Source: Sulfobacillus acidophilus DSM 10332
GTDB lineage: Bacteria; Bacillota; Sulfobacillia; Sulfobacillales; Sulfobacillaceae
NCBI GenBank assembly: GCA_000237975.1
Contig: CP003179.1
Coordinates: forward strand, 2,510,270-2,574,269
Reading direction: 5' to 3'
Length of the DNA: 64,000 bases
Shown: in pieces, positions 1 to 64,000 of the stretch
Position numbering within the stretch: the stretch's first letter is position 1
Layout: each line of letters starts with the position of its first letter
Translations under genes and position numbers: made by a program
Notes under the pieces: generated by a model
What the model was told of the DNA's origin: nothing
Databases searched by the model: none
Seen by the model: the letters and a program-made list of their open reading frames with translations, nothing else

Positions 1-390
1 TATCATGCCGTGCTCGAGAGTCGCCGGGAGCGACCTGATCGGGAAGCCCGTGCCCAACGAGCGCGGGACGAGTACCGGCAATCGGGGGCCGTTATCGCCG
101 CCGTGCAAAAACTGGATGCCCAGCCGGAACGGCGGCAAGACGACTTCGTGGCGGTAAATTTAGCCGTGTACGCTTTGACGCTGGCGGCCTGGGACCGGGG
201 ACTGGGGAGTTATTGGTCAACCGGCGCCAGCTTAGCGTACCCGCCGCTCCGCCAATGGCTCCGATTATCGGATTCGGAAGCGCTGGTGGTGTTGTTACGC
301 CTGGGGTATCCCGAGGTCATCCCGGTCTCCCGGCGCACACCCGCCGAAACGTTTATCGAGTGGCGCAATTCGCCGGATTCAATGCATTAG
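1..390 (+). CDS. Nitroreductase family protein, C-terminal part
   Basis: The frame is open from the first base of the window, so the start lies upstream and only about 129 C-terminal residues are visible. They contain the typical end of an FMN-dependent nitroreductase: a helix with the pattern FVAVNLAVYALTLAAWDRGLGSYW, followed by a short region ending in LVVLLRLGYPEVIPVSRR and a TFIEW tail. In this family the G-S-W turn and the GYP segment sit near the FMN pocket; the substrate cannot be told. The stop is 18 bp before the adenosyltransferase-like gene, so the two are probably co-transcribed. A GTG at position 10 is an internal codon rather than a convincing start. Confidence 0.75.
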   Translation, partial: YHAVLESRRERPDREARAQRARDEYRQSGAVIAAVQKLDAQPERRQDDFVAVNLAVYALTLAAWDRGLGSYWSTGASLAYPPLRQWLRLSDSEALVVLLRLGYPEVIPVSRRTPAETFIEWRNSPDSMH

Positions 391-408
391 AAGGGAAGGC
401 TCCCATCC

Positions 409-1005
409 ATGTCACGGATTTATACCCGCCAAGGCGACCACGGTCAAACTCGGCTCGGCACCGGCGAGAAAGTGAGTAAACATCATGTGCGGGTGGCCGC
501 CTATGGCTCGTTATATGAATTGAATAGTATGCTCGGTCATGCGCGGGCCCTATTGACCGTTTATCGGCCTGATCGTCCGGATCCCCTATGGACCCAGTTC
601 GAAGCCTTTTTAACCGAACTCATGCATCAGTTGTTTATGGTCGGCCACGATTTATCGGGAGGCCATAAAAACATTTCGGTCGCGACCCAGGAAAGCGACA
701 CCCAGATTCTCGAGCAGTGGATTGACCACTGGCGGTCAATCCTTCCGCCGTGGAAACCCTTTACCCTGCCGGAAGGGAGCATTCCAGGCACCGCCCTTTA
801 TCAGGCCACTACCGTCTGTCGCCGTGCGGAACGGGAAATTTATCGATTGAATCAAGAAGAACCGGTGGCCCGGCCGGTGCTGATGTTTGTCAACCGTCTA
901 TCCGACTTTTTATTTATGGCTGCCCGGTATGTGAACGAGGTTTTAGGGTCGTCCGAATCGCCGGTACGAAATCCCCGGCTCTTTCCGCCCTCGCCAACGT
1001 CATGA
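409..1005 (+). CDS. Divergent PduO-type cobalamin adenosyltransferase paralogue
   Basis: The 198-residue protein has the full PduO-type fold signature: IYTRQGDHGQT near the N-terminus, AYG..xELN at 31-39, FTLPEGS at 118-124, CRRAERE at 137-143 and NRLSDFLFMAARY near the end. PduO enzymes move the adenosyl group of ATP to cob(I)alamin. Against the canonical copy in this window (42640-43185) two positions that are normally Asp and Arg have changed together: Asp38 becomes Tyr36 and Arg127 becomes Thr134; the LPGG turn is LPEG. These residues are near-invariant and, from memory of the family, form an intersubunit salt bridge. The protein may therefore be non-catalytic or bind something else. ATG at 409 follows gaagggaag. 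It sits alone between a nitroreductase and the sulfur operon. Confidence 0.8.
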   Translation: MSRIYTRQGDHGQTRLGTGEKVSKHHVRVAAYGSLYELNSMLGHARALLTVYRPDRPDPLWTQFEAFLTELMHQLFMVGHDLSGGHKNISVATQESDTQILEQWIDHWRSILPPWKPFTLPEGSIPGTALYQATTVCRRAEREIYRLNQEEPVARPVLMFVNRLSDFLFMAARYVNEVLGSSESPVRNPRLFPPSPTS

Positions 1006-1062
1006 CTAGTTCTTTTGGTGGATTATTTTTTACCCGATGACAGGACTCGTATTTACTAAATC

Positions 1063-1102
1063 ATGGGGGTTTATCAAATTTTTATACCCCATCCGGTATA
1101 AT
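1063..1102 (+). promoter_or_regulatory. Candidate promoter with palindrome ahead of the sulfur operon
   Basis: The 250-bp gap 1006-1255 is clearly more AT-rich than its flanks. It holds an inverted repeat with arms ATGGGG (1063-1068) and CCCCAT (1087-1092), followed at once by TATAAT (1097-1102). No good -35 hexamer lies at 17 bp. The repeat would overlap any -35 contact region, which suggests an operator for a regulator of the downstream dsrE-tusA-sqr genes. This is inference from position only. Confidence 0.3.
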
Positions 1103-1255
1103 TTGTTTTGGATGTTCTTGTCGAAAGTTTATGGTTCATTGGAGGTATTGCCCTCATACTCCGAAAAGACTACGGTGATATTGGACCGTATATCTATCAG
1201 GATGCCAGGAGAACTATAACCATGCGGCCGTAAATCGCTAAAGGAGGTCCCTCTG

Positions 1256-1648
1256 ATGGGCGGTTCCCTTAATCTCATGCTCTTATCCGGTGATTACGCC
1301 AAAATTCATGCGGCGGCGATGATTACCATGGTGGCCGCCAGCTTGGGCCAGCCGGTCAATATTTTTGTCTCCATGGAGGCGATGCCGGCCTTTCACAAGG
1401 ACGAATCCATACGGGCCCAAATTCCTCAAGGCCCCATGGCCCGATTAATTGTCGAGTCCCAAAACCAGAACTACCTCGACATTTTGAGCCAAGCTAAAGA
1501 GTTTGGCGATGTCAAAATTTATGCTTGTGGGTTAGTGATGGATCTGACCCACTGGACCCTCAACGATTTGGCCCCCATTTTTGACGATACCTTGGGCCTA
1601 ACCGCCTTTATGGGTCAGGTGGGCGACGGCTTGTCCCTCACATTCTAA
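1256..1648 (+). CDS. DsrE/DsrF-like sulfur-carrier protein
   Basis: A 130-residue protein of the DsrE/peroxiredoxin-like family: N-terminal LNLMLLSGDYAKIHAAAMI, then an alpha/beta core with VNIFVSMEAMPAF, and the single conserved cysteine in the IYACGLVMDL motif at Cys91. Family members carry persulfide or thiosulfonate groups on that cysteine and pass them to TusA. The start is fixed by a perfect aaaggagg ribosome site at about 1240. It is the first gene of a tight run: tusA follows after 16 bp, then the flavoprotein and the DUF1641 repeat protein. Role in cytoplasmic sulfur transfer from sulfide oxidation is inferred from this context. Confidence 0.85.
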   Translation: MGGSLNLMLLSGDYAKIHAAAMITMVAASLGQPVNIFVSMEAMPAFHKDESIRAQIPQGPMARLIVESQNQNYLDILSQAKEFGDVKIYACGLVMDLTHWTLNDLAPIFDDTLGLTAFMGQVGDGLSLTF

Positions 1649-1664
1649 TGGGGAGGAAACATCA

Positions 1665-1898
1665 ATGGCAGACGAGGTCAAAGTAGTCGACGCGCGGGGA
1701 TCGTTTTGTCCCGGCCCGTTAATGGAACTCATCAAAGGCATTCGACAAGAACCGGTCGGCACCGTCTTCGAAGTCTGGTCCTCCGACCAAGGCTCGGCCA
1801 AAGACATCCCGGAGTGGGTGAAGCGGGCCGGCCATGAAGTGGTGGGCAACACCGAAGACAACGGTGTCTACAAAATCCAGGTCAAAAAACTCCGCTAA
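1665..1898 (+). CDS. tusA: TusA family sulfurtransferase
   Basis: A 77-residue TusA-like protein with the family hallmark SFCPGPLMEL near the N-terminus; Cys15 of CPGP is the sulfur-carrying residue. The rest follows the usual plan, with a V(F)EVWSSDQGSAKDIPEW segment and a C-terminal strand ending VYKIQVKKL. TusA proteins relay sulfane sulfur between donors such as rhodanese or DsrE and acceptors. Here the partner is likely the DsrE-like protein encoded 16 bp upstream. The ribosome site is ggggagg, just after the dsrE stop. A short GGTCGG/CCGACC hairpin (about 1907-1923) separates it from the flavoprotein gene and could modulate expression. Confidence 0.93.
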   Translation: MADEVKVVDARGSFCPGPLMELIKGIRQEPVGTVFEVWSSDQGSAKDIPEWVKRAGHEVVGNTEDNGVYKIQVKKLR

Positions 1899-1999
1899 CC
1901 CGGGGTTGGTCGGCGTGACCGACCGTTTACCCTTAAATATCGGTCAGTTATCTTTTTGCCGATTTTTCATTCAGTAATGACATTGAAGGGAGTATTGTC

Positions 2000-3139
2000 A
2001 TGACGCGTATCGTATTGCTTGGTGGGGGCGTGGGCGGCACCATGGTGGCGAACCAGGTCGCCCGTCAATTACGCCAGGAGATTCGCCGCGGCGAGGTTCA
2101 GATGACCGTCATCAACGAATCCGCCACCCATGTCTATCAACCCATGTTTCTCTATATGGCATTTGACCAAGCGGTCCCGCAAGACGCCCAGCATGCCGAA
2201 CGGGCCTTGCTCGACCCCGGCGTACAGCTGGTGGTCGGCTCCGCCGACCGTGTCGACCGCGAACACAATCAGGTACTGATGACCGATGGCCGCGCCTTCC
2301 CCTACGACTATCTGGTCATCGCCACCGGCAGCCGCCCGGCCCCGGAAACCATTCCCGGGCTTCTCGAGGGCGGCCATATTTTTTACACCCAAGAAGGCGC
2401 CTTAAAGCTCCGTCAAGCGTTGCACGATTTCCAAGGCGGCCGCATCCTGGTCACCGTCAGCGTCCCCCACAAATGCCCGGTGGCTCCCCTCGAATTCACC
2501 CTGATGGTCAACGACTGGGTCAAAGCCCGGGGCCTCGCCGACAAGACCGAAGTCTTTTACACCTACCCCATCGGCCGGCTGCACTCCTTGGAGCCGGTCG
2601 CCGAATGGGCCGGGCCGGTGTTCGAAGAGCGCGGCATCCGGTCCCAGGTCTACTTTAACCTGGAATCGGTCGATCCGGTGAATCACACGGTCACCAGCCT
2701 CGAAGGCGACACGATCGCCTATGACCTCTTGGTGTCCATCCCCCCGCACACCGGGCAGGACGTGATTAAGCGCTCGGAACTCGGCGACGCGGGCGGCTGG
2801 ATTCCAACCGACCGCTACTCGCTCCAGATGGACGGCGCCGACAACATTTATGTCTTGGGCGACGCCACCAACCTCCCGATCAGCAAAGCCGGCTCGACGG
2901 CCCACTTCGAGGCCGACGTGGTCTCCGCCAACCTGATTAACCGGATTCGAGGCGGGCTCGGGTCGGTCCGCTACGACGGCAAAGTCTTCTGCTTCATTGA
3001 AGCCGGCCTCGGGGAAGCCACCTACATTAAGTTCGACTATCAACATCCGCCGAAGCCGCAGGCGCCGTCGGAAATGATTCATCTCTACAAGCTGGCGTTC
3101 AACAAGATGTATCCGTTGTCCGCCGCGGGGATTTTATAA
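2000..3139 (+). CDS. sqr: Sulfide:quinone oxidoreductase-like flavoprotein
   Basis: A 379-residue FAD-dependent oxidoreductase of the two-dinucleotide-binding-domain superfamily: LLGGGVGGTMVANQ at the N-terminus binds FAD ADP, YDYLVIATGSRP at about 102-113 and YVLGDATNLPISKAGS at about 284-299 complete the FAD site. Two cysteines stand where SQR has its redox pair: Cys159 in PHKCPVAP and Cys331 in KVFCFIEAG. The third cysteine of some SQR types is absent. SQR oxidises sulfide to sulfane sulfur and reduces membrane quinone; no transmembrane helix is seen, consistent with monotopic binding. The neighbours DsrE, TusA and DUF1641 support a sulfur role, but substrate is not proven. The ribosome site is gaaggga. 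Confidence 0.8.
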   Translation: MTRIVLLGGGVGGTMVANQVARQLRQEIRRGEVQMTVINESATHVYQPMFLYMAFDQAVPQDAQHAERALLDPGVQLVVGSADRVDREHNQVLMTDGRAFPYDYLVIATGSRPAPETIPGLLEGGHIFYTQEGALKLRQALHDFQGGRILVTVSVPHKCPVAPLEFTLMVNDWVKARGLADKTEVFYTYPIGRLHSLEPVAEWAGPVFEERGIRSQVYFNLESVDPVNHTVTSLEGDTIAYDLLVSIPPHTGQDVIKRSELGDAGGWIPTDRYSLQMDGADNIYVLGDATNLPISKAGSTAHFEADVVSANLINRIRGGLGSVRYDGKVFCFIEAGLGEATYIKFDYQHPPKPQAPSEMIHLYKLAFNKMYPLSAAGIL

Positions 3140-3162
3140 CCCCCACGGGAGGGAGGCTGGTT

Positions 3163-4170
3163 ATGGCAACCATTGAGGTATCTGACGCGACCCTCAGTGA
3201 GTGGATGACGCTCTTAAACGCCGTGAAAGACAGTGCGACCCCGGCTTTGGCCGAACGCATCGCGGGGATGATCACCGCCTTGGGGCAACTGGCGGGGCCC
3301 TTGGCGGAACCGGAGACCCAAACGCTAATCCGGACGGCCGTCGAGACCGGCCCGGCGCTGACCGAGATGCTCGAGACCCTGGCGACGTGGCATCGCACCG
3401 GAACCTGGGACGCCTTAAAAGAATTGGCCACCGTGGCCACGGCGGTGAAAGACAGTGCGACCCCGCACCTGGCGGAGCGGGTGGCGGGGATGGCGACCGC
3501 CCTCGGGCAGCTCACCGCCCCCTTGACCGACCCGGCCGCCCAAGACCTGGTCCGCACCGCCGTCGACAGCGGGCCGGAACTGACGGAGATGATCGCGACG
3601 CTCCGGACCTGGCACCAGACGGGGACCTGGGACGCCTTGAAGGAACTGGCCACCGTGGCGACGGCGCTGAAAGACAGTGCGAGCCCGCATCTGGTGGAAC
3701 GGATGACGACGCTCGGCGTCCAGCTCGGCCGGGTGGTCAAAGACATCGGGCCGGGCGTGGAAGCGACGGTCAGCGCCGCCGAGGACGAAGGGGCGGCGTT
3801 GGCCCAGCTTCTCCGGCAAGTCGGCGAGTGGACGCGGGACGGCACCTGGCAGACGGTCACCGAACTGATGGCGCTTTTGCGCGGGTTCCGGGAATCGGCC
3901 ACCCCGCAATTGACCGAACGCCTCATCGACTTTATCACCCATTCGGTGCTGGCGCTGCGGGAAGCCATCGACTCCGGTCTCTTGGAATTGGGGTTGGCGT
4001 TGATGCAATCCTTGCATGAGGCCACCGAAGAAGCGGATAAAGCGACGACTCGCATTACCATTACCGGTCTCATGCGCAGTTTAAAAGACCCGGGAATTCA
4101 ATACGCTTTACACGTTCTCCTGGGCATCGGGCGACGGTTTCCGCAAACCATCAAAGACGCTACTCAATAA
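3163..4170 (+). CDS. DUF1641 tandem-repeat helical protein
   Basis: A 335-residue, wholly helical, soluble protein made of repeated DUF1641-type units. Three near-identical copies of about 74 residues begin at VKDSATP (residue 21), VKDSATP (95) and LKDSASP (169), and a degenerate fourth at FRESATPQ (242). Each unit runs KDSATPxLxERxxGM, ALGQLxxPL, RTAVxxGPxLTEM, TWHxTGTWDALKELATVATA. The C-terminus RSLKDPGIQYALHVLLGIGRRF is the classic single DUF1641 motif. DUF1641 proteins are usually encoded next to SQR-like flavoproteins or formate dehydrogenases and have no known reaction; a scaffold or coupling role is a guess. It is co-directional with sqr, 23 bp downstream, ribosome site gggaggg. Confidence 0.8.
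   Translation: MATIEVSDATLSEWMTLLNAVKDSATPALAERIAGMITALGQLAGPLAEPETQTLIRTAVETGPALTEMLETLATWHRTGTWDALKELATVATAVKDSATPHLAERVAGMATALGQLTAPLTDPAAQDLVRTAVDSGPELTEMIATLRTWHQTGTWDALKELATVATALKDSASPHLVERMTTLGVQLGRVVKDIGPGVEATVSAAEDEGAALAQLLRQVGEWTRDGTWQTVTELMALLRGFRESATPQLTERLIDFITHSVLALREAIDSGLLELGLALMQSLHEATEEADKATTRITITGLMRSLKDPGIQYALHVLLGIGRRFPQTIKDATQ
3223..3888 (+). repeat. 222-bp in-frame tandem repeat, three copies
   Basis: The string tgaaagacagtgcga recurs at about 3224, 3446 and 3668, exactly 222 bp apart, and the flanking 222 bp are strongly similar between copies at DNA level (for example gacgccttaaaagaattggccaccgtggc type segments). The period equals 74 codons, so the repeat expands the DUF1641 protein without breaking frame. 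Nucleotide similarity implies recent duplication or gene conversion. Confidence 0.85.
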
Positions 4171-4190
4171 TAATCCGGTCCAAGATCGTC

Positions 4191-4228
4191 AAAAGAGGGC
4201 CCCAACAACCCAACGGGGTCCCTCTTTT
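4191..4228. terminator. Bidirectional rho-independent terminator
   Basis: AAAAGAGGG with adjoining CCCC pairs with GGGG and CCCTCTTTT across an 11-nt loop. A-tract on one side and T-tract on the other serve both the DUF1641 gene (plus) and the convergent unknown gene at 4231-4887 (minus). Confidence 0.85.
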
Positions 4229-4230
4229 CT

Positions 4231-4887
4231 CTATAAGGGTCCGGGAGCCAATCCCGAACACGGTGCCGGCCCATAATCTTCCACCGCCCCCAAAAGCCGA
4301 GGCGACTCCGGCCCTCCATAGACGGCATATTGTAGTAAACTGCCGCGCGGTAACCGGTAAGGCGGGCTGCTCCACACCGTCCACGGCGTCATACGCGCCA
4401 CAATCGACGGGCTTTGCAATATCCCGCAAGCCGGGTTTTCCCGGGGACGTACCTTAACCGGACGAATCAACACCCATTCCCGGGTGGCCCATTGCACCCG
4501 CCCATAGGCACTGGCCACCGTCGGCAAAATGCCCGTGATGGATTCATGTTCCACGGTCAGATTGACCCATTCGTGCGGCCACACGCGGTACGCGTTCCCC
4601 ACAAACTGCCAACCGCCTTGCCAGCTGACGGCGGATGGCGGCAAATAAAAGGTATCGAGGTGATTCGTCCGGGGATATTGCTCCCGGATGGTCAAGAAAT
4701 CCCCGCTCTGCCGCACCACCTGACCGGTAATGGTATTCCCCTTGACGAGTTGCCAAAGGAGTTGTCGCCCCGCCGCTCGGGCGGCCGGATTGGTATTGAG
4801 GCGGTCGGCGGTTGCCGTTATCAGGTTTTTTGCTCGGTCGGGGGCCGGACGATGGATCGCCGGGCCTCCCGGAGGCACACACCACAT
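4231..4887 (-). CDS. Conserved-looking protein of unknown function
   Basis: A 218-residue reading frame with no family that I recognise. It is rich in Trp, Tyr and Pro, has alternating hydrophobic residues suggesting beta structure (for example LTVEHESITGILPTVASAYGRVQW and WVLIRPVKV), no clear membrane span and no signal peptide. The start is uncertain: ATG 4887 has only a weak ggtgg 7 bp upstream, and a better gaggag sits too far up. A shared terminator right after its stop and lack of a competing gene on the plus strand support it as real. It is convergent with the sulfur operon and divergent from the nucleoside hydrolase. Confidence 0.55.
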   Translation of the reverse strand: MWCVPPGGPAIHRPAPDRAKNLITATADRLNTNPAARAAGRQLLWQLVKGNTITGQVVRQSGDFLTIREQYPRTNHLDTFYLPPSAVSWQGGWQFVGNAYRVWPHEWVNLTVEHESITGILPTVASAYGRVQWATREWVLIRPVKVRPRENPACGILQSPSIVARMTPWTVWSSPPYRLPRGSLLQYAVYGGPESPRLLGAVEDYGPAPCSGLAPGPL

Positions 4888-4995
4888 CCGAATGCCACCG
4901 GCCTTTCCGAATCTCCTCTATCTAAACGGTTATTCTGCCCCTAAGGTAACCGATCGACTACAATAGACAAGACAACGGAAAGGAGCGAATGCCCC

Positions 4996-5943
4996 GTGAC
5001 AATTCCTGTCATTCTCGATGTGGATACGGGCATTGATGATGCTTGGGCGATTTGGAGCGCTTTACGGTCGCCCGTTCTCACGGTTCTCGGCATTACCACC
5101 GGATATGGCAATGCGGACGTCGAAACGACCACCCGCAATACCCTCTTGATTACCGAACTGGCCAACGCCGACGTTCCGGTAGTGCCGGGCGCCGCAAAGC
5201 CGCTTTGGACCCCTTGGGAGGGTCCGGTACCGGACTTTCATGGCCATAACGGACTGGGGGATGCCGAGTTGCCGCCGGTCTTTCGGAAGCCGACGCCTGG
5301 CGATGCCGCCCAATTTATTCGGGAGACGGTCCGGGCCCATCCGGGACACATGACCATCATTACCGTCGCCCGGCTGACGAACTTAGCCCGTGCCCTGCTT
5401 TACGACCCGGAGCTGGCGCCCATGATTCGACAACTGGTCGTCATGGGGGGTGCCGCCTTTTGTCCCGGCAACGTTACTCCGGTGGCCGAAGCCAATATCT
5501 GGGGTGACCCGGAAGCCGCCCAACTGGTGTTGTCGGCGGGCATCCCGACCATACTGGTCGGTCTCGATGTGACCCATCAAGCCCGGCTCACTCGGGACAT
5601 GGTGGAAGGCATGCGTCGTAACGATCCCGCGAGCCAACTCTTTTATCAGGCCACCCGCTTCTATCTTGAAGCATATCGCCGGATCTCGCCGGTGTTCGAA
5701 GACTGGTGCCCCATCCACGACGCCTTAGCCGTTTTTGTCGCGGAAGATCCCGGCCTGGTGCAAACCGAGCGCTACCCGGTCGCCATCGAAACCACAGGCC
5801 GCCTCACACGCGGGATGACGGTAGTCGATAGCCGATCGGGTCCGTATCCTCCGTCGCCCGTCGAGGTGGCGGTGGGACTGGATGAACCTCGATTTTTAAA
5901 CGCCTTTTTGTCTCGCAGCGGATTTTTCCCTAACCCTGTGTAA
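4996..5943 (+). CDS. Inosine/uridine-preferring nucleoside hydrolase family
   Basis: A 315-residue protein with the nucleoside hydrolase hallmark ILDVDTGIDDA at 6-16; Asp8, Asp10, Asp14 and Asp15 form the calcium and ribose site. LGITTGYGN and NTLLITEL follow, then the VVMGGA strand at about residue 150, a NIWGDPEAA segment, and the conserved late WCPIHDALAV with the histidine of the active site. These enzymes split ribonucleosides into base and ribose for salvage; the exact base preference is not readable. Translation starts at GTG 4996, 9 bp after aaaggagcg. The 3' end overlaps the convergent VTT-protein gene by 14 bp. It stands alone, so regulation is unknown. Confidence 0.92.
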   Translation: MTIPVILDVDTGIDDAWAIWSALRSPVLTVLGITTGYGNADVETTTRNTLLITELANADVPVVPGAAKPLWTPWEGPVPDFHGHNGLGDAELPPVFRKPTPGDAAQFIRETVRAHPGHMTIITVARLTNLARALLYDPELAPMIRQLVVMGGAAFCPGNVTPVAEANIWGDPEAAQLVLSAGIPTILVGLDVTHQARLTRDMVEGMRRNDPASQLFYQATRFYLEAYRRISPVFEDWCPIHDALAVFVAEDPGLVQTERYPVAIETTGRLTRGMTVVDSRSGPYPPSPVEVAVGLDEPRFLNAFLSRSGFFPNPV

Positions 5944-6682
5944 AACGGTCCTTTTCGGGGGTGAGAGACATCATGGATTGGCCGGATCGCTGGTTCCACC
6001 ACCAAATCAGCCACCCGGCCCCCAACACCAGAACGGCACCGGTCACCAATTCGGTCCAGTGGGCATGCACCGCGGAATGATATAAAAATGCCATGACCAC
6101 GTTGGTAGCCAATACCCCTACCGCTGTCGTCCAAAGAAACCGGCCTAGGGGCACATTAAAAGCTCCGAACATCATGTTCAGGACATCGAAAGGAATAAAG
6201 GAGATCCAACGTAACAAAATGAGCGCTAAGGGGTTAAGATGCCCAATCGCCCGGGTCAGTTGGGCGACACGCGGGTTGGCTTCCCACCGTTTCAACACGG
6301 GGGGGCCCAACCATTTCCCGATCAAATAGGAAATCGTGGCCGCCAGCATGGATCCCACCCAGACGATGGCTAAACCATTTAACGGCCCGTACAAGGAAAA
6401 GGCCGCCAGTGTAGGAATTTCCATAGGAAACACAAATGCCACACTATGGGCGGCCAAGGCCAAAATCAACAGCAACGGTCCCCACGGGCCCAGCGCCACG
6501 GTCAAATCCTGCAGGGCATCGGACAAGGCATGAAAGGCCTGGCGGATCCCGATTGTGCTTCCCACCGTCGATATGGTCCAATAGCCCGCGCCAGCGACGA
6601 CTAACCCGGCCAACACCCATCCGACCCACTGGTGTGTCTTAATCCACTGGGCAACCCACCTGAACCGACTGGGGATGCGCAT
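5930..6682 (-). CDS. VTT-domain (DedA/TVP38-like) membrane protein
   Basis: About 250 residues with an N-terminal membrane span (WVGWVLAGLVVAGAGYW), then the VTT core: GPWGPLLLILALAAHSVAFVFPMEIPTLAAFSLYGPLNG, a YLIGKWLG segment, ILLRWISFIPFDVLNMMFGAFNVPLGRF and two C-terminal spans. The FPxE and R-(x)-IPF-D-xxN motifs are typical of SNARE-associated/TVP38 proteins, thought to act in lipid scrambling or transport. The start chosen is ATG 6682, preceded by gggggagg; an upstream ATG at 6736 would add 18 residues without a ribosome site. Its end overlaps the nucleoside hydrolase end by 14 bp on the other strand. Confidence 0.85.
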   Translation of the reverse strand: MRIPSRFRWVAQWIKTHQWVGWVLAGLVVAGAGYWTISTVGSTIGIRQAFHALSDALQDLTVALGPWGPLLLILALAAHSVAFVFPMEIPTLAAFSLYGPLNGLAIVWVGSMLAATISYLIGKWLGPPVLKRWEANPRVAQLTRAIGHLNPLALILLRWISFIPFDVLNMMFGAFNVPLGRFLWTTAVGVLATNVVMAFLYHSAVHAHWTELVTGAVLVLGAGWLIWWWNQRSGQSMMSLTPEKDRFTQG

Positions 6683-6762
6683 CCTGTCCTCCCCCTTAGG
6701 GCGTTGCCCACAGCATAGTCGTCCACAGTATACCATATGCCTTAAAGCTCCCCGGAACCACT

Positions 6763-7332
6763 TTAGTCGTTCAGGGAGAAGTCCGTCAACACGCGGTAGA
6801 CCGGGCCGTCCGGCGTCAACCGGCTTTCAATCAGCTGGATAGCCGTGACCCGGGTGGTGAAAGGGTGCCAGACCGGCCGCATAGAAGAATCCGGAACGTG
6901 TTTAATGCGTAAGAGAGTCACGTGAGGTGTCCAAGCGCCGGGGGAGGTGGCGATCCAAGGGCCAAGAACGTCGCCGATGCGTCGGGCCCACTCGATTAAC
7001 CCAAGAGCGGGCCGTCGGCTACCCGCCCAGAGCACCCGAGGACGGGCGCGAGGCCCGAAAGTCCCTGTCACATCCCACAAAACGGGCAGCGATTGACGAG
7101 GAAGCACCGCCTCTATGCGCTGGATCACCTCCGAAATCGCCGACACCGGCGTATCGCCCAAAAACGCATAGGTGAGGTGGAGCGTTTCGGGTCGGACAAA
7201 CGCGCCCTGCCAACCGGCATGTCGTAAAGCGGCCTGATACTCCACAAACGGTTGCCGATCCGCCGATGCCAGAAGGCTCCCGACAAACAGGCGGACGGTC
7301 GGATTCCCGGCCACACTCCTCACCGCGTCCAT
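6763..7332 (-). CDS. thpR: RNA 2',3'-cyclic phosphodiesterase (LigT/ThpR type)
   Basis: A 189-residue 2H-phosphoesterase. The two family motifs HxTx are present: HLTYAFLGDTP in the first half and HVTLLRIKHVP in the second, giving the paired catalytic His/Thr set. The N-terminus RLFVGSLLA is the usual opening strand. Such enzymes hydrolyse 2',3'-cyclic phosphate ends of RNA and were first described as 2'-5' RNA ligases. ATG 7332 is preceded by a gaaagga site. A convincing terminator lies just upstream of this gene and belongs to the PepSY-like gene, so thpR is transcribed from its own short promoter region. Confidence 0.9.
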   Translation of the reverse strand: MDAVRSVAGNPTVRLFVGSLLASADRQPFVEYQAALRHAGWQGAFVRPETLHLTYAFLGDTPVSAISEVIQRIEAVLPRQSLPVLWDVTGTFGPRARPRVLWAGSRRPALGLIEWARRIGDVLGPWIATSPGAWTPHVTLLRIKHVPDSSMRPVWHPFTTRVTAIQLIESRLTPDGPVYRVLTDFSLND

Positions 7333-7366
7333 CCTTTCGTCCGGTTCTTACCGGTATCTTAACACG

Positions 7367-7398
7367 AAAAAGGTCCTTCGCCTGGGGCGAAAGACCCC
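7367..7398 (-). terminator. Rho-independent terminator
   Basis: Read on the minus strand, GGTCTTTCGCC pairs with GGCGAAGGACC around a 3-nt loop and is followed by TTTTT. It lies 16 bp after the stop of the PepSY-like gene. Confidence 0.9.
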
Positions 7399-7413
7399 TT
7401 CGAGTCTGGGGAA

Positions 7414-7752
7414 TTAGCGTGGCACCGGCATTTGCGACTCGGTCCGATAGGACACCGGATTGACCATCACGTGCCAATCCTGTCCAAGATGGCGTACGGT
7501 GACCAGCCACACCGGTTTTCCGGCCCAGACGCTGGCGGTAACCCCCTCCACCATGCCGCCTCCCACGGCATTTTGAGCCACCTGTTCGGCTTCGGTGATA
7601 TCCGTGGTCAACGGCGTAGGGCCTGCCCGAAACGGTAAATCAATCCGGTTATGGCCTAAGCGCACCACGACCGCCGGCTGAACATGCGCTATCGGCCCCG
7701 CCATACCGCCGGCCAAACTTGCCCACATCGCCATTGTCGCCAACATTCCCAT
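7414..7752 (-). CDS. Small secreted PepSY-like protein
   Basis: A 112-residue protein. The first 25 residues are hydrophobic and end in small residues (MWASLAGGMAGPIAHV), consistent with a signal peptide. The rest resembles a PepSY domain: an ITEAEQVAQNAVGGG helix, then a strand pair VTASVWAGKPVWLVTVRHLGQDWHVMVNP. PepSY domains are thought to inhibit peptidases or bind ligands outside the cell. Start chosen at ATG 7752, since ggggagga lies 8 bp upstream; the ATG at 7773 overlaps that site. Single gene with its own terminator. The family call is tentative. Confidence 0.6.
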   Translation of the reverse strand: MGMLATMAMWASLAGGMAGPIAHVQPAVVVRLGHNRIDLPFRAGPTPLTTDITEAEQVAQNAVGGGMVEGVTASVWAGKPVWLVTVRHLGQDWHVMVNPVSYRTESQMPVPR

Positions 7753-7828
7753 GGGTGATTCCTCCCCTATCATTGGGTCTTGGCGCTAGCATGCGATGTC
7801 TCTCCAAAACTATACCCAGGAGATCTCT

Positions 7829-8095
7829 TTAGGGCCGATCCGACGATTGTTCATAGGCGTCAATTTCCTGCCGACGGAGTTTAAATGCTTTGACAACCGA
7901 ACCGATAATCACGACTAAGGACACGCCCTGGCCCGATAAGGCTACCGAGGCCCCGATTTTTCCTTGCACGCCCAGCCATAATAAGCCATAGGAGAGCATC
8001 ACCATGACCAACGTGACAATGCCGGCTTCCCGAAAACCCCGGATGGTTTTCGGCCCCCAGGGGGCGGGGTGGCGCAAAATTTCTTTGAACCCCAC
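7829..8095 (-). CDS. Small two-span membrane protein, unknown
   Basis: An 88-residue protein. Two hydrophobic segments are evident: AGIVTLVMVMLSYGLLWLGV and VALSGQGVSLVVIIGSVV, followed by a charged tail KAFKLRRQEIDAYEQ, giving a hairpin membrane protein with both ends probably in the cytoplasm. No family recognised. GTG at 8095 is preceded by gaaggg at a suitable distance. It is divergent from trxB, with about 160 bp between. Confidence 0.6.
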   Translation of the reverse strand: MGFKEILRHPAPWGPKTIRGFREAGIVTLVMVMLSYGLLWLGVQGKIGASVALSGQGVSLVVIIGSVVKAFKLRRQEIDAYEQSSDRP

Positions 8096-8258
8096 GACAG
8101 AACACCCTTCCGCGACCCAATTACCTCTAGTGTATCCGATTTATGTCGATTCGCGTAGACAGGGATTTCCTCGGCAAGAATTCGCCACACTACGAAAGAC
8201 CAACACACATGGTATACTGATACCCATCAGGGGTACTTTTTGGAAGAGGTGAAGGGGA

Positions 8259-9215
8259 ATGCCAACGGAACAGGTAATCATTCTCGGTACCGGTCCGGCC
8301 GGCTATACGGCCGCAATCTATGCCGCGCGGGCCAACTTGTCGCCCTTAGTGATTGAAGGCGAAGAACCCGGTGGGCAACTGATGCTCACGACAGAGGTGG
8401 AAAATTTTCCGGGATTCCCGGAAGGCATTTTAGGCCCGGACTTGATGGAAAACATGAAAAAACAGGCCGAAAAGTTCGGGGCCCGCTTTGAATACGGACG
8501 CGCTTCGAGCGTTGACTTGTCTCAACGCCCCTTTCGGGTGGTGGTGGACGAAAGCACCGAATATACCACCGAAGCGCTCATTATTGCCACCGGGGCCAGT
8601 GCCAAATTACTAGAAATTCCCGGTGAAGCCGAGCTCATTGGCCGTGGGGTCTCCACCTGTGCCACCTGTGACGGGTTTTTTTTCCAAAACAAACCCATCA
8701 TCGTGGTGGGAGGCGGCGATTCCGCCATGGAAGAAGCCCTGTTCTTGACCAAATATGCGTCCGAAGTGACCATCGTCCACCGGCGGGATACTCTACGGGC
8801 ATCCAAAGTCATGCAAGAACGCGCCCACCAAAACCCCAAGATTCGGTGGCAAATGAATCGCACGCCCGTTGAAGTGCTGGCGCAAAACGGCAAAGTCAGC
8901 GGGCTTCGCGTACGGAATAACGAAACGGGAGCGCTCGAAGATTTGCCTGCCGACGGCATTTTCGTATCGATAGGCCACCGGCCCAATACCGAATTTCTCG
9001 GAGGCCAATTGGCGCTTGATCCGGTGGGTTATATTCAGGTGGACGGGGTCAGCACCTACACCAGTGTCGAAGGGGTATTCGCGTGCGGCGACGTGGCCGA
9101 TCCGCGCTACCGCCAAGCTATTACCGCCGCCGGCAGCGGCTGTCGGGCTGCCATGGATGTGGAACGCTGGCTGGAATCGATCCACCATCAGGCGGGTCAG
9201 TTGACCCATTCCTAA
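8259..9215 (+). CDS. trxB: Thioredoxin reductase
   Basis: A 318-residue low-molecular-weight thioredoxin reductase. FAD binding: IILGTGPAGYTAAIYAARA at 7-25; redox motif STCATCDG at 132-139 with Cys134 and Cys137; NADPH binding: VVGGGDSAMEEALFLT followed by HRRDTLRASK, where HRR(D/x) selects NADPH; and FACGDVADPRYRQAITAAGSG near the end. It keeps thioredoxin reduced in the cytoplasm. The ribosome site gaagggg is 6 bp upstream. A TATACT at 8213-8218 and a partly palindromic GATACCC/GGGGTAC precede it; no good -35 was seen. A terminator follows. Confidence 0.96.
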   Translation: MPTEQVIILGTGPAGYTAAIYAARANLSPLVIEGEEPGGQLMLTTEVENFPGFPEGILGPDLMENMKKQAEKFGARFEYGRASSVDLSQRPFRVVVDESTEYTTEALIIATGASAKLLEIPGEAELIGRGVSTCATCDGFFFQNKPIIVVGGGDSAMEEALFLTKYASEVTIVHRRDTLRASKVMQERAHQNPKIRWQMNRTPVEVLAQNGKVSGLRVRNNETGALEDLPADGIFVSIGHRPNTEFLGGQLALDPVGYIQVDGVSTYTSVEGVFACGDVADPRYRQAITAAGSGCRAAMDVERWLESIHHQAGQLTHS

Positions 9216-9225
9216 AGACGTTCGA

Positions 9226-9254
9226 GGGCTGTCCCAAAAGGGGCAGCCTTCTTT
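9226..9254 (+). terminator. Rho-independent terminator of trxB
   Basis: GGCTGTCCC and GGGGCAGCC form a 9-bp stem (one mismatch) with an AAAA-type loop, followed by ttcttt, 11 bp past the trxB stop. The rest of the 279-bp gap to 9494 shows nothing I can support. Confidence 0.8.
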
Positions 9255-9494
9255 CGCCATGTAAAAAAGGACCGCCGGGTCATTCGTGGAGAAAATCGTT
9301 TTTGCAAGATCCACCATGACACCGTCTGTCTTCAGTTGTATTTGACACGCTCGCCCATCCGCGCGGTGCCCCGATACGGGCGATGCCGTGCCGTCATCAT
9401 CACGTTTCCGACGGCCATGAACCGGGCATCGTTACGACTTACGGGAAGACCGGAGCAGGTGACAAGCGGATGAGGTACCCATGAGAGGATATCG

Positions 9495-9845
9495 ATGAGT
9501 GCCGACAATGGCTTAATTCTGGCAACCTGCCAGCTCGTGTATGACTCGTTGCGCAAGGTCGCACAAGATTCTCGGCCTGTGCCGCCTTTGCCGAGCGTCG
9601 ACATCGTGAGCGTTACCCCCGTGGCTCACCATGTTTTTATCGCCTTCCGGCAACCTGACATCGACCCCGCTCGGACGTTCATCTGGGTCATGGAATTTCC
9701 CCCGGAGCCCACCACTCCGGCAGTGGCGGAGGCCATCATTACGGAGAATTTTCTTGAGGAGATGGTGGGAGAAGGAGCCTATAACTGGCCCGCCGAACGA
9801 CGTCTCGATATCGACCGCTTAACGTTCCTGGCCGGCACGCCGTAA
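9495..9845 (+). CDS. Hypothetical protein, 116 residues
   Basis: No family recognised. The protein is acidic, with one central strand-like stretch VDIVSVTPVAHHVFIAFRQP followed by FIWVMEFPPEPTTPAVAEAIITENFLEEMVGEGAYNWP, and has no membrane span or signal. The start at ATG 9495 is supported by gagagg 6 bp upstream. It is a single gene between trxB and the dienelactone hydrolase, with base composition like its neighbours. Reality is likely, function unknown. Confidence 0.55.
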   Translation: MSADNGLILATCQLVYDSLRKVAQDSRPVPPLPSVDIVSVTPVAHHVFIAFRQPDIDPARTFIWVMEFPPEPTTPAVAEAIITENFLEEMVGEGAYNWPAERRLDIDRLTFLAGTP

Positions 9846-9959
9846 TACGAACCGGTTTATAGGACACCGCGCTTTTTAGCCGAACTTTTCCATATTAGTT
9901 AATTTGATGTACTATATAAGATGTTGAGGATTGGACTAGTCAGGAGGCGTCAACACCCG

Positions 9960-10784
9960 ATGGATTTAAACACCGAATGGATGAGTATTCCCGTTGATAA
10001 CCAATCGATGAACGGGTACGTAGCCGTGCCGGCCCGCGCCGCAGAGCATCCTCTGCCGGTAGTTCTGGTCATTCAGGAAATTTGGGGAGTCGATGAACAT
10101 ATCCAAGATATGACACGCCGTTTTGCCACCGCAGGTTACCGGGCAGTGGCACCCGACCTGTACTCTCTCGGCGAAAAGCACCCTGCCCTCACGCCGGAGC
10201 GAATTCAATGGGTGAAACAATTTCTCGACACCATGCCGCCGACCGGCTGGGCTAATCCCGAAATCCGCGAACAATACGGGGCCAAAGAACCCGAACCCCG
10301 CCAAAGCGGGATTCGCGAAACGTTAGGCAAACTCTTTGCGCCGCGGGACAATCAAGCCTATGCACGCCAATTGGCCGCCTGGGTTGACCATTTTGCGGAT
10401 CAAAACCTGCCGGTCGTCAGTGTCGGATACTGTATGGGGGGCCAGCTTTCCTTTTTGCTGGCGACCAAAACCAAGCGCCTGAAAGCGGCCGTCTGCAACT
10501 ATGGCATGGCTCCGGAGCCGGACGATATGGCGCACATCGCGTGCCCGGTCTACGGCTTTTATGGCGGAACCGACCACCGGATTATCGATTTGGTGCCGGG
10601 TGTTGCCGAAGCCATGGCCAAGCTGGGCAAAACCTTTCACTATAAAATTTATCCGGAAGCCGGACATGCCTTTTTTAACGACAGTCGGGTGTCGTATCAC
10701 CCGGATGCGGCCCGGGACGGCTGGGCCGAAACTCTCGCCTTCTTCGCGCATGCGCTGCCTCAAACCGCTCTGGCCGGATCGTAA
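9960..10784 (+). CDS. Dienelactone hydrolase family protein
   Basis: A 274-residue alpha/beta hydrolase of the dienelactone hydrolase family. The first half has PVVLVIQEIWGVDEHIQDMTRRFATAGYRAVAPDLY, the family signature; the nucleophile is the cysteine in VGYCMGGQLSF; the acid is in the YGGTDHRI loop; the histidine is in AGHAFFND near the C-terminus, completing a Cys-Asp-His triad. An insertion around IREQYGAKEPEPRQSG separates the lid from the core. Members hydrolyse lactones and related esters; the true substrate is unknown. ATG 9960 was chosen because aggaggcg lies upstream; an ATG at 9921 would add 13 residues and bury that site. A strong terminator follows. Confidence 0.9.
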   Translation: MDLNTEWMSIPVDNQSMNGYVAVPARAAEHPLPVVLVIQEIWGVDEHIQDMTRRFATAGYRAVAPDLYSLGEKHPALTPERIQWVKQFLDTMPPTGWANPEIREQYGAKEPEPRQSGIRETLGKLFAPRDNQAYARQLAAWVDHFADQNLPVVSVGYCMGGQLSFLLATKTKRLKAAVCNYGMAPEPDDMAHIACPVYGFYGGTDHRIIDLVPGVAEAMAKLGKTFHYKIYPEAGHAFFNDSRVSYHPDAARDGWAETLAFFAHALPQTALAGS

Positions 10785-10801
10785 ACCCTTTTGGACCAAA
10801 C

Positions 10802-10835
10802 AAAGGGACTGTCCGGTCGGGACAGCCCCTTTTTC
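10802..10835 (+). terminator. Rho-independent terminator
   Basis: AAAGGG-A-CTGTCC pairs with GGACAG-C-CCCTTT across a short loop and runs into TTTTT, 17 bp past the dienelactone hydrolase stop. Confidence 0.88.
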
Positions 10836-10849
10836 TGTATGTTGGGGTG

Positions 10850-11071
10850 TTATCGAGAGCGTCCGGCCAATTGCTGCTCGGCCATCTCAATCATTTTGCG
10901 AACCATTTGTCCGCCGACGGCACCGCATTGACGCGAAGGGATCTCCCCCCAATAGCCGTCCTCAATGCCCGTTACACCGATTTCTCGGGCCACTTCATAC
11001 TTGAACTGGTCTAAAGCGCGCTCCGCGCCGCGCACCAATGCGCGATTTCCCGTTGTGCTTCCTTGGGCCAC
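10850..11071 (-). CDS. Alpha/beta-type small acid-soluble spore protein
   Basis: A 73-residue alpha/beta SASP, which coats DNA in the dormant spore and is cut by the germination protease GPR. The family pattern is complete: ALDQFKYEVAREIGV carries the GPR-type site around Glu-Val-Ala-x-Glu, and GYWGEIPSRQCGAVGGQMVRKMIEMAEQQL is the DNA-binding half with the conserved GGxMV. It shows the organism forms endospores. The ribosome site (ggaggtg) lies just upstream of ATG 11071. Expression is probably under the forespore sigma factor G, but I could not define its promoter. Compare the atypical SASP at 46738-46902. Confidence 0.95.
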   Translation of the reverse strand: MAQGSTTGNRALVRGAERALDQFKYEVAREIGVTGIEDGYWGEIPSRQCGAVGGQMVRKMIEMAEQQLAGRSR

Positions 11072-11166
11072 GTGTTGTCACCTCCTCCGGATGATGTGCC
11101 GTTATTATCACCCCCGATTGGTGTCCTTACCCGGATTTACGGGGAAATCCCGGCGCCAATTTCTGG

Positions 11167-11949
11167 CTATTGCGAGCGGGCTCCGGCAAAAGCCCAAGTC
11201 GACAGCCCGAGCAACAACACGGTAATTCCCGAGATAACGGTCAAATCCGTAGACAGATGGAATTGAGTCATCATGCGAGCGACCAGACCGGAGCCGTAGA
11301 CCAGGTGACGGAGCGCATCGACGCCATACGTGAGCGGATCCACCCGCATCAAATCGCCCAACCAAGCCGGCATCCCCCGCAACGGGTAGAGTGCCCCGCT
11401 TAAAAAGAATAGCGGCATGATGAGAAAGTTCATCACCACTTGGAACCCTTGCATGGAGCTCATCCGGCTGGCGATGAGAAGTCCGAGTCCATTGAGGGCC
11501 AGGGCAATCAGGGTCAAAATGCCCAGCATTCCGAAGTACATGCCCCAGGTTAACGCGACATGGACCAAAGGCGCCAACAATAGCAATAATGCGCCTTGCA
11601 GCACCGCTACGGACGCTCCCCCCAGCGCTTTCCCTAACGCGATACCATAGCGGGGAACGGGACTGACCAACACTTCTTTGAGAAACCCGAATTCTCGATC
11701 CCACACAATCGACATGGCGGAAAACATACTGGTAAACAGGACCGACATGGAGATGATGCCGGGAAACATGGACGATAAATAGTTGATACCCGGGCCTGAC
11801 TTGAGTGAAAACCCATGGGCTAACCCGTTGCCGACCAGTAACAAGTACAAGAGCGGCTGGGCCACCATCCCGACCACCCGCATGGGTTCGCGCACAAAGC
11901 GAATCATTTCGCGCAACCATATAACGTAAATTCCGCGTAAAGCCACCAT
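11167..11949 (-). CDS. ABC-2 type exporter permease (DrrB-like)
   Basis: About 260 residues with six hydrophobic segments, laid out like ABC-2 permeases: an initial IWLREMIRFVREP cytoplasmic motif, VVGMVAQPLLYLLLVGNG, an SMFPGIISMSVLFTSMFSAMSIVWDREFGFLKEVLVSPVPR block that includes the family's conserved DRExG(F/T)L..L.SP motif, and a late FFLSGALYPLRGMPAWL. It is the membrane half of an export pump with the ATPase encoded immediately upstream. Start chosen at ATG 11949, 2 bp after the ATPase stop, with gcggaggggg as ribosome site inside the ATPase end. Substrate unknown; DrrAB relatives export drugs or lipids. Confidence 0.9.
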   Translation of the reverse strand: MVALRGIYVIWLREMIRFVREPMRVVGMVAQPLLYLLLVGNGLAHGFSLKSGPGINYLSSMFPGIISMSVLFTSMFSAMSIVWDREFGFLKEVLVSPVPRYGIALGKALGGASVAVLQGALLLLLAPLVHVALTWGMYFGMLGILTLIALALNGLGLLIASRMSSMQGFQVVMNFLIMPLFFLSGALYPLRGMPAWLGDLMRVDPLTYGVDALRHLVYGSGLVARMMTQFHLSTDLTVISGITVLLLGLSTWAFAGARSQ

Positions 11950-11951
11950 TC

Positions 11952-12923
11952 CTATCGCCCCCTCCGCCATCCGGGCGGTGCCATCGTCGGAGCCGGCCCC
12001 TCTTCCCGAATTTCCCGTCCCGTCAAATGCAAAAACACGTCTTCCAATGTGGGCCGACGAATTTCCATTTGGCGAATAGCCTCTCCCATGACCGATACGA
12101 CGTGGGCGGCATCATGTCCGGCGTTATCCGTTTGATAGATCCACCGACCCTCCCCGCCACTTAGCGCACTTCCCAATTGCTCGCGCCACTGTTCTTCCAG
12201 TCCGGAATCTACGGGGGGCGTCGTCAACCGAATTTCTTCATGCCCGAGACGCCGTTTTAATTCTTCCGGTGTCCCCAACGCCACAATTTGACCATGATCC
12301 ATAATGGCTACCCGTTCACAGCGTTCGGCCTCATCCAAGTAATGGGTCGTCACAAAAATCGTCGTGTCTTCCGTGTCTTTCAAACGCACAATGTAATCCC
12401 AGACCTGCGCCCGCGTCTGCGGATCAAGCCCGACGGTGGGTTCATCCAAAAAGAGGACTTTCGGTCGATGAATGAGCCCCCGCACCAGTTCCAGCCGCCG
12501 TTTCATGCCGCCCGAGTACGTACGCACCAGACTATGCGCGCGATCACTCAGCCCCACCATATCCAACAGGGGGTCGGCCCGCCGCTTCGTATCGGCCGCC
12601 GACAGCCCGTACAAAAGCCCATGAAACAAGAGGTTTTCCCACCCGGTCAGGCGTTCATCCAGCGTCGGTTCTTGAAAGACCAACCCAATCATTTGCCGAA
12701 CCCGTTGGCGTTCACGCATGACGTCCACGCCATCGATCGATAAGTGGCCGGAGGTCGGCTCCAACAACGTCGAGAGCATTTTAATGGTGGTCGTTTTACC
12801 GGCGCCGTTGGGACCCAAAAAGCCAAACACCTCTCGTGCACCCACTTGAAAGCTGACGCCGCGCACCGCCTCAACGGAGCCAAACCGTTTGACCAAGTTC
12901 TCTACCAGGATACGGTCTGCCAT
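11952..12923 (-). CDS. ABC transporter ATP-binding protein (DrrA-like)
   Basis: A 323-residue ABC ATPase. Walker A GPNGAGKTTT at 38-47, Q-loop in VFQEPTLDERLTG, signature TYSGGMKRRLEL, Walker B KVLFLDEPTVGLD, D-loop and the switch His in VTTHYLDEAERC are all present. The C-terminal 90 residues match the daunorubicin-resistance DrrA extension, ending RRPTLEDVFLHLTGREI. It powers the permease encoded 2 bp downstream. The start has ggagga upstream. The 5' leader carries a 13-bp palindrome, a likely operator, so the pump may be controlled by a TetR- or MarR-like repressor. Confidence 0.93.
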   Translation of the reverse strand: MADRILVENLVKRFGSVEAVRGVSFQVGAREVFGFLGPNGAGKTTTIKMLSTLLEPTSGHLSIDGVDVMRERQRVRQMIGLVFQEPTLDERLTGWENLLFHGLLYGLSAADTKRRADPLLDMVGLSDRAHSLVRTYSGGMKRRLELVRGLIHRPKVLFLDEPTVGLDPQTRAQVWDYIVRLKDTEDTTIFVTTHYLDEAERCERVAIMDHGQIVALGTPEELKRRLGHEEIRLTTPPVDSGLEEQWREQLGSALSGGEGRWIYQTDNAGHDAAHVVSVMGEAIRQMEIRRPTLEDVFLHLTGREIREEGPAPTMAPPGWRRGR

Positions 12924-12941
12924 ACTTTATCCTCCGAGCTA

Positions 12942-12954
12942 TTTACGTCGTAAA
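12942..12954 (-). promoter_or_regulatory. Palindromic putative operator of the ABC exporter
   Basis: TTTACGTCGTAAA is a perfect odd-centred 13-bp palindrome. It lies between a -10-like TATACT on the minus strand (12971-12966) and the ribosome site of the ATPase gene, where a repressor would block transcription. Confidence 0.5.
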
Positions 12955-12999
12955 CTATCAGCGACAGTATATATCACCGGAAAAAAGGGCTCAAGTGCG

Positions 13000-13031
13000 A
13001 AAAACCCGCCAGCCCCTTCTGGCTGACGGGT
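13000..13031 (-). terminator. Rho-independent terminator
   Basis: On the minus strand ACCCGTCAGCC pairs with GGCTGGCGGGT across a 6-nt loop and is followed by TTTTTCG, 16 bp past the Gfo/Idh/MocA gene stop. Confidence 0.9.
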
Positions 13032-13047
13032 GACACCGAAAGGCCCC

Positions 13048-14013
13048 CTAAAACGATTGCAATGCCTCGGCTTGACTAGCCCGTATCACCGCTTCCATCA
13101 GCCGGGCCTGTTCCACCAAATCGTTCAGATAAGTTTGTCCGAGTCCTCCCGGATCGCGAATCGCGGCTAAAAACGCCCGGAGTTCCAGCCCGTATAAATC
13201 CGCCGGCGGAACCACGTCCACCGTCTGGTTATGCCATTGCTGAGCTTCCCCCATATCGGGCCGAAAGGGGTGCGTCAGGCCGAGTTCACCGCCTGTCCCC
13301 ACCACACGGACCCCCTGGACATCCGCCGAATCGAAACCGGCCCGAAGCGAGGCCGTCTTATCGGGATAGATGAGTTGCACCGCCATATGGATGTCCACAC
13401 CGGTAGGCCCATCGATTCGGCGCGCAAACACCGCTTGTGGCGCCCCAAGAAGTTGCCGGGTAATATGCACGGTATAACAACCGACGTCCCAAAAACTTCC
13501 GCCCCCGAGTGCCGGTTGCATCCGGATGTCTTTCGGGTGAGTCAACAAAAACGCGAATTCCGCATATAGATGCCGTACCGAGCCAATCAGCCCCGACCGT
13601 AAGGCACGGGAAAGCCACTGAAATTGCGGATGAAACTGATACATGAAAGCTTCCATAACAACCGTACCCGACTGATTCGCACGCTCCCGTAAAACCTCTG
13701 CGTCCTGAGCGGTTAAAGCCGCCGGTTTCTCCAACAGCACCGGTTTGCCGACGGCAAGCGCCCGAAGGGCCCACGAAACATGGAGCGCGTTCGGCAATGC
13801 AATGTAGAGGGCATCCACCTCGTCGGCAGTGATCAACGCCTCATAGTCGCTAAAGGCCCTCAACTCGGGAAACTGATCCTGCCACCGCTTGCGACTTGCC
13901 GGGGTTTGACTGGCAAAAGCCGTCACCTGAAAGTCCGCCGTCCGGCGGGCGGCCGGGATGACCTGTTGTTCGGCAATCCTCGCCGCGCCCATAATCCCCA
14001 ATCGGATGCCCAT
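13048..14013 (-). CDS. Gfo/Idh/MocA family oxidoreductase
   Basis: A 321-residue NAD(P)-dependent oxidoreductase. The Rossmann start RLGIMGAARIAEQQVIPAA is followed by VDALYIALPNALH and GKPVLLEKPAALTAQDAEVL, with the family EKP motif; its lysine is catalytic in characterised members. The C-terminal domain has ALGGGSFWDVGCYTVH, the conserved G-x-x-D-x-G-x-Y/H-xxx pattern. Typical substrates are sugars, inositols or trans-dihydrodiols; none can be assigned. The start at ATG 14013 has gggaggcgg; a longer frame to 14166 lacks a ribosome site. Monocistronic, with its own terminator. The 276 bp upstream (14014-14289) carry no supported gene. Confidence 0.9.
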   Translation of the reverse strand: MGIRLGIMGAARIAEQQVIPAARRTADFQVTAFASQTPASRKRWQDQFPELRAFSDYEALITADEVDALYIALPNALHVSWALRALAVGKPVLLEKPAALTAQDAEVLRERANQSGTVVMEAFMYQFHPQFQWLSRALRSGLIGSVRHLYAEFAFLLTHPKDIRMQPALGGGSFWDVGCYTVHITRQLLGAPQAVFARRIDGPTGVDIHMAVQLIYPDKTASLRAGFDSADVQGVRVVGTGGELGLTHPFRPDMGEAQQWHNQTVDVVPPADLYGLELRAFLAAIRDPGGLGQTYLNDLVEQARLMEAVIRASQAEALQSF

Positions 14014-14289
14014 TCGCCGCCTCCCAAAATATCCCTTAGAATTAGACTCTAGTCGCCCTGATTTCCATAATATTGCCATGAAATACACGGACCAAGTCAG
14101 AATCATCCTATCCAAAATCCAAATCGGGGCGGCTTGGTTTTTAGTCCATGGCGCGCGCTTTGCCATGGAACATGCGCCCCAAGGCTATTGGCGGCTCGAA
14201 TTCAGTCGGTTGACCGACCATGCCCTACTTTGGCTATATCGCCTGGATAGTTCCTTAGAGGCCCCCCAAAAGCGCTCCGGGTCCGTCGG

Positions 14290-15666
14290 CTAAGATTCGC
14301 TGGGGGCTTCCACCATCCGTTTGGCAGGCCGGACGTCGGGTACGAACAAAAATGCCACGACCCCCACCAACGAGGCGACCATGACACTGCCGAACATTCC
14401 GGTAAATCCATGCATTTGGGCGGCGGTGGTCAAAATCACCGGACCGGCGGCCAGTCCCAACCCCCGAAAGACGGCCACGAGCGACAAGGCTTCGCCGGAT
14501 TGCTCCTCTCGGTATAGCGCCAAGGCCATCCGATTTAACGGCGCCCCCATGGTAAAGGCGGTACCGATGCCCAGCACAATCATCGCGATGATAAACCGAG
14601 TGAGTGTCAAAGGTTGCCACGCGAGAAGAAGACCCCCGATCGCTCCGGCCACCAACCCCATCATCAAAACCCGGCGCGGGCCCGTCCGGTCCGACATGAC
14701 GCCGCCGGCCCCGGAAAACACGGCCCCGCTAAAGGCGGCCGGCAACAGGGCCAATCCTGACGACAACACCGTAAAGTGAAGAGTCCGTTGGACCAAAGTC
14801 GGCACGAATACGGCGGCCGACATGTCCAGACCAATCAGGCCGGCACCGACCATCATAGCGCTACCGGCGCGACTGCGAAGCGGAACCGTATCCAAGAAAG
14901 GTACCGCCACCCGCCGCTGACGTTGAATAAATCCGCCCAATAATACGAGGGCAAGCACCAAAAAGGCCAGCCGCCAGATCCCGCTGACCATCACGGTCAA
15001 AAGACCGGCCGACAAAAACGCCGCAAAGCTGATCCCACCCCAAACGTCGGGCACCGGCCGCTCCCGCACCGCCGAAACCGGCAACCGCCGACTCATCGCC
15101 AGCACAATAACGGCAATCGGTACGTTAATGAGAAAAACGGCCGGCCAACCGAAATATTGGCCCAAAAAGCCGCCCAGAACCGGACCGAGCACACTGGCCA
15201 GCCCAAATACGGCCCCGAAGATACCGAGCGCCATCCCACGCCGTTCTACCGGAAACTCTCGGATACCTTCGGCTTGCGCGTTGGGATAGACAATGCCGGC
15301 GCCCATCCCTTGGATCACCCGGGCCAGCATAAAGACGCCGAAATTGGGCGAAAGGGCGGCCAACAGCGAGGCAATTCCAAAGAGACCAATGCCCCAGACA
15401 AAAAGACGCCGATGCCCTTGCCGGTCTCCCCAAGCCCCGGCCAAAACCGTCGTCGCCATATATGCGACCGTATAAGCCGAAATTGTCCACGCCGCCCACG
15501 TCAAATGAATGTGGAAGCCCCGGATAATCAGCGGAAACACCGGCGCCAACACATTGGTATCCAAGGCCCCCATAAAGACCCCGATGAGATAGATGGACAA
15601 CGCCCGATAGTTCGGCCGTGGCCCCTGGTCGGCTTGTCCGCGTCGTCGATTGCCTCTACCCGCCAT
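14290..15666 (-). CDS. MFS drug exporter, DHA2 (EmrB/QacA)-like
   Basis: A 458-residue major facilitator with about 12-14 hydrophobic segments. The first span has GALDTNVLAPVFPLI, the D1-type motif of drug:proton antiporters, then GAWGDRQGHRRLFVWG (motif A, GxxxDRxGxR/K) and ARVIQGMGAGIVYPNAQA (motif B, R in RVIQG). VFGLASVLGPVLGGFLG is motif C of exporters. A second motif A-like SDRTGPRRVLMMG marks the mid-loop. It probably pumps out hydrophobic compounds in exchange for protons. Its start overlaps the end of the DUF420 gene by 11 bp, so both are translated from one mRNA, perhaps extending from the Paa-like genes. Confidence 0.9.
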   Translation of the reverse strand: MAGRGNRRRGQADQGPRPNYRALSIYLIGVFMGALDTNVLAPVFPLIIRGFHIHLTWAAWTISAYTVAYMATTVLAGAWGDRQGHRRLFVWGIGLFGIASLLAALSPNFGVFMLARVIQGMGAGIVYPNAQAEGIREFPVERRGMALGIFGAVFGLASVLGPVLGGFLGQYFGWPAVFLINVPIAVIVLAMSRRLPVSAVRERPVPDVWGGISFAAFLSAGLLTVMVSGIWRLAFLVLALVLLGGFIQRQRRVAVPFLDTVPLRSRAGSAMMVGAGLIGLDMSAAVFVPTLVQRTLHFTVLSSGLALLPAAFSGAVFSGAGGVMSDRTGPRRVLMMGLVAGAIGGLLLAWQPLTLTRFIIAMIVLGIGTAFTMGAPLNRMALALYREEQSGEALSLVAVFRGLGLAAGPVILTTAAQMHGFTGMFGSVMVASLVGVVAFLFVPDVRPAKRMVEAPSES

Positions 15667-16120
15667 GGCCTAAGGTCACCGCCCGAAATAGATTGGTTGT
15701 CGGACCCGGTTGATAAATCACGTAGAGTAACAAAAAGACCACCAGGCCGGAGGCCGCCGCAATCAGCCAAGTCGTAGCGGTCCAAGGAGCGATTTTCTTA
15801 TGGCGATCAAACCGGCCCAAAAAAGCCCGTCGCAACGTGATGATCCCTAAAACCGCGGCCACCGTGGCCAATGTGGCGTGGGTTTGCAAAAACACCTGAT
15901 ACGCCGTTTGATAGCGGGCCGGACCAGCAAATGTGGTATCCCCGATCAATAAGGTACGCAAAACATAACTGATAAAAAAAGCCGTGGCAAAGGCGGATCC
16001 GGTCAGCATCAGCCGACGATGGATATCCTTACGGCCCCGGCGAATCATATACCAGCCTATGGCAATTAACACGGCACTGGCAATCATAAACGCTTCATTA
16101 AGAACTGGCCAAACTTGCAT
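15656..16120 (-). CDS. DUF420 membrane protein (CtaM-like)
   Basis: A 154-residue protein with four membrane spans: AFMIASAVLIAIGWYMI, a RRLMLTGSAFATAFFISYVLRTLL span, THATLATVAAVLGIITL, and TTWLIAAASGLVVFLLLYVIY. Histidines HRRLM and HATLA match the DUF420 pattern; a known member, CtaM/YozB, is needed for assembly of a terminal oxidase. ATG 16120 has ggggagggc directly upstream; the ATG at 16174 would add 18 polar residues without support. It lies 126 bp after the PaaD-like gene and overlaps the MFS gene. No oxidase genes occur nearby, so its target is not shown. Confidence 0.8.
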   Translation of the reverse strand: MQVWPVLNEAFMIASAVLIAIGWYMIRRGRKDIHRRLMLTGSAFATAFFISYVLRTLLIGDTTFAGPARYQTAYQVFLQTHATLATVAAVLGIITLRRAFLGRFDRHKKIAPWTATTWLIAAASGLVVFLLLYVIYQPGPTTNLFRAVTLGHGG

Positions 16121-16246
16121 ATGCCCTCCCCGGTTCGTCGAAGTTAGTCCCTTTCGGCTACATTCTTTGTTCACTCTACACCACTTTTGCCGAAACGCAA
16201 TGACGCCAAGGAACTAATTACAATCTCGGAATTCGGGGAATCCGGC

Positions 16247-16747
16247 TCACCAGGGTTTGAATGCCGAAAACGGATTATGGCATGTCAAGCACCGGTAAAG
16301 GCTCAAGCAGGCGGCGGACGCGTAAACTTCATTGAGCCGCGTATTAAGCGAACCGCAAATCGGACACGGCAACGGTGCGTCGCCTAAATGGGGCGGTGCA
16401 ATGCCGGCTTGTCGCAACTGTTCTTGGCCGTCTTGCGATAGACGTTCGGGTGTCCATGGTTCTTTCAACTGAAACCGGACCCGGATCTCGGACGCCTCAG
16501 GCCAGGTGTCCTTCAAACGCCGCTCGATCTCTCGGCGCATCAACTCCAAGCCCGGGCAGCCGGAAAATGTCGGGATCAAATCGACTTGAATAACCTCCGG
16601 GGTATGGCGGATTTCCCGTACCAGTCCCATATCGACGATATTAAGCGTGGGGATTTCCGGATCCCGTACTTGCCGTAACACGTCGAAAATAGCCTCGGCG
16701 CTCACGGTCATCCGCTCCCCGTCGGGGCCAGATTTCGCGGTAACCAT
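16247..16747 (-). CDS. PaaD-like protein (MIP18/SufT domain plus zinc ribbon)
   Basis: A 166-residue protein with the PaaD layout. The N-terminal domain has VRDPEIPTLNIVDMGLVREIR and FSGCPGLELMRREIERRL (a MIP18/DUF59 domain, with the cysteine used in Fe-S chemistry); the C-terminal zinc ribbon has CPICGS and CLTCHNP. PaaD proteins are thought to help mature the Fe-S or diiron parts of the phenylacetyl-CoA epoxidase. The start at ATG 16747 has ggaggag 7 bp upstream and lies inside the PaaC-like gene, giving a 107-bp overlap; ATG 16711 is an alternative. Confidence 0.85.
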   Translation of the reverse strand: MVTAKSGPDGERMTVSAEAIFDVLRQVRDPEIPTLNIVDMGLVREIRHTPEVIQVDLIPTFSGCPGLELMRREIERRLKDTWPEASEIRVRFQLKEPWTPERLSQDGQEQLRQAGIAPPHLGDAPLPCPICGSLNTRLNEVYASAACLSLYRCLTCHNPFSAFKPW

Positions 16748-17474
16748 TGGACCACTCCTCCAGCATAGGTTCTAAATAATGGGTGTGTTGGCCCTCCCGA
16801 CCATTGGCCGGACACGTGGCCGAAACCTCCGTGATGCCATAAGGACTCAAAAACCGCAGAAGTTGACGCTGCCATTGTCCCTCCGTTGCCAAGACGCCCG
16901 GCCAAATCCCGGTTTCTTCCAGAATTTCCGGAGGCGCAGGCGGTCGGGTCACATCGCCGGCCCAGGACAGCCAATGCGCAATAGACGTTTTAAGAGTCTT
17001 TATGCCTTCATGATCGGTCGCCCATTCGTTTAAAAGCCGCTCATCCTGCAAAAGTCGGTAGCCGACTTCCCGCTGTAAACTGGCCGCCCGTTCCGCCAAG
17101 GGTAAAAACGCACTGGTGGCCAGCCCGGCCAGCCGTACACTATCCCACACGTCATAGATGTATTGCCGCACCACCTGATCCGGCCCATACCCTGTCGCCG
17201 GCAGTTCCCATAACACGGTATTGCGCCGTTCCCGGATCGGCCGCAACCACGCCAACTGATCCGGGGTATCCGACCCAAACTCGGCTAAAATTCGATAATA
17301 GGCCAGAGCATGGCCCAAACCGTCTTGCGCCATGGCCCCAAGCGCCGTCCAGCCGGTTAGGTCGGGTGCCTGTTGTAACGCCTTGACCGCTTGCATCGCC
17401 CGAACCAATTCATCGTCGGCCAAGCTTAAGACGACGGCCATGATCGCGATCGGTCGACTATCCCCGGAACTCAT
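16641..17474 (-). CDS. PaaC-like structural subunit
   Basis: About 277 residues. Similarity to PaaC, the non-catalytic structural partner in phenylacetyl-CoA epoxidase, is seen in LADDELVRAMQAV, ALGAMAQDGLGHALAYYRIL, YIYDVWDSVRLAGL, and the C-terminal HTHYLEPMLEEW (PaaC has HTEHLGPMLAEM). Diiron ligands are not conserved, as expected for PaaC. ATG 17474 was chosen for its aaggaggtgg site; a longer frame to 17633 runs back into the PaaA-like gene. It overlaps the PaaA-like gene by 17 bp and extends 36 codons into the PaaD-like gene. Without a PaaB gene nearby the complex must differ from the classical one. Confidence 0.75.
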   Translation of the reverse strand: MSSGDSRPIAIMAVVLSLADDELVRAMQAVKALQQAPDLTGWTALGAMAQDGLGHALAYYRILAEFGSDTPDQLAWLRPIRERRNTVLWELPATGYGPDQVVRQYIYDVWDSVRLAGLATSAFLPLAERAASLQREVGYRLLQDERLLNEWATDHEGIKTLKTSIAHWLSWAGDVTRPPAPPEILEETGIWPGVLATEGQWQRQLLRFLSPYGITEVSATCPANGREGQHTHYLEPMLEEWSNGYREIWPRRGADDRERRGYFRRVTASTGSGNPHA

Positions 17475-18333
17475 GGACCGCCACCTCCTTAAGGGATTCG
17501 ACATCTTTGGGCAACCCGAGATCACTGCGGCCCAGATGTCGCCGAGACCCCGGATGGTGGGTCCAATCCAGCGACCGGTACTGCCATTGTCGCGTGCCGG
17601 CATCATAAAGGAGGGTTTCATCCGGGATCGCAAAACCTAGTTCGCGACTGAGCGGCACAAATTTGGCGAGAAACTTTTGCCGAAGCGCTTCATTGCTCTT
17701 CGCACGTAAATGATAGGTTAAAGCCCAACTTTGGTGAGTGATGAGACCGGGAAGAAGCGGGGGTCCGAAAAATCGCAACATGGGGAACCACAATCGGTTA
17801 AAGGCGTGAGCGAAGCGCTCCGGTGCACGCGGCGCATGATAGCTCAAAAGCCAGTTCTGCGCCAAAAGAAACGACAACCGCTCCTCATCGACCATCCGTT
17901 TCAGCACCCGGGCATAGGGCGCATACGAGCCGGATAATGCCAGCCCATGCACAATGAGACTCCCGCCCGCCATGAACCAATGGCGCAACACGACATCCTC
18001 CCAGTGCTTCAAGGGCACATCCAGGACCTCGGGATAACGGATCGGGAAGTCTAAGGTGTGGGCCGGCAACTCCTGCAACAAGACATTCAGTAAACTGGCG
18101 TGGCCCATCGCCTTTTGAATCTCGGACATCAGCTCCAGCTTATCTTGCAAACGGGGCGCTTTGACCACCCATTCGCGTTCTTGGGCCGCTAACACCACTA
18201 GAGTCGCTTGATGAATCCGGAGAATGCGTCGGACCTCTTGCCGATATCGATCCGGCATGGTATCGGTGGCTTCCATCAAATCGCCCCGGTTGAGGCGATC
18301 AAGAAATTCGTCGTGGCTCTCGGGTTCTGGCAT
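17458..18333 (-). CDS. PaaA-like protein lacking most diiron ligands
   Basis: A 291-residue ferritin-like helical protein aligning along PaaA, the catalytic subunit of phenylacetyl-CoA epoxidase: MPDRYRQEV (26-34), WVVKAPRLQDKLELMSEIQKAMGH (55-78), SYAPYARVLKRMVDEE (136-151), FNRLWFPMLRFFGPP, LTYHLRAKSNEALRQKF. Compared by eye with E. coli PaaA, ligand positions are changed: Glu to Thr44, Glu to Ala75 (KAMGH for DEAGH), Asp to Ala122, His to Ser154 (EERLS for EESFH); only His78 and Glu151 remain. Iron binding therefore seems unlikely, and function is open. First gene of the TetR-controlled set; ATG has ggaggcg upstream and a palindrome at 18350-18365. Confidence 0.75.
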   Translation of the reverse strand: MPEPESHDEFLDRLNRGDLMEATDTMPDRYRQEVRRILRIHQATLVVLAAQEREWVVKAPRLQDKLELMSEIQKAMGHASLLNVLLQELPAHTLDFPIRYPEVLDVPLKHWEDVVLRHWFMAGGSLIVHGLALSGSYAPYARVLKRMVDEERLSFLLAQNWLLSYHAPRAPERFAHAFNRLWFPMLRFFGPPLLPGLITHQSWALTYHLRAKSNEALRQKFLAKFVPLSRELGFAIPDETLLYDAGTRQWQYRSLDWTHHPGSRRHLGRSDLGLPKDVESLKEVAVHEFRG

Positions 18334-18349
18334 GGCTATAACGCCTCCA

Positions 18350-18365
18350 AACCAAGCGCTTGCTT
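18350..18365 (-). promoter_or_regulatory. Putative TetR operator upstream of the Paa-like genes
   Basis: AAGCAAGCGCTTGGTT (minus strand) is a 16-bp palindrome with one mismatch pair and a perfect core CAAGCGCTTG (18353-18362). It sits between a -10-like TAATAC and the ribosome site of the PaaA-like gene, 25 bp after the TetR gene stop. A TetR dimer encoded just upstream is the obvious binder. Confidence 0.6.
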
Positions 18366-18389
18366 GTAAATAGTATTATGCGCTCCGAT

Positions 18390-19004
18390 TTACCCCCTGT
18401 CAATTCCTGTTGCATGAATTTCATGCCATGACTGGCCGGTCAACAAGCGTAGAATCATATCGCCATAGATGTCCGCAACCGCTTGTGCCGATAACCGCCC
18501 TTCCGGGCGATACCACCGAGCCACGCCGTTTAAGGCCGAGAGTACAAAGAAACGGGCCAGCGTTTCGTCCTCGACATGAAAGACGCCTTGTTGGCTGCCT
18601 TGCCGAATCAACCGGGCCCAGTAATCTTCATATTGGCGTCGAAGCCGGCGCGCTTCCGCCCGCGCTTCGTGCGATAACTCCACCGAATCGTCCAGATAGA
18701 CTTGCGCCCAAGCCCGAGATTCCTCAATCACCCGGATGTGCGCCTTGACCATCGCCCGCAATTTCACGTCCGGCGCCTCGGTACCGGTAATAACCGGCAA
18801 TACGGCTTGCTCGAAATTGTGGGCGGCCAGGCGCACAATTTCGAGAAACAAATCTTCTTTGGTCTCGATGTGCGCATAGAGACTGCCGGACAGCACGCCG
18901 GCTTGCTCGGCAATATCCCGCACCGTCGTTTTTTGAAATCCTTTGGTCGCGAATAACTCCGCGGCGGCTTGCACAATTAAGGCGCGCCGACTCTTCCTAG
19001 GCAT
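18390..19004 (-). CDS. TetR family regulator
   Basis: A 204-residue repressor. The N-terminal helix-turn-helix is clear: RRALIVQAAAELFATKGFQKTTVRDIAEQAGVLSGSLYAHIETKEDLF, the standard TetR pattern. The C-terminal ligand domain resembles the acyl-CoA-responsive group (FadR/KstR2/PaaR-like), for example ESRAWAQVYLDDSVELSHEARAEARRLRRQYEDYW. It lies immediately upstream of the PaaA-like gene in the same direction and presumably controls it through the 18350-18365 palindrome; a CoA thioester inducer is an inference. Its start overlaps the purK stop by 8 bp, so it may also be made from the purEK message. Confidence 0.9.
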   Translation of the reverse strand: MPRKSRRALIVQAAAELFATKGFQKTTVRDIAEQAGVLSGSLYAHIETKEDLFLEIVRLAAHNFEQAVLPVITGTEAPDVKLRAMVKAHIRVIEESRAWAQVYLDDSVELSHEARAEARRLRRQYEDYWARLIRQGSQQGVFHVEDETLARFFVLSALNGVARWYRPEGRLSAQAVADIYGDMILRLLTGQSWHEIHATGIDRG

Positions 19005-20169
19005 GGCCCTGTCCCTCCTTGGCGGACACCAATTGCTGGCGTGCCGTGATCACCCGCTCGACAACATCCTCCCGAGACGACCCCACGGCCGTGATATGGC
19101 CCATTTTCCGGCCGGTCCGAACGGCCGATTTGCCATACCAGTGAACGGATACCCCCGGCCGGTCGAGCGGCCCGGCTAAATCCCATGGCCCTGTAAGCAA
19201 GTGGTCGCCTAAGATGTTGCTCATCGCGGTCGGTCCGAGCCACACCGGCTCGGTCACCGGCCACCCGCTGATGGCCCGAATGTGTAGCCCGAATTGAGAA
19301 GGTAACGCCCCCTCGATGGTCCAATGACCGGAATTATGTGGCCGAGGAGCCATCTCGTTGACTAACACCTGCTCATCCGCCGTCACGAAAAACTCCACCG
19401 CCATGACCCCCACCAATCCCAAAAACTCGGCGAGCCGACGGGCCGCCTGATCCGCCCGCTGTCGCGCCGCCTCGCTAATGCGGGCCGGGACGACGCTCCA
19501 ATCTAAAATACCTTTTTCATGATGATTTTCCGTGACTGGAAAGGTCACTGTCCGTCCGTCAATGCCGCGGCCGACGATGACCGAGACCTCTTGAATAAAA
19601 GACACCCGGCGCTCCCAAATCAATTCGACTTGACCGGCCCCCAGCGTGTCAAAGGCCCGGTCGATCTCGGAGGCATCTGAGATAGGGACTTGCCCTTTGC
19701 CGTCATAGCCCCCTTCAACTGTCTTTAAAATGGCGGGCAATCCCACCGTCTTTGCCGCCTCGGCCAAATCCGAGGCGCTTGAAACGGGCCGAAAGGGCGT
19801 GGTCAAGAGCCCGGCCGCCCGCACGGCCGTTTTTTCCCGCACCCGGTGCCGGGTCGTGGTTAACATGGCGGGGGGAGGAAATACCGGCACGCTTTCGGCT
19901 AACGCCGCCGCCAAACCCGGATCGACATTTTCAAATTCATAGGTAATCACCTGCGTGTGCGCCAACATCTCCGCACGGCCGGTCGGGTCATCCCAGGGCT
20001 TACATAAACAAACGTCAGCCACTTCTTTTGCCGGTGCGTCGGGGTCGGGATCCCACACCACCAAGTGAAACCCCATTTCGCGCGCGGCTAACGCCATCAT
20101 GCGCCCCAATTGTCCGCCGCCCAAAATGCCAATCCAATCGCCTACTCGGAGGCGCCTTGTGTCTGCCAT
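18997..20169 (-). CDS. purK: 5-(carboxyamino)imidazole ribonucleotide synthase
   Basis: A 390-residue ATP-grasp enzyme. The opening [22 protein letters not shown] is the PurK signature; the ATP-grasp core follows with [20 protein letters not shown] and [21 protein letters not shown], and [31 protein letters not shown] is the metal-binding end region. It adds bicarbonate to AIR using ATP, giving N5-CAIR for PurE in purine synthesis. Its start overlaps the purE end by 28 bp, the usual purEK arrangement, and its end overlaps the TetR gene. No purine riboswitch was recognised upstream. Confidence 0.96.
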
Positions 20170-20651
20170 GCCTCTCGTACTGCCTCCTCACTCTGAATCA
20201 CCGTGCGCCGCAGGTTCTCCCGATAGGCCGCGAGGCGTTCGCGGATGCCGTCATCCTGTAAGGCCAGAATTTCCGCCGCCAAGAGCCCCGCATTAATCGC
20301 GCCCGCCCGACCGATGGCCATCGTGGCGACAGGAATCCCGCCCGGCATCTGAACAATCGAAAGTAACGAATCCAGGCCTTGTAACGCGGCGCTCAAAACC
20401 GGTACCCCAATCACCGGCAACAAAGTCACCGTGGCCATCATACCCGGTAAGTGGGCGGCTCCTCCCGCCCCGGCCACAATCACCCGGTACCCGTGGTCCG
20501 CCGCCTCACGTGCAAAGTCCAGCATGCGGTCCGGTGTCCGGTGGGCCGATAAGACGTGTACGGTATGCGGCACCGCCAAGTCTCTTAAAATCTCGGCGGT
20601 ATGCTTCATCGTTTCCCAATCGGACCGGCTCCCCATGGCAATCGCCACCAT
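20142..20651 (-). CDS. purE: N5-carboxyaminoimidazole ribonucleotide mutase
   Basis: A 169-residue class I Pur[18 protein letters not shown] near the N-terminus binds the phosphate, and [15 protein letters not shown] carries the conserved SAHRTP with the catalytic histidine. [17 protein letters not shown] and [22 protein letters not shown] complete the octameric fold. It isomerises N5-CAIR to CAIR, following PurK, whose gene overlaps its 3' end. The first codon has a gagag-type ribosome site. It is divergent from asnB; the 139-bp gap must hold both promoters, but no clear hexamers were seen. Confidence 0.96.
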
Positions 20652-20790
20652 TTACTCTCCTCGCTCCCTCCGACACCATTATGTGGCAGACCGAAATCCC
20701 GGCCATTCCCTGCCTTCCAGCATAGAGTATTTTGCTGTAAGAACCAACCTGGCACACACTTGGAACCGTTTTGGTGAAGGAGGCGCCTTT

Positions 20791-22635
20791 ATGTGCGGCA
20801 TAGCCGGCTGGATAGATTGGCAACAAAACGTGGTCGCCCATCAGCGCGATCTGGAGAACATGGCGGCCCCCATGACCTGCCGCGGCCCGGATGGTAGCGG
20901 AAGCTGGGTAACGCCGCGGGCCGGTTTGGCGCACCGTCGGCTGATCGTCATCGACCCCGAAGGCGGCATGCAACCCATGTCGAAACGCGAACACGGTCAT
21001 GTATATACCATTGTTTATAATGGGGAACTGTATAATTTTCAAGAACTCCGCCAACAACTCACCGCCCTCGGCCATACCTTCCGCAGCCGTTCGGACACGG
21101 AAGTCTTGTTGACCGCCTACATGGCTTGGGGAGAAGGGGCTTTGGAACGGCTGAACGGCATCTATGCGTTCGCGATTTGGGACAGCGACCGGCAAACCTT
21201 GTTTCTTGCTCGCGATCGGTTGGGCGTCAAGCCTTTGTTCTATGCCCAAACCCCGTCGGGCCTGGTGTTCGCCTCGGAAATCAAAGGGATTTTAGCCCAC
21301 CCGGCCATCCGACCGGAAGTCGACCGCACGGGCTTGGCCGAAATCTTTACCTTGGGTCCGGCGCGCACCCCGGGGCATGCGATCTTTCGGCAGATTCGAG
21401 AGCTTCGCCCGGGTGAGTATGCGATTTACCGCCCTTCCGGGTTAACCGTACGACCCTATTGGCACTTGGAAAGCCATCCCCATCCCGATTCGGTCGAAAA
21501 AACCGCAGAAACCATTGAAGCCTTGTTGTGGGACGCGGTCGAAAAGCAATTGGTGGCGGATGTTCCGGTGGTCACCCTTCTCTCCGGCGGGTTAGACTCC
21601 AGCTTGGTCACCGCCATGGCCCAAAAAGCTTTTCGGGAGCAACAGAAAGATGCTCTAGGGACATTTTCCATCCAATTTAAAGATATGGCCCGCTATTTTC
21701 GGGATAACGGGTTTCAGACCAATTTGGACGATCCCTGGGTCACCCGCGTGGCCGAATTCCTGGAGACGACGCATCAGCGGGTGGAGTTGGACACTCCCGA
21801 GCTGGATGAGTACCTCATTCCGGCTCTTCTGGCTCGCGATGTCCCCGGCCACGCCGATGTCGACACCTCGCTTTTGGTCTTCGCCCAGCATATTAAAGAA
21901 CGCGCGACGGTGGGCCTCTCCGGCGAAGCCGCCGACGAGATTTTCGGCGGTTATCCTTGGTTTCACCGTGCCGATGCTCTCGCCGCCCATACCTTCCCCT
22001 GGTCGCTAAGGCTCCGCGATCGTATCCGCGTATTGGCCCCCGAGCTCATCGACTATCTAAAACCGGAACAGTATGTCCAAGATCGCTATGACGAAGCCTT
22101 GGCCGAAGTGCCCCACCTGGCCGGGGAGTCGCCGGAGTCGGCCCGCATTCGAGAAATTGCCTATCTCAGCATCACCCGGTTTTTACCCACGTTATTGGAA
22201 CGCAAAGACCGGATGACCATGGCGGCCAGCCTCGAGGTGCGAGTCCCCTACTGTGATCATCGCCTCGTGGAATATGTTTGGAACATCCCCTGGGAGATGA
22301 AAAACTATGGCGGTCACCCCAAAGGGATTTTACGATTGGCCGCGGAACGCTGGCTGCCTTCGGATGTGGTCTACCGCCGCAAATCGCCCTATCCGTCGAC
22401 AGTGAACCCGAGCTATTTTTATCGCATGGCTGATCGGCTCCAAGCAATACTGGAGGATACCCACTCGCCTTTGCGACCGCTCGTGAATCAGACGGTACTA
22501 CGGAACATGATCGCCGCCGGCCCCGATGCCGCGCAAATTCCTTGGTTTGGCCAACTGATGGGCAATGCTCAGCTCTTTGCCTTTTTGATTCAAACCGATG
22601 CGTGGCTCCGCCATTACCACGTGACGTTCGTCTAA
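20791..22635 (+). CDS. asnB: Asparagine synthetase (glutamine-hydrolysing)
   Basis: A 614-residue AsnB. Translation from ATG 20791 gives MCGIAGWIDW with Cys2 as the N-terminal glutaminase nucleophile, and aaggagg lies 8 bp upstream; the longer frame from 20431 is spurious. The class II amidotransferase domain has RGPDGSG, LAHRRLIVIDPEGG and YNGELYNF; the synthetase domain has VTLLSGGLDSSLVTAMA (PPi loop) and GLSGEAADEIFGGYPWF. RKSPYPSTVNPSY at about 530 matches long bacterial AsnB. It makes asparagine from aspartate, glutamine and ATP. A stem-loop follows the stop. Confidence 0.95.
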   Translation: MCGIAGWIDWQQNVVAHQRDLENMAAPMTCRGPDGSGSWVTPRAGLAHRRLIVIDPEGGMQPMSKREHGHVYTIVYNGELYNFQELRQQLTALGHTFRSRSDTEVLLTAYMAWGEGALERLNGIYAFAIWDSDRQTLFLARDRLGVKPLFYAQTPSGLVFASEIKGILAHPAIRPEVDRTGLAEIFTLGPARTPGHAIFRQIRELRPGEYAIYRPSGLTVRPYWHLESHPHPDSVEKTAETIEALLWDAVEKQLVADVPVVTLLSGGLDSSLVTAMAQKAFREQQKDALGTFSIQFKDMARYFRDNGFQTNLDDPWVTRVAEFLETTHQRVELDTPELDEYLIPALLARDVPGHADVDTSLLVFAQHIKERATVGLSGEAADEIFGGYPWFHRADALAAHTFPWSLRLRDRIRVLAPELIDYLKPEQYVQDRYDEALAEVPHLAGESPESARIREIAYLSITRFLPTLLERKDRMTMAASLEVRVPYCDHRLVEYVWNIPWEMKNYGGHPKGILRLAAERWLPSDVVYRRKSPYPSTVNPSYFYRMADRLQAILEDTHSPLRPLVNQTVLRNMIAAGPDAAQIPWFGQLMGNAQLFAFLIQTDAWLRHYHVTFV

Positions 22636-22642
22636 CCACTAG

Positions 22643-22669
22643 ACGGGGGCCCCGTGACGGAGCCCCCGT
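22643..22669. terminator. Stem-loop between convergent genes
   Basis: ACGGGGGC pairs perfectly with GCCCCCGT over an 11-nt loop, 7 bp past the asnB stop and 12 bp from the end of the convergent membrane-protein gene. No T-tract follows, so termination is inferred from position. Confidence 0.5.
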
Positions 22670-22681
22670 GATCACATGCCA

Positions 22682-23113
22682 TTATGCCACTAACGCTTCA
22701 ATCACGTACGCGACCAGCAATACCACCATGACGATGGTGTTGACCACGATCGACGTTTGGTGCATGCCCTGGAAAGGCCCTGAATTGGGCGACAGATGCT
22801 GCATGCGTAAGAGCAGATCATACGCATACCATAACAGTACCCACGCCAATCCGGTTATTGCCGCCAAGAGCCAGCGTCCCGATCGACGGGATGTCCACGC
22901 CAAAGCAAGGCCGGCCAAAAACGCCACGCCGCCGGCTATCAACCCAATCGCATAATACAAGGGGAAAATATGGGTGACAAATCGCCCTGAATAGGGCATC
23001 GGCACCAAGACAAAAATGTTGGGGGCAATCCCGACAAAAAAGAAAAAAATCGTCCCCAACCAGATCCCGCTGCCTAATCGCCAAAACAATTGACTGAACC
23101 GGACTCCCCGCAT
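22682..23113 (-). CDS. DUF4149-like membrane protein
   Basis: A 143-residue protein with four membrane segments: FWRLGSGIWLGTIFFFFVGIAPNIFVLV, FPLYYAIGLIAGGVAFLAGLALAWT, WLLAAITGLAWVLLWYAYDLLL and VVNTIVMVVLLVAYVIEAL. The early G-x-W-L-G and F-F-V-APxIF pattern and a late HQTSIVVN resemble the DUF4149/TMEM205-like group, whose role is unknown. Start chosen at ATG 23113, with ggggataaaaaggga upstream; a TTG at 23134 overlaps that site. Divergent from the lipoate ligase-like gene. Confidence 0.65.
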   Translation of the reverse strand: MRGVRFSQLFWRLGSGIWLGTIFFFFVGIAPNIFVLVPMPYSGRFVTHIFPLYYAIGLIAGGVAFLAGLALAWTSRRSGRWLLAAITGLAWVLLWYAYDLLLRMQHLSPNSGPFQGMHQTSIVVNTIVMVVLLVAYVIEALVA

Positions 23114-23250
23114 TCCCTTTTTATCCCCCTTCAACTGCCCCCCATATTATAGCCGGTCCGTCACCAGGATATGGATCGGGCTGACTTGACCCCGGCGGTT
23201 AAGTCTGATACAACGAAGGCGACCCACTTCTGCGGTAAAGGATGGACAGC

Positions 23251-24051
23251 ATGCGGCCCAGAGCCCGACTCGTTCAACTCTCGCGCGAAGCACCGCCGGA
23301 ACAGCTTCGCCTGTCACCCGTCTTGGCGGAAACCGTGGCACGGTCCACCGCCGCCAGCGGAGAACCGGCCGTGATTATTCGCCATCAACCCGCCTATGTG
23401 TTGTTAGGTCCCAAAGACCGACGATTGCCCCGCCTTTATGAGGCCGTGCAATGGTTGGAATCGTTGGGCTATCCGGTGTTGATGCGGCTTGGCGGCGGAT
23501 CCGCCGTTCTCTTGGACGGCCATTGCCTCAGTTTTGGGGTGACCCGCCCTTGCCGCGATTTTACCCAATGGGAGAAAAACTTCCGGGAAATGGCTTGGGG
23601 GGCAATTTTAGGATTACGCCAACTCGGCATCCCGGCGGATTTTGGTCGGGCCGAGGGCTCCTATTGCGAAGGCCCGTTTGACCTGGTCGCGAACGGACAG
23701 AAAATTGCGGGCATCGCCCAAACCATTCGCGGCGGATATGCCTTGGTCAGCGGCATGGTGCTCTGGGATCAGGATCCGGTGGCCACCACCGCCTTGATTC
23801 AAGAGTTTTATGAACGGGCCGGCAGTGACCTCCGCCTCCGGCCGGAGGCGGTAACCGCCTTGGTCCGTTTGCCGGGACAATCCCAGTTAACCCTGGAATC
23901 TCTCGAAGCCCGTCTGATCCAAGGGTTTCGCGAACTTTATGATTTGGTCGACCACCCGCTAGAACCGGCCGAATGGGCATTAGCCGAATCGCTTTATCAC
24001 ACCCGGGTTGTCCAACCGACCCACATGAGTACCACCCCGTCGGCGGGATGA
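23251..24051 (+). CDS. Octanoyl/lipoyl-protein transferase (LipM/LplA family)
   Basis: About 266 residues of the biotin/lipoyl ligase fold. Visible motifs are [19 protein letters not shown] (the family's RRxGGGAV lipoyl-adenylate loop), [22 protein letters not shown], which has the Lys that orients the acyl carbonyl and a Cys where LipM enzymes carry their acyl intermediate, and [13 protein letters not shown]. Such enzymes load octanoate or lipoate on H-protein or E2 subunits. The cysteine favours a LipM/LipL-type transferase over an ATP-dependent ligase, but this is inference. Start at ATG 23251 is preferred for spacing from aaagga; ATG 23242 is 9 bp earlier. Confidence 0.8.
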
Positions 24052-24077
24052 TATCCGGATTTTCCAAGGAGGCCCCT

Positions 24078-24515
24078 ATGCAAGCAATCATCGAAACCGA
24101 CAAGGGTCGGATGGTTTTAGACTTATTTCCGGGCGAAGCCCCCGGCACCGTGGCGAATTTTGCCCAACTGGCCCGTTCCGGCTTTTATAACGGATTGACC
24201 TTCCATCGGGTCATTCCCAATTTCGTCATTCAAGGCGGATGTCCCCGGGGGGACGGGACCGGCGGCCCCGGATATACCATCAAATGCGAAACCGAAGGCA
24301 ACCCCCATCAGCACATTCGTGGAGCCCTATCGATGGCCCACCGTGGAAAGGATACGGGTGGCAGTCAATTTTTTATTTGCCACTCGCCCCAACCCCATTT
24401 GGATGGCGTCCACACCGTATTTGGACAGTTAGTGGAGGGATTTGACGTGTTAGACGCCATCCGACAGGGCGATCATATGACTCAGGTCCTCATTGTCGAG
24501 GATGAGCCCAAATAA
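24078..24515 (+). CDS. ppiB: Peptidyl-prolyl cis-trans isomerase, cyclophilin type
   Basis: A 145-residue cytoplasmic cyclophilin. The whole family pattern is visible: [55 protein letters not shown], where the Arg of FHRV is catalytic, and later [40 protein letters not shown]. It catalyses proline isomerisation in folding proteins. ATG 24078 follows aaggagg, so the longer frame from 23973 is not used. The gene begins 26 bp after the lipoyl-transferase gene. Its last 34 bp overlap the convergent S9 peptidase gene. Confidence 0.95.
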
Positions 24516-26488
24516 CGGGTACACCATCGACAGATCGCTTCCATGCGGTGAACCCGGTGCCAGGGTTTCCCTTGGCGACTCATCCCGTGGGATTCGCCGG
24601 GATATAAGAGCAGCTCTGCCGTCCGACCCAGATATTTTAAGGCGGCGTAGAGCTGCTCGCCTTGTTCCAGCGGCAACCGCTGATCCTCCATTTGATGTTC
24701 GATGAGGACGGGAGTATGAATTTGACCGGCATATTTTAGGGGGGACTGTTGCCAATAGGGTTCAATCTCTTCCCACCAGGGCTTGGTGCCATATTGCGGT
24801 ACGCGCAAAAAGCCGAGATCACTGGATCCCATCGCACTTAACCGGTTTACCACCGAGCGCATGGTCACCGCGGCACGGAACCGGTCCGTGTGGGAAATGA
24901 GCCAGTTGACCATAAATCCTCCGTAGCTGCCCCCGGCGACCCCCAACCGGTGAGCGTCGACCCCGGGGGTTTCCGCCACCGCGGTATCGAGAAGCGCCAG
25001 CACATCCTCATAATCGCGAGTGCCCCAATGTCCCTTGATCGCGCCGCAAAACGCCGCGCCATACCCGGTGGATCCCCGGGGATTTCCGTACACGACCGCA
25101 AAGCCCCGAGATGCCAAACATTGAAATTCCCACATAAAGCGTTCGCCGTACATGGCCATGGGGCCCCCATGAATCTCTAAAATCGCGGGAACCTTAACGC
25201 CCGCGCTTGGCGGTACCAAAATCCAGCCTTGAAGGGGGGTACCGTCCGCCGATATCGCCCGGACCGGCCGAGGCAAAATCGCCTCGCCCTCCGGCACACC
25301 AGGCGCCCAAGCCGTCGGTCCGGTTTCCTGCCCTAATCGGGCCAATTGAATGCCGGACGGGTGGCTTTGGTCGGCGACGGCCAGGGCCACGAAATCGCCG
25401 CGCACGGCAAAATCGTAGACCACCCGAGGCGCATCCCATAACAATGTCGCCTGATCATGGCTAAATTCCGTTAACACCACGCGACCTTCACGGGAAACCG
25501 GCATCCAGATTCGATCCGACCGTCCGTAAGGAAGCATATGCTCCGGTGCCGGCATATCGGTCACACTCTCGTCGCCCACCGACCGGTCCAACATCCCCGA
25601 GACATTTTCGACCGCGCCGGACGCGAGATCCAGACGATAAAGGCGGGTCAGCCCGTAGCCATGATCCGCGGGATCCTCGGCACAAAACAATAAGGAGCGC
25701 CCGTCTTCACTACGGCCCAGACGGGAAAAAATACCTGGGTTATGGGTCCATACCCGGCGTTGCCCGGTGATTCGGTGCCAGGACTCTATCCGATTAATCA
25801 AGGGATGCAGCGGGTGGGGATGATCGCTTGGCCGATGAAAAAAATACAAGGTGTCCCCGCTCTCATCCCAGACGGGTGACGAAAAATCGTCAAACCCGCC
25901 GGTTATGACCGTAACCTCCTGTCGGCTCCGACTGACCAGTACCAGTTGATCCCGCCCCCGGTCAAAATACCCGGTTCCGTCGAGCTTGTAATATTGGCGC
26001 GTGATATGCCGCACATCCCGGGTGTAATAGGCGTGCCAATCGGACATGCCCCGGCCGGCGGGTGACCGCTCGTCGGAATCCCGCCCCGGACGCAGAATCC
26101 CCCCTTCGAGATGCAGCACCACCGCCAACCGGTCGCTATCGGGATGCCAGGCGAAATCTTTCACCGCACCCTCAAAATCGGTTAAGGGCCAGGCTTCGCC
26201 GCCGCCCTGAAGTGGCATGATCCAGAGTGCGGCGCTCTTTGACCGCTCCGAGATAAATGCGAGCCAACGGCCATCTGGCGATACCGCCGGCCGGGTATCG
26301 GAATTCCCGGCGGTAAACGGCTCAATCCGTTGCCATTCAAGACCTCCAAACACTCCACGCATGATGCGGTGGCAAGACCGGTTAGTAGCCGGATCAAACC
26401 ATCGTTCGGTAAAAAAGAGCCATGGCTCATGGGGATGAAAAGCCAATTGGCCCCAGGTTCGAATCTGCCATAAGGCCTCCGGTCCCAT
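24482..26488 (-). CDS. S9 family peptidase (acylaminoacyl-peptidase type)
   Basis: A 668-residue prolyl oligopeptidase-family enzyme. Residues 1-410 form the beta-propeller (repeats such as [27 protein letters not shown]), and the C-terminal alpha/beta hydrolase has [13 protein letters not shown] at about 437-447, [11 protein letters not shown], and the nucleophile Ser521 in [12 protein letters not shown]. The aspartate is in HQMEDQRLP and the histidine in GESHGMSR. Such enzymes remove peptides or blocked residues from small peptides in the cytoplasm; no signal peptide is seen. It ends inside the cyclophilin gene on the other strand. Confidence 0.93.
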
Positions 26489-26502
26489 TATCGTGCCCCC
26501 TT

Positions 26503-26531
26503 AAAAAAAGAGCCGGGGATTGTCCCCGGCT
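26503..26531 (-). terminator. Rho-independent terminator of the molybdenum hydroxylase operon
   Basis: On the minus strand AGCCGGGGA pairs with TCCCCGGCT around a 3-nt loop and is followed by CTTTTTTT, directly after the large-subunit stop codon. Confidence 0.93.
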
Positions 26532-28852
26532 TATGCCTTATCCCCGTGCACCCAGCTTAAAATGTCGCCGGGGGTTACCGGCAAGGTGTTGACCAGGACG
26601 CCAAACGGCGCCAACGCATCGGAAATGGCCCCGGCAATGGCCGCCGGCGAGGCAATCAGGCTGCCTTCCCCCATGCCTTTAATGCCCCCTTCCCCTTCCG
26701 ACGGGGTTTCAATATGTTGGATGGCCATGCGCGGCACATCCGGGGCTTCCGGCAACAAGTAATCCAACAGAGAGGTGGTGGTCAGCTGCCCATGCTCGTC
26801 ATAGCGCAAAACTTCCAACAAGGCGGACCCGACGCCTTGCGCCACCCCGCCGTGAATCTGCCCTTCGACAATGGTGGGATTGATTAACCGGCCACAGTCG
26901 TTGACCACCGCATACCGCGTAACCCGCACCAGACCGGTATGAATATCCACTTCGACTTCCGCAATGTGGGTACCGTTGGAAAAGCTCACCGGCCGCGGCG
27001 GCAGATAGCGGGCGGTAATCTCCAATCCAATCGGCAGCCCGGGCGGAATCTTCCGCACGTTCATATAGGCGGTTTCGGCGATTTCGCGAATGGTTACCGC
27101 CCGATCGGGCACACCGGCCACCCAGGCCTTCCCCTGGCCCAGTTCGATATCCTCTTCGGCGGCCTCTAAGAGTTGGGCGGCATAGGTTTTCAAACGTTCC
27201 CGCATTTGCCTTCCGGCCACTAATGCGGCACCGCCGCCGATAGGGCCGCTACGGCTGCCTCCGGTGCCGCCCCCCAAGGGCGCGCTATCGGTATCCCCGT
27301 GCAGTACCACGATGTCTTCCAGCGGGATCCCCAACTGATCGGCCAATATTTGGGCCATCGTCGTCTCATGTCCTTGCCCGGTCGGACCTAACCCGAGCGC
27401 GGCGGTTACCTTGCCCGAGGGCTCAATGCGCACGGTACACGATTCATAGCCGATCGATCCCGCTTCCGACGACGCCATCGCCGTCGGCTCCACAAACGCG
27501 GAAATCCCGATGCCGAGATAGCGCCCCGCTTGCCGAAGCTCGGCTTGTCGCGCGCGAAACCCGTCATAGTCAATCAACGAAAGCGCCGACTCCAACGACT
27601 GGCGGTACGAGCCCGCATCATAGATCATGCCGGCCGCGTTACGATAGGGAAATTGCTCGTCTCGAATCATGTTGCGACGCCGGACCTCGGCCGGATCGAG
27701 TCCCAAATGCCGGGCAACCCGATCGACAATCCCCTCTTGAATAAAGGAGGCAATCGGCCCCCAGACGCCTCGGTAGGCCCCCAAGGGCGTCTTGTTGGAA
27801 TAGGTGCAATCAATCGTCGTGGCCAGATGCGGGATGTCATACGGCCCCGTCAACACGCGAGATGCCAAACTCGTCTCGCCGACCGCTCCGGAATAGGGAT
27901 ACGGGGCAAATGCCCCGCCATCGGCCATTAAATGATCCCGCACGGCAATAATCCGGCCGTCGGCATCAAAGGCGACCTCGACATCGTGGATGTCGTCGCG
28001 GGCATGGACATCGCTCAGCAGCGACTCCACCCGGTCGGAAATCCATTTCACCGGACGGTTTAATAGCCGGGCGGCCTCCACCACCACAATGTCTTCCGGG
28101 TATGTGGTGGCTTTCATTCCAAATCCCCCGCCCACCTCGGGTACCACGATCCGGACCTGATGTTCGGGAATCCCCATAATCGTCGCGATGTCTTCCCGCA
28201 TCCGATGCGGCGATTGGGTCGACGCGTAAACGGTCAGCCGTCCCGACGCGGGATCCAACATCGCCAGGGTTCCCCGCGGCTCCAAAGTCACCGCGGTTTG
28301 CCGGTTGGTGCGAAACGTTTCCCGAAGATGATAGGGGGCGGCTTGAAACGCCTCCTCAAATCCCTGGGTTCGGTATTCTTTATGATAAAAGACGTTGTCG
28401 ACGCCCTCGTGAACGCTCCGCGGTTGCCCGGCGATGGCCTGCCGCATGTCCAACACCGGGGTTTTGGGGCGATAGCGCACCGTAATCAATTCGGCCGCGT
28501 CTTCGGCAATATACCGTGATTCCGCCACCACCGCCGCCACGGGTTGCCCGACGTAAAACACCGCACCTTGTGCCAGCGCCGGCTGACCCACTTTATAGGC
28601 CGACTTCTGCCACAAAAGGTAGGGACAATCGTCCGCCGTCAGTACCCGTACCACGCCAGGCACGGCCAGGGCACGACTGAAGTCAACCGACTCGATAGTC
28701 GCGGCCGCGTGCGGTGATCGCACGAACGCCACCTCTAACATCCCCGGCATTTGAATGTCGTCCATAAACCGGCTTCGTCCGGTCAACAACCGGGGGTCTT
28801 CGACGCGTGACACCCGGGCTCCCATCATTTGTGGCCGCATCGCCTGTTCCAT
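26531..28852 (-). CDS. Molybdenum hydroxylase large subunit (CoxL/XDH family)
   Basis: A 773-residue molybdopterin-cytosine-dinucleotide-type subunit. The N-terminal Ald_Xan_dh domain is RVEDPRLLTGRSRFMDDI...; the cofactor domain has EVGGGFGMK at 239-247, a QGHETTMAQ segment, and the C-terminal KGMGEGSLIASP with the family's catalytic Glu. The active-site loop reads GAYRGVWGP at 358-366: it is neither AYRCSFR of true CO dehydrogenase nor AYRGAGR of the form II group, so the substrate is unknown. ATG 28852 has gaggagg 9 bp upstream; the GTG at 28870 lies in that site. Last gene of the operon, with a strong terminator. Confidence 0.92.
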   Translation of the reverse strand: MEQAMRPQMMGARVSRVEDPRLLTGRSRFMDDIQMPGMLEVAFVRSPHAAATIESVDFSRALAVPGVVRVLTADDCPYLLWQKSAYKVGQPALAQGAVFYVGQPVAAVVAESRYIAEDAAELITVRYRPKTPVLDMRQAIAGQPRSVHEGVDNVFYHKEYRTQGFEEAFQAAPYHLRETFRTNRQTAVTLEPRGTLAMLDPASGRLTVYASTQSPHRMREDIATIMGIPEHQVRIVVPEVGGGFGMKATTYPEDIVVVEAARLLNRPVKWISDRVESLLSDVHARDDIHDVEVAFDADGRIIAVRDHLMADGGAFAPYPYSGAVGETSLASRVLTGPYDIPHLATTIDCTYSNKTPLGAYRGVWGPIASFIQEGIVDRVARHLGLDPAEVRRRNMIRDEQFPYRNAAGMIYDAGSYRQSLESALSLIDYDGFRARQAELRQAGRYLGIGISAFVEPTAMASSEAGSIGYESCTVRIEPSGKVTAALGLGPTGQGHETTMAQILADQLGIPLEDIVVLHGDTDSAPLGGGTGGSRSGPIGGGAALVAGRQMRERLKTYAAQLLEAAEEDIELGQGKAWVAGVPDRAVTIREIAETAYMNVRKIPPGLPIGLEITARYLPPRPVSFSNGTHIAEVEVDIHTGLVRVTRYAVVNDCGRLINPTIVEGQIHGGVAQGVGSALLEVLRYDEHGQLTTTSLLDYLLPEAPDVPRMAIQHIETPSEGEGGIKGMGEGSLIASPAAIAGAISDALAPFGVLVNTLPVTPGDILSWVHGDKA

Positions 28853-28870
28853 CGGTTTCGTCCTCCTCAC

Positions 28871-29350
28871 CTATTGGCCACTCGTGTCGGCGGCATCCAG
28901 TACCGCATCGACAATAAATTGATACCCGGTACATCGGCAGATGTTGCCCGAGAGTGCCTCCCGTACGCTGTCTTCCGTCAAGGGCTTTTGTTGTTGTAAT
29001 AAGGCGGTCGCCGTCACCACCATCCCCGGCGTGCAGAATCCGCATTGGAGGGCGTGATGTCGTTGAAACGCCATTTGTAGCGGCGATAGGCCGTCTTCCG
29101 GGGTGAGGCCTTCGATAGTGACCACATCATGGCCATCGGCTTGGATTGCAAAGGTCAAACAACTGCGCACCGGCTCGCCGTCCAACAACACGGTACAGGC
29201 ACCACAAGCGCCTTGCTCACATCCGACATGCGTCCCGGTCAATCCCAGCTGATGGCGTAACACGTCGGCCAGGGTCCAGCGCGGCTCGACGTCTACCGTA
29301 TGCTGCACACCATTGACGGTTAAACGAATCGATTCCCGTTGATTATTCAT
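28871..29350 (-). CDS. Molybdenum hydroxylase [2Fe-2S] subunit
   Basis: A 159-residue electron-transfer subunit. The N-terminal ferredoxin-like domain has GCEQGACGACTVLLDGEPVRSCL, and the C-terminal helical domain has CGFCTPGM and CRCTGYQ, so all eight cysteines for two [2Fe-2S] clusters are present. It passes electrons from the molybdenum site to the FAD subunit. Its start overlaps the stop of the FAD subunit gene (the A of ATG is shared at 29350), and the large subunit follows after 18 bp, which shows translational coupling. Confidence 0.95.
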   Translation of the reverse strand: MNNQRESIRLTVNGVQHTVDVEPRWTLADVLRHQLGLTGTHVGCEQGACGACTVLLDGEPVRSCLTFAIQADGHDVVTIEGLTPEDGLSPLQMAFQRHHALQCGFCTPGMVVTATALLQQQKPLTEDSVREALSGNICRCTGYQFIVDAVLDAADTSGQ

Positions 29351-30174
29351 CAGCCCATCTCCCTTCGTCCTGTCGCCTGTAGATACGCCCGATGGGCAAC
29401 CGCTTCCGCTTCATGCCATTTGACGGGATCGGGGGTCATATCGCTGACCGCTTCCGCCAAAATGGCCCGCCAGACCGCGGAATCGGGTCCGATGCGGTCC
29501 CGCGCAATCCGGTCAACCCGCACGGGGGTATCCGCTATTCCGAACCAGGTCACCTCCACCGTCTTCGGGTGTACGGTGACATATGCCCCGGCCAGCGCAA
29601 AATCTCCGACCCGGCGAGCGACTTCGGAAAATCCCTGGTGACCGACCGCAAAGGGTACCCACACCGATTGAATCACTTCGTCAGGAGCCAGCGCCGTCAT
29701 ATAAAGACCCAAGAAAAACTCTCGGGCGGAAATCTCCCGTATCCCGGCCGGCCCCCGCACCACCAACCGCGCATCCAACGCCACCATCGCCGCCGGTAAT
29801 TCGGACGCCGGATCGGCATGAGCCAGACTACCGCCGAGCGTCCCCCGATTACGGATAGCCCAATGGCCGATATGGCTTGCCGCCTCCGCCAGAGTCGGCA
29901 GGTGAGTCAACACCAAGGGGTGCGTCGCCAATTGCTGATGGCGGACCAACGCCCCAATCTCTAACCCCTGATCGCGTAGGGCAATACGGCCCCATTCGTC
30001 CGCCAAGCCGTTGATATCGACCAACACCGAAGGCCGGCTGAGGCGAAAGTTCATGAGCGGAATTAAACTTTGGCCGCCCGCCAGCACTTTCGCGTCAGGG
30101 TGACGCTGTAAAACCTGAATCGCCTCGTCCATCGACGAGACCCGCACATAACGAAACGGTGCCGGCTTCATCAT
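29350..30174 (-). CDS. Molybdenum hydroxylase FAD subunit (CoxM-like)
   Basis: A 274-residue FAD-binding subunit. The opening APFRYVRVSSMDEAIQVLQRHPDAKVLAGGQSLIPLMNFRLSRPSVLVDI carries the AGGQSL FAD motif, and HIGHWAIRNRGTLGGSLAHADPASELPAA carries the second, TxGGxxxxxDPAxE(L/x). The C-terminal CO_deh_flav_C domain follows with EVARRVGDFALAGAYVTV. It takes electrons from the iron-sulfur subunit. It starts 21 bp after the VWA gene, with aaggaggc upstream. Confidence 0.95.
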   Translation of the reverse strand: MMKPAPFRYVRVSSMDEAIQVLQRHPDAKVLAGGQSLIPLMNFRLSRPSVLVDINGLADEWGRIALRDQGLEIGALVRHQQLATHPLVLTHLPTLAEAASHIGHWAIRNRGTLGGSLAHADPASELPAAMVALDARLVVRGPAGIREISAREFFLGLYMTALAPDEVIQSVWVPFAVGHQGFSEVARRVGDFALAGAYVTVHPKTVEVTWFGIADTPVRVDRIARDRIGPDSAVWRAILAEAVSDMTPDPVKWHEAEAVAHRAYLQATGRREMG

Positions 30175-30195
30175 CTGCCTCCTTGTTCCTGTCTC

Positions 30196-30942
30196 TTAAT
30201 GAAACCCCAACTCGCGACTAATCGCGATTAACTGGCTCGGACGCACGCCGGCGGTCAACCGACTCCAGTAATGTTTCGCCACTTTGAGGGCCCGGGTTTT
30301 GGGCTCAAAACCGGGAGTGGCCTTTAACGGATTAATCCAAATAATCCGCGCCACTTGGGCCCTTAACGTCCGTAGCGCCCCCTCCAACCGTTCGGGAGAC
30401 CCGGTATCCCAGCCGTCGGAGATAATGACCACGGTGGTTCGCGGTCGTATCCAGTCGCCGCCATATTGTTGAATCCACAGGGCCAACGAATCGCCGATGG
30501 CCGTCCCGCTACCATACGTTGTCATTTGGGCCTCTAAAGCCCTTTGCGCCAAGTAGGGGGGTAATTCAAATGCCGGAGTGACGTCGTCGAGGCCTGTCCC
30601 GAACATAAACACCCCGATGCGCCCCGCACCCGTCTGCACCAACCGATAGACCCATGGCCAATAATGCGGGACATAGGTGGCCATGGAGCCCGAAACGTCC
30701 CACAACATCACCACCGGGGCTAAACGACGCGGACTCCGCATACGCCGAAAGCGAGGATCGGCCGCCTCGGTGCGCGCCCAACGGGTGACGGTCCGCCGCC
30801 AATCGGGATCGGCCAAGGCACCCAAGCGCCTCCCGTGACGACTGGGAACGGTGACTTGCACCGCCTGCATCGGTCGTAAACGCCGAGTCCAGTGCCCCTT
30901 GTCTGCAAGCCAGGTAATCGAATCGCCGTGAGCCGGCGACAA
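30196..30942 (-). CDS. CoxE-like VWA-domain protein, short N-terminus
   Basis: A 248-residue protein when read from TTG 30942. Its VWA domain has a MIDAS motif DVSGSM in VVMLWDVSGSMATYV, a TxxG-type YGSGTAIGDSLALW and ISDGWDTGSPE. CoxE and the AAA ATPase CoxD work together in inserting the sulfurated molybdenum site in CO dehydrogenase. No ATG or GTG exists upstream in this frame; it stays open for 37 codons to the TGA that ends the coxD-like gene, and that TGA is in the same frame. Thus the true start may be TTG, or the two genes may be a split or read-through fusion. The N-terminal region usual in CoxE seems missing. Confidence 0.75.
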   Translation of the reverse strand: MSPAHGDSITWLADKGHWTRRLRPMQAVQVTVPSRHGRRLGALADPDWRRTVTRWARTEAADPRFRRMRSPRRLAPVVMLWDVSGSMATYVPHYWPWVYRLVQTGAGRIGVFMFGTGLDDVTPAFELPPYLAQRALEAQMTTYGSGTAIGDSLALWIQQYGGDWIRPRTTVVIISDGWDTGSPERLEGALRTLRAQVARIIWINPLKATPGFEPKTRALKVAKHYWSRLTAGVRPSQLIAISRELGFH

Positions 30943-31053
30943 ACTGGCACCCGCCGTGCCTACGGATTCCGGTGAACCCGGCGGGGCGTCGGGCCGGTCG
31001 CCCTGAGGAGATACGCGAGCCTGCGGGGGAGACTCCTCCGCCGACCGGGCATT

Positions 31054-31902
31054 TCACGTCGGGTCGGCATCCACCAGGTCGTCGATCCGCCCGCTGACCG
31101 TTTCCAGGTCCCAGGCGTCCTTAATCACCAGCCCTAGCGTGTTTTGAATCCACGCCCGGTCCCATTGCCCCGGATGCATGATGGTCCAAGCGCGAGCCCA
31201 ATCCAACGTCTCCGCCAGACCGGGCGGTTTGACCAAATCCCATTGACGAAGACACCGCACCGCATTCACCAGCCGCTCTAAAATTCCCCGGTCCAATGAA
31301 GGCAGCGCCGTTTCCACGATGGCGATTTCCCGCTCTCGTTCCGGCCAATCCACATAAAGATAAAGGCACCGCCGACGAAGGGCGTCCGACAACGGCCGCT
31401 GCCGGTTGGAGGTCAAAATCGTTAGCGGTGACGCCGCCGCTTTAATGGTTCCCAGCTCAGGAATAGAAATTTGAAATTCACTCAGATATTCCAGCAAGAG
31501 GGCCTCAAATGCTTCATCGGCCCGGTCGACCTCGTCGATGAGCAACACCGTTTCGGGTGTCTCTACGGCCTTCAATAAGGGGCGGGCCAAGAGAAAGCGC
31601 CGCGAAAAAGGATCGGTCGCCTGGCCTTGCTGCAAGGCCACCCATTGTTGATGGTAGTTCCAATCATACAACGCTTCATCCGCCGTCAATCCCTCATAAC
31701 AGCTGAGTCGCACCAAAGGGCGCTTTAGCGCCGCCGCCAGCGCTTCGGCCAACGCGGTTTTTCCGCTCCCGGCGGGCCCCTCCAAGAGCAACGGTCGCCC
31801 CATCTCCATCGCTAGACCCGCCATCAGGGCAATTTGATCGTTGGCCACATATCCCCCCTGGCGCAATAATCTCTGGAAGCGATCGCTAAGCCGGTTGGTC
31901 AT
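31054..31902 (-). CDS. MoxR-type AAA ATPase (CoxD-like)
   Basis: A 282-residue AAA+ protein. Walker A is LLLEGPAGSGKTALAEALA, Walker B VLLIDEVDRADEAFEALLLEYLSE, sensor 1 ILTSNRQRPLSDALRRRCLYLYVDWP with the arginine finger, matching MoxR/CoxD proteins. CoxD is required for assembling the catalytic metal site of CO dehydrogenase; here the target is presumably the hydroxylase encoded downstream. ATG 31902 was chosen, with aggaggcg about 12 bp upstream; a longer frame to 31983 runs into the leader region. The TGA stop is immediately followed, in the same frame, by the VWA-protein coding sequence. Confidence 0.88.
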   Translation of the reverse strand: MTNRLSDRFQRLLRQGGYVANDQIALMAGLAMEMGRPLLLEGPAGSGKTALAEALAAALKRPLVRLSCYEGLTADEALYDWNYHQQWVALQQGQATDPFSRRFLLARPLLKAVETPETVLLIDEVDRADEAFEALLLEYLSEFQISIPELGTIKAAASPLTILTSNRQRPLSDALRRRCLYLYVDWPEREREIAIVETALPSLDRGILERLVNAVRCLRQWDLVKPPGLAETLDWARAWTIMHPGQWDRAWIQNTLGLVIKDAWDLETVSGRIDDLVDADPT

Positions 31903-31992
31903 GTAATGGTTTTTACGCCTCCTGATCCCCCGATGTCGCCACATCGGTTGTCGCTTGGGGAAAAATTCGGGCCAGATGGCCACGCCGCCGAA

Positions 31993-32075
31993 AGGGGGTG
32001 CAACTGGCGCCCGGTGATAGCGGTACCAGCCAAATCATACCGCATTTGGTCGCCGGAAGGAAACCGGAGCCCCCT
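31993..32075 (-). ncRNA. Candidate structured leader RNA upstream of coxD
   Basis: Within the 223-bp gap 31903-32125 lies a segment closed by AGGGGG/CCCCCT (31993-31998 with 32070-32075). Inside are three side-by-side hairpins: CCGG/CCGG (32053-32067), CCAAAT/ATTTGG (32030-32049), and CTGG-CGC/GCG-CCAG (32004-32029). The loop of the middle one, GCGGTA on the minus strand, is complementary to TACCGC in the next stem, allowing a pseudoknot. It matches no riboswitch I can recall, including Moco. Strand is assigned from the direction of the flanking genes. The pairing could be chance in GC-rich DNA. Confidence 0.3.
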
Positions 32076-32125
32076 AACAAAAATGGCCCCGCCCAGGGAC
32101 CACCTTGCCCACGACGTTCTCCCGC

Positions 32126-32374
32126 CTACGGAAAAACCCGCCCTCGACGTTGGCGCCGATGCTGTAGCCGGGTACGACGCGCTTCGGTGAGGTAACGGAG
32201 ACCGGGGGGATACATTTTGACCAGCGTGGCTTGGGGAATCATGACCTGCAAGTTGCCGCACAAGGTACACTGCTTGCCACGGACGATAACGACCGAAAAA
32301 GGACCGCTTTCTACCGTTAAAGGACCCGTCAACACCACATCCTCAGATCCACAGGTGGGGCAGCGTTCATCCAT
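32126..32374 (-). CDS. YgiT-type zinc finger protein
   Basis: An 82-residue protein with two CxxC pairs, CPTCGSEDV at the N-terminus and CTLCGNLQV in the middle, as in YgiT/MqsA-like zinc ribbons. The C-terminal third is basic (RRTRLQHRRQRRGR). No toxin partner gene lies next to it, so it is not an obvious antitoxin. Start ATG 32374 has gaggagga upstream. Its promoter region holds the DnaA-box array (32440-32493). It may be transcribed with the coxD genes, 223 bp downstream. Confidence 0.75.
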   Translation of the reverse strand: MDERCPTCGSEDVVLTGPLTVESGPFSVVIVRGKQCTLCGNLQVMIPQATLVKMYPPGLRYLTEARRTRLQHRRQRRGRVFP

Positions 32375-32439
32375 GGAAAATCCTCCTCACGTTTGCGATT
32401 ACCAGATCCTTTCTCTTCCCGGATCGAATTTCCTTCCGG

Positions 32440-32493
32440 TTATGCACACCTCGTCCACAGTTTTTTCACACGGTTATCCCCAATATATCCACA
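32440..32493 (+). promoter_or_regulatory. Array of five helically phased DnaA-box-like 9-mers
   Basis: Five boxes in one orientation start at 32440 (TTATGCACA), 32451 (TCGTCCACA), 32462 (TTTTTCACA), 32474 (TTATCCCCA) and 32485 (ATATCCACA). Starts are 11, 11, 12 and 11 bp apart, so all face one side of the helix. Relative to TTATCCACA they have 1, 2, 2, 1 and 1 mismatches. The spacing of 2-3 bp between boxes is that used for DnaA oligomers in replication origins. The region lies between an SDR gene and a zinc-ribbon gene, 66-119 bp upstream of the latter's start. Confidence 0.65.
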
Positions 32494-32582
32494 ATTTCCG
32501 ACAACCCCGTCGAAACGCGCTAGCACGTGAAATCGCTTCAAATCGGGCGATAAATCATCTATCGGCCGGAGCCTCGCCCAAG

Positions 32583-32591
32583 TTATCCACA
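32583..32591 (+). promoter_or_regulatory. Perfect DnaA box
   Basis: TTATCCACA, an exact consensus DnaA box in the same orientation as the array, 90 bp beyond its last member and 5 bp from the end of the SDR gene. Confidence 0.65.
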
Positions 32592-32595
32592 GAAT

Positions 32596-33384
32596 TTAGG
32601 CTGGCCCCCGATGAATACCTCCGTCGATATCCACACTCGTGCCGGTAATCATGCCGGCTTCATCCGACAGGAGAAACCGAATAAGCCGAGCAATGTCTTC
32701 GGGCCGCGTTAAGCGGCCTCGTGGAGTCTGCCGCATGCGCACCAAGGCTTGATCCGGAGAAATCTGATCCAAGCGGGCATAACCCTCGGCCATCTGCAGT
32801 AAAAGGGCAGTCTCTGTCGCCCCGGGATTGACATTGACGACCCGAATCTGCCATGGGGCGACTTCGTCAGCCAGAATTTTGGTCAGTCCGCGTAAAGCCC
32901 CATTAATCGTCGTGGCCGCCGCCAAGCGAGGGTTCGGATCTTTCCCGGTGACTCCCGCCACATTCACGATGGCGCCTCCGCCAACCTGGCGTAGATACGG
33001 CACCACTGCCCGCATGAGACTTAAATAGCCCCAAAACTTAACGGTAAAATCCTCTTGCCACCGGCGCCAGTCCAAGCCTAAAGGCGTTCCCACGCTCGCC
33101 CCGCCGGCACAATTAACCAGACCCGTAATCCGGCCATATTGCTGAAAAGCCGCCCGACACACCGCCTCCCCGTCTTCCGGGCAGCCGGTCAATGTATGCG
33201 CTAGACCGTGGGCTTCGCCAGGCCCGTTTTGACTTAAGGTCGCCGCGGCGTTTGCCGTCGCGACCGGATCCCGGGCCACGAGGAGCACCCGAGCGCCCGC
33301 GCCGACCAGACAACGGGCCGTCTCATAGCCGATCCCGCGACTGCCCCCGGTCACGATAATGACTTGATCGTTCCATACCGTCAT
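32596..33384 (-). CDS. Short-chain dehydrogenase/reductase
   Basis: A 262-residue classical SDR. NAD(P) binding: VIIVTGGSRGIGYETAR near the N-terminus; NCAGGAS and the catalytic residues follow in the core. Instead of the usual Tyr-x-x-x-Lys, the alignable segment reads NVAGVTGKDPNPRLAAATTINGALRGLTKILA, so the catalytic Tyr appears replaced (ATTINGALRG where SAxYxxxKxA is usual). PSVDI-type ends are normal: GMITGTSVDIDGG. The enzyme may be atypical or inactive. ATG 33384 follows ggggggac; the longer frame to 33423 lacks a site. Confidence 0.85.
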   Translation of the reverse strand: MTVWNDQVIIVTGGSRGIGYETARCLVGAGARVLLVARDPVATANAAATLSQNGPGEAHGLAHTLTGCPEDGEAVCRAAFQQYGRITGLVNCAGGASVGTPLGLDWRRWQEDFTVKFWGYLSLMRAVVPYLRQVGGGAIVNVAGVTGKDPNPRLAAATTINGALRGLTKILADEVAPWQIRVVNVNPGATETALLLQMAEGYARLDQISPDQALVRMRQTPRGRLTRPEDIARLIRFLLSDEAGMITGTSVDIDGGIHRGPA

Positions 33385-33762
33385 CGCTGTCCCCCCGTAC
33401 AACGTATGCAGGCGGGCAGGCAAAACATTCCCCGGGGAATAAGGGCTGTCTCAAAAGAATCGAAGAAGAGAGAGGGACGACGCCTCTTGAGTGGGGCCCT
33501 ATCCCGTTCCCAAGGAATCCCAGGTCGAATCGGACCGGTCATCCCGATCCGATATGCCGATCCTAAATCGAGAAGGGCTTTACGAAATCCGTTTAGGCGT
33601 CTCGTCGATTGAGGCAGCACACCCCATTTGGGGTCGACGGCCACCGGGCGGGTATAACGCCTGTCCCGCCGGCATTCCGATGACCGTTCCCCTTGAAGAG
33701 GCCGAACGAAGGAGAGGATACCTCTAAACCCGAACCCAAGGGCGCTTTGGAGAGGGCGAGGG
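33385..33762. other. Gap of 378 bp without a supported gene
   Basis: Short frames exist on both strands but none has a good ribosome site or recognisable product. The phrase gggctgtctcaaaa at about 33447-33460 resembles terminal repeats of some insertion sequences, but no matching second end was found. I see no other feature; the promoter of the SDR gene must lie at its left end. Confidence 0.4.
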
Positions 33763-35412
33763 TTAAAAAACAGGCCGCTCTCGCCATCCGCCAAACACGG
33801 ATTTCATCGCGGCCACAATTTCCCCTTCGGTTGCTCCGGCTCGCACACATTCGATAATTTGCGGCATCAACGCAGCCGCCGGATCCTGGCAACGACGGGT
33901 AAGTTCGGCCAACGTTTCGTCGACAAGAGCGGCATTGCGGGTATGACGCCATTGACGAACCCGTTCACGCTGCTCTTGTTCCACGCGCGGATCAATTTTC
34001 AAAATCGGGATCTTTTCGGTTTCCTCCTCCACGAAGGCGTTCACGCCCACCACAATTTTTTCGTGATTTTCCAGTTCTTTTTGGTACCGGTAGGAGGCTT
34101 CGGCAATTTCCCGTTGAAAGAATCCGTTTTCAATTCCCGCCAATACGCCGCCGATCGCATCGATGCGCTCAAAGTACTCTTCGGCTTGCCGTTCCAATTC
34201 GTCTGTCAGAGCCTCCACGAAATACGACCCGGCCAACGGATCGACGGTATTGGTGACCCCCGTTTCATAGGCAATGATTTGCTGGGTGCGCAAGGCAATT
34301 TTAACCGCCTTTTCGGTCGGCAGGGATAAGACTTCGTCCATCGAGTTGGTATGCAGGGACTGCGTGCCGCCCAATACCGCCGCCATCGCTTCAAACGCGG
34401 TACGCACAATGTTATTTTCCGGTTGCTGAGCGGTCAGCGAACACCCCGCCGTCTGGGTATGAAACCGCATCATCCACGACCGAGGATTTTTGGCCCCGTA
34501 TTTTTCTTTGAGATGACGGGCCCAAATTCGCCGGGCGGCCCGGAACTTGGCAATCTCCTCAAAGAAATCGATGTGCGAGTTGAAGAAAAACGAAAGACGG
34601 GGAGCAAACGCATCAACATCCAGGCCGGCTTGAATGCCGGCTTCCACATAGGCAAATCCGTCGGCCAACGTGAACGCCAATTCCTGTGCCGCCGTCGCGC
34701 CCGCTTCCCGAATATGATAGCCGCTGATACTGATGGAATTCCATTGGGGTACCTCATGCGTCGCAAACGCCATCATATCGGTAATGACCCGCATGGACGC
34801 TTGAGGCGGGAAGATCCATTCTTTTTGGGCAATATATTCTTTTAAAATATCGGCCTGTAGCGTGCCCCGCAAACGATCCCAGGAGACGCCTTGACGTTCG
34901 GCCGCCACTAAATACATCGCCCAAATAATCGGCGCCGGTCCGTTAATGGTCATGGACGTCGAGACTTGATCGAGGGGAATTCCTTCAAAAAGCCGTTCCA
35001 TATCCTCGATGGAATCGATGGCTACCCCTTCACGCCCGACTTCTCCCAAGCTGTGGGGATCGTCGGAGTCATATCCCATCAAGGTTGGCATATCAAACGC
35101 CACCGACAAACCGGTTTGACCTTGCTCCAAAAGATAATGAAAACGCTCGTTGGTTTCTCGCGCCGTGCCGAATCCGGCAAATTGGCGCATAGTCCATAGC
35201 CGGCCACGGTACATGTTGGCATGGATTCCCCGGGTGTAGGGATAGGCACCCGGCTGGCCGATTCTATCCCAACTCGGTAGATCCTCGGGCCCGTATACCT
35301 CTTTAATCGGTACGTCCGACAACGTAAGAAACTGACGATGCCCCTGGTAGGGATCGCGGGCATCAGGCGGTGCGGCACTGTGGGTTCTTTGATTGTCGTA
35401 TTCTATGGCCAT
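33763..35412 (-). CDS. icmA: Isobutyryl-CoA mutase-like large subunit (B12-dependent)
   Basis: A 549-residue catalytic TIM-barrel subunit of the methylmalonyl-CoA mutase family; no B12-binding domain follows, so a separate small subunit is needed and is not in this window. Core motifs: [71 protein letters not shown]. Specificity positions are Phe78 in RQFAGF (Tyr in methylmalonyl-, Phe in isobutyryl-CoA mutase) and Gln196 in IAQKE (Arg in methylmalonyl-, Gln in isobutyryl-). Both match isobutyryl-CoA mutase. ATG 35412 has gaaggag upstream. The adjacent leucine dehydrogenase supports branched-chain metabolism. Confidence 0.85.
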
Positions 35413-35512
35413 CGCTTTTGGCTCCTTCGGCAAAATAACGGGCTGACGGTTGCCCCCATCGCTCTACCTTTATCATAGTCCGCGAGAGAGGGAGTGTCAC
35501 CTCTTCCGGATT

Positions 35513-36580
35513 CTATGATCCGTACAGGCGGTGGATGGCCTGAATGGTGTCCAAACGGCGACGCGCCTCGTCTACCGCAACCGCCACGGTTGATCGGCCG
35601 GAGGCGTCCGCCTTCCGAAAAATCTCGAGCAGGACGTCATAAATCCCGTCTATTTGATGACGGACCCGTTCTTCATGATATCCCCGAATTTCATCCGCCA
35701 CCTGAATCAATCCGCCGGCATTCGCAATAAAATCCGGCGCATAGAGAATGCCGCGGGCAGCTAAATCATCGGCCAGTCGATCATCCGCCAGCTGATTGTT
35801 GGCCGAACCGGCCACCACCTGACATTGGAGGGCGGACACGGTCCGTTCCGTAATGACGTTACCCAACGCACAGGGGGCGAAAATATCGCAGGGGGTTTCC
35901 ACCACAGCCCACGGATCGGTGGCTTCAATCCCCCAAGCGGACGCCACTCGGCCGACTACATGCGGATTGATATCGGCCGCAATCACTCGAGCGCCGGCCT
36001 CGATGGCCCGTCGCGCCACATGATAGCCTACTTTGCCCAGCCCTTGGACGGCAATCCGCCGGCCCTGGAGATCCGGCGAACCGTACCGGTGCATCAACGC
36101 GGCGCGCATCGCTTGAATGACGCCGCGCGCGGTATTGTCACCCGTATCGCCGGACCCGCCATAAGCCGGCGGCAATCCGACAACATAACGGGTTTCCCGA
36201 CGAGCCCAGACAAAATCTTCTTCGTTGGTTCCTACGTCTTCTCCCGTAAGGTAACGGCCTTTCAAGGTCTCGATAAAACGCCCGAGCGCACGAAACAGGG
36301 CCTCGGACTTGTCTTTCATCGGATCCCCGATAATCACCGTTTTGCCCCCGCCGAAATCGAGCCCGGCGGCGGCCGCTTTATAGGTCATCCCTTCCGACAA
36401 CCGCAGCGCATCCTCGAGGGCCGCCTCTTCCGTTTGATACGGTAACATTCGGCACCCGCCCAACGCCGGCCCCAACGTAGTATTGTGAATGGCGATAATT
36501 GCTTTCAAACCGGAAGCCCGATCATAATTGAACAGAATTTGCTCGTGTCCCCGCCGTTTGATTTCCTCGAAGATTTCCAT
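35513..36580 (-). CDS. bcd: Leucine dehydrogenase
   Basis: A 355-residue member of the Glu/Leu/Phe/Val dehydrogenase family of leucine-dehydrogenase size. ALGGCRMLPY, the catalytic segment KAAAAGLDFGGGKTVIIGDP with its lysine, GRYLTGEDVGTNEEDF, and the NAD fold GRRIAVQGLGKVGYHVARRAIEAG followed by VIAADIN (Asp for NAD) are typical. It deaminates leucine, valine and isoleucine to 2-oxo acids. Valine-derived isobutyryl-CoA would be a substrate for the neighbouring mutase. ATG 36580 has gcgggggac; a longer frame to 36625 has none. Confidence 0.92.
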   Translation of the reverse strand: MEIFEEIKRRGHEQILFNYDRASGLKAIIAIHNTTLGPALGGCRMLPYQTEEAALEDALRLSEGMTYKAAAAGLDFGGGKTVIIGDPMKDKSEALFRALGRFIETLKGRYLTGEDVGTNEEDFVWARRETRYVVGLPPAYGGSGDTGDNTARGVIQAMRAALMHRYGSPDLQGRRIAVQGLGKVGYHVARRAIEAGARVIAADINPHVVGRVASAWGIEATDPWAVVETPCDIFAPCALGNVITERTVSALQCQVVAGSANNQLADDRLADDLAARGILYAPDFIANAGGLIQVADEIRGYHEERVRHQIDGIYDVLLEIFRKADASGRSTVAVAVDEARRRLDTIQAIHRLYGS

Positions 36581-36662
36581 CAGTCCCCCGCCTCGGATCC
36601 CAAGAGAATGGTCTCGCGCTCTCATTATAGTCTACCGAGCGCGGTAACCAGAAAATTCCCGG

Positions 36663-37496
36663 TTATTCGGAAAGATCTTCGGCCCATTCGACGGGTGCAT
36701 CCGCGCCACCGGGAAAGGGCCATACCGCCCCCGCGGGATGTAACCCGACGGGAACCGCCCAAGGGGCATGATTCCGGTTCTCCGGCATGGGTCGCAACAC
36801 GGCCAACGGCGTCCCTTGCCCCCCCTGACCCATCGGATTGTCCATTAACAGTTGGCGAATGACCCGCCCCTCGGTCGGCGACGACACGGCTAACACTTCG
36901 CTGCCCATGTCGTTCACATCGACCACCGCCACCGTACACTTGAATTTTCGGGCTAAGGTGTCCACCAACCGATCAGCTTGGCGAGGCGCCAGCACGATGT
37001 ATTGGTTATAGGGGGCAATCGTCGTCGGGCCGGGACCGTCAATGGACGCCACCTTCCGGCCGGCAATGCGATAAAAATCCCCTGACCGTCCAATGACACG
37101 GTCGACGGCCCCCAACGCCGCCGCCACCATCATGCGAGGCACGCCGACCTCCCGAAAAGCCATTTCCATGGTTTCCGGGCGCTTCAGTCCGAGCCCGTAT
37201 CCTAAAGATCGGACATGCCGGGACAACCAGCGGGCTAACGGCCGCGGGCGCACCTGCTTTAGCGGAACCGCACGCCCTTCGGCAATCGCCACCGCTTTTT
37301 CGCCGAGTACCAGCATATCGCCGGGTTGTAACAAATCCTGCAGGTAGGGCAAAAGCGTCTTCTCCAATTTTTCCCCGGGACGAATCAAATGGGTCCGAAT
37401 CACATACCGCCGATATCGGCGACCGTCGACCTCGCGAATCGGTTTTTCCAACCACTGGCCTACCGTCGGATCCGCCACAGATTGTTCATATGACAT
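36663..37496 (-). CDS. Coenzyme F420-0:gamma-glutamyl ligase-like protein
   Basis: A 277-residue protein resembling the CofE/FbiB ligase domain: RYVIRTHLIRPGEKLEKTLLPYLQDLLQPGDMLVLGEKAVAIAEG is the usual start (T(x)LI..GD...E..v..aqG), and IAPYNQYIVLAPRQADRLVDTLARKFKCTVAVVDVND gives the later core. CofE adds glutamates to F420-0. No other F420 genes are visible and many Firmicutes carry such CofE-like proteins without F420, so true function is uncertain. ATG 37496 follows gggggag. It sits 82 bp upstream of leucine dehydrogenase and may be in its operon. Confidence 0.75.
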   Translation of the reverse strand: MSYEQSVADPTVGQWLEKPIREVDGRRYRRYVIRTHLIRPGEKLEKTLLPYLQDLLQPGDMLVLGEKAVAIAEGRAVPLKQVRPRPLARWLSRHVRSLGYGLGLKRPETMEMAFREVGVPRMMVAAALGAVDRVIGRSGDFYRIAGRKVASIDGPGPTTIAPYNQYIVLAPRQADRLVDTLARKFKCTVAVVDVNDMGSEVLAVSSPTEGRVIRQLLMDNPMGQGGQGTPLAVLRPMPENRNHAPWAVPVGLHPAGAVWPFPGGADAPVEWAEDLSE

Positions 37497-37612
37497 GAGT
37501 GCCAAACTCCCCCTTAAATCGTGTCATTTAAGGGTATGCCGGCACCGTCGATCTGGCGAATTCCTTGCCGGCGGGATTGGTTGGAGAAACTTCTAAAGCT
37601 TCCCTGCCACAC

Positions 37613-37647
37613 AAAAAATCGCCTCGGCCAAGGTCCCCGAGGCGATT
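37613..37647 (-). terminator. Rho-independent terminator of the aldolase gene
   Basis: AATCGCCTCGG pairs with CCGAGGCGATT on the minus strand with a 9-nt loop and runs into TTTTTT, 18 bp past the aldolase stop. Confidence 0.93.
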
Positions 37648-37665
37648 CGCGATGAGGCGGCGCCG

Positions 37666-38559
37666 TTAGGCGTACCGTGACAGCAGTTGGTAAAACGACT
37701 GCGAAATGCTGAGCGCTTCATGAAGCGGCCGTTGCCACACATTGCGGCCGAAAATCAAACCCGTCGCGCCGGCCTGCATGCATTGTTCGGCTTTTTGAAT
37801 GGCCGATTCACCCTGGCTCTTTTCACCGCCTGCGAAAATCACCAACGATTTACCGGCCGAGCGGATGACTTGATCCAAAGCCTGGTCCAACGTCCAGTCC
37901 CGTTGATAGACTTTGGGCGCCTTTTGAAGCTTGTCCGGGTCGAGCTTGGGGACGTTCAGCTTAATCACGTCGGCCCCCAGTTCTTGCGCCGTGCGCGCCG
38001 CGTAATCCACGGCATAAATGGTGTCCTTGCCGCCTTTGGCTTCTACCGCAGCCCCACGCGGGTAAGCCCACACGACAATCGGCATACCGTACCGCTCGGC
38101 GTCTTCCCGCACCTGCCGAAATTGCCGAAAGTCTTCGTCTTGGCGGGCGGATCCCACGTACAGCGTATAGCCGACCGCGTCGGCCCCCAGACGCACCGCA
38201 TCCTCCACCGTCGCGTTTAAAGGCGATAAGGGCGCGTCATCCGAAGGAATTTCCGTCTTGCCGTTTAACTTCAAAATCAAGGGAACCTTCCCGGCATAGG
38301 TCGGATAATATTTTTCCGCCAGCCCGATTTGACAGGCAATGGCCGAAAACCGTCCTTCCAACGCCACTCGAAATTCGAAGTCGGGATCTTGGCTCTCCGG
38401 TGCGTCGAAGAAGTCCCGCGGGCCATGCTCTAATCCTTGATCAATGGGAAGAATCATGAGGGTGCCATTCGCAGGGCCGGCTTGATATAACAACCGATAG
38501 AGCCGGGCTTTTTTGCCGGGGCTCAAATTCAATTCATTTAAATGCGGGCGCTTAGCCAC
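37666..38559 (-). CDS. fbaB: Class I fructose-bisphosphate aldolase (DhnA/FbaB type)
   Basis: A 297-residue archaeal/bacterial-type class I aldolase. GTLMILPIDQGLEHGPRDFF is the family signature; LILKLNGKTEIPSDDAP, VVWAYPRGAAVEAKGG and GADVIKLNVPKLD follow, where the lysine of VIKLN is the Schiff-base residue; VIFAGGEKSQGES gives the phosphate-binding end. It splits or forms fructose 1,6-bisphosphate, in glycolysis and gluconeogenesis. Own terminator; start preceded by gaaaggaag. The divergent space to 38694 holds a perfect inverted repeat (38615-38634). Confidence 0.95.
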   Translation of the reverse strand: MAKRPHLNELNLSPGKKARLYRLLYQAGPANGTLMILPIDQGLEHGPRDFFDAPESQDPDFEFRVALEGRFSAIACQIGLAEKYYPTYAGKVPLILKLNGKTEIPSDDAPLSPLNATVEDAVRLGADAVGYTLYVGSARQDEDFRQFRQVREDAERYGMPIVVWAYPRGAAVEAKGGKDTIYAVDYAARTAQELGADVIKLNVPKLDPDKLQKAPKVYQRDWTLDQALDQVIRSAGKSLVIFAGGEKSQGESAIQKAEQCMQAGATGLIFGRNVWQRPLHEALSISQSFYQLLSRYA

Positions 38560-38614
38560 GTAAGCCCTTCCTTTCCTCAGTGAAGTACTGGAGCACCAAG
38601 AGGATGATTGACTG

Positions 38615-38634
38615 AAAGAGACTAGTGTCTCTTT
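38615..38634. promoter_or_regulatory. Perfect inverted repeat between divergent genes
   Basis: AAAGAGAC, TAGT, GTCTCTTT: 8-bp perfect arms around 4 nt, in the 134-bp space between the aldolase and M61 peptidase genes. An operator for one or both is likelier than a terminator, since no transcript should end here. Confidence 0.5.
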
Positions 38635-38693
38635 TGGGGAAATTGTACCATAGAAACCACAACCATTATGACTAACTTAAGGTAGGTGTCACG

Positions 38694-40448
38694 GTGGCCA
38701 CTTCGTCCCCCCGAATACAGTACCGCGTAAGGATGCCCGAACCTCAAACGCATTATTTTCACGTCGAGGCCCAATTCGAGGGCCCGTTCGACGAGACGTT
38801 TACGGTGGCTTTGCCGGTATGGACGCCCGGTTCCTATCTTGTCCGGGATTTTGCCAAACATGTGATTCACATGAGTGCTTGGGCCGACGATCGGCCGGTC
38901 CCGATCACGAAAATCGATAAGTCGCGCTGGCAAGTCGCCGTTCCTGCGCTGACCCGCCACATTCGACTGAGCTATGCCGTGTATGCGTATGAATTAACCG
39001 TGCGGACCAGCCACCTGGATGATTCCCATGGCTACGTGAACGGGGCCACGTTATTTGTCTATCACGAACCGTGGAAGAACGAGCCGATCGCCCTTTCGGT
39101 CGAACCGCCGCCGGGCTGGACGGTCACCACCGCTCTCGACCGTCACCCCGAGAGCTCGGGCTACTCCTACCATGTGCCCAATTATGACGTGCTGGTGGAT
39201 AGTCCCCTGGAAATCGGCCCACATCATCCGCATCCTTTTTGGGTTAAAGGGGTTTTACATGAGCTGGTGGTCTGGGGGGAAGGCCCCCTCCCGCTGGACC
39301 GTCTGCTCGGGGATTTAACCCGCATGGCGGAAGAGGCCGCCGCCATTTTCGGCGGATTGCCGTTTTCTCGCTATGTGTTTATTCTCCATCTGACCGACCG
39401 CGGCGGAGGCGGACTGGAACACGCCAATTCGGCCAGCGTACAAATGCCGCGAAGTGCCTTTTGGCAGACCGACGGCTATTACCGGGCCCTCTCGGTATTT
39501 GCCCATGAATATTTTCATTTGTGGAATGTCAAGCGGCTTCGTCCCACGACCCTCGGCCCGTTTGACTATCAGCAGGAAAATTACACGACCCTGCTCTGGG
39601 CTCTCGAAGGGTTTACCGACTATTATGCCCCGCTGCTTTTGGTTCGCGCGGGCATTTTACCGGTCGACCACTGGCTCAAATCCCTGGGGGAATCCCTCAA
39701 AAGCCTTCAGGAGATGCCCGGGCGTTTGATTCAATCGTTATCCGAAGCATCGTTTGACGCGTGGATCCAATTTTATCGGCCGGATGCCAACTCGCCCAAC
39801 CTTAGCGTGTCCTATTACCATAAAGGCGCGTTAGCCGGCCTCTTTCTGGACTTGGCGCTTCAACGGGCGACCGGGGGCCGGGCGAGTTTAGATACCGTGA
39901 TGGTTGGGCTCTGGCAGCGCTACCACGATACTGGCTATCCGCCCGACGCGGTCGAGGCCATGATCGTCGACGTGGGCGGCCCGGAATTTAGGGATTGGCT
40001 GGACCGCTATATCTACGGCACGGCTGATTGGGATGAGACGGTTCTTCACACGGTCGGTTTGGAACTGACCCGAGAATACAGCCGCCCGGAATCGGAACGG
40101 CCGGTTTACTTAGGGCTTAAAGTGGCCGACAAAGAAGGGAAACTCCTGGCGGAAACGGTCTACCGATACGGACCGGCCGAACAGGCCGGAATCGCTCCGG
40201 GCGATGAAATCATCGCGTTAGACGGGATTCGTTGCCGTTTGTCGGACTGGACGGTCCGCTTAAGCCAATATCATCCCGGCGCCGTCATTCACGTCAGCGT
40301 GTTCCGCCGGGACGTCCTAACCCATTACGCGGTTATCGCCGAATCCCCGCGGCCGGACCAGTGGCTGATTAAGCCCCTGACCGCGGCCACCGATGCCGAG
40401 CAACGGGAATTTTCGGCGTGGACGCATCAAAGCTGGCCAGGCGAATAA
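38694..40448 (+). CDS. M61 family glycyl aminopeptidase-like protein with PDZ domain
   Basis: A 584-residue metallopeptidase. The N-terminal beta-domain (QYRVRMPEPQTHYFHVEAQFEG ... LPVWTPGSYLVRDFAKHV) is typical of M61. The zinc motif is in SVFAHEYFHLWNVKRLRP, with both histidines and the Glu, and a downstream GALEGFTDYYAPLLL contributes the third ligand Glu. A PDZ domain of about 80 residues follows: GLKVADKEGKLLAETVYRYGPAEQAGIAPGDEIIALDG. No signal peptide is seen, so it is probably cytoplasmic. GTG 38694 has aaggtagg upstream. A terminator follows. Confidence 0.93.
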   Translation: MATSSPRIQYRVRMPEPQTHYFHVEAQFEGPFDETFTVALPVWTPGSYLVRDFAKHVIHMSAWADDRPVPITKIDKSRWQVAVPALTRHIRLSYAVYAYELTVRTSHLDDSHGYVNGATLFVYHEPWKNEPIALSVEPPPGWTVTTALDRHPESSGYSYHVPNYDVLVDSPLEIGPHHPHPFWVKGVLHELVVWGEGPLPLDRLLGDLTRMAEEAAAIFGGLPFSRYVFILHLTDRGGGGLEHANSASVQMPRSAFWQTDGYYRALSVFAHEYFHLWNVKRLRPTTLGPFDYQQENYTTLLWALEGFTDYYAPLLLVRAGILPVDHWLKSLGESLKSLQEMPGRLIQSLSEASFDAWIQFYRPDANSPNLSVSYYHKGALAGLFLDLALQRATGGRASLDTVMVGLWQRYHDTGYPPDAVEAMIVDVGGPEFRDWLDRYIYGTADWDETVLHTVGLELTREYSRPESERPVYLGLKVADKEGKLLAETVYRYGPAEQAGIAPGDEIIALDGIRCRLSDWTVRLSQYHPGAVIHVSVFRRDVLTHYAVIAESPRPDQWLIKPLTAATDAEQREFSAWTHQSWPGE

Positions 40449-40460
40449 GAATACCGAAGC

Positions 40461-40491
40461 GGCGTCGCGACCCCTGGTCCCGACGCCTTTT
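40461..40491 (+). terminator. Rho-independent terminator of the M61 gene
   Basis: GGCGTCGcGA pairs with TCcCGACGCC, one mismatch, followed by TTTTGG. It abuts the end of the convergent reductase gene. Confidence 0.8.
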
Positions 40492-40493
40492 GG

Positions 40494-41447
40494 TTATCGA
40501 CCCGATGATTGAAGAAAATGGCGGACGGATTCGACCGCCGTCGCGACCTCGCCAAATCCCACCGCAATCAATTTGACTTTGCCGGGATACGTCACAATGT
40601 CCCCGGCCGCAAAAACGCCCGGCAAATTGGTGGCCATCCGTGTATCCACCGGGATTTCGTCGCCTGTCATGTTCAGGCCCCATTCCCGGAAAATGTCGGT
40701 GCCGGGAATGAGTCCGATGGCAACAATCACGGCGTCGATAGGCCACGTCTCCTCCTTTTGCGTATCGCGGTGATAGACCAGCACACGACTGACCCGATCC
40801 CGTTCCCCGTCAACCGCCCGCAATTCGGTTTCGGGTACCAACCGAATCCGCGGATGGCGGGTCAGTTTTTGAAGACTATCGGGATGGCACTGAAACGTAT
40901 CCCGACGATGAATCATCGTCACCGAGCGAGCAACCTCGGCTACCGCCATGGCCCAATCCGCTGCCGAATCGCCCCCGCCGACCACCAATACGTCTTGATC
41001 GCGAAAGGCCTCTAATCGGCCGACGACATAAAAAAGGCCCCGACCTTCCCACCGGTCAATGGCCTCGATGCCGTATTTGCGGGGACGAAACTCCCCAATT
41101 CCGCTGGTAATGACCACGGCACGCGCTTCGTACGATTCTCGGGTGGTCTCGACCACCCATCGGTCGTCCGTATGCCGGAGGTGAACCGCTTCGGCACCGG
41201 TCACCACCGTAGCCGGGTATTGAAATGCCTGTTGCTTTAGACGGTCAACCAGTTCATCCGCTCGGACCCGCGGAAAGCCTCCTACATCATAGATCGGCTT
41301 TTCGGGGTATAAATAAGCCAATTGCCCGCCTAACTGGTCGAGGCGTTCAATCAATACCGCATCTAACTGTAAAAGCCCCGCCGAATATACCCCAAAGAGC
41401 CCTACCGGTCCACCACCGATGATGATGATGTCGTGTATTTGACTCAT
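40494..41447 (-). CDS. Ferredoxin/flavodoxin--NADP reductase (YumC type)
   Basis: A 317-residue thioredoxin-reductase-like FNR. IIIIGGGPVGLFGVYSAGLL binds FAD; the middle has VLVVGGGDSAADWAMAVAE and MIHRRDTFQCH for NADPH. The CxxC of thioredoxin reductase is absent: that segment reads SGIGEFRPRKYGIEAIDRWEGRGLFYVV, the hallmark of the YumC group. C-terminal VFAAGDIVTYPGKVKLIAVGFGEVATAVE is also typical. It exchanges electrons between NADPH and ferredoxin. The partner is not encoded nearby. Confidence 0.92.
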   Translation of the reverse strand: MSQIHDIIIIGGGPVGLFGVYSAGLLQLDAVLIERLDQLGGQLAYLYPEKPIYDVGGFPRVRADELVDRLKQQAFQYPATVVTGAEAVHLRHTDDRWVVETTRESYEARAVVITSGIGEFRPRKYGIEAIDRWEGRGLFYVVGRLEAFRDQDVLVVGGGDSAADWAMAVAEVARSVTMIHRRDTFQCHPDSLQKLTRHPRIRLVPETELRAVDGERDRVSRVLVYHRDTQKEETWPIDAVIVAIGLIPGTDIFREWGLNMTGDEIPVDTRMATNLPGVFAAGDIVTYPGKVKLIAVGFGEVATAVESVRHFLQSSGR

Positions 41448-41597
41448 GTGTTACCCCATCTCGTCGTTGGTCAATGATCCGGGTTGCCCCGGCAATGCGC
41501 GGCTGGCGCGCATCCTTCCAAAGGATACTCCATTCGTTTCTCCTTGGCCACCATGCTACAATAAGACCAATCCCATCAACATGAAAGGTGTTTTCCC

Positions 41598-42173
41598 ATG
41601 ACGGATACCCTATGGCCTTCGCGTGAAAAGGCTTGGAGTCTATTAACCGAGTTTACCCAAAATCCTCAGTTGATTAAGCACGCTTTGGCGGTCGAGGCCG
41701 TGATGCGCCAAATCGCCCTCCAACACGGCGAGGACGTGGACCTGTTCGGTTTGGTCGGATTGCTGCACGACTTTGATTATGAAAGGTTTCCCGAAATCGG
41801 CCAACACACCATTGAAGGCGGGAAAATTCTGGCCGCCGCAGGATTTCCGGACCGGATCATCCGGGCGATTCAATCGCATGTGTCGGAAAATCATATTCCC
41901 CGTGAGACCTTATTGGAAAAGGCGATTTTTGCCGCCGACGAGCTGACGGGCTTTATCGTCGCGGTGACATTGGTCCGTCCCTCCCAAAGTTTGTCGGAGG
42001 TGACCGCCCAATCCGTGAAGAAAAAATTGAAAGATAAAAGCTTTGCCCGCGGCGTCAACCGCGAAGAGGTCTACGCCGGACTGAGCGGGCTTGGGGTCAC
42101 GCTGGAAGACTTCGTGCCCTTCATTCTGGACGCACTCAAACCGCATGCCGACGTGCTGGGCTTAAATCCCTGA
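41598..42173 (+). CDS. HD-domain phosphohydrolase-like protein
   Basis: A 191-residue protein with an HD domain: IKHALAVEAVMRQIALQHGEDVDLFGLVGLLHDFDYERFPEIGQHTIEGGKIL, where H..., HD and a downstream H give metal ligands, followed by RAIQSHV and KAIFAADELTGFIVAVTLVRP. Substrate unknown; such proteins act on nucleotides or related phosphates. A plausible -10 TACAAT (41557-41562) lies upstream. The ribosome site is a modest aaaggtg. Single gene, convergent with the DUF2203 gene. Confidence 0.85.
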   Translation: MTDTLWPSREKAWSLLTEFTQNPQLIKHALAVEAVMRQIALQHGEDVDLFGLVGLLHDFDYERFPEIGQHTIEGGKILAAAGFPDRIIRAIQSHVSENHIPRETLLEKAIFAADELTGFIVAVTLVRPSQSLSEVTAQSVKKKLKDKSFARGVNREEVYAGLSGLGVTLEDFVPFILDALKPHADVLGLNP

Positions 42174-42191
42174 AGAAGACGCCGGGCGACG

Positions 42192-42620
42192 CTATACCCC
42201 AGGCGGCGAACTGCTGTTTTGCGGCAACGGCTTTCGTCCGGCATAGCCTTCTTCCAGCCCGTGATAGAACTGAATCGACGGCTCGTCCATCCGCCAACAA
42301 AGATAGACCTCTTCATCTCCGATCCGGGCGGGAAAATCCACTAAACCCACCTCGACATCCGTCACCCGGCATCCGAGCCCATTAATTTCATCCAACAAGG
42401 CGTTGGCATTTTGCACAATCGTGTCAAATTCCCGTTTCGCCAGCTGATAGTCCGAGAGCATAATTAAATTGCCGTCTTTACGGTAGCCCACTTCCCGAAT
42501 ATCCCGCATTTCTTCGTATTTGACCCGAGCTTGGGCCTGCAGCGCTTTTAATTCCTCAAGTTTCACCCGTAGGGCGGGGAGTAGCCGATTGGCTTCCTCT
42601 CGATCAAAATATTTCGGCAT
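42192..42620 (-). CDS. DUF2203 family protein
   Basis: A 142-residue protein. The N-terminus KYFDREEANRLLPALRVKLEELKALQAQ, a coiled-coil helix, and the C-terminal half GLGCRVTDVEVGLVDFPARIGDEEVYLCWRMDEPSIQFYHGLEEGYAGRKPL are characteristic of DUF2203; function unknown. ATG 42620 has aagggggaa upstream; a longer frame to 42671 overlaps the adenosyltransferase end. It begins 19 bp after that gene and is co-transcribed with it. Confidence 0.88.
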   Translation of the reverse strand: MPKYFDREEANRLLPALRVKLEELKALQAQARVKYEEMRDIREVGYRKDGNLIMLSDYQLAKREFDTIVQNANALLDEINGLGCRVTDVEVGLVDFPARIGDEEVYLCWRMDEPSIQFYHGLEEGYAGRKPLPQNSSSPPGV

Positions 42621-42639
42621 CAGCCATTCCCCCTTCTGG

Positions 42640-43185
42640 TTAAAACTGGGCCGGCACATCCGGCTGACCACTTTGCCGATTCGCTTCCCGTGCCGCCATA
42701 AACAAAAAGTCGGACAGTCGGTTTAAATATTGGACGTGAATCGCCGCCCCGGGGTCTTCCGCCAACAGCGCCACAACCCGACGCTCGGCCCGGCGGACCA
42801 CCGTCCGGGCGACATGCAGGTGGGCGGCCAGGCGCGAACCGCCGGGTAAGATAAAATGCTGGAGCGGAGCCAGGCGGCTTTCGATCTGATCAATCCATCG
42901 TTCCAATTCCTGGACATCGTCCGGCGTGATTTTATTCGCCCGATCCGGACTAATGTTGGATAAATCGGCTCCCACGGCGAACAACCGATGCTGAATCGCG
43001 GTCAACCAACGCGCCCATTCGGAGTCGGCCGCCACAGCCGTCAGCGCCATCCCGATCGTGGCGTTGGCCTCGTCGACGGCCCCGTAGGCTTCGACACGGA
43101 CCGTGGTTTTAGCCACCCGTTTTTCTCCGCCGTGCCCCCACAACGAGGTTTGGCCCAAGTCGCCGGTCTTGGTATAAATCTTCAT
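42640..43185 (-). CDS. pduO: Cob(I)alamin adenosyltransferase, PduO type (canonical)
   Basis: A 181-residue adenosyltransferase with all family motifs: KIYTKTGDLGQTSL, VRVEAYGAVDEAN with Asp38, FILPGGSRLAAHLHVARTVVRRAER with Arg127, and YLNRLSDFLFMAARE. It converts cob(I)alamin and ATP into adenosylcobalamin, the cofactor required by the mutase encoded at 33763-35412. The divergent paralogue at 409-1005 lacks the Asp/Arg pair. It is the first gene with DUF2203 downstream; ATG 43185 has gaggcgatg-type site. Confidence 0.95.
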   Translation of the reverse strand: MKIYTKTGDLGQTSLWGHGGEKRVAKTTVRVEAYGAVDEANATIGMALTAVAADSEWARWLTAIQHRLFAVGADLSNISPDRANKITPDDVQELERWIDQIESRLAPLQHFILPGGSRLAAHLHVARTVVRRAERRVVALLAEDPGAAIHVQYLNRLSDFLFMAAREANRQSGQPDVPAQF

Positions 43186-43227
43186 GACATCGCCTCGTTT
43201 GCCGTCCCGGATGATTGTAATTGTACT

Positions 43228-44091
43228 CTAACGAAAGAATGCCCGCCTATCAAGCGGCAAATCGGCGGTTGGGGCATTTTGCACATGGTGAAGAATCAAT
43301 AAAAAAGCCCCGGCGGTCATGAAAACGGCCGCCAAAACCCGCCGTCCGACATGCTCTTCGTGAAACCACAGCGCCCCCATCCAAGTACCGGTAATCCCGG
43401 CGATGGCAGACACCGCTTCCACCCCGCTAGGCGGCAAATAGCCAAGGAGCATCACGACGGTGAGATAGCTAAACCCGTTAAAAAACGAGGCCCCGGCGAG
43501 GGATGCACCGCGTTGACGCCAGACCCGCCCTAACGAAACGCCTTGACGGCGAATAAGGGTACCCGCCAAAAACACCAGGGTGACCCCGCTATATAACGTC
43601 GCGGCGTACGCCAAAGCCGGGGCCCCCCCGGCCAATCGGCTGTCCAGAAGACGGCCCCAGACCAACCCGCCGTCACTTAACAGCATCCACCAAACGGCCG
43701 TGCTTAATCGGCCTGTTTTAGGCACCAGCCACCAAAGCCCGACAGCAAACAGCACGAGGGCCAAAACACTCATGACGCCCCATGACGGGCGAACAAAAAA
43801 GGCCACGAGCAGGCTTGCATTGGCGACCGGGGTGACTTGACTCACCGGTCCTCGACTTAAAGCCGCAATATAGAGCCAGAAAGACCCGGCATACACCACA
43901 CTCGGAAGCCAAGCCCCAGGCACCCACACGGCCTGACCCGTGGTCCAAGCCGTCAGCCACAACAAGAGGGCCGCCCCCCCATACGTGCTGCTGGCCGTCA
44001 CCCAGGGATCCAGCCCGTCACCGATCGCATGAAACATGATCCGTTCACCCGTTAACGACGCCACTCGGGCAATCATCCAAAAGACGAGCAT
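43228..44091 (-). CDS. EamA/DMT family transporter-like protein
   Basis: A 287-residue integral membrane protein with about nine to ten hydrophobic segments in two related halves, as in the drug/metabolite transporter superfamily: AALLLWLTAWTTG, VVYAGSFWLYIAALSRGPVSQVTPVANASLLVAFFV in the first half and FNGFSYLTVVMLLGYLPPSGVEAVSAIAGITGTWMGALWFHEEHVGRRVLAAVFMTAGAFLLIL in the second. The late E-E and G motif is the EamA signature. Substrate unknown. It lies 42 bp upstream of the adenosyltransferase gene, in the same direction. Confidence 0.82.
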   Translation of the reverse strand: MLVFWMIARVASLTGERIMFHAIGDGLDPWVTASSTYGGAALLLWLTAWTTGQAVWVPGAWLPSVVYAGSFWLYIAALSRGPVSQVTPVANASLLVAFFVRPSWGVMSVLALVLFAVGLWWLVPKTGRLSTAVWWMLLSDGGLVWGRLLDSRLAGGAPALAYAATLYSGVTLVFLAGTLIRRQGVSLGRVWRQRGASLAGASFFNGFSYLTVVMLLGYLPPSGVEAVSAIAGITGTWMGALWFHEEHVGRRVLAAVFMTAGAFLLILHHVQNAPTADLPLDRRAFFR

Positions 44092-44547
44092 GGCCCACCC
44101 CCATGTCTCTTGGATGGTATGTCCGGGTCGGCCGCGTCACTCTGTCACATTTTTCCTTTCAATCCATACACTGGGAGGCATAAGGCTTTAGTCGGACCGA
44201 ACGTCCGGGCGGGTCAAACCCTCGCTCGGGACTGAGGCGGTACCTTGAGATGAGTTGCGGTCTTCTGGGATTTTCCGAGGACGTGCACAAACACTTGAGG
44301 TCGGTTGAGGCTATTAAGATAACGGGTTCCCTGAGGAATCATTTTGGTTTGGATGAAATGGCCTGGGGGTGAACAGGCGCCGGGCACTCCGGGAAAACGG
44401 GCTTGGGGGCGACCGGACATGCGGTCACCCCTACCCGCCTATAAATCAGCGCCTTGCCTGTTTTCAATGGCTTGTCGGGGGATTCCGGCGGTATTTCGAA
44501 CCGGATTGGCGCACCCAAGGGCGTCGGCCCCCATCCCGTTAAGGTGG
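44092..44547. other. Gap of 456 bp without a supported gene
   Basis: Short frames on both strands (for example 44214-44420 minus) have no ribosome site and no family I recognise. The composition is not typical of coding DNA in this window. The promoter of the EamA-like gene is presumably at its left edge. Decayed coding sequence is possible but not shown. Confidence 0.4.
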
Positions 44548-45423
44548 TTAAGGGCCTGTCGAGTCCGCGCTCGGCGTTTTCGGTCCGACGGCGATAATCC
44601 GAGGGCTGGGCCGATATCGGTCAATCCCCAGGTCCCGCGTTTCAGTACCGTGTGGGGTCTTAATTTCCAGCCACGTTTTGACACTGACCCCTTTTTGTCC
44701 CGGGGCCAACACCTGTTCTTGACCGGGTTTCAGCTTGGGGTCGACCCGTTTCAAGATTTTAAACGGATATTCGGCCAATATTTGATGTTTCACCACAATT
44801 TCCGGACCCGGTGTCGCTCCCCAAATGGCCACGGTCAGATGACGCTGTCCGGCTTGAGCGGTGATCAATATGGGGGTTGTGCGGTTGTTTTTAAACCGAA
44901 AGTCCAGATAGTCGGAAGCGACGGTGGCATCTTCGCCGGGCGGCAAATAAGGCACCGTCAACCCGTGGTGATGCCGTTCGATAATCGGTAGCCCGGTTCG
45001 TAAAAGCGCCGCATAAAGCGTACTGGAACCCTGACACACGCCGCCGCCGATGGAGGGTACAATGCGATCTCCCACAAACATGCGGCCCCAACCGAACCCG
45101 TTTTCGGCGGTATAAGGACCAACCCGGGCATAGTAGGAAAAAATTTGACCGGGTTTTACCACGGTCCCGTTTAAGCGTTGCGCCACCAACTCGATATTTT
45201 TGGCCTGGGAGGGACTGGCATGATTATAATTGGTGGTTTGCCGGGCCAGCAGATACGGCAGCTTCATCGCCCGCGCGGCCGATTCACCCGGCACGACAAC
45301 CACCGGCGCCGACGGCACATACTCCAACTGCGCCCATTGCCTCCCCCCATGCGGTGCTAAAAATGTCGGCAACGGCACATTTGGCCACAACAAAAGCCAG
45401 ACCACCATGATCCAATACCGCAC
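44548..45423 (-). CDS. VanW family protein
   Basis: A 291-residue secreted or membrane-anchored protein. An N-terminal hydrophobic segment (WIMVVWLLLWPNVPLPTFL) is followed by the VanW domain: NYNHASPSQAKNIELVAQRLNGTVVKPGQIFSYYARVGPYTAENGFGWG, then GGGVCQGSSTLYAALLRTGLPIIERHHHG and DYLDFRFKNN. VanW occurs in some vancomycin clusters, but the family is widespread in spore-formers and its reaction is unknown. GTG 45423 has aaggagag upstream. It is divergent from homoserine dehydrogenase. Confidence 0.92.
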   Translation of the reverse strand: MRYWIMVVWLLLWPNVPLPTFLAPHGGRQWAQLEYVPSAPVVVVPGESAARAMKLPYLLARQTTNYNHASPSQAKNIELVAQRLNGTVVKPGQIFSYYARVGPYTAENGFGWGRMFVGDRIVPSIGGGVCQGSSTLYAALLRTGLPIIERHHHGLTVPYLPPGEDATVASDYLDFRFKNNRTTPILITAQAGQRHLTVAIWGATPGPEIVVKHQILAEYPFKILKRVDPKLKPGQEQVLAPGQKGVSVKTWLEIKTPHGTETRDLGIDRYRPSPRIIAVGPKTPSADSTGP

Positions 45424-45576
45424 ACGAACCCTCTCCTTACCCGCCTGGTTTTCCGAATTCAGGGTTAAGGTGTCCGCTCACGGTCAGAAAATATACATGG
45501 TCGCCGCGTCTTGCCGCTTGTCTTGGGGATCGTCCTCCAGTACCATGGAATCATGTCGAAGAAAGCGAGGAACAGC

Positions 45577-46692
45577 ATGCGTATTGGCTTATTGGGGCTC
45601 GGAACGGTGGGGCAAGCCGTGGTCGAGCTGTCACACGGGCATCGGGACACTGAAATTATCCGGGCGGTTGTCCGCCATCCCGAACGATATACGCACCTGC
45701 CCGTTCCCGTCAGCCAATCCGTGGCTGATGTCGTCGAAAACCCGTCGATCGATCTGGTCGTGGAAGTGATGGGCGGCCGCGAACCCGCCCGATCTGCGAT
45801 TCTAACCGCGCTGCAAACCGGAAAACATGTGGTGACCGCCAATAAAGAGGTCATGGCATATCATGGGCCGGAACTCCTCGAAGAGGCTCACCGCCGTGGT
45901 CGCTACCTAGGGTTTGAGGCGAGTGTGGGAGGCGGCATCCCGATCGTGGATCCTCTGGCCCGCCATCTTAGTACAGTGCCGATTACCCGCATTCTCGGCG
46001 TGATTAACGGCACCTCCAACTATCTTCTCCATGCAATGGAAAACGGTCGCAGTTATCAGGACGCGTTGGCCGATGCCCAGGCGCGCGGATTTGCCGAAGC
46101 GGATCCGGGGGCGGATGTCGACGGACTCGACGCCGTTCGGAAACTCGTGCTCCTCACCTATTTAGCGGGCGGCCCTTGGGTGGACCCCGATCGCGTCCCG
46201 CGAGTCAGCTTGACCACCATTCCCGCCGCCCTGGCGGTCCGATTACGCAGAGTGGGCTTAGGGGTGCGACCGGTCGCCTGGGCCAGTCAAGTGCATACTG
46301 ACCGTCCGGCATTGTGGGTCACCCCCATGGTCTTCCGGGAACCCCATGGGCTCTTGCAATTGGCGGGCCCTGACAATGCGATTTGGGTGACCGGTGCCGC
46401 CGGCACGTTTCGGCTGGAAGGTTCCGGGGCCGGCGGTTTAGCCACCGCCACCAGTATTTGGGCCGATATTCGACGAGCCGCCGACGGGGTGGTGAGCTGG
46501 CCCGCGGCACCCTATCGTCCGGAGACCGCCGTTCCGGACTTACCGTGGCTTGCGGTCGGTATCGACCCGGAATATCCGGTCGGCCGCCGATTGGGCTCGC
46601 CGCTGGAATCTTGGGGTCCCGACATTGCGCTTTATGAAGACCGTTCAGACCGAAGCGATGACGCGGTGATCTGGATCCCCTACGGGTCGTAA
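45577..46692 (+). CDS. hom: Homoserine dehydrogenase
   Basis: A 371-residue enzyme. The Rossmann opening is MRIGLLGLGTVGQAVVEL; KHVVTANKEVMAYHG gives the catalytic lysine motif, GVINGTSNYLLHAMENG and EADPGADVDGLDAVRKLVLLTYLAGG complete the substrate domain. It reduces aspartate semialdehyde to homoserine for threonine and methionine. No C-terminal ACT domain is recognisable; the last 60 residues show no regulatory pattern. ATG 45577 has gcgagga; upstream ATGs (45511, 45553) lack sites. No aspartate kinase or threonine genes are next to it. Confidence 0.92.
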   Translation: MRIGLLGLGTVGQAVVELSHGHRDTEIIRAVVRHPERYTHLPVPVSQSVADVVENPSIDLVVEVMGGREPARSAILTALQTGKHVVTANKEVMAYHGPELLEEAHRRGRYLGFEASVGGGIPIVDPLARHLSTVPITRILGVINGTSNYLLHAMENGRSYQDALADAQARGFAEADPGADVDGLDAVRKLVLLTYLAGGPWVDPDRVPRVSLTTIPAALAVRLRRVGLGVRPVAWASQVHTDRPALWVTPMVFREPHGLLQLAGPDNAIWVTGAAGTFRLEGSGAGGLATATSIWADIRRAADGVVSWPAAPYRPETAVPDLPWLAVGIDPEYPVGRRLGSPLESWGPDIALYEDRSDRSDDAVIWIPYGS

Positions 46693-46700
46693 AAGATTTG

Positions 46701-46728
46701 CCGGCGGGGGGCCAAAACCCTCCGCCGG
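46701..46728. terminator. Stem-loop between convergent genes
   Basis: CCGGCGG pairs with CCGCCGG, extended imperfectly inwards, between hom and the convergent spore protein gene. T-tracts are weak on both sides. Confidence 0.45.
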
Positions 46729-46737
46729 TCCCGGAGG

Positions 46738-46902
46738 TTAGCTCCGGGCCAACTGCTCTTCCGCCAACCGGATTGCTTCGCGAACCAAATTGCCGCATTG
46801 GCGGGCAGGGACTCCGCCCCACCCCTCCTGACGCACAATCTCGGCCACTCCGAGTCGTTGACCCAGTATCATTTTTGTCTCTTCGGACAGAATTTTTGCC
46901 AA
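46738..46902 (-). CDS. Atypical alpha/beta-type SASP with TTG start
   Basis: A 54-residue protein from TTG 46902, five bases after ggaggtgg; the longer ATG frame from 46956 runs into the upstream gene. The sequence MAKILSEETKMILGQRLGV, EGWGGVPARQCGNLVREAIRLAEEQLA aligns with alpha/beta SASPs (compare GYWGEIPSRQCG and MAEQQL of 10850-11071). Differences matter: the GPR protease site (KYEVAREIGV in the other) reads KMILGQRLGV, and four residues are missing where GGQM normally stands. It may therefore persist after germination or bind DNA weakly. Its gene follows a lytic transglycosylase gene by 14 bp. Confidence 0.8.
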   Translation of the reverse strand: MAKILSEETKMILGQRLGVAEIVRQEGWGGVPARQCGNLVREAIRLAEEQLARS

Positions 46903-46916
46903 TGAGACCACCTCCG

Positions 46917-47480
46917 TTACCAGTGTGGGCGAATCGGCCACCAGCCATACATCCAACGATAGAGTTGCCGAAATAAGAAGACCCGTTGCACAAAGTGACG
47001 GGTTTCGGGGTAGGGAATGGTATCCCGGTTCGTGTCGACGGATTTTAACGTACCTTGTCCGAGCCAGCGTTCGACCGTTTGAGGCCCCCCGTTATAGGCT
47101 GCCAACGTCAGCACCCAGTTACCGTGAAATCGCTGGTTTAAATAGCGGAGATACCAGGTGCCGAGGCGTAAATTGACCGCCGGATTGTCCAAATCCGGCG
47201 CCCCCGGCTCCCCGAGTTGACGCTGAATCCAAGCCGCGGTCGACGGCATGATCTGCATGAGTCCCACCGCTCCCCGCCGGCTGATGACCTGGGGTTGGAA
47301 TCGGCTTTCCACCCGGACCACACCGGCCACCAGAAAGGGATCTAATTGCATGTGGCGCGCCGATTGCCAAACCAGCGCGCGGTAGGGAAAGGGCGCCCAA
47401 TAGGCATAAAGAAACCAGGCAAACCCTCCAATAAGAAGGAGGGCCGGAACCCCTATCGACCGCCGCGGACGTCTTGCCAT
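46917..47480 (-). CDS. Lytic transglycosylase (SLT domain), membrane-anchored
   Basis: A 187-residue protein. A single N-terminal membrane span, IGVPALLLIGGFAWFLYAYWA, anchors it, and the rest is an SLT domain: MQLDPFLVAGVVRVESRFQPQVISRRGAVGLMQIMPSTAAWI, with Glu58 catalytic, NPAVNLRLGTWYLRYLNQRFHGNWVLTLAAYNGGPQTVERWL. It cleaves murein with formation of anhydromuramic acid, resembling YjbJ and spore-cortex-associated enzymes. It overlaps coaE by 28 bp and is followed by the atypical SASP, so spore use is possible. Confidence 0.92.
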   Translation of the reverse strand: MARRPRRSIGVPALLLIGGFAWFLYAYWAPFPYRALVWQSARHMQLDPFLVAGVVRVESRFQPQVISRRGAVGLMQIMPSTAAWIQRQLGEPGAPDLDNPAVNLRLGTWYLRYLNQRFHGNWVLTLAAYNGGPQTVERWLGQGTLKSVDTNRDTIPYPETRHFVQRVFLFRQLYRWMYGWWPIRPHW

Positions 47481-48049
47481 AATTCGGTTACCGCTTTCTC
47501 CAGAAGGTCGCGCGACCCCCGGTTATCAATCACTCGGGTAGCCCATTGGATTTTTTGGGCAAGCGGCATCTGGGCCGATAGGCGTTTTTGGGCCGCTTCA
47601 TAACTGACATGGTCGCGCTCCATGACCCGCCGAATCTGCTGTTCCGGATCGGCATAGACCACCCAGACTTCATCCACTTCCCGATATAAACCGCCTTCGA
47701 TAAGGAGCGGCACATCCCACACCACGACCGGGGTCCCGTTAGCCTGCCATTCGGCGGCCAATTCCCGGAGGCGCTGACGGACCACCGGATGAATCAATTG
47801 ATTTAACCATTGCCGTTTCTGGTCGTCGCTAAAAACCCGATAGCCCAGGCGTTTTCGGTCTAACTCGCCCCCGGCGGTTAATATCGGCCACCCGAAGTGA
47901 TCAAAAATCGCTTGCCAAATGGGTTGGCCGCGCCGCTGCAAGTCATGCGTGACCTGGTCGGCGTCCACCACCGGGACCCCCAGCTGGCGCAATATGCGGC
48001 TGACCGTGCTTTTCCCGCTGCCAATACCGCCGGTTAATCCGATGATCAC
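47453..48049 (-). CDS. coaE: Dephospho-CoA kinase
   Basis: A 198-residue P-loop kinase. MIIGLTGGIGSGKSTVSRILRQLGVPVVDADQVTHDLQRRGQPIW is the CoaE signature; HPVVRQRLREL and VVWDVPLLIEGGLYREVDEVWVVYADPEQQIRRVMERD follow. It phosphorylates dephospho-CoA in the final step of CoA synthesis. The gene is in the polA-mutM-coaE run found in many Firmicutes, here with a substrate-binding protein inserted. Its 3' end overlaps the transglycosylase gene. Confidence 0.96.
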   Translation of the reverse strand: MIIGLTGGIGSGKSTVSRILRQLGVPVVDADQVTHDLQRRGQPIWQAIFDHFGWPILTAGGELDRKRLGYRVFSDDQKRQWLNQLIHPVVRQRLRELAAEWQANGTPVVVWDVPLLIEGGLYREVDEVWVVYADPEQQIRRVMERDHVSYEAAQKRLSAQMPLAQKIQWATRVIDNRGSRDLLEKAVTELWQDVRGGR

Positions 48050-48073
48050 CGACCGCCCCCCCTTTTGAACCCG

Positions 48074-49351
48074 CTAGGGCTGAATACTCGACCACAATAA
48101 CGCCCCGTTTTGATCGACCGACAGTCCCTCAGCCCGATGGCGGACCAACCAAAACGTCCGGTTCGCCATAATCGGCATCGTCGCCCCCGTATGGGAAAAC
48201 CAATCGGTTTGCCCGATATAGGCCGCGATTTGTCCCGATTTAGCCAAACTTTGTAAGGTCTGCGACGACACCGGCACCACCGTGACCAAAGCCGGGCGCA
48301 GCCGTTGTAGCGTATGAGCCAACTGCACCGCCAAGAGATTATTTTGGTTCACATATAGCATCATCGGCTTGCCGGCCGGGATTCCCTTCGGCCAGGCCGA
48401 CGAAATGCCCGGGATGTCTGGCCCAAAAGCGGCTTTAACCCACTCTCTTACTGAAATAAGAGGATAACGCGACACGCCGGTGGCGCCTTGGCGGTAATAG
48501 AGGGTCAGTTGTCCGGGAAGACGAAAGACTTTGAGTTGACGGCGTACCCCGGAGCTCAACGAAACCACCTGATTGGCCGGCACTTGGAGCGCATCGATCG
48601 CCTGGTTGACAAAGCTTAACTCGGCCAAATCCCATGACGGCTGCACGGTCACCGTGACCTCTTCCGGACCTCGGCCGCTTCGACGCACAAGCGTCACATT
48701 CCCCCCCGGCGTCCAGTCCAACAGGCGATACGCCCCCGTTCCCCATAAATTGGTCAGCTGCCAATTGGGGCCACCCCGAATCATATCGGAGGCGGGCACG
48801 ATGCTAAGCGCCGGATTGGCCAGTGCCGCCAAAAAGGCCGGGGTAGCGCGAGACGTCAGGTGAAACGCTAAGGTCGACCGGTTGACCACTTGAATACCGG
48901 AAACAAACGCTGCTTTCCCGGCGGCCACTTGCTGCGCCCCCACCACCGGCGCGAGCAGCCGAGCCGCCTGCGGCGAATGCGTTCGGGGCCAAAGGGCCCG
49001 GGCCAACGCACCCGCCACCACCGCCGCCGTTAGCGGCTGACCGTTAGCCAGCGTCACATGCGGTTTTAACGTCACCTGAACGGTGCGTCCGGCCATCGAT
49101 GCCCCTTCGGCCAGCAAGGGCCGAATACCGCGCGGGGTCCATTGGAATAAGGGCTGAAAGATGTTGGCGCTAATCGCCCAATCGGCCGGCGTATGACTGG
49201 CCGCCGGATCCAGCGTATCCGGCGACTGTAATACCCCTTCCTGCCAGACGGTTTGGGTCGCCGGCGAGGTCGGCGTTTTGAGCCGGGCAATCATAAATAA
49301 CGGGATAAACGCCAACACGAATAACAGCCAAGGCCAAAACCGCCGGGTCAT
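48074..49351 (-). CDS. Lone family 5 substrate-binding protein
   Basis: A 425-residue protein resembling peptide/nickel ABC binding proteins (SBP_bac_5): EGVLQSPDTLDPAASHTPADWAISANIFQPLFQWTPRGIRPLLAEGASMAGRTVQVTLKPHVTLANGQPLTAAVVAGAL. It begins with one hydrophobic segment, FWPWLLFVLAFIPLFMIA, without a lipobox cysteine, so it is probably a membrane-anchored extracellular protein. It is about 100 residues shorter than usual and no permease or ATPase gene is near. It sits between a 63-residue gene (1 base overlap) and coaE. Role unknown. Confidence 0.8.
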   Translation of the reverse strand: MTRRFWPWLLFVLAFIPLFMIARLKTPTSPATQTVWQEGVLQSPDTLDPAASHTPADWAISANIFQPLFQWTPRGIRPLLAEGASMAGRTVQVTLKPHVTLANGQPLTAAVVAGALARALWPRTHSPQAARLLAPVVGAQQVAAGKAAFVSGIQVVNRSTLAFHLTSRATPAFLAALANPALSIVPASDMIRGGPNWQLTNLWGTGAYRLLDWTPGGNVTLVRRSGRGPEEVTVTVQPSWDLAELSFVNQAIDALQVPANQVVSLSSGVRRQLKVFRLPGQLTLYYRQGATGVSRYPLISVREWVKAAFGPDIPGISSAWPKGIPAGKPMMLYVNQNNLLAVQLAHTLQRLRPALVTVVPVSSQTLQSLAKSGQIAAYIGQTDWFSHTGATMPIMANRTFWLVRHRAEGLSVDQNGALLWSSIQP

Positions 49352-49542
49352 CAGGCTCGCTTCCCGGGTAATTTATCCAATTGCTGAGGGGTCAAATCTT
49401 TCTCGGATACCACGTCCACTTTGACATGACCGTCCAACGGCAAAATTCCGATTTCCCCGCGCACGCCCCAACGATTCCACAACAAATCGACGACCTCGAG
49501 CGCTTGTTCGCGGGACTCCAAAATCACGCTGAATTGTTGCAT
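49351..49542 (-). CDS. Small conserved-looking protein, 63 residues
   Basis: No family recognised. The sequence starts MQQFSVILESREQALEVVDLLWNRWGVRGEIGILPL, like a small ferredoxin-fold alpha/beta unit (strand, helix, strand), and ends in a basic KLPGKRA. The ribosome site is ggagatc and the start is adjacent to the mutM stop. It overlaps the binding-protein gene by one base, so the two are translationally coupled. Confidence 0.6.
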   Translation of the reverse strand: MQQFSVILESREQALEVVDLLWNRWGVRGEIGILPLDGHVKVDVVSEKDLTPQQLDKLPGKRA

Positions 49543-49543
49543 G

Positions 49544-50428
49544 TTACGATCTCCTTCTCTCCGACGATGGACTATTCCCTATCATGCGGACCTGGTCAGG
49601 GTTTGGCAAGCCCAGCGATTGGCAAGCGGGGCAAAAATGACTGGAACGGCCTTGAATCACCATTCGCTCAATCGGCGTATGGCACGTCGGACACGGTTGC
49701 CCGGTTCGGCCATAGACGGCCAGATAATGCTGGTTTTGTCCCGGATGGCCGAGTGCGTCCACGTAATCCGAAAAGGAGGTGCCGCGATGGCGAATGGCCC
49801 GTTTGAGCACACGCTGGATTTCCCCCACTAATCGTCCGATGGTGGCCTCGTCCAAAGCGACCGGTTGGGCGAGCGGATGAATGCCGGCCCGGTACAGCGC
49901 CTCATCGGCATAAATATTGCCGAGTCCGGCAATCACCGTCTGATCCAGCAGCACGGTCTTCATGGGTTGCCGCCGACCCTGAATGCGACCATAAAGCCAC
50001 GCGGGAGTGAGTTGGCGACTGAAAGGTTCCACCCCCAGGTCCGGCTTCAACGACTCCCCCGGCGACCGCCAGCCAATGCGCCCGAAGCGCCGCGGATCCA
50101 CCAGACGCAATTCACCCGTGTCAAAGCGCAACCGAAGATGGGTATGGGAAGCTACCGGGTCTGTCGACGCGTGCCACGTCAGGCGTCCGGACATCCCTAA
50201 GTGGATCAGGAGATGCGCACGAGACTGCCATCGGATAAAAAGATATTTCCCCCGGCGCACAATGTCCGATACCCGCTGACCGATGAGGCCGGCCCGCAAC
50301 ACCTCACCCGGCATCACGGGATCTTTAATCATCCGCTCATCCAGATGCAAAACCGCCGAAACGGTTTGGTCCGTCAAAATCTCCCTCAAATAGCGGCGAA
50401 TGGTTTCCACTTCCGGCAATTCAGGCAT
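49544..50428 (-). CDS. mutM: Formamidopyrimidine-DNA glycosylase
   Basis: A 294-residue Fpg. PELPEVETIRRYL supplies the N-terminal Pro nucleophile and Glu3; LGMSGRLTWH and HTHLRLRFDTGELRLVDPRRFGR follow, then LLDQTVIAGLGNIYADEALYRAGIHPL with the helix-two-turn-helix, and the zinc finger YGRTGQPCPTCHTPIERMVIQGRSSHFCPACQ with four cysteines. It removes 8-oxoguanine and nicks abasic sites. It overlaps the polA stop by 8 bp, the usual polA-mutM pairing. Confidence 0.97.
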   Translation of the reverse strand: MPELPEVETIRRYLREILTDQTVSAVLHLDERMIKDPVMPGEVLRAGLIGQRVSDIVRRGKYLFIRWQSRAHLLIHLGMSGRLTWHASTDPVASHTHLRLRFDTGELRLVDPRRFGRIGWRSPGESLKPDLGVEPFSRQLTPAWLYGRIQGRRQPMKTVLLDQTVIAGLGNIYADEALYRAGIHPLAQPVALDEATIGRLVGEIQRVLKRAIRHRGTSFSDYVDALGHPGQNQHYLAVYGRTGQPCPTCHTPIERMVIQGRSSHFCPACQSLGLPNPDQVRMIGNSPSSERRRS

Positions 50429-52946
50429 GGTGCGCCGTCCCCTCGATCGGCTCCATCGTTTCCCAAGTCAGGCCGCGCTTAAACTCGACCACCAAGGGCA
50501 CCGACAACGCGAGGGCCCGGGTCATATGGGATGCGGCCAACTCCAACAGCGTCGGCAATTCCTCCGGTACCGCATCCCAAATCAATTCGTCGTGCACCTG
50601 TAAAATGAGCTGGCTTTGAAGCCCGGCCGCACCTGTCGCCTGCTGCAGGCGTACCATGGCCGCTTTAATTAAATCGGCCGCGCTGCCTTGAATGGCCGTA
50701 TTCATCGCCATTCGCTCGGCATATTGGCGTTTGATGCGGTTCTTGGACCGAATATCGGGCAAAGGACGCCGACGGCCTAAAATCGTCCGCACCTCCCCGG
50801 TTTCCCGTGCCGTTTCTACGACTTGGTCAAAATACTGTTTGAGTTTCGGATAACGCGCAAAATAGCGGGCAATGTAATCGTGCGCCTCTTGTCGACTAAC
50901 CCCGGTATCGCGGGCCAGACCAAAATCCGAGATGCCGTAGATAATGCCGAAGTTCACCGCCTTGGCCCGACTCCGCCAAACATTGTCGACCGCCTCCCAT
51001 GGAATCCCGAAAATCTCCGATGCCGTCCGGCGATGAATGTCCTCCCCCGCTTCAAAAGCCGCCCGTAAATGTTCGTCGTCGGCCAGATGGGCCAAAATCC
51101 GCAGCTCAATCTGCGAATAATCGGCCGCCAGCAGCTCGCGCCCGGTACTGGGCACAAATACTCCACGAATCCGGCGACCGAGCGGGACCCGGACCGGAAT
51201 GTTTTGGAGATTGGGATCACTCGAGGAGAGGCGACCGGTTGCGGTACCGGTTTGGTGAAACGTGGTATGAATCCGGGCATCCGGTCCAATAAGCGGTAAT
51301 AACCCGTCCACATACGTGCCCTTCAGTTTCATGAGTTGGCGATATTGCAACACCTTATCCACGACCGGATGTAAGGGAGCCAGCGTTTCCAGCGTTTCGG
51401 CGTCCGTAGACCAGCCGGTTTTGGTCCGCTTAACGACCGGCAACCCCAGCCGATTGAATAAAACGTCCCCTAGCTGGGCGGGGGAGTTAATATTGAAGGT
51501 CGACCCGGCCAACTCATATATGTCTTTCTCCAAGCGCACTAAAGCCTCATCCAGTTCAGCCCCCAACGCCTTCAGGCGTTCGGCATCCACCCGGACCCCG
51601 ACATGCTCCATACCGGCCAATATGGCCGTTAAGGGACGTTCAACGTCATGGTAAAGCGGCGCCAGCCCCGCTTCGGTTAACTCCCGTTCCAAACGCGGCC
51701 ATAGCCTGGCCATGGTCAACAGCGACTCCAGGGGATTCGTCGGCAGAGGTAACTGATAGCGCCGCGCCACATCCGGGAGCCCATAAGAACCGGCTTCGGC
51801 GTCTAATAAATAGGCCAAAACCTCCCCGTCGTGAACGATGGGCGGTAACGGCAAGCCGCTCGCCAGCGCCTGCCGGTAAAAGCTTTTGGCATCCCAGACA
51901 ATCCAACGACCGCCAAATGCCGCCGCATCAAACGCCGTACGCCAGTAGGCCTGTTCGTCCGGGTCATAGAGCCATAAGGTCTTGTTGTCCCACCATACGT
52001 AATAGAGGCGATCCCCTTCCGGCGTGGGCGCTTGGCGCTCCCGCACCGTCGGCCAGTCCGCCGAAACCGGTTCCGACGCCGTCTCGAGCCCAAGCCGTTT
52101 AGCGACCGCATGGAGTTCCAAACGACGAAGAAAATCGCGCAAGGCCGGCGTATCCGGAACCTGGTAAGGTTCGGTCACCTCCGGCCAGTCTAAGGGAACC
52201 GTGGTGACAATCGTGGCCAAGTCCCGATATTGCCGTGCCAACGCGCCTTGGTCCCGCAGTAATTTGGCCCAACGAGGGTTATCCAGTTCCTCCAACGCCT
52301 CATATAAGGCATCAATATGATGATAGCGCTCGATTAACGCCACCGCGGTTTTGGCGCCGATGCCGGGGATGCCCGGAATATTATCCGAGCTGTCGCCCAT
52401 AAGGCCTTTCAAGTCGGGAATCTCTTCCGGGTAGACCCCCATTTTTTGCTTGACGGCATCGCGATCCATGCGTTCAATCTCGCTGATTCCCCGCCGCGCC
52501 GTCAACAGAACGGTTACCCCGGCATTCACGAGCTGCAAGAGATCCCGATCACCGCTTAAAATCAGCGTGTGATATCCTCTCTGTTGCCCCATAGTCGCCA
52601 ATGTGCCCAACGTATCGTCGGCCTCATAGCCGGGAATCACGAGAACCGGAATCGCCATCAACTGCAGCCATTCTTGCACCAACGGCACTTGCTGCCGAAA
52701 ATCGACCGGAGCTTCCTCCCGTTGGGCTTTATAGGTTTCGAAGGCTTCATGGCGAAACGTCTGACTGGGGGCGTCAAACACCACCACCACCCGGTCTGGC
52801 CGCTCTTCGGTCACCACTTTCAACAACATGCTGGCAAATCCATGCAGCGCGCCGGTCGGAACACCGGCAGCGGTCGCCAGCGGCGGTAAGGCGTGGTAGG
52901 CACGGAATAATAAGCTATGGCCATCCACCAGTAATTGGGTCGGCAT
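50421..52946 (-). CDS. polA: DNA polymerase I
   Basis: An 841-residue PolA. The 5'-3' exonuclease domain (1-290) has LLVDGHSLLFRAYHAL, VVVFDAPSQTFRHE, GYEADDTLGTLA, GDRDLLQL and GIPGIGAKTA. The middle domain keeps the exonuclease fold (WIVWDAKSFYRQALASG, EVLAYLLDAEAGSYGL) but its first acidic motif is replaced (YYVWWDNKTLW rather than FDTET), so proofreading is probably lost as in Bacillus. The polymerase domain has GTATGRLSSSDPNLQNIPVR, ADYSQIELRILAHL, KAVNFGIIYG and QVHDELIW. ATG 52946 has gggag. First gene of the repair/coaE run. Confidence 0.97.
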   Translation of the reverse strand: MPTQLLVDGHSLLFRAYHALPPLATAAGVPTGALHGFASMLLKVVTEERPDRVVVVFDAPSQTFRHEAFETYKAQREEAPVDFRQQVPLVQEWLQLMAIPVLVIPGYEADDTLGTLATMGQQRGYHTLILSGDRDLLQLVNAGVTVLLTARRGISEIERMDRDAVKQKMGVYPEEIPDLKGLMGDSSDNIPGIPGIGAKTAVALIERYHHIDALYEALEELDNPRWAKLLRDQGALARQYRDLATIVTTVPLDWPEVTEPYQVPDTPALRDFLRRLELHAVAKRLGLETASEPVSADWPTVRERQAPTPEGDRLYYVWWDNKTLWLYDPDEQAYWRTAFDAAAFGGRWIVWDAKSFYRQALASGLPLPPIVHDGEVLAYLLDAEAGSYGLPDVARRYQLPLPTNPLESLLTMARLWPRLERELTEAGLAPLYHDVERPLTAILAGMEHVGVRVDAERLKALGAELDEALVRLEKDIYELAGSTFNINSPAQLGDVLFNRLGLPVVKRTKTGWSTDAETLETLAPLHPVVDKVLQYRQLMKLKGTYVDGLLPLIGPDARIHTTFHQTGTATGRLSSSDPNLQNIPVRVPLGRRIRGVFVPSTGRELLAADYSQIELRILAHLADDEHLRAAFEAGEDIHRRTASEIFGIPWEAVDNVWRSRAKAVNFGIIYGISDFGLARDTGVSRQEAHDYIARYFARYPKLKQYFDQVVETARETGEVRTILGRRRPLPDIRSKNRIKRQYAERMAMNTAIQGSAADLIKAAMVRLQQATGAAGLQSQLILQVHDELIWDAVPEELPTLLELAASHMTRALALSVPLVVEFKRGLTWETMEPIEGTAHHA

Positions 52947-53050
52947 ACGGTTTGGATACTCCCTTAAGCCCGGCCATCAACCGGACCATGATATTATCTA
53001 TGGTAGCAATTCATCAACAGGCGAACAACCTGTGTAAGGGGCGACCCAGC

Positions 53051-53731
53051 ATGGCGCATTGGCTTTTAATTCACGGCGCGGCTTCCAGCCGCTTAACCTG
53101 GACCCGCCAATTACCGGTATTACCCTATCGGACCCGCGTCGACTTGCCGGATTGGCCGACCGTCGAACCGGATCGGCTCTTGGATCGCTGGGCGGATTGG
53201 TGTCTCACCCAACTGCCGGAACCCTCCGTTATTATGGGACATTCCATGGGCGGAGCCATTGCTCAATTAATGGCGTTAAAAAATCCCCAACAGGTCTTGG
53301 GGCTGGTGTTGGTCGGCACAGGCCCTCGTTTACCGGTCAGCCCACAACTGATCGACCAACTCCGCACCACTCCACACGAGGCCTTAGCGAACATCACCCG
53401 CTGGTCACTCAAACGGCAACCGGATCCCGTATTATTGGAAAAGAGCTTGCAGCAAGCGCAAAAAGTCGATCCCGAACGGGCCCTCCGGGAATTTTTGGTG
53501 TGCCAAACCTTCGACGTCCGTGATCGCTTAAAAACCCTTCATGTACCGATTGTCGTTATTGCCGGCGCCGAGGATCGCATGACCCCGGCCGCGTTAACCG
53601 AGGAATTCCGGACGATTTGGCCCGACATACCGTATTATGTCGTCCCCGAGGCGGGCCATATGATGATGCTGGAAGCTCCGGAAGCGTTTAACCAGATTCT
53701 GACCCGCATCAAAGATCAATATCGCTGGTAG
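53051..53731 (+). CDS. Alpha/beta hydrolase fold protein
   Basis: A 226-residue small esterase-like protein. HWLLIHGAASSRLTWTRQLPVL carries the oxyanion HG motif, SVIMGHSMGGAIAQLMAL the nucleophile elbow G-H-S-M-G-G, PIVVIAGAEDRMTP the acid, and VPEAGHMMMLEAPEAF the histidine. Substrate unknown. ATG 53051 is chosen, with aagggg upstream; the long frame from 52601 is an artefact overlapping polA. It is divergent from polA with about 100 bp between. Confidence 0.9.
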   Translation: MAHWLLIHGAASSRLTWTRQLPVLPYRTRVDLPDWPTVEPDRLLDRWADWCLTQLPEPSVIMGHSMGGAIAQLMALKNPQQVLGLVLVGTGPRLPVSPQLIDQLRTTPHEALANITRWSLKRQPDPVLLEKSLQQAQKVDPERALREFLVCQTFDVRDRLKTLHVPIVVIAGAEDRMTPAALTEEFRTIWPDIPYYVVPEAGHMMMLEAPEAFNQILTRIKDQYRW

Positions 53732-53802
53732 TCCCTTCTCCGTTTTCTGGGAGTCAAGCGACGGGATGTCGGGCACTCCGGAGCGCAACCGCTTTTCGAT
53801 GC

Positions 53803-53828
53803 AAAATAGCGACCCCGAAGGGTCGCTT
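53803..53828. terminator. Terminator hairpin for tRNA-Leu
   Basis: AGCGACCC pairs with GGGTCGCT around a cga loop, flanked by AAAATA and by TTAAACTTTT. Read on the minus strand it follows the tRNA 3' end by 7 bp and ends in TATTTTG; it could also serve the hydrolase gene on the plus strand. Confidence 0.75.
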
Positions 53829-53835
53829 AAACTTT

Positions 53836-53923
53836 TGGTGCCGAAGGCCGGACTTGAACCGGCACGAGGGGCTACCTCACACGATTTTGAGTCGTGCGCG
53901 TCTGCCTATTCCGCCACTTCGGC
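53836..53923 (-). tRNA. tRNA-Leu (anticodon CAA)
   Basis: An 85-base tRNA plus encoded CCA. Acceptor stem GCCGAAG pairs with CTTCGGC; the anticodon arm CACGA-CTCAAAA-TCGTG has anticodon CAA; a long variable arm (GAGG...CCCTC type) marks a class II tRNA; the T arm is GCCGG-TTCAAGT-CCGGC; discriminator A73 is normal for leucine. It reads UUG codons. A terminator hairpin follows. Confidence 0.97.
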
Positions 53924-53986
53924 GCCGACTCCCTTATTATAACGGGAGTACGGTGGTTGATCAACTGTTAAAATCCCGGGAACGCG

Positions 53987-55402
53987 TTAGCTGTTGAAAT
54001 ACAACTCGAACTCCATCGGATGCGGCCGCAAATTCACGGGATTGACTTCGTTAGACCGCTTGTATTGAATCCATGTTTGGACCAAATCTTCCGTAAAGAC
54101 GCCGCCTTCCAATAACCAGGCGTGGTCTTTCTCGAGATTGTCGAGTGCTTCGCCGAGCGACCCGGGCACACTCCGAATCCCTTCCAATTCTTCGGCCGAC
54201 ATCGCATAGATGTTCCGATCGAGTGGACCAAAACCCAGTTTTACCGGGTCTAATTGCCGACGCACCCCGTCGAGTCCGGCCATTAAGGTCGCCGCGAACG
54301 CCAAGTACGGGTTACTGGTGGCATCCGGCGTACGGAACTCGATTCGACTCGCTTTCGGAGAAGCCGTCTTCGGAATCCGAATGGCTGCCGAACGGTTGCC
54401 ATGAGAAAACACGATATTGACCGGTGCTTCATAACCCGGTACTAAACGCCGGTAGGAGTTGGTCGACGGATTGGTGAGAGCCAACAAGGCCGGTGCATGG
54501 GTTAAAATGCCGGCGATGTACGACAAGGCCAAGGGCGACATATGGGCATAGCCGGTTTCATCCCAGAAGAGCGGCTGACCCGCCTTCCATAAGGATTGGT
54601 GTACGTGCATCCCGTTCCCGTTATCCCCAAAAATCGGCTTCGGCATGAATGTGATGGCTTTTCCGTGTTGGCGCGCCACATTCCGGAGCACGTACTTATA
54701 CATCATCACGGTGTCCGCTTGCTTGGTCAGGGTATTAAACCGCAAATCAATTTCTCCTTGACCGCCGCTTGCCACCTCATGGTGATGCATTTCCACTCGA
54801 ATCCCGAACGCTTGCAGCGCTTTTACCATGTGTGTCCGCAACTCATGGGTGGAATCGATTGGTTGCGCAGGGAAATAACCTTCTTTGGGCCGAATGGTCT
54901 GCCCCAGGCCTCCTTCACGACCGGAGTTCCAGTACCCTTCTTCCGAATCGACGGCATAAAAGGCTTGGTGCCCTTGATTTAAAAACCGTACCGAGTCAAA
55001 AATGAAAAACTCCAATTCCGGTCCCCAGTAGGAGATGTCCGCGATTCCCGTCTCTTTCAAATACGCTTCGGCTTTTTTGGCCACGAGCCGCGGATCCCGC
55101 GCATAAGGCACGTGTTCCGGATCGGTCACATCACAAATGATGCTGAGGGTTGGTACCGCATGAAAAGGATCAATGACGGCCGTGTCGGGATCCGGAATCA
55201 TCAACATGTCACTTTCTTCGATGCTCCGAAAACCGCGCAAGCTCGAGCCGTCAAACGGGATACCCCGGGTAAAGGTCTCTTCTTCAATTTCGGACACCGG
55301 CACGGTCACGTGTTGCCAAGTTCCCGGTAGGTCAATAATGTGAAAATCTACCATTTCGATATTTTTTTCTTTAATTAAGCGTAAGATATCTTCACCGGTC
55401 AC
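53987..55402 (-). CDS. glnA: Glutamine synthetase, type I
   Basis: A 471-residue GSI. Motifs: DGSSLRGF, WGPELEFFIFD, HHHEVASGGQGEIDLRFNTLTKQAD, FMPKPIFGDNGNGMHVHQSL, NPSTNSYRRLVPGYEAPVNI and SAAIRIPKT. Length, YWNSG...KEGYFPAQPIDS and the C-terminal RPHPMEFELYFNS match the long GSI-beta form, yet the adenylylation segment reads DRNIYAMSAEE rather than KNLYDLP, so control by adenylylation is doubtful. GTG 55402 is chosen: gggagga lies 6 bp upstream; the GTG at 55417 overlaps it. A good sigma-A promoter is at 55469-55498. Confidence 0.95.
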   Translation of the reverse strand: MTGEDILRLIKEKNIEMVDFHIIDLPGTWQHVTVPVSEIEEETFTRGIPFDGSSLRGFRSIEESDMLMIPDPDTAVIDPFHAVPTLSIICDVTDPEHVPYARDPRLVAKKAEAYLKETGIADISYWGPELEFFIFDSVRFLNQGHQAFYAVDSEEGYWNSGREGGLGQTIRPKEGYFPAQPIDSTHELRTHMVKALQAFGIRVEMHHHEVASGGQGEIDLRFNTLTKQADTVMMYKYVLRNVARQHGKAITFMPKPIFGDNGNGMHVHQSLWKAGQPLFWDETGYAHMSPLALSYIAGILTHAPALLALTNPSTNSYRRLVPGYEAPVNIVFSHGNRSAAIRIPKTASPKASRIEFRTPDATSNPYLAFAATLMAGLDGVRRQLDPVKLGFGPLDRNIYAMSAEELEGIRSVPGSLGEALDNLEKDHAWLLEGGVFTEDLVQTWIQYKRSNEVNPVNLRPHPMEFELYFNS

Positions 55403-55468
55403 ACTAATTCCTCCCACACCCAGATGTTTGTGTCACACTTAACCCAAAAATCTCACACACATGGATTA

Positions 55469-55498
55469 AGTATAGGGGTTTTTCTGCGATAATGTCAA
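55469..55498 (-). promoter_or_regulatory. Sigma-A promoter of glnA
   Basis: On the minus strand a perfect -35 TTGACA (55498-55493) and -10 TATACT (55474-55469) are 18 bp apart. The start codon is 66 bp downstream of the -10. A small GTGTgACAC palindrome lies in the leader at about 55429-55437; it does not fit the GlnR consensus. Confidence 0.85.
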
Positions 55499-55507
55499 CG
55501 CATTATG

Positions 55508-56470
55508 TTAGCTTTCTTTAGCATGACCCAATGAATTCGGGTTATGCTGGCGATTAATGGCCACCGCCAAAGCGCCCATGACCCCCGACTGTTCGCCCAA
55601 TTGCGCGCGACGAAATTGCACCACCGCCATCATGGCCGGCAAGGCATATTGCCGGGCATAGGACTCAATCATCGTCAGATACCGCTCAGGCGCGTTCACG
55701 CCGACGCCGCCCCCGACGATAATCCTCTCCGGATTCATCAGATCAATTAAATAAGATAATCCTCGCCCCAACCGCTCGGTCGCCGCGTCCACGATTTGTC
55801 CGCACACCGGATCGTCCCGCATCCATCCTTGCAGGACGGTTTTGGCGTCAACACTCTCCTTGCCGTCGAGATAGGGGCTTTCTTTTTGATGACGCCGCCC
55901 TTCCCGCGTCAGGGCCGACCCGGAGGCATAACTTTCCACACAACCGTAGTGCCCGGCAGGACACCAAGGCCCGGCCGGATCAAGCACCAGATGCCCAAAT
56001 TCGCCGGCATTGCCCCGAAAACCTGACATGACGCGTCCGTTTACGACAAAGCCGGCCCCGATTCCCGTGGATATGGTCACGTACACTAAGTCGCGCGTTC
56101 CTTTGCCGGCTCCGAACATCCATTCGCCGACGGCCGCGGCGGTCGCGTCGTTTTCCACATAGACCGGTACGTGTAGGCGGGTATTGAGCCCGGTCTCCCA
56201 ATTGAGGCCTTCCCAGTGGCTTAAATTGGACGTTTTAAGTAATACCGGACCGTCGAGCGGGCCCGGCGAGCCGACCCCGACCGCCTCTAAGGCCACCCCG
56301 TGGCGATGGACCATCGCCAGCGCCTGGTCGGCAATCTGATCTAAAACGTCCTGGGGCGCTTTTTCCGCGGGAGTTTTCAGGATCGCTGTCTCTAATAGCT
56401 GCCCGGTGTCGGTACCGAGCCCGATGGCAATTTTCGTGCCGCCTACATCCACTGCCAGATACTCGCCCAT
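55508..56470 (-). CDS. glcK: ROK family glucokinase
   Basis: A 320-residue ROK kinase. [23 protein letters not shown] is the ATP phosphate loop, VGSPGPLDG and [42 protein letters not shown] contain the catalytic Asp of END, and [29 protein letters not shown] is the ROK zinc region, in which one cysteine of CxCGxxGC is not at its usual place. It phosphorylates glucose, feeding the pentose phosphate operon that starts divergently. ATG 56470 has ggaggacg; a longer frame to 56665 overlaps the divergent promoter region. Confidence 0.92.
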
Positions 56471-56653
56471 CTCGTCCTCCGTGTTCGACTGGTTTCCGTT
56501 GCCAGTATGGATCGGGTTCACTACAATAAACCTAAAGCTAATGTTACCAGACGGTCGCCATCTCCGAGGGCTTTGACTTACCCAATCGCCAAGCTTTCCC
56601 GGGTGACCAGAGTGATCTTGATCCAAAATTTCTTGAAATCCAAAGGAGACACC

Positions 56654-58639
56654 ATGAACACCCAATCACTCACCGAGCAAGCGATTACGACCATTCGTAC
56701 CCTGGCTATCGATGCGGTGGAAAAAGCCCGTTCGGGCCATCCCGGAATGCCGATGGGGGCCGCCCCGATGGCCTACGCGCTATGGACCGGATTTTTACGG
56801 CACAATCCACAAAATCCCCAGTGGCCCAATCGGGACCGCTTCATTTTATCCGCCGGGCACGGATCGATGTTGCTCTACGCGCTTTTATATCTGACGGGTT
56901 ACGATCTTTCGTTGGAGGATCTCAAAAATTTCCGCCAATGGGGTTCGAAAACCCCCGGCCATCCGGAATATGGGCTGACACCCGGGGTCGAAACCACAAC
57001 CGGCCCATTAGGACAAGGATTTGCCACCGGGGTCGGCATGGCCATGGCCGCCCGATATCTGGCCGCCCGATTTAACAAGCCGGATTTTCCCATTGTGGAC
57101 CACACGATTTACGCCATCGTGTCGGACGGCGACTTAATGGAAGGGGTGGCCTCGGAGGCGGCCTCGTTGGCGGGCACGCTGAAGTTGTCCAATCTCATTT
57201 ACTTATACGACGACAACCACATCTCCATCGAAGGTCAAACCGATATCGCATTTACGGAAGACGTGTTAAAGCGCTTTGAGGCATACGGCTGGTATACCGA
57301 CCGGGTATCCGACGGCAATGACGTAGAGGCCATTCAAGAGGCCATTCGAAAGGCCCGGACGGCCGATCGGCCCGCCCTCGTTGCCGTGAGGACCACGATT
57401 GGGTATGGTAGCCCCCACCGCCAAAATACGGCCAAAGCCCACGGAGAACCGTTGGGGCCGGAAGAGGCCCGGTTGACCAAGGCCTTTTACGGTTGGACGG
57501 CGGAACCGTTTACGGTGCCTGACGCCGTCCTCCAACACTTCCGGCAAGCGGTTACCCAAGGCCGACAGTGGGAAAGCGACTGGCAAGCCTTGTTTGACCG
57601 GTACCAAAAAGCGTATCCCGAACTGGCGGCCGAATTCCAAGAGGCCTTGGCCGGAAAAGTGCCCGCCGGGGCCTTGGATGAATTGCCCCTTTGGGACGAA
57701 GGAACCGAAATGGCCACTCGACAAGCGTCCGGTCTCGTCATTAACCGGGTTGCCGCGAAGTGGCCGACGTTTTTGGGAGGATCCGCCGACTTGGCCCCCT
57801 CCAATAATACGGCCATTGAACAAGGTGGCGACTTTTCTGCCGAGAATCCCGCCGGCCGCAATCTCCATTTCGGGGTGCGGGAGCACGCGATGGGGGCCGC
57901 CCTTAACGGGATGTCGCTTCACGGCGGGGTCCGGGTGTACGGCGGTACTTTTCTCATCTTCTCCGACTATATGCGCCCCGCCATTCGCCTGGCCAGCTTG
58001 ATGCACCAACCGGTCGTCTATGTTTTCACCCATGATTCCATCGGTTTAGGCGAAGACGGGCCCACCCACCAGCCGATTGAACAACTCGCATCCCTAAGGG
58101 CCATTCCCGGTCTATACGTCATTCGCCCGGCGGATGCCAATGAGACTCGCGAAGCCTGGGCTTTTGCATTATCCCAAAAAGACCACCCGGTGGCGCTCGC
58201 GTTGACCCGGCAAAAGGTACCCACGTTAAATCCGGCCGTCACCGAAGGGCTTCGCCGGGGCGCCTATATCCTCGCTCGAAACCACGAGAAGCCGCAATTG
58301 GTCCTCTTAGCCAGCGGATCCGAAGTCGATTTGGCGTTGAAAGCCTATCAACGGTTGGACCAGACCGGCGTGGCGGTGCAAGTCGTGTCGTTTCCCTGCT
58401 GGGAGCTTTTTGACCAACAAGATCCGGCCTATCAAGCCGAAGTCCTGCCCGCCGGCACGCGTCGGATCGCCATCGAAGCGGCCTATCCGCAGGGCTGGGA
58501 ACGCTATGTGGGGCCAGAGGGCGTCGTTATCGGATTGACGCATTTCGGGGCATCGGCGCCGGCAGACCGCCTGTTTCAAGAGTTTGGTTTTACCGTCGAT
58601 AACGTGGTGCGCCACGCCCAGCAATTATTAAGCGAATAG
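56654..58639 (+). CDS. tkt: Transketolase
   Basis: A 661-residue transketolase. [60 protein letters not shown] and the thiamine motif [35 protein letters not shown] are followed by [26 protein letters not shown] and [27 protein letters not shown]. It moves two-carbon units between sugar phosphates. ATG 56654 has aaaggag; the frame from 56507 is not used. First gene of the operon tkt, tal-pgi, gnd, zwf; gap to the next is 11 bp. Confidence 0.97.
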
Positions 58640-58650
58640 GAGGGTCCTGC

Positions 58651-61425
58651 ATGAATCGTCTGCAACAAATCGCCCAGCTCGGCCAGAGCCTTTGGTATGA
58701 CAATATCCGCCGGGGCATTCTGGAGTCGGGGGAATTGGCCCGCTTGATTGACCAGGGGATTACCGGTGTCACGTCTAATCCCACGATTTTTGAAAAAGCC
58801 ATTAACGGGTCCCATGACTATGATGCGGACATTCGTGCATTGGTGAAGCAAGGATTGACGGTGGACGCGATTTACGATCACCTGGTGCTGGAGGACATCG
58901 GCCGCGGGGCCGACCTCTTGCGCCCGATCTATGATCAGACGGCGGGCGTTGACGGCTATATTTCAATCGAGGTGCCGCCCACTTTAGCCCAAGACACCCA
59001 AAAAACCATCGACGAAGCCCATCGCCTCTATCAGGCCCTGAACCGCCCCAACATTATGATTAAGGTGCCGGCTACCCCGGAAGGCATTCCGGCAATCGAA
59101 ACACTGATTCGCGACGGCATTCCTGTCAACGTCACTTTGATCTTCAGCTTAAACGCCTACCGGGCGGTCATGGAAGCCTACATCCGGGGATTGGAAGCGC
59201 GTCTGGAACAGGGACTGCCCGTCAACGGAGTCGCCTCCGTGGCCAGTTTTTTTGTCAGCCGCGTCGATACCCTGATCGACCAACTCATTCAAACCCACGG
59301 CTTAAACCCTGAATGGCAGGGCCGAGCGGCGATTGCCAACGCCAAACTGGCCTACCGCCTGTTCCAAGAAACATTCGCCGGCCCGCGTTGGGACCGCCTG
59401 AAGAACGCCGGCGCCCGGGTCCAACGGCCGTTGTGGGCCTCGACCAGCACCAAAAACCCCGCTTACCCCGACCTTTTATACGTCGAAGCCCTGATTGGAC
59501 CCGATACGGTCGACACGTTACCCCCGGCCACCGTCGACGCCATCTTGGATCATGGTCAAGCGGCGCGTACCGTCGACCAAAATGTGGACGAAGCCCGTCA
59601 ATTCATCGAAACCCTGGAGAAAGCCGGCATCTCGATGGATGCCGTCACGGACCAGTTATTGGCGGAGGGCGTACAGAGTTTCAACCAGTCTTTTGTCACC
59701 CTGATGCAAAGTCTGACCCGCAAGCGAGTCCGCGTGCTCCAAGAATCGGCGCCTGCACACTTTCACTTGGGTACCTATGAGGACACCGTCGAGCACACGG
59801 TAGATACCTGGCAATCCCAGAAGGCTGTCGAGCGCATTTGGCAAAAAGACTGGACCCTTTGGAGCCAGGATCCGGAGGACCGTCCCAGCATCGAAAACGG
59901 TCTCGGATGGCTTCAGGTCATGGGAGCCGTCACCGCCGATTTTCCCCGCCTTCTGGCCGACACACGGCAGTTGGCCGGTGAGGGATTCACGGATGCGGTG
60001 GTCCTCGGGATGGGCGGCAGTAGTCTCATTGCCGACGTTTGGAGCCACACTTATTCTCTTGGCGTCCCGGGTCTTCGGGTCACGGTTTTGGATACCACCA
60101 ATCCGAGCGCCATTGAAGCGCTCGACAATCGACTAAACCTCCGCCACACCCTTTTTATCGTCGCGTCAAAATCCGGTACCACCACTGAGCCGCTGGCGTT
60201 CTATCGTTATTATTGGAACCGGGTCAAAGAGGCCGGCTTACCGCCCGGACCCCATTTTGTGGCCATTACGGACCCCGGCACCCCTCTCGCCGAAGAAGCC
60301 GCCGCCCAAGGCTTTCGGGCCCTTTACCTAAATCCGGCGGACATCGGCGGACGTTATTCCGCGCTATCCTGGTTCGGCATGGTACCGGCCGCTTATATGG
60401 GCATGCCGTTGGCGGACCTCATGCCCGCGGCCGAAGTGACCGCCGAAGCCTGCCAAAACCCCCGGCTGACGGAAAACCCCGGCGCCTACCTGGGCGCGGT
60501 GTTGGGGGCTTTGGCCAAAGCGGGACGGGATAAGGTGACGTTCATCCTTCCCGATGCCATCGCGTCTTTGGCGGATTGGCTGGAACAACTGTTGGCGGAA
60601 TCCACCGGCAAACGGCAAACCGGGTTGATTCCGATTGCTCATGAACCGGTACGCGACCCGAGCGAATATGCGGGCGATCGGGTATTCGTCGTCTATCGCC
60701 TCGGGCAAGCGGGACCCGCGGACGCCTGGCGCGACGGTATCCTGTCGCACGGACATCCCCTCATCGAATTGACGATTCCGGATCTGAGCACGTTCTTTAG
60801 CGAATTCTTCCGGTGGGAAATGGCCACGGCGGTCGCCGGCGCCGTCCTGGGCATTAACGCTTTTGATCAGCCGAACGTTCAGGAAAGCAAAGAAAATACG
60901 AAAGCCATTTTGGCCCATCTGGCAACCGAAGGCCAATCCTTGCTACCCCGCCGGGAGTCCGGGCGGGTGTGGTTTGAAACCGGTCCGGGTCTCGACGCTT
61001 CAAATCTGCCGGACGCGCTGGCCCGTTTGTTACATCAAGCGAAACCCCAGGCCTATCTGGCCCTTATGGCATACTTACCGCCGACGGACGAGATTCGCGC
61101 GGCACTTCAAAGCTGGCGCGACCTTTTGGGCCGCCAAACCGGTTTGGCCACGACCCTGGGGTTTGGTCCGCGATTTTTACACAGCACCGGCCAATTGCAT
61201 AAAGGGGGACCCCACAATGGTCTTTTCCTCCAGTTGGTCGCCGCTGACGGGCCCCGATTGCCGATTCCGACCTTCGACACCGACTTTTTAACCTTGATGC
61301 AAGCCCAAGCGCTCGGCGACTTTCGGTCGCTGGTAGCCCACGGGCGGACGGTAATCCGGGTCGCCTTGCCCGCCCCGTTTTTGCCTGCGCTGGCCGATTT
61401 GACCGATGCGCTGGCCCGACAATAA
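58651..61425 (+). CDS. tal-pgi: Bifunctional transaldolase / glucose-6-phosphate isomerase
   Basis: A 924-residue fusion. The transaldolase half (about 1-365) has GITGVTSNPTIFEKAI at 37-51, NIMIKVPAT at 134-142 with Schiff-base Lys138, and NVTLIFSLNAYRAV. The isomerase half (about 380-924) has VVLGMGGSSLIADV, FIVASKSGTTTEP, GGRYSALSWFG, WEMATAVAGAVLGINAFDQPNVQESK and a late TGQLHKGGPHNGLFLQL. It couples the three-carbon transfer of the pentose phosphate pathway to the isomerisation of glucose 6-phosphate. Such fusions are known in several bacteria. Ribosome site aggaggg. Confidence 0.96.
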   Translation: MNRLQQIAQLGQSLWYDNIRRGILESGELARLIDQGITGVTSNPTIFEKAINGSHDYDADIRALVKQGLTVDAIYDHLVLEDIGRGADLLRPIYDQTAGVDGYISIEVPPTLAQDTQKTIDEAHRLYQALNRPNIMIKVPATPEGIPAIETLIRDGIPVNVTLIFSLNAYRAVMEAYIRGLEARLEQGLPVNGVASVASFFVSRVDTLIDQLIQTHGLNPEWQGRAAIANAKLAYRLFQETFAGPRWDRLKNAGARVQRPLWASTSTKNPAYPDLLYVEALIGPDTVDTLPPATVDAILDHGQAARTVDQNVDEARQFIETLEKAGISMDAVTDQLLAEGVQSFNQSFVTLMQSLTRKRVRVLQESAPAHFHLGTYEDTVEHTVDTWQSQKAVERIWQKDWTLWSQDPEDRPSIENGLGWLQVMGAVTADFPRLLADTRQLAGEGFTDAVVLGMGGSSLIADVWSHTYSLGVPGLRVTVLDTTNPSAIEALDNRLNLRHTLFIVASKSGTTTEPLAFYRYYWNRVKEAGLPPGPHFVAITDPGTPLAEEAAAQGFRALYLNPADIGGRYSALSWFGMVPAAYMGMPLADLMPAAEVTAEACQNPRLTENPGAYLGAVLGALAKAGRDKVTFILPDAIASLADWLEQLLAESTGKRQTGLIPIAHEPVRDPSEYAGDRVFVVYRLGQAGPADAWRDGILSHGHPLIELTIPDLSTFFSEFFRWEMATAVAGAVLGINAFDQPNVQESKENTKAILAHLATEGQSLLPRRESGRVWFETGPGLDASNLPDALARLLHQAKPQAYLALMAYLPPTDEIRAALQSWRDLLGRQTGLATTLGFGPRFLHSTGQLHKGGPHNGLFLQLVAADGPRLPIPTFDTDFLTLMQAQALGDFRSLVAHGRTVIRVALPAPFLPALADLTDALARQ

Positions 61426-61443
61426 AAGTTCTGGAGGCGTCAT

Positions 61444-62340
61444 ATGAAAGCAGCGATGATTGGACTCGGCCGTATGGGCCACAATATGGCGGAACGGTTA
61501 CTCCGACATGGCCATGAATTGGTGATTTTTAACCGAACCACGAGTGCCTATGCCGGGTTGGTCGAGTTGGGGGCGACGGTCGCCCCCGACCTCGCCAGCC
61601 TCCACGCATTATTAACCCCGCCCCGGGTGGTTTGGGTCATGGTACCGGCCGGCGCCCCGACCGAAGAGGTGATTACCCAACTGTTCGAGATTTTGGAAGC
61701 CGGCGACATTATTATCGACGGCGGTAACTCCAACTTCCGGGATTCGATGCGACGAGCGCAAGCCGCCCGGGAACGAGGCCTCTTCTTTATCGATAGCGGA
61801 ACCAGCGGCGGAATCTGGGGATTACAAAACGGCTATTGTTTAATGGTCGGCGGGGAGCCCGAAGCGGTCGAGATTGCCCGTCCTCTCTTCATAGACTTGG
61901 CCCCGGAAGACGGATTTCTCCATGTGGGCCCGGTCGGCTCGGGTCACTTTGTCAAAATGGTCCATAACGGCATTGAGTATGGTTTGTTACAGGCGTATGG
62001 TGAAGGCTTTGAAATCCTGAAAGCGTCCGAGTTCCCGCTGGATTTGCCGGCCGTTGCCAAACTCTGGAATCACGGGAGTGTCGTCCGGAGCTGGCTACTG
62101 GAATTGCTGGAAAAAGCGTATGCGGAAAACCCGGATCTTAAAGGCATCCGCGGCTATGTGGAAGATTCCGGCGAGGGCCGCTGGACCGTCGAAGAAGCCA
62201 TTCGGGAAAACGTTCCCGCCCCGGTCATTACCTTGTCCTTAATGGCCCGGTTTAGTTCCCGACAAGAGGAGTCCTATTCCGCCAAAGTCATTGCCGCTTT
62301 GCGGAACCAGTTTGGCGGGCATCCCATTAAACCCGAATAA
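61444..62340 (+). CDS. gnd: 6-phosphogluconate dehydrogenase, short (GntZ/YqeC) type
   Basis: A 298-residue decarboxylating dehydrogenase. MIGLGRMGHNMAERLLRHGHELVIFNRTT is the NAD(P) fold; IIDGGNSNFRDSMRRA, FIDSGTSGGIWGLQNGYCLMVGG and VGPVGSGHFVKMVHNGIEYGLLQAYGEG follow, with the catalytic Lys in HFVKMVHN. VEDSGEGRWTVEEAI closes the family pattern. It makes ribulose 5-phosphate, CO2 and reduced cofactor from 6-phosphogluconate; NRT suggests NADP can bind, but this group is often NAD-linked. Ribosome site ctggaggcg, 18 bp after tal-pgi. Confidence 0.95.
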   Translation: MKAAMIGLGRMGHNMAERLLRHGHELVIFNRTTSAYAGLVELGATVAPDLASLHALLTPPRVVWVMVPAGAPTEEVITQLFEILEAGDIIIDGGNSNFRDSMRRAQAARERGLFFIDSGTSGGIWGLQNGYCLMVGGEPEAVEIARPLFIDLAPEDGFLHVGPVGSGHFVKMVHNGIEYGLLQAYGEGFEILKASEFPLDLPAVAKLWNHGSVVRSWLLELLEKAYAENPDLKGIRGYVEDSGEGRWTVEEAIRENVPAPVITLSLMARFSSRQEESYSAKVIAALRNQFGGHPIKPE

Positions 62341-62361
62341 ACGACAGAGGAGAGCTGGTCG

Positions 62362-63888
62362 ATGCAAACCGTTGTCAACCCGTTACGGGAAGGCCTTACC
62401 GAGCGGCGCCGTCCGGACCCCTTTACCCTGGTGATTTTTGGTGCGGCCGGCGATCTGGCCCATCGAAAACTCTTCCCGGCGTTATATAACTTGATGGTTG
62501 ACGGGTGGCTGCCACCCGATTTTCGGATTGTCGGCATTGCCCGCCGTGCGTATAATAACGCCGAGTTTCGTCAGGAAGTGGCGACCTCGGTCCAGTCGTT
62601 TTCCCGGCGGCCGCCGGATTTGGCGGTCCTGAACCGATTAACCGGGGGCTTAAGCTATATTACCGCCGATTTTAAGGATCCGGCCGCCTACGAAGCCTTA
62701 AAAACGCTTCTCACGGATCCTGAAGGCGGTTTTCCTCCCAACTATCTCTTTTATCTGGCCACCCCGCCGCAAGCCTACCGCGTGATTGCCGCCGCCATCG
62801 GAGAAGCCGGATTAAATCGCAGCCCCGACCCGCACGGGTGGGTACGCATCATCGTCGAAAAACCTTTTGGTCACGATCTCGAGTCGGCGCTCAGCCTGAA
62901 CCATGATCTGCACCAGGTCTTCGAGGAACCGCAAATCTATCGTATCGACCATTATTTGGGCAAAGAGACGGTCCAAAATATCTTGGTGTTCCGGTTTGCC
63001 AACGGGATTTTCGAGCCCCTCTGGAACCGGCAATATATCGACCACGTGCAAATTACGGTGGCGGAATCCCTCGGCGTGGAAGGCCGCGGCTCGTATTATG
63101 ACCAGGCCGGAGCCCTGCGGGATATGGTGCAAAACCATATGCTGCAGTTATTGAGTTTAATTGCCATGGAGCCGCCGGTAGCATTTGAGGCCGATGCGGT
63201 TCGCGACGAAAAAGTGAAGGTGCTCCGATCCATTCGTCCGTTTAGTACCCGGGATATTACGCAATTTACCGTGCGGGCACAATATGAAACCGGGTCGATT
63301 GACGGGGAGGTGGTACCCGGTTATCTGGACGAACCGGACATTGCCTCCGATTCTCGAACCGAAACCTATGTGGCTTTACGGCTTTTGATCGATAACTGGC
63401 GCTGGGCGGGCGTACCGTTTTACCTAAGGACGGGTAAACGATTGGCTAAACGTGCCACGGAAATCGCCATTCAATTTAAGCGGGCTCCGCGTCAATTTTT
63501 CCGACAGACCGAAACCTCCGAACTGGAACCCAATCAACTGACCATCAAAATTCAACCGGACGAAGGGATTTCTTTACGATTCGGCGCCAAGGTACCCGGC
63601 CCGGCCATTCGGGTACGAACGGTTAACATGGAATTCCTTTACGGCACGTCGTTTGCCGGATCCCCGCCGGAAGCCTATGAACGCCTGTTGCTGGATGCCA
63701 TGGTCGGCGACTCCACACTTTTTACCCGCAAGGATGAAGTGGAGGAGGCGTGGACATTGGTTACATCCATTTTACACGGCTGGGAACGTGCCCGTGGGCC
63801 GCTGGCCACCTATGAATCGGGTAGCTGGGGCCCCCGAGAGGCAGACGAATTGATTGCCCGCGACGGGTTTCAATGGCGTCGCCCCTAA
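62362..63888 (+). CDS. zwf: Glucose-6-phosphate 1-dehydrogenase
   Basis: A 508-residue G6PD. LVIFGAAGDLAHRKLFPALYNL is the NADP loop (GAxGDLA), RIIVEKPFGHDLESA holds the conserved EKPxG, and IYRIDHYLGKETVQNILVFRFANGIFEPLWN is the substrate motif with the catalytic His. LRTGKRLAKRATEIAIQFK lies in the C-terminal half. It starts the oxidative pentose phosphate branch and yields NADPH. The gene begins 21 bp after gnd, ribosome site gaggaga. Confidence 0.97.
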   Translation: MQTVVNPLREGLTERRRPDPFTLVIFGAAGDLAHRKLFPALYNLMVDGWLPPDFRIVGIARRAYNNAEFRQEVATSVQSFSRRPPDLAVLNRLTGGLSYITADFKDPAAYEALKTLLTDPEGGFPPNYLFYLATPPQAYRVIAAAIGEAGLNRSPDPHGWVRIIVEKPFGHDLESALSLNHDLHQVFEEPQIYRIDHYLGKETVQNILVFRFANGIFEPLWNRQYIDHVQITVAESLGVEGRGSYYDQAGALRDMVQNHMLQLLSLIAMEPPVAFEADAVRDEKVKVLRSIRPFSTRDITQFTVRAQYETGSIDGEVVPGYLDEPDIASDSRTETYVALRLLIDNWRWAGVPFYLRTGKRLAKRATEIAIQFKRAPRQFFRQTETSELEPNQLTIKIQPDEGISLRFGAKVPGPAIRVRTVNMEFLYGTSFAGSPPEAYERLLLDAMVGDSTLFTRKDEVEEAWTLVTSILHGWERARGPLATYESGSWGPREADELIARDGFQWRRP

Positions 63889-63910
63889 GAATCCGAGAGA
63901 GGGGATCAGC

Positions 63911-64000
63911 ATGCCGCGTCAAACCATTCATTGGGAGCGTCAAGGGATTTCCGGACCCGAGCTCCGACGGGTTTTGCCCACCATCGTCCCAAGCGCGTTA
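63911..64000 (+). CDS. Start of a further gene in the zwf operon (truncated by window end)
   Basis: ATG 63911 follows agagagggg, 22 bp after zwf, and 30 codons are open to the window edge (MPRQTIHWERQGISGPELRR...). The position after zwf would suit opcA or a 6-phosphogluconolactonase, but the residues seen do not allow a decision. Confidence 0.5.
   Translation, partial: MPRQTIHWERQGISGPELRRVLPTIVPSAL

Follow-up and report, generated by a model that had tools for sequence, protein, structure and literature searches.

A phased DnaA-box array conserved at the zinc-ribbon gene ZnR of Sulfobacillaceae: a candidate DnaA- and Spo0A-responsive sigma-H promoter

The locus

The window analysed here is a 64,000-nucleotide stretch of Sulfobacillus acidophilus DSM 10332, positions 2,510,270 to 2,574,269 of a 3,472,898-bp chromosome (genome, 3,557,831 bp). 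Besides the chromosome, the strain carries a single plasmid of 84,933 bp (PMC3558970). The window contains the gene of a small zinc-ribbon-like protein, here ZnR, preceded by an array of DnaA boxes and by predicted promoter elements. The features are as follows.

32126..32374, minus strand: ZnR, 82 aa; two CxxC knuckles, basic C-terminal helix; target gene of the predicted promoter
32410..32416, minus strand: predicted -10 of the sigma-H-type ZnR promoter, AGAGAAA (consensus RNNGAAT)
32428..32436, minus strand: predicted -35 of the sigma-H-type ZnR promoter, GAAGGAAAT (consensus RNAGGAWWW)
32440..32448, plus strand: DnaA box 1, TTATGCACA; nearest the promoter and least conserved, 0.67 bits/position
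32451..32459, plus strand: DnaA box 2, TCGTCCACA; 1.40 bits/position, family consensus near TYATCCACA
32462..32470, plus strand: DnaA box 3, TTTTTCACA; 1.78 bits/position
32474..32482, plus strand: DnaA box 4, TTATCCCCA; 1.96 bits/position
32485..32493, plus strand: DnaA box 5, ATATCCACA; 1.78 bits/position
32497..32503, minus strand: Spo0A-box-like site (0A box), TGTCGGA; TGTCRAA in the family
32508..32514, plus strand: oppositely oriented second Spo0A-box-like site, CGTCGAA; in 13 of 29 genomes
32583..32591, plus strand: perfect TTATCCACA, adjoining the end of an SDR gene

The five boxes of the array, all on the plus strand, start 11, 11, 12, and 11 bp apart. An earlier note, made from the DNA letters, had reported these five 9-mers, their spacing, and the perfect TTATCCACA, all of which we found at the same positions. 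It had also counted the box at 32583 with the array; this position is not kept in relatives, and the box probably lies outside the element.

Arrays were scored with a consensus-based DnaA matrix as chains of five boxes with steps of 10 to 13 bp, and a 400-kb sample of S. acidophilus genome stretches served as the genome comparison. At 60.7 bits, the five-box chain is the top of the 64-kb window; the best chain in the 400-kb sample reached 33.6 bits, and that at oriC reached 35.3 bits. When the same intergenic region was shuffled 5,000 times with a first-order Markov model, no shuffle attained 60.7 bits (maximum, 21.7 bits), so the array scores far better than shuffled intergenic DNA and the boxes cluster outside oriC beyond chance. 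Because the chain score lies far above the shuffles, the 400-kb sample, and oriC, the arrangement is not due to chance. Single boxes of the form TTWTNCACA are unremarkable (8 in the window versus 2.9 expected); the exceptional feature is the phased arrangement, not the single boxes.

ZnR family members (80 to 89 aa) contain two CxxC knuckles, short beta strands, and a C-terminal helix that is strongly basic. For ZnR, neither Pfam nor NCBIfam gave a family above its cut-off, and a comparison of the ZnR profile with the MqsA/YgiT zinc ribbon gave an E value of only 0.1. The AlphaFold model is of moderate quality (pLDDT, 75; pTM, 0.48) and had no significant structural match in the PDB. It is a reasonable guess that ZnR is a nucleic-acid- or RNA polymerase-binding zinc-ribbon protein. 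Downstream of ZnR, positions 26531-31983 of the window encode molybdenum-hydroxylase-like large, small, and medium subunits, a VWA protein, and a MoxR ATPase; this region adjoins ZnR in many but not all relatives.

Conservation of the array and its linkage to ZnR

The relatives compared were 34 genomes of the Sulfobacillaceae, a family of spore-forming acidophiles, many of these genomes being draft or metagenome assemblies, whose sequences are related, so that the counts are not independent. A nucleotide search restricted to the intergenic region found matches in 26 of the 34 genomes, while a protein search with ZnR found matches in 32. When the upstream regions were read, the array was present upstream of ZnR in all 32 ZnR-carrying genomes, including those that the DNA search had missed; the two genomes with no ZnR match are 59% and 86% complete assemblies. 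Among 398 genomes of the phylum, no ZnR relatives were found outside the family, and a search with the full element gave strong matches (E ~1e-18) in family members only. Weaker matches, from E 9e-7 onward, were to other DnaA-box clusters, of which some lie beside dnaA.

From box 2 through the 0A box, the element aligns with zero indels in 29 distinct sequences. In the same 29 sequences, information content is 1.4 to 1.96 bits/position in boxes 2 to 5, 0.67 in box 1, which is missing in several genomes, and 0.16 in the flanks. Box 4 is identical in 27 of the 29 genomes and reads TTATCCTCA in the other two; the non-consensus base itself is retained. Across these genomes, the identity of ZnR to the window copy is only 50 to 78%, and the neighbors beyond ZnR and the array differ (an SDR gene, a gene for a protein of ~500 aa, and others). 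As judged from these sequence comparisons, the array and ZnR are one unit, because they stay together while the other neighbors change.

Some genomes without box 1 (L067, L069, and L072 of genus g9) have an extra DnaA-box-like 9-mer near the ZnR -10 or start. Other causes of conservation were considered and rejected: no reading frame is open across the element in all genomes (best, 23/29), the element has no Rfam match that would indicate a known RNA, and no match to a plasmid record points to a plasmid origin or iterons.

A sigma-H-type promoter and a Spo0A-box-like site

The sigma-H consensus consists of RNAGGAWWW and RNNGAATWW (PMC8510167). In the window genome, the predicted ZnR promoter reads GAAGGAAAT-N11-AGAGAAA, with a spacer of 11 nt, which is 12 nt in most relatives. 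A relaxed form of the sigma-H pattern (RNAGGAWWW, 11 to 12 nt, and RNNGAAT), namely, RNAGG(A)-N11/12-NNNGAA, is found on the ZnR side in 27 of 29 genomes and is degenerate in the other two (L066 and L084); it occurs anywhere in 4.4% of shuffled 60-mers. The -10 at ZnR is mostly GAAA, not GAAT. In 26 genomes the promoter begins at one and the same distance from box 4, and it lies 1 nt further away in the window genome, whereas the distance to the ATG varies from 95 to 135. The array thus occupies a conserved position relative to the promoter and the gene. No sigma-70-type promoter or terminator was found at the locus.

The Spo0A box has the core TGTCGAA with contacts at G2, C4, and G5 (PMC3485338), to which the predicted site beside box 5 conforms. 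G2 and C4 are kept in 29 of 29 genomes, and G5 is kept in 25, with A in the remaining 4; the window genome has one mismatch (TGTCGGA), and in some genomes the site is reduced to TGTCR. A sixth DnaA box is an unlikely reading of the site, since the C position of the DnaA box is G in 29/29 genomes. Compensation of a degenerate first 0A box by a perfect second one was also considered (0/12 versus 13/17; Fisher P = 6e-5) and rejected, as the test by genus was not significant (P = 0.19). The left edge of oriC (C1:7-25) repeats the layout of the array end (32485-32503), with a DnaA box, a few bases, and CCGACA, and a Spo0A site is possible there.

Genes for both SigH and Spo0A are present. As an independent control, we used the regions upstream of spoVG, a classic sigma-H gene, from 30 family genomes (L142-L171). 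Almost throughout the family, the spoVG promoter is AAAAATTTCGACAATTGARAGGAATT-N12-GCGAAT or near it, and a Spo0A box followed directly by the sigma-H promoter is nearly invariant 5' of the gene. The spoVG module, TTTCGACAA plus RNAGGA..-N12-GCGAAT, has the same two motifs as ZnR without the DnaA boxes: at ZnR, the 0A box lies ~60 bp upstream of the -35 with the five DnaA boxes between them, whereas at spoVG it nearly abuts the -35. A sigma-H-type promoter is also present in the gap upstream of spo0A. Thus, these motifs belong to the family and not to Bacillus alone.

Position of the array in the chromosome

Phased DnaA arrays are typical of oriC, and the earlier note had considered an origin that had gone unrecognized. 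It had rightly stated that neither dnaA, dnaN, nor another oriC gene lies near the array. The sole full-length dnaA gene starts at base 241, preceded by DnaA boxes at 7-15 and 187-195 (oriC, C1:1-241), and the array is 0.93 Mb (930 kb) away. In two relatives with both on one contig, the distances between the array and dnaA are 647 and 824 kb; in the three genomes, 18 to 27% of the chromosome separates the two. GC skew stays positive over the first ~1.6 Mb and is negative later, flipping near 0 and ~1.73 Mb only, and it does not change at the array (~2.54 Mb). Given the single complete dnaA gene with its own boxes, the steady skew, and the distance kept in three genomes, a second replication origin at the array is highly improbable and was rejected.

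Other DnaA-box groups were seen in the chromosome. The second-best phased array of the sample (33.6 bits; C1:30347-30404; L095, L116:10340-10400) lies between two convergent genes ~30 kb from oriC and is more suitable than the array at 32440 as a candidate titration site. A cluster at C1:210470-210514 (L096) immediately precedes a small HTH gene, with a yabQ-like gene on one side and a divIC-like gene on the other; the same layout occurs in a distant member of the phylum (L105), and this appears to be another DnaA-linked locus, conserved more widely. At C1:94659-94686 (L086), an inverted pair of perfect DnaA boxes, with 10 bp between them, adjoins a gene end. Two perfect TTATCCACA sites with starts 12 bp apart (C1:1108424-1108444; L087:1125-1145) lie within the start of an open reading frame, the neighbors of which look like mobile-element genes.

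Proposed function of the array and alternative explanations

We consider it probable that the array forms the upstream regulatory part of the ZnR promoter and that this is a DnaA- and Spo0A-responsive sigma-H promoter. Toward ZnR, the order is one or two 0A boxes, five DnaA boxes on one helical face, the sigma-H-type -35 and -10, a leader of 30 to 70 nt, and ZnR. DnaA would assemble cooperatively on the phased, mostly sub-consensus boxes, most likely as ATP-DnaA, because phased weak boxes need cooperation. The filament would contact or exclude sigma-H RNA polymerase, probably activating transcription, while Spo0A~P would bind the outer box and modulate the same promoter, so that ZnR output would depend on the replication state and on commitment to sporulate. 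A DnaA-controlled ZnR promoter was among the suggestions of the earlier note, and it gains from the array-gene linkage in every ZnR genome and from the sigma-H-type promoter at a fixed distance; neither this promoter nor the 0A box appeared in that note.

The sign of the effect is less certain. We lean modestly toward activation, because the conserved boxes sit upstream of the -35, which is the usual location for an activator, and box 1, the nearest to the -35, is the least conserved. If the filament instead blocked sigma-H polymerase, ZnR would be switched on once DnaA leaves, for example, at sporulation. DnaA is known to repress several B. subtilis promoters (PMC4447404), and the extra box near the -10 or start in some g9 genomes would suit such a role, but the placement of the conserved boxes makes repression of ZnR the more doubtful option.

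The earlier note had also thought of a site like datA or DARS, which the evidence does not require. As a locus for titration, inactivation, or reactivation of DnaA (datA/DARS- or gcp/ydiF-like), with ZnR as a passenger, the array would have its strength in its favor, being the strongest phased array examined and exceeding oriC, as well as its mid-arm position in the three genomes. However, its distance to a conserved promoter is exact, and it is never found apart from ZnR; titration needs neither. A transcriptional role is preferred over pure titration because the array-promoter distance is fixed while the promoter-ATG distance is variable; titration as the primary function is thus unlikely, although it may be a side effect of the array. 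It is less likely still that the 9-mers serve a protein other than DnaA that recognizes TTATCCACA-like repeats. Such a protein, in place of DnaA or beside it, would fit the fact that non-consensus letters in boxes 3 (TTTTT) and 4 (C) are conserved exactly, but each box is a recognizable variant of TTATCCACA, the motif that DnaA is known to read, and the steps of 11 to 12 bp are DnaA-like.

Relation to known systems

In B. subtilis, the sda gene is activated by DnaA, and its product Sda restrains the phosphorylation of Spo0A during replication (PMC5295017, PMC4447404); at the sda region, ATP-DnaA binds far better than ADP-DnaA at low concentration (PMC4447404). The ZnR locus resembles the sda promoter in having a DnaA-box cluster outside oriC that precedes the gene of a very small protein and makes DnaA a candidate activator linking replication to Spo0A (PMC4447404, PMC5295017, PMC8203912). 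It differs in encoding a zinc-ribbon protein instead of Sda, in its sigma-H-type promoter and Spo0A box, and in the single orientation and 11- to 12-bp steps of its boxes. The B. subtilis clusters at ywlC, ywcI/vpr, yydA, gcp/ydiF, and trmE likewise have several intergenic DnaA boxes far from oriC (PMC4447404), but they accompany different genes, whereas the gene at the ZnR array is specific to the family. Spo0A boxes overlap DnaA boxes at the B. subtilis oriC (PMC5295017), and DnaA and predicted Spo0A sites likewise lie side by side at ZnR; the former sites block initiation, whereas the latter sit at a promoter. The datA and DARS loci of E. coli are also DnaA-box arrays away from oriC, in contrast to which the ZnR array is built into a promoter.

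SirA is a small protein, a Spo0A-controlled inhibitor of DnaA acting on replication at sporulation (PMC5295017), and ZnR resembles it as a small protein with candidate Spo0A-dependent expression. Sda (PF08970) was found in 0 of 34 family genomes, with a positive control in B. subtilis. Because the family is without Sda, ZnR may be a checkpoint protein of the Sda/SirA kind; we suggest, tentatively, that in Sulfobacillaceae it takes the place of Sda/SirA, as a small zinc-ribbon protein related to neither, which would be expressed from a promoter responding jointly to DnaA, Spo0A, and sigma-H and would couple replication to sporulation entry. In the literature searched, no publication treats DnaA-regulated genes in Sulfobacillus.

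The locus, one family-specific gene that matches no curated family and one element of 100 bp, would illustrate, in compact natural form, how DnaA acts as an upstream transcription factor under strict helical geometry. The link between replication and sporulation is poorly known outside Bacillus, and Sda is absent here; a DnaA array, a predicted Spo0A box, and a sigma-H-type core locked together across the family offer a concrete candidate for this link.
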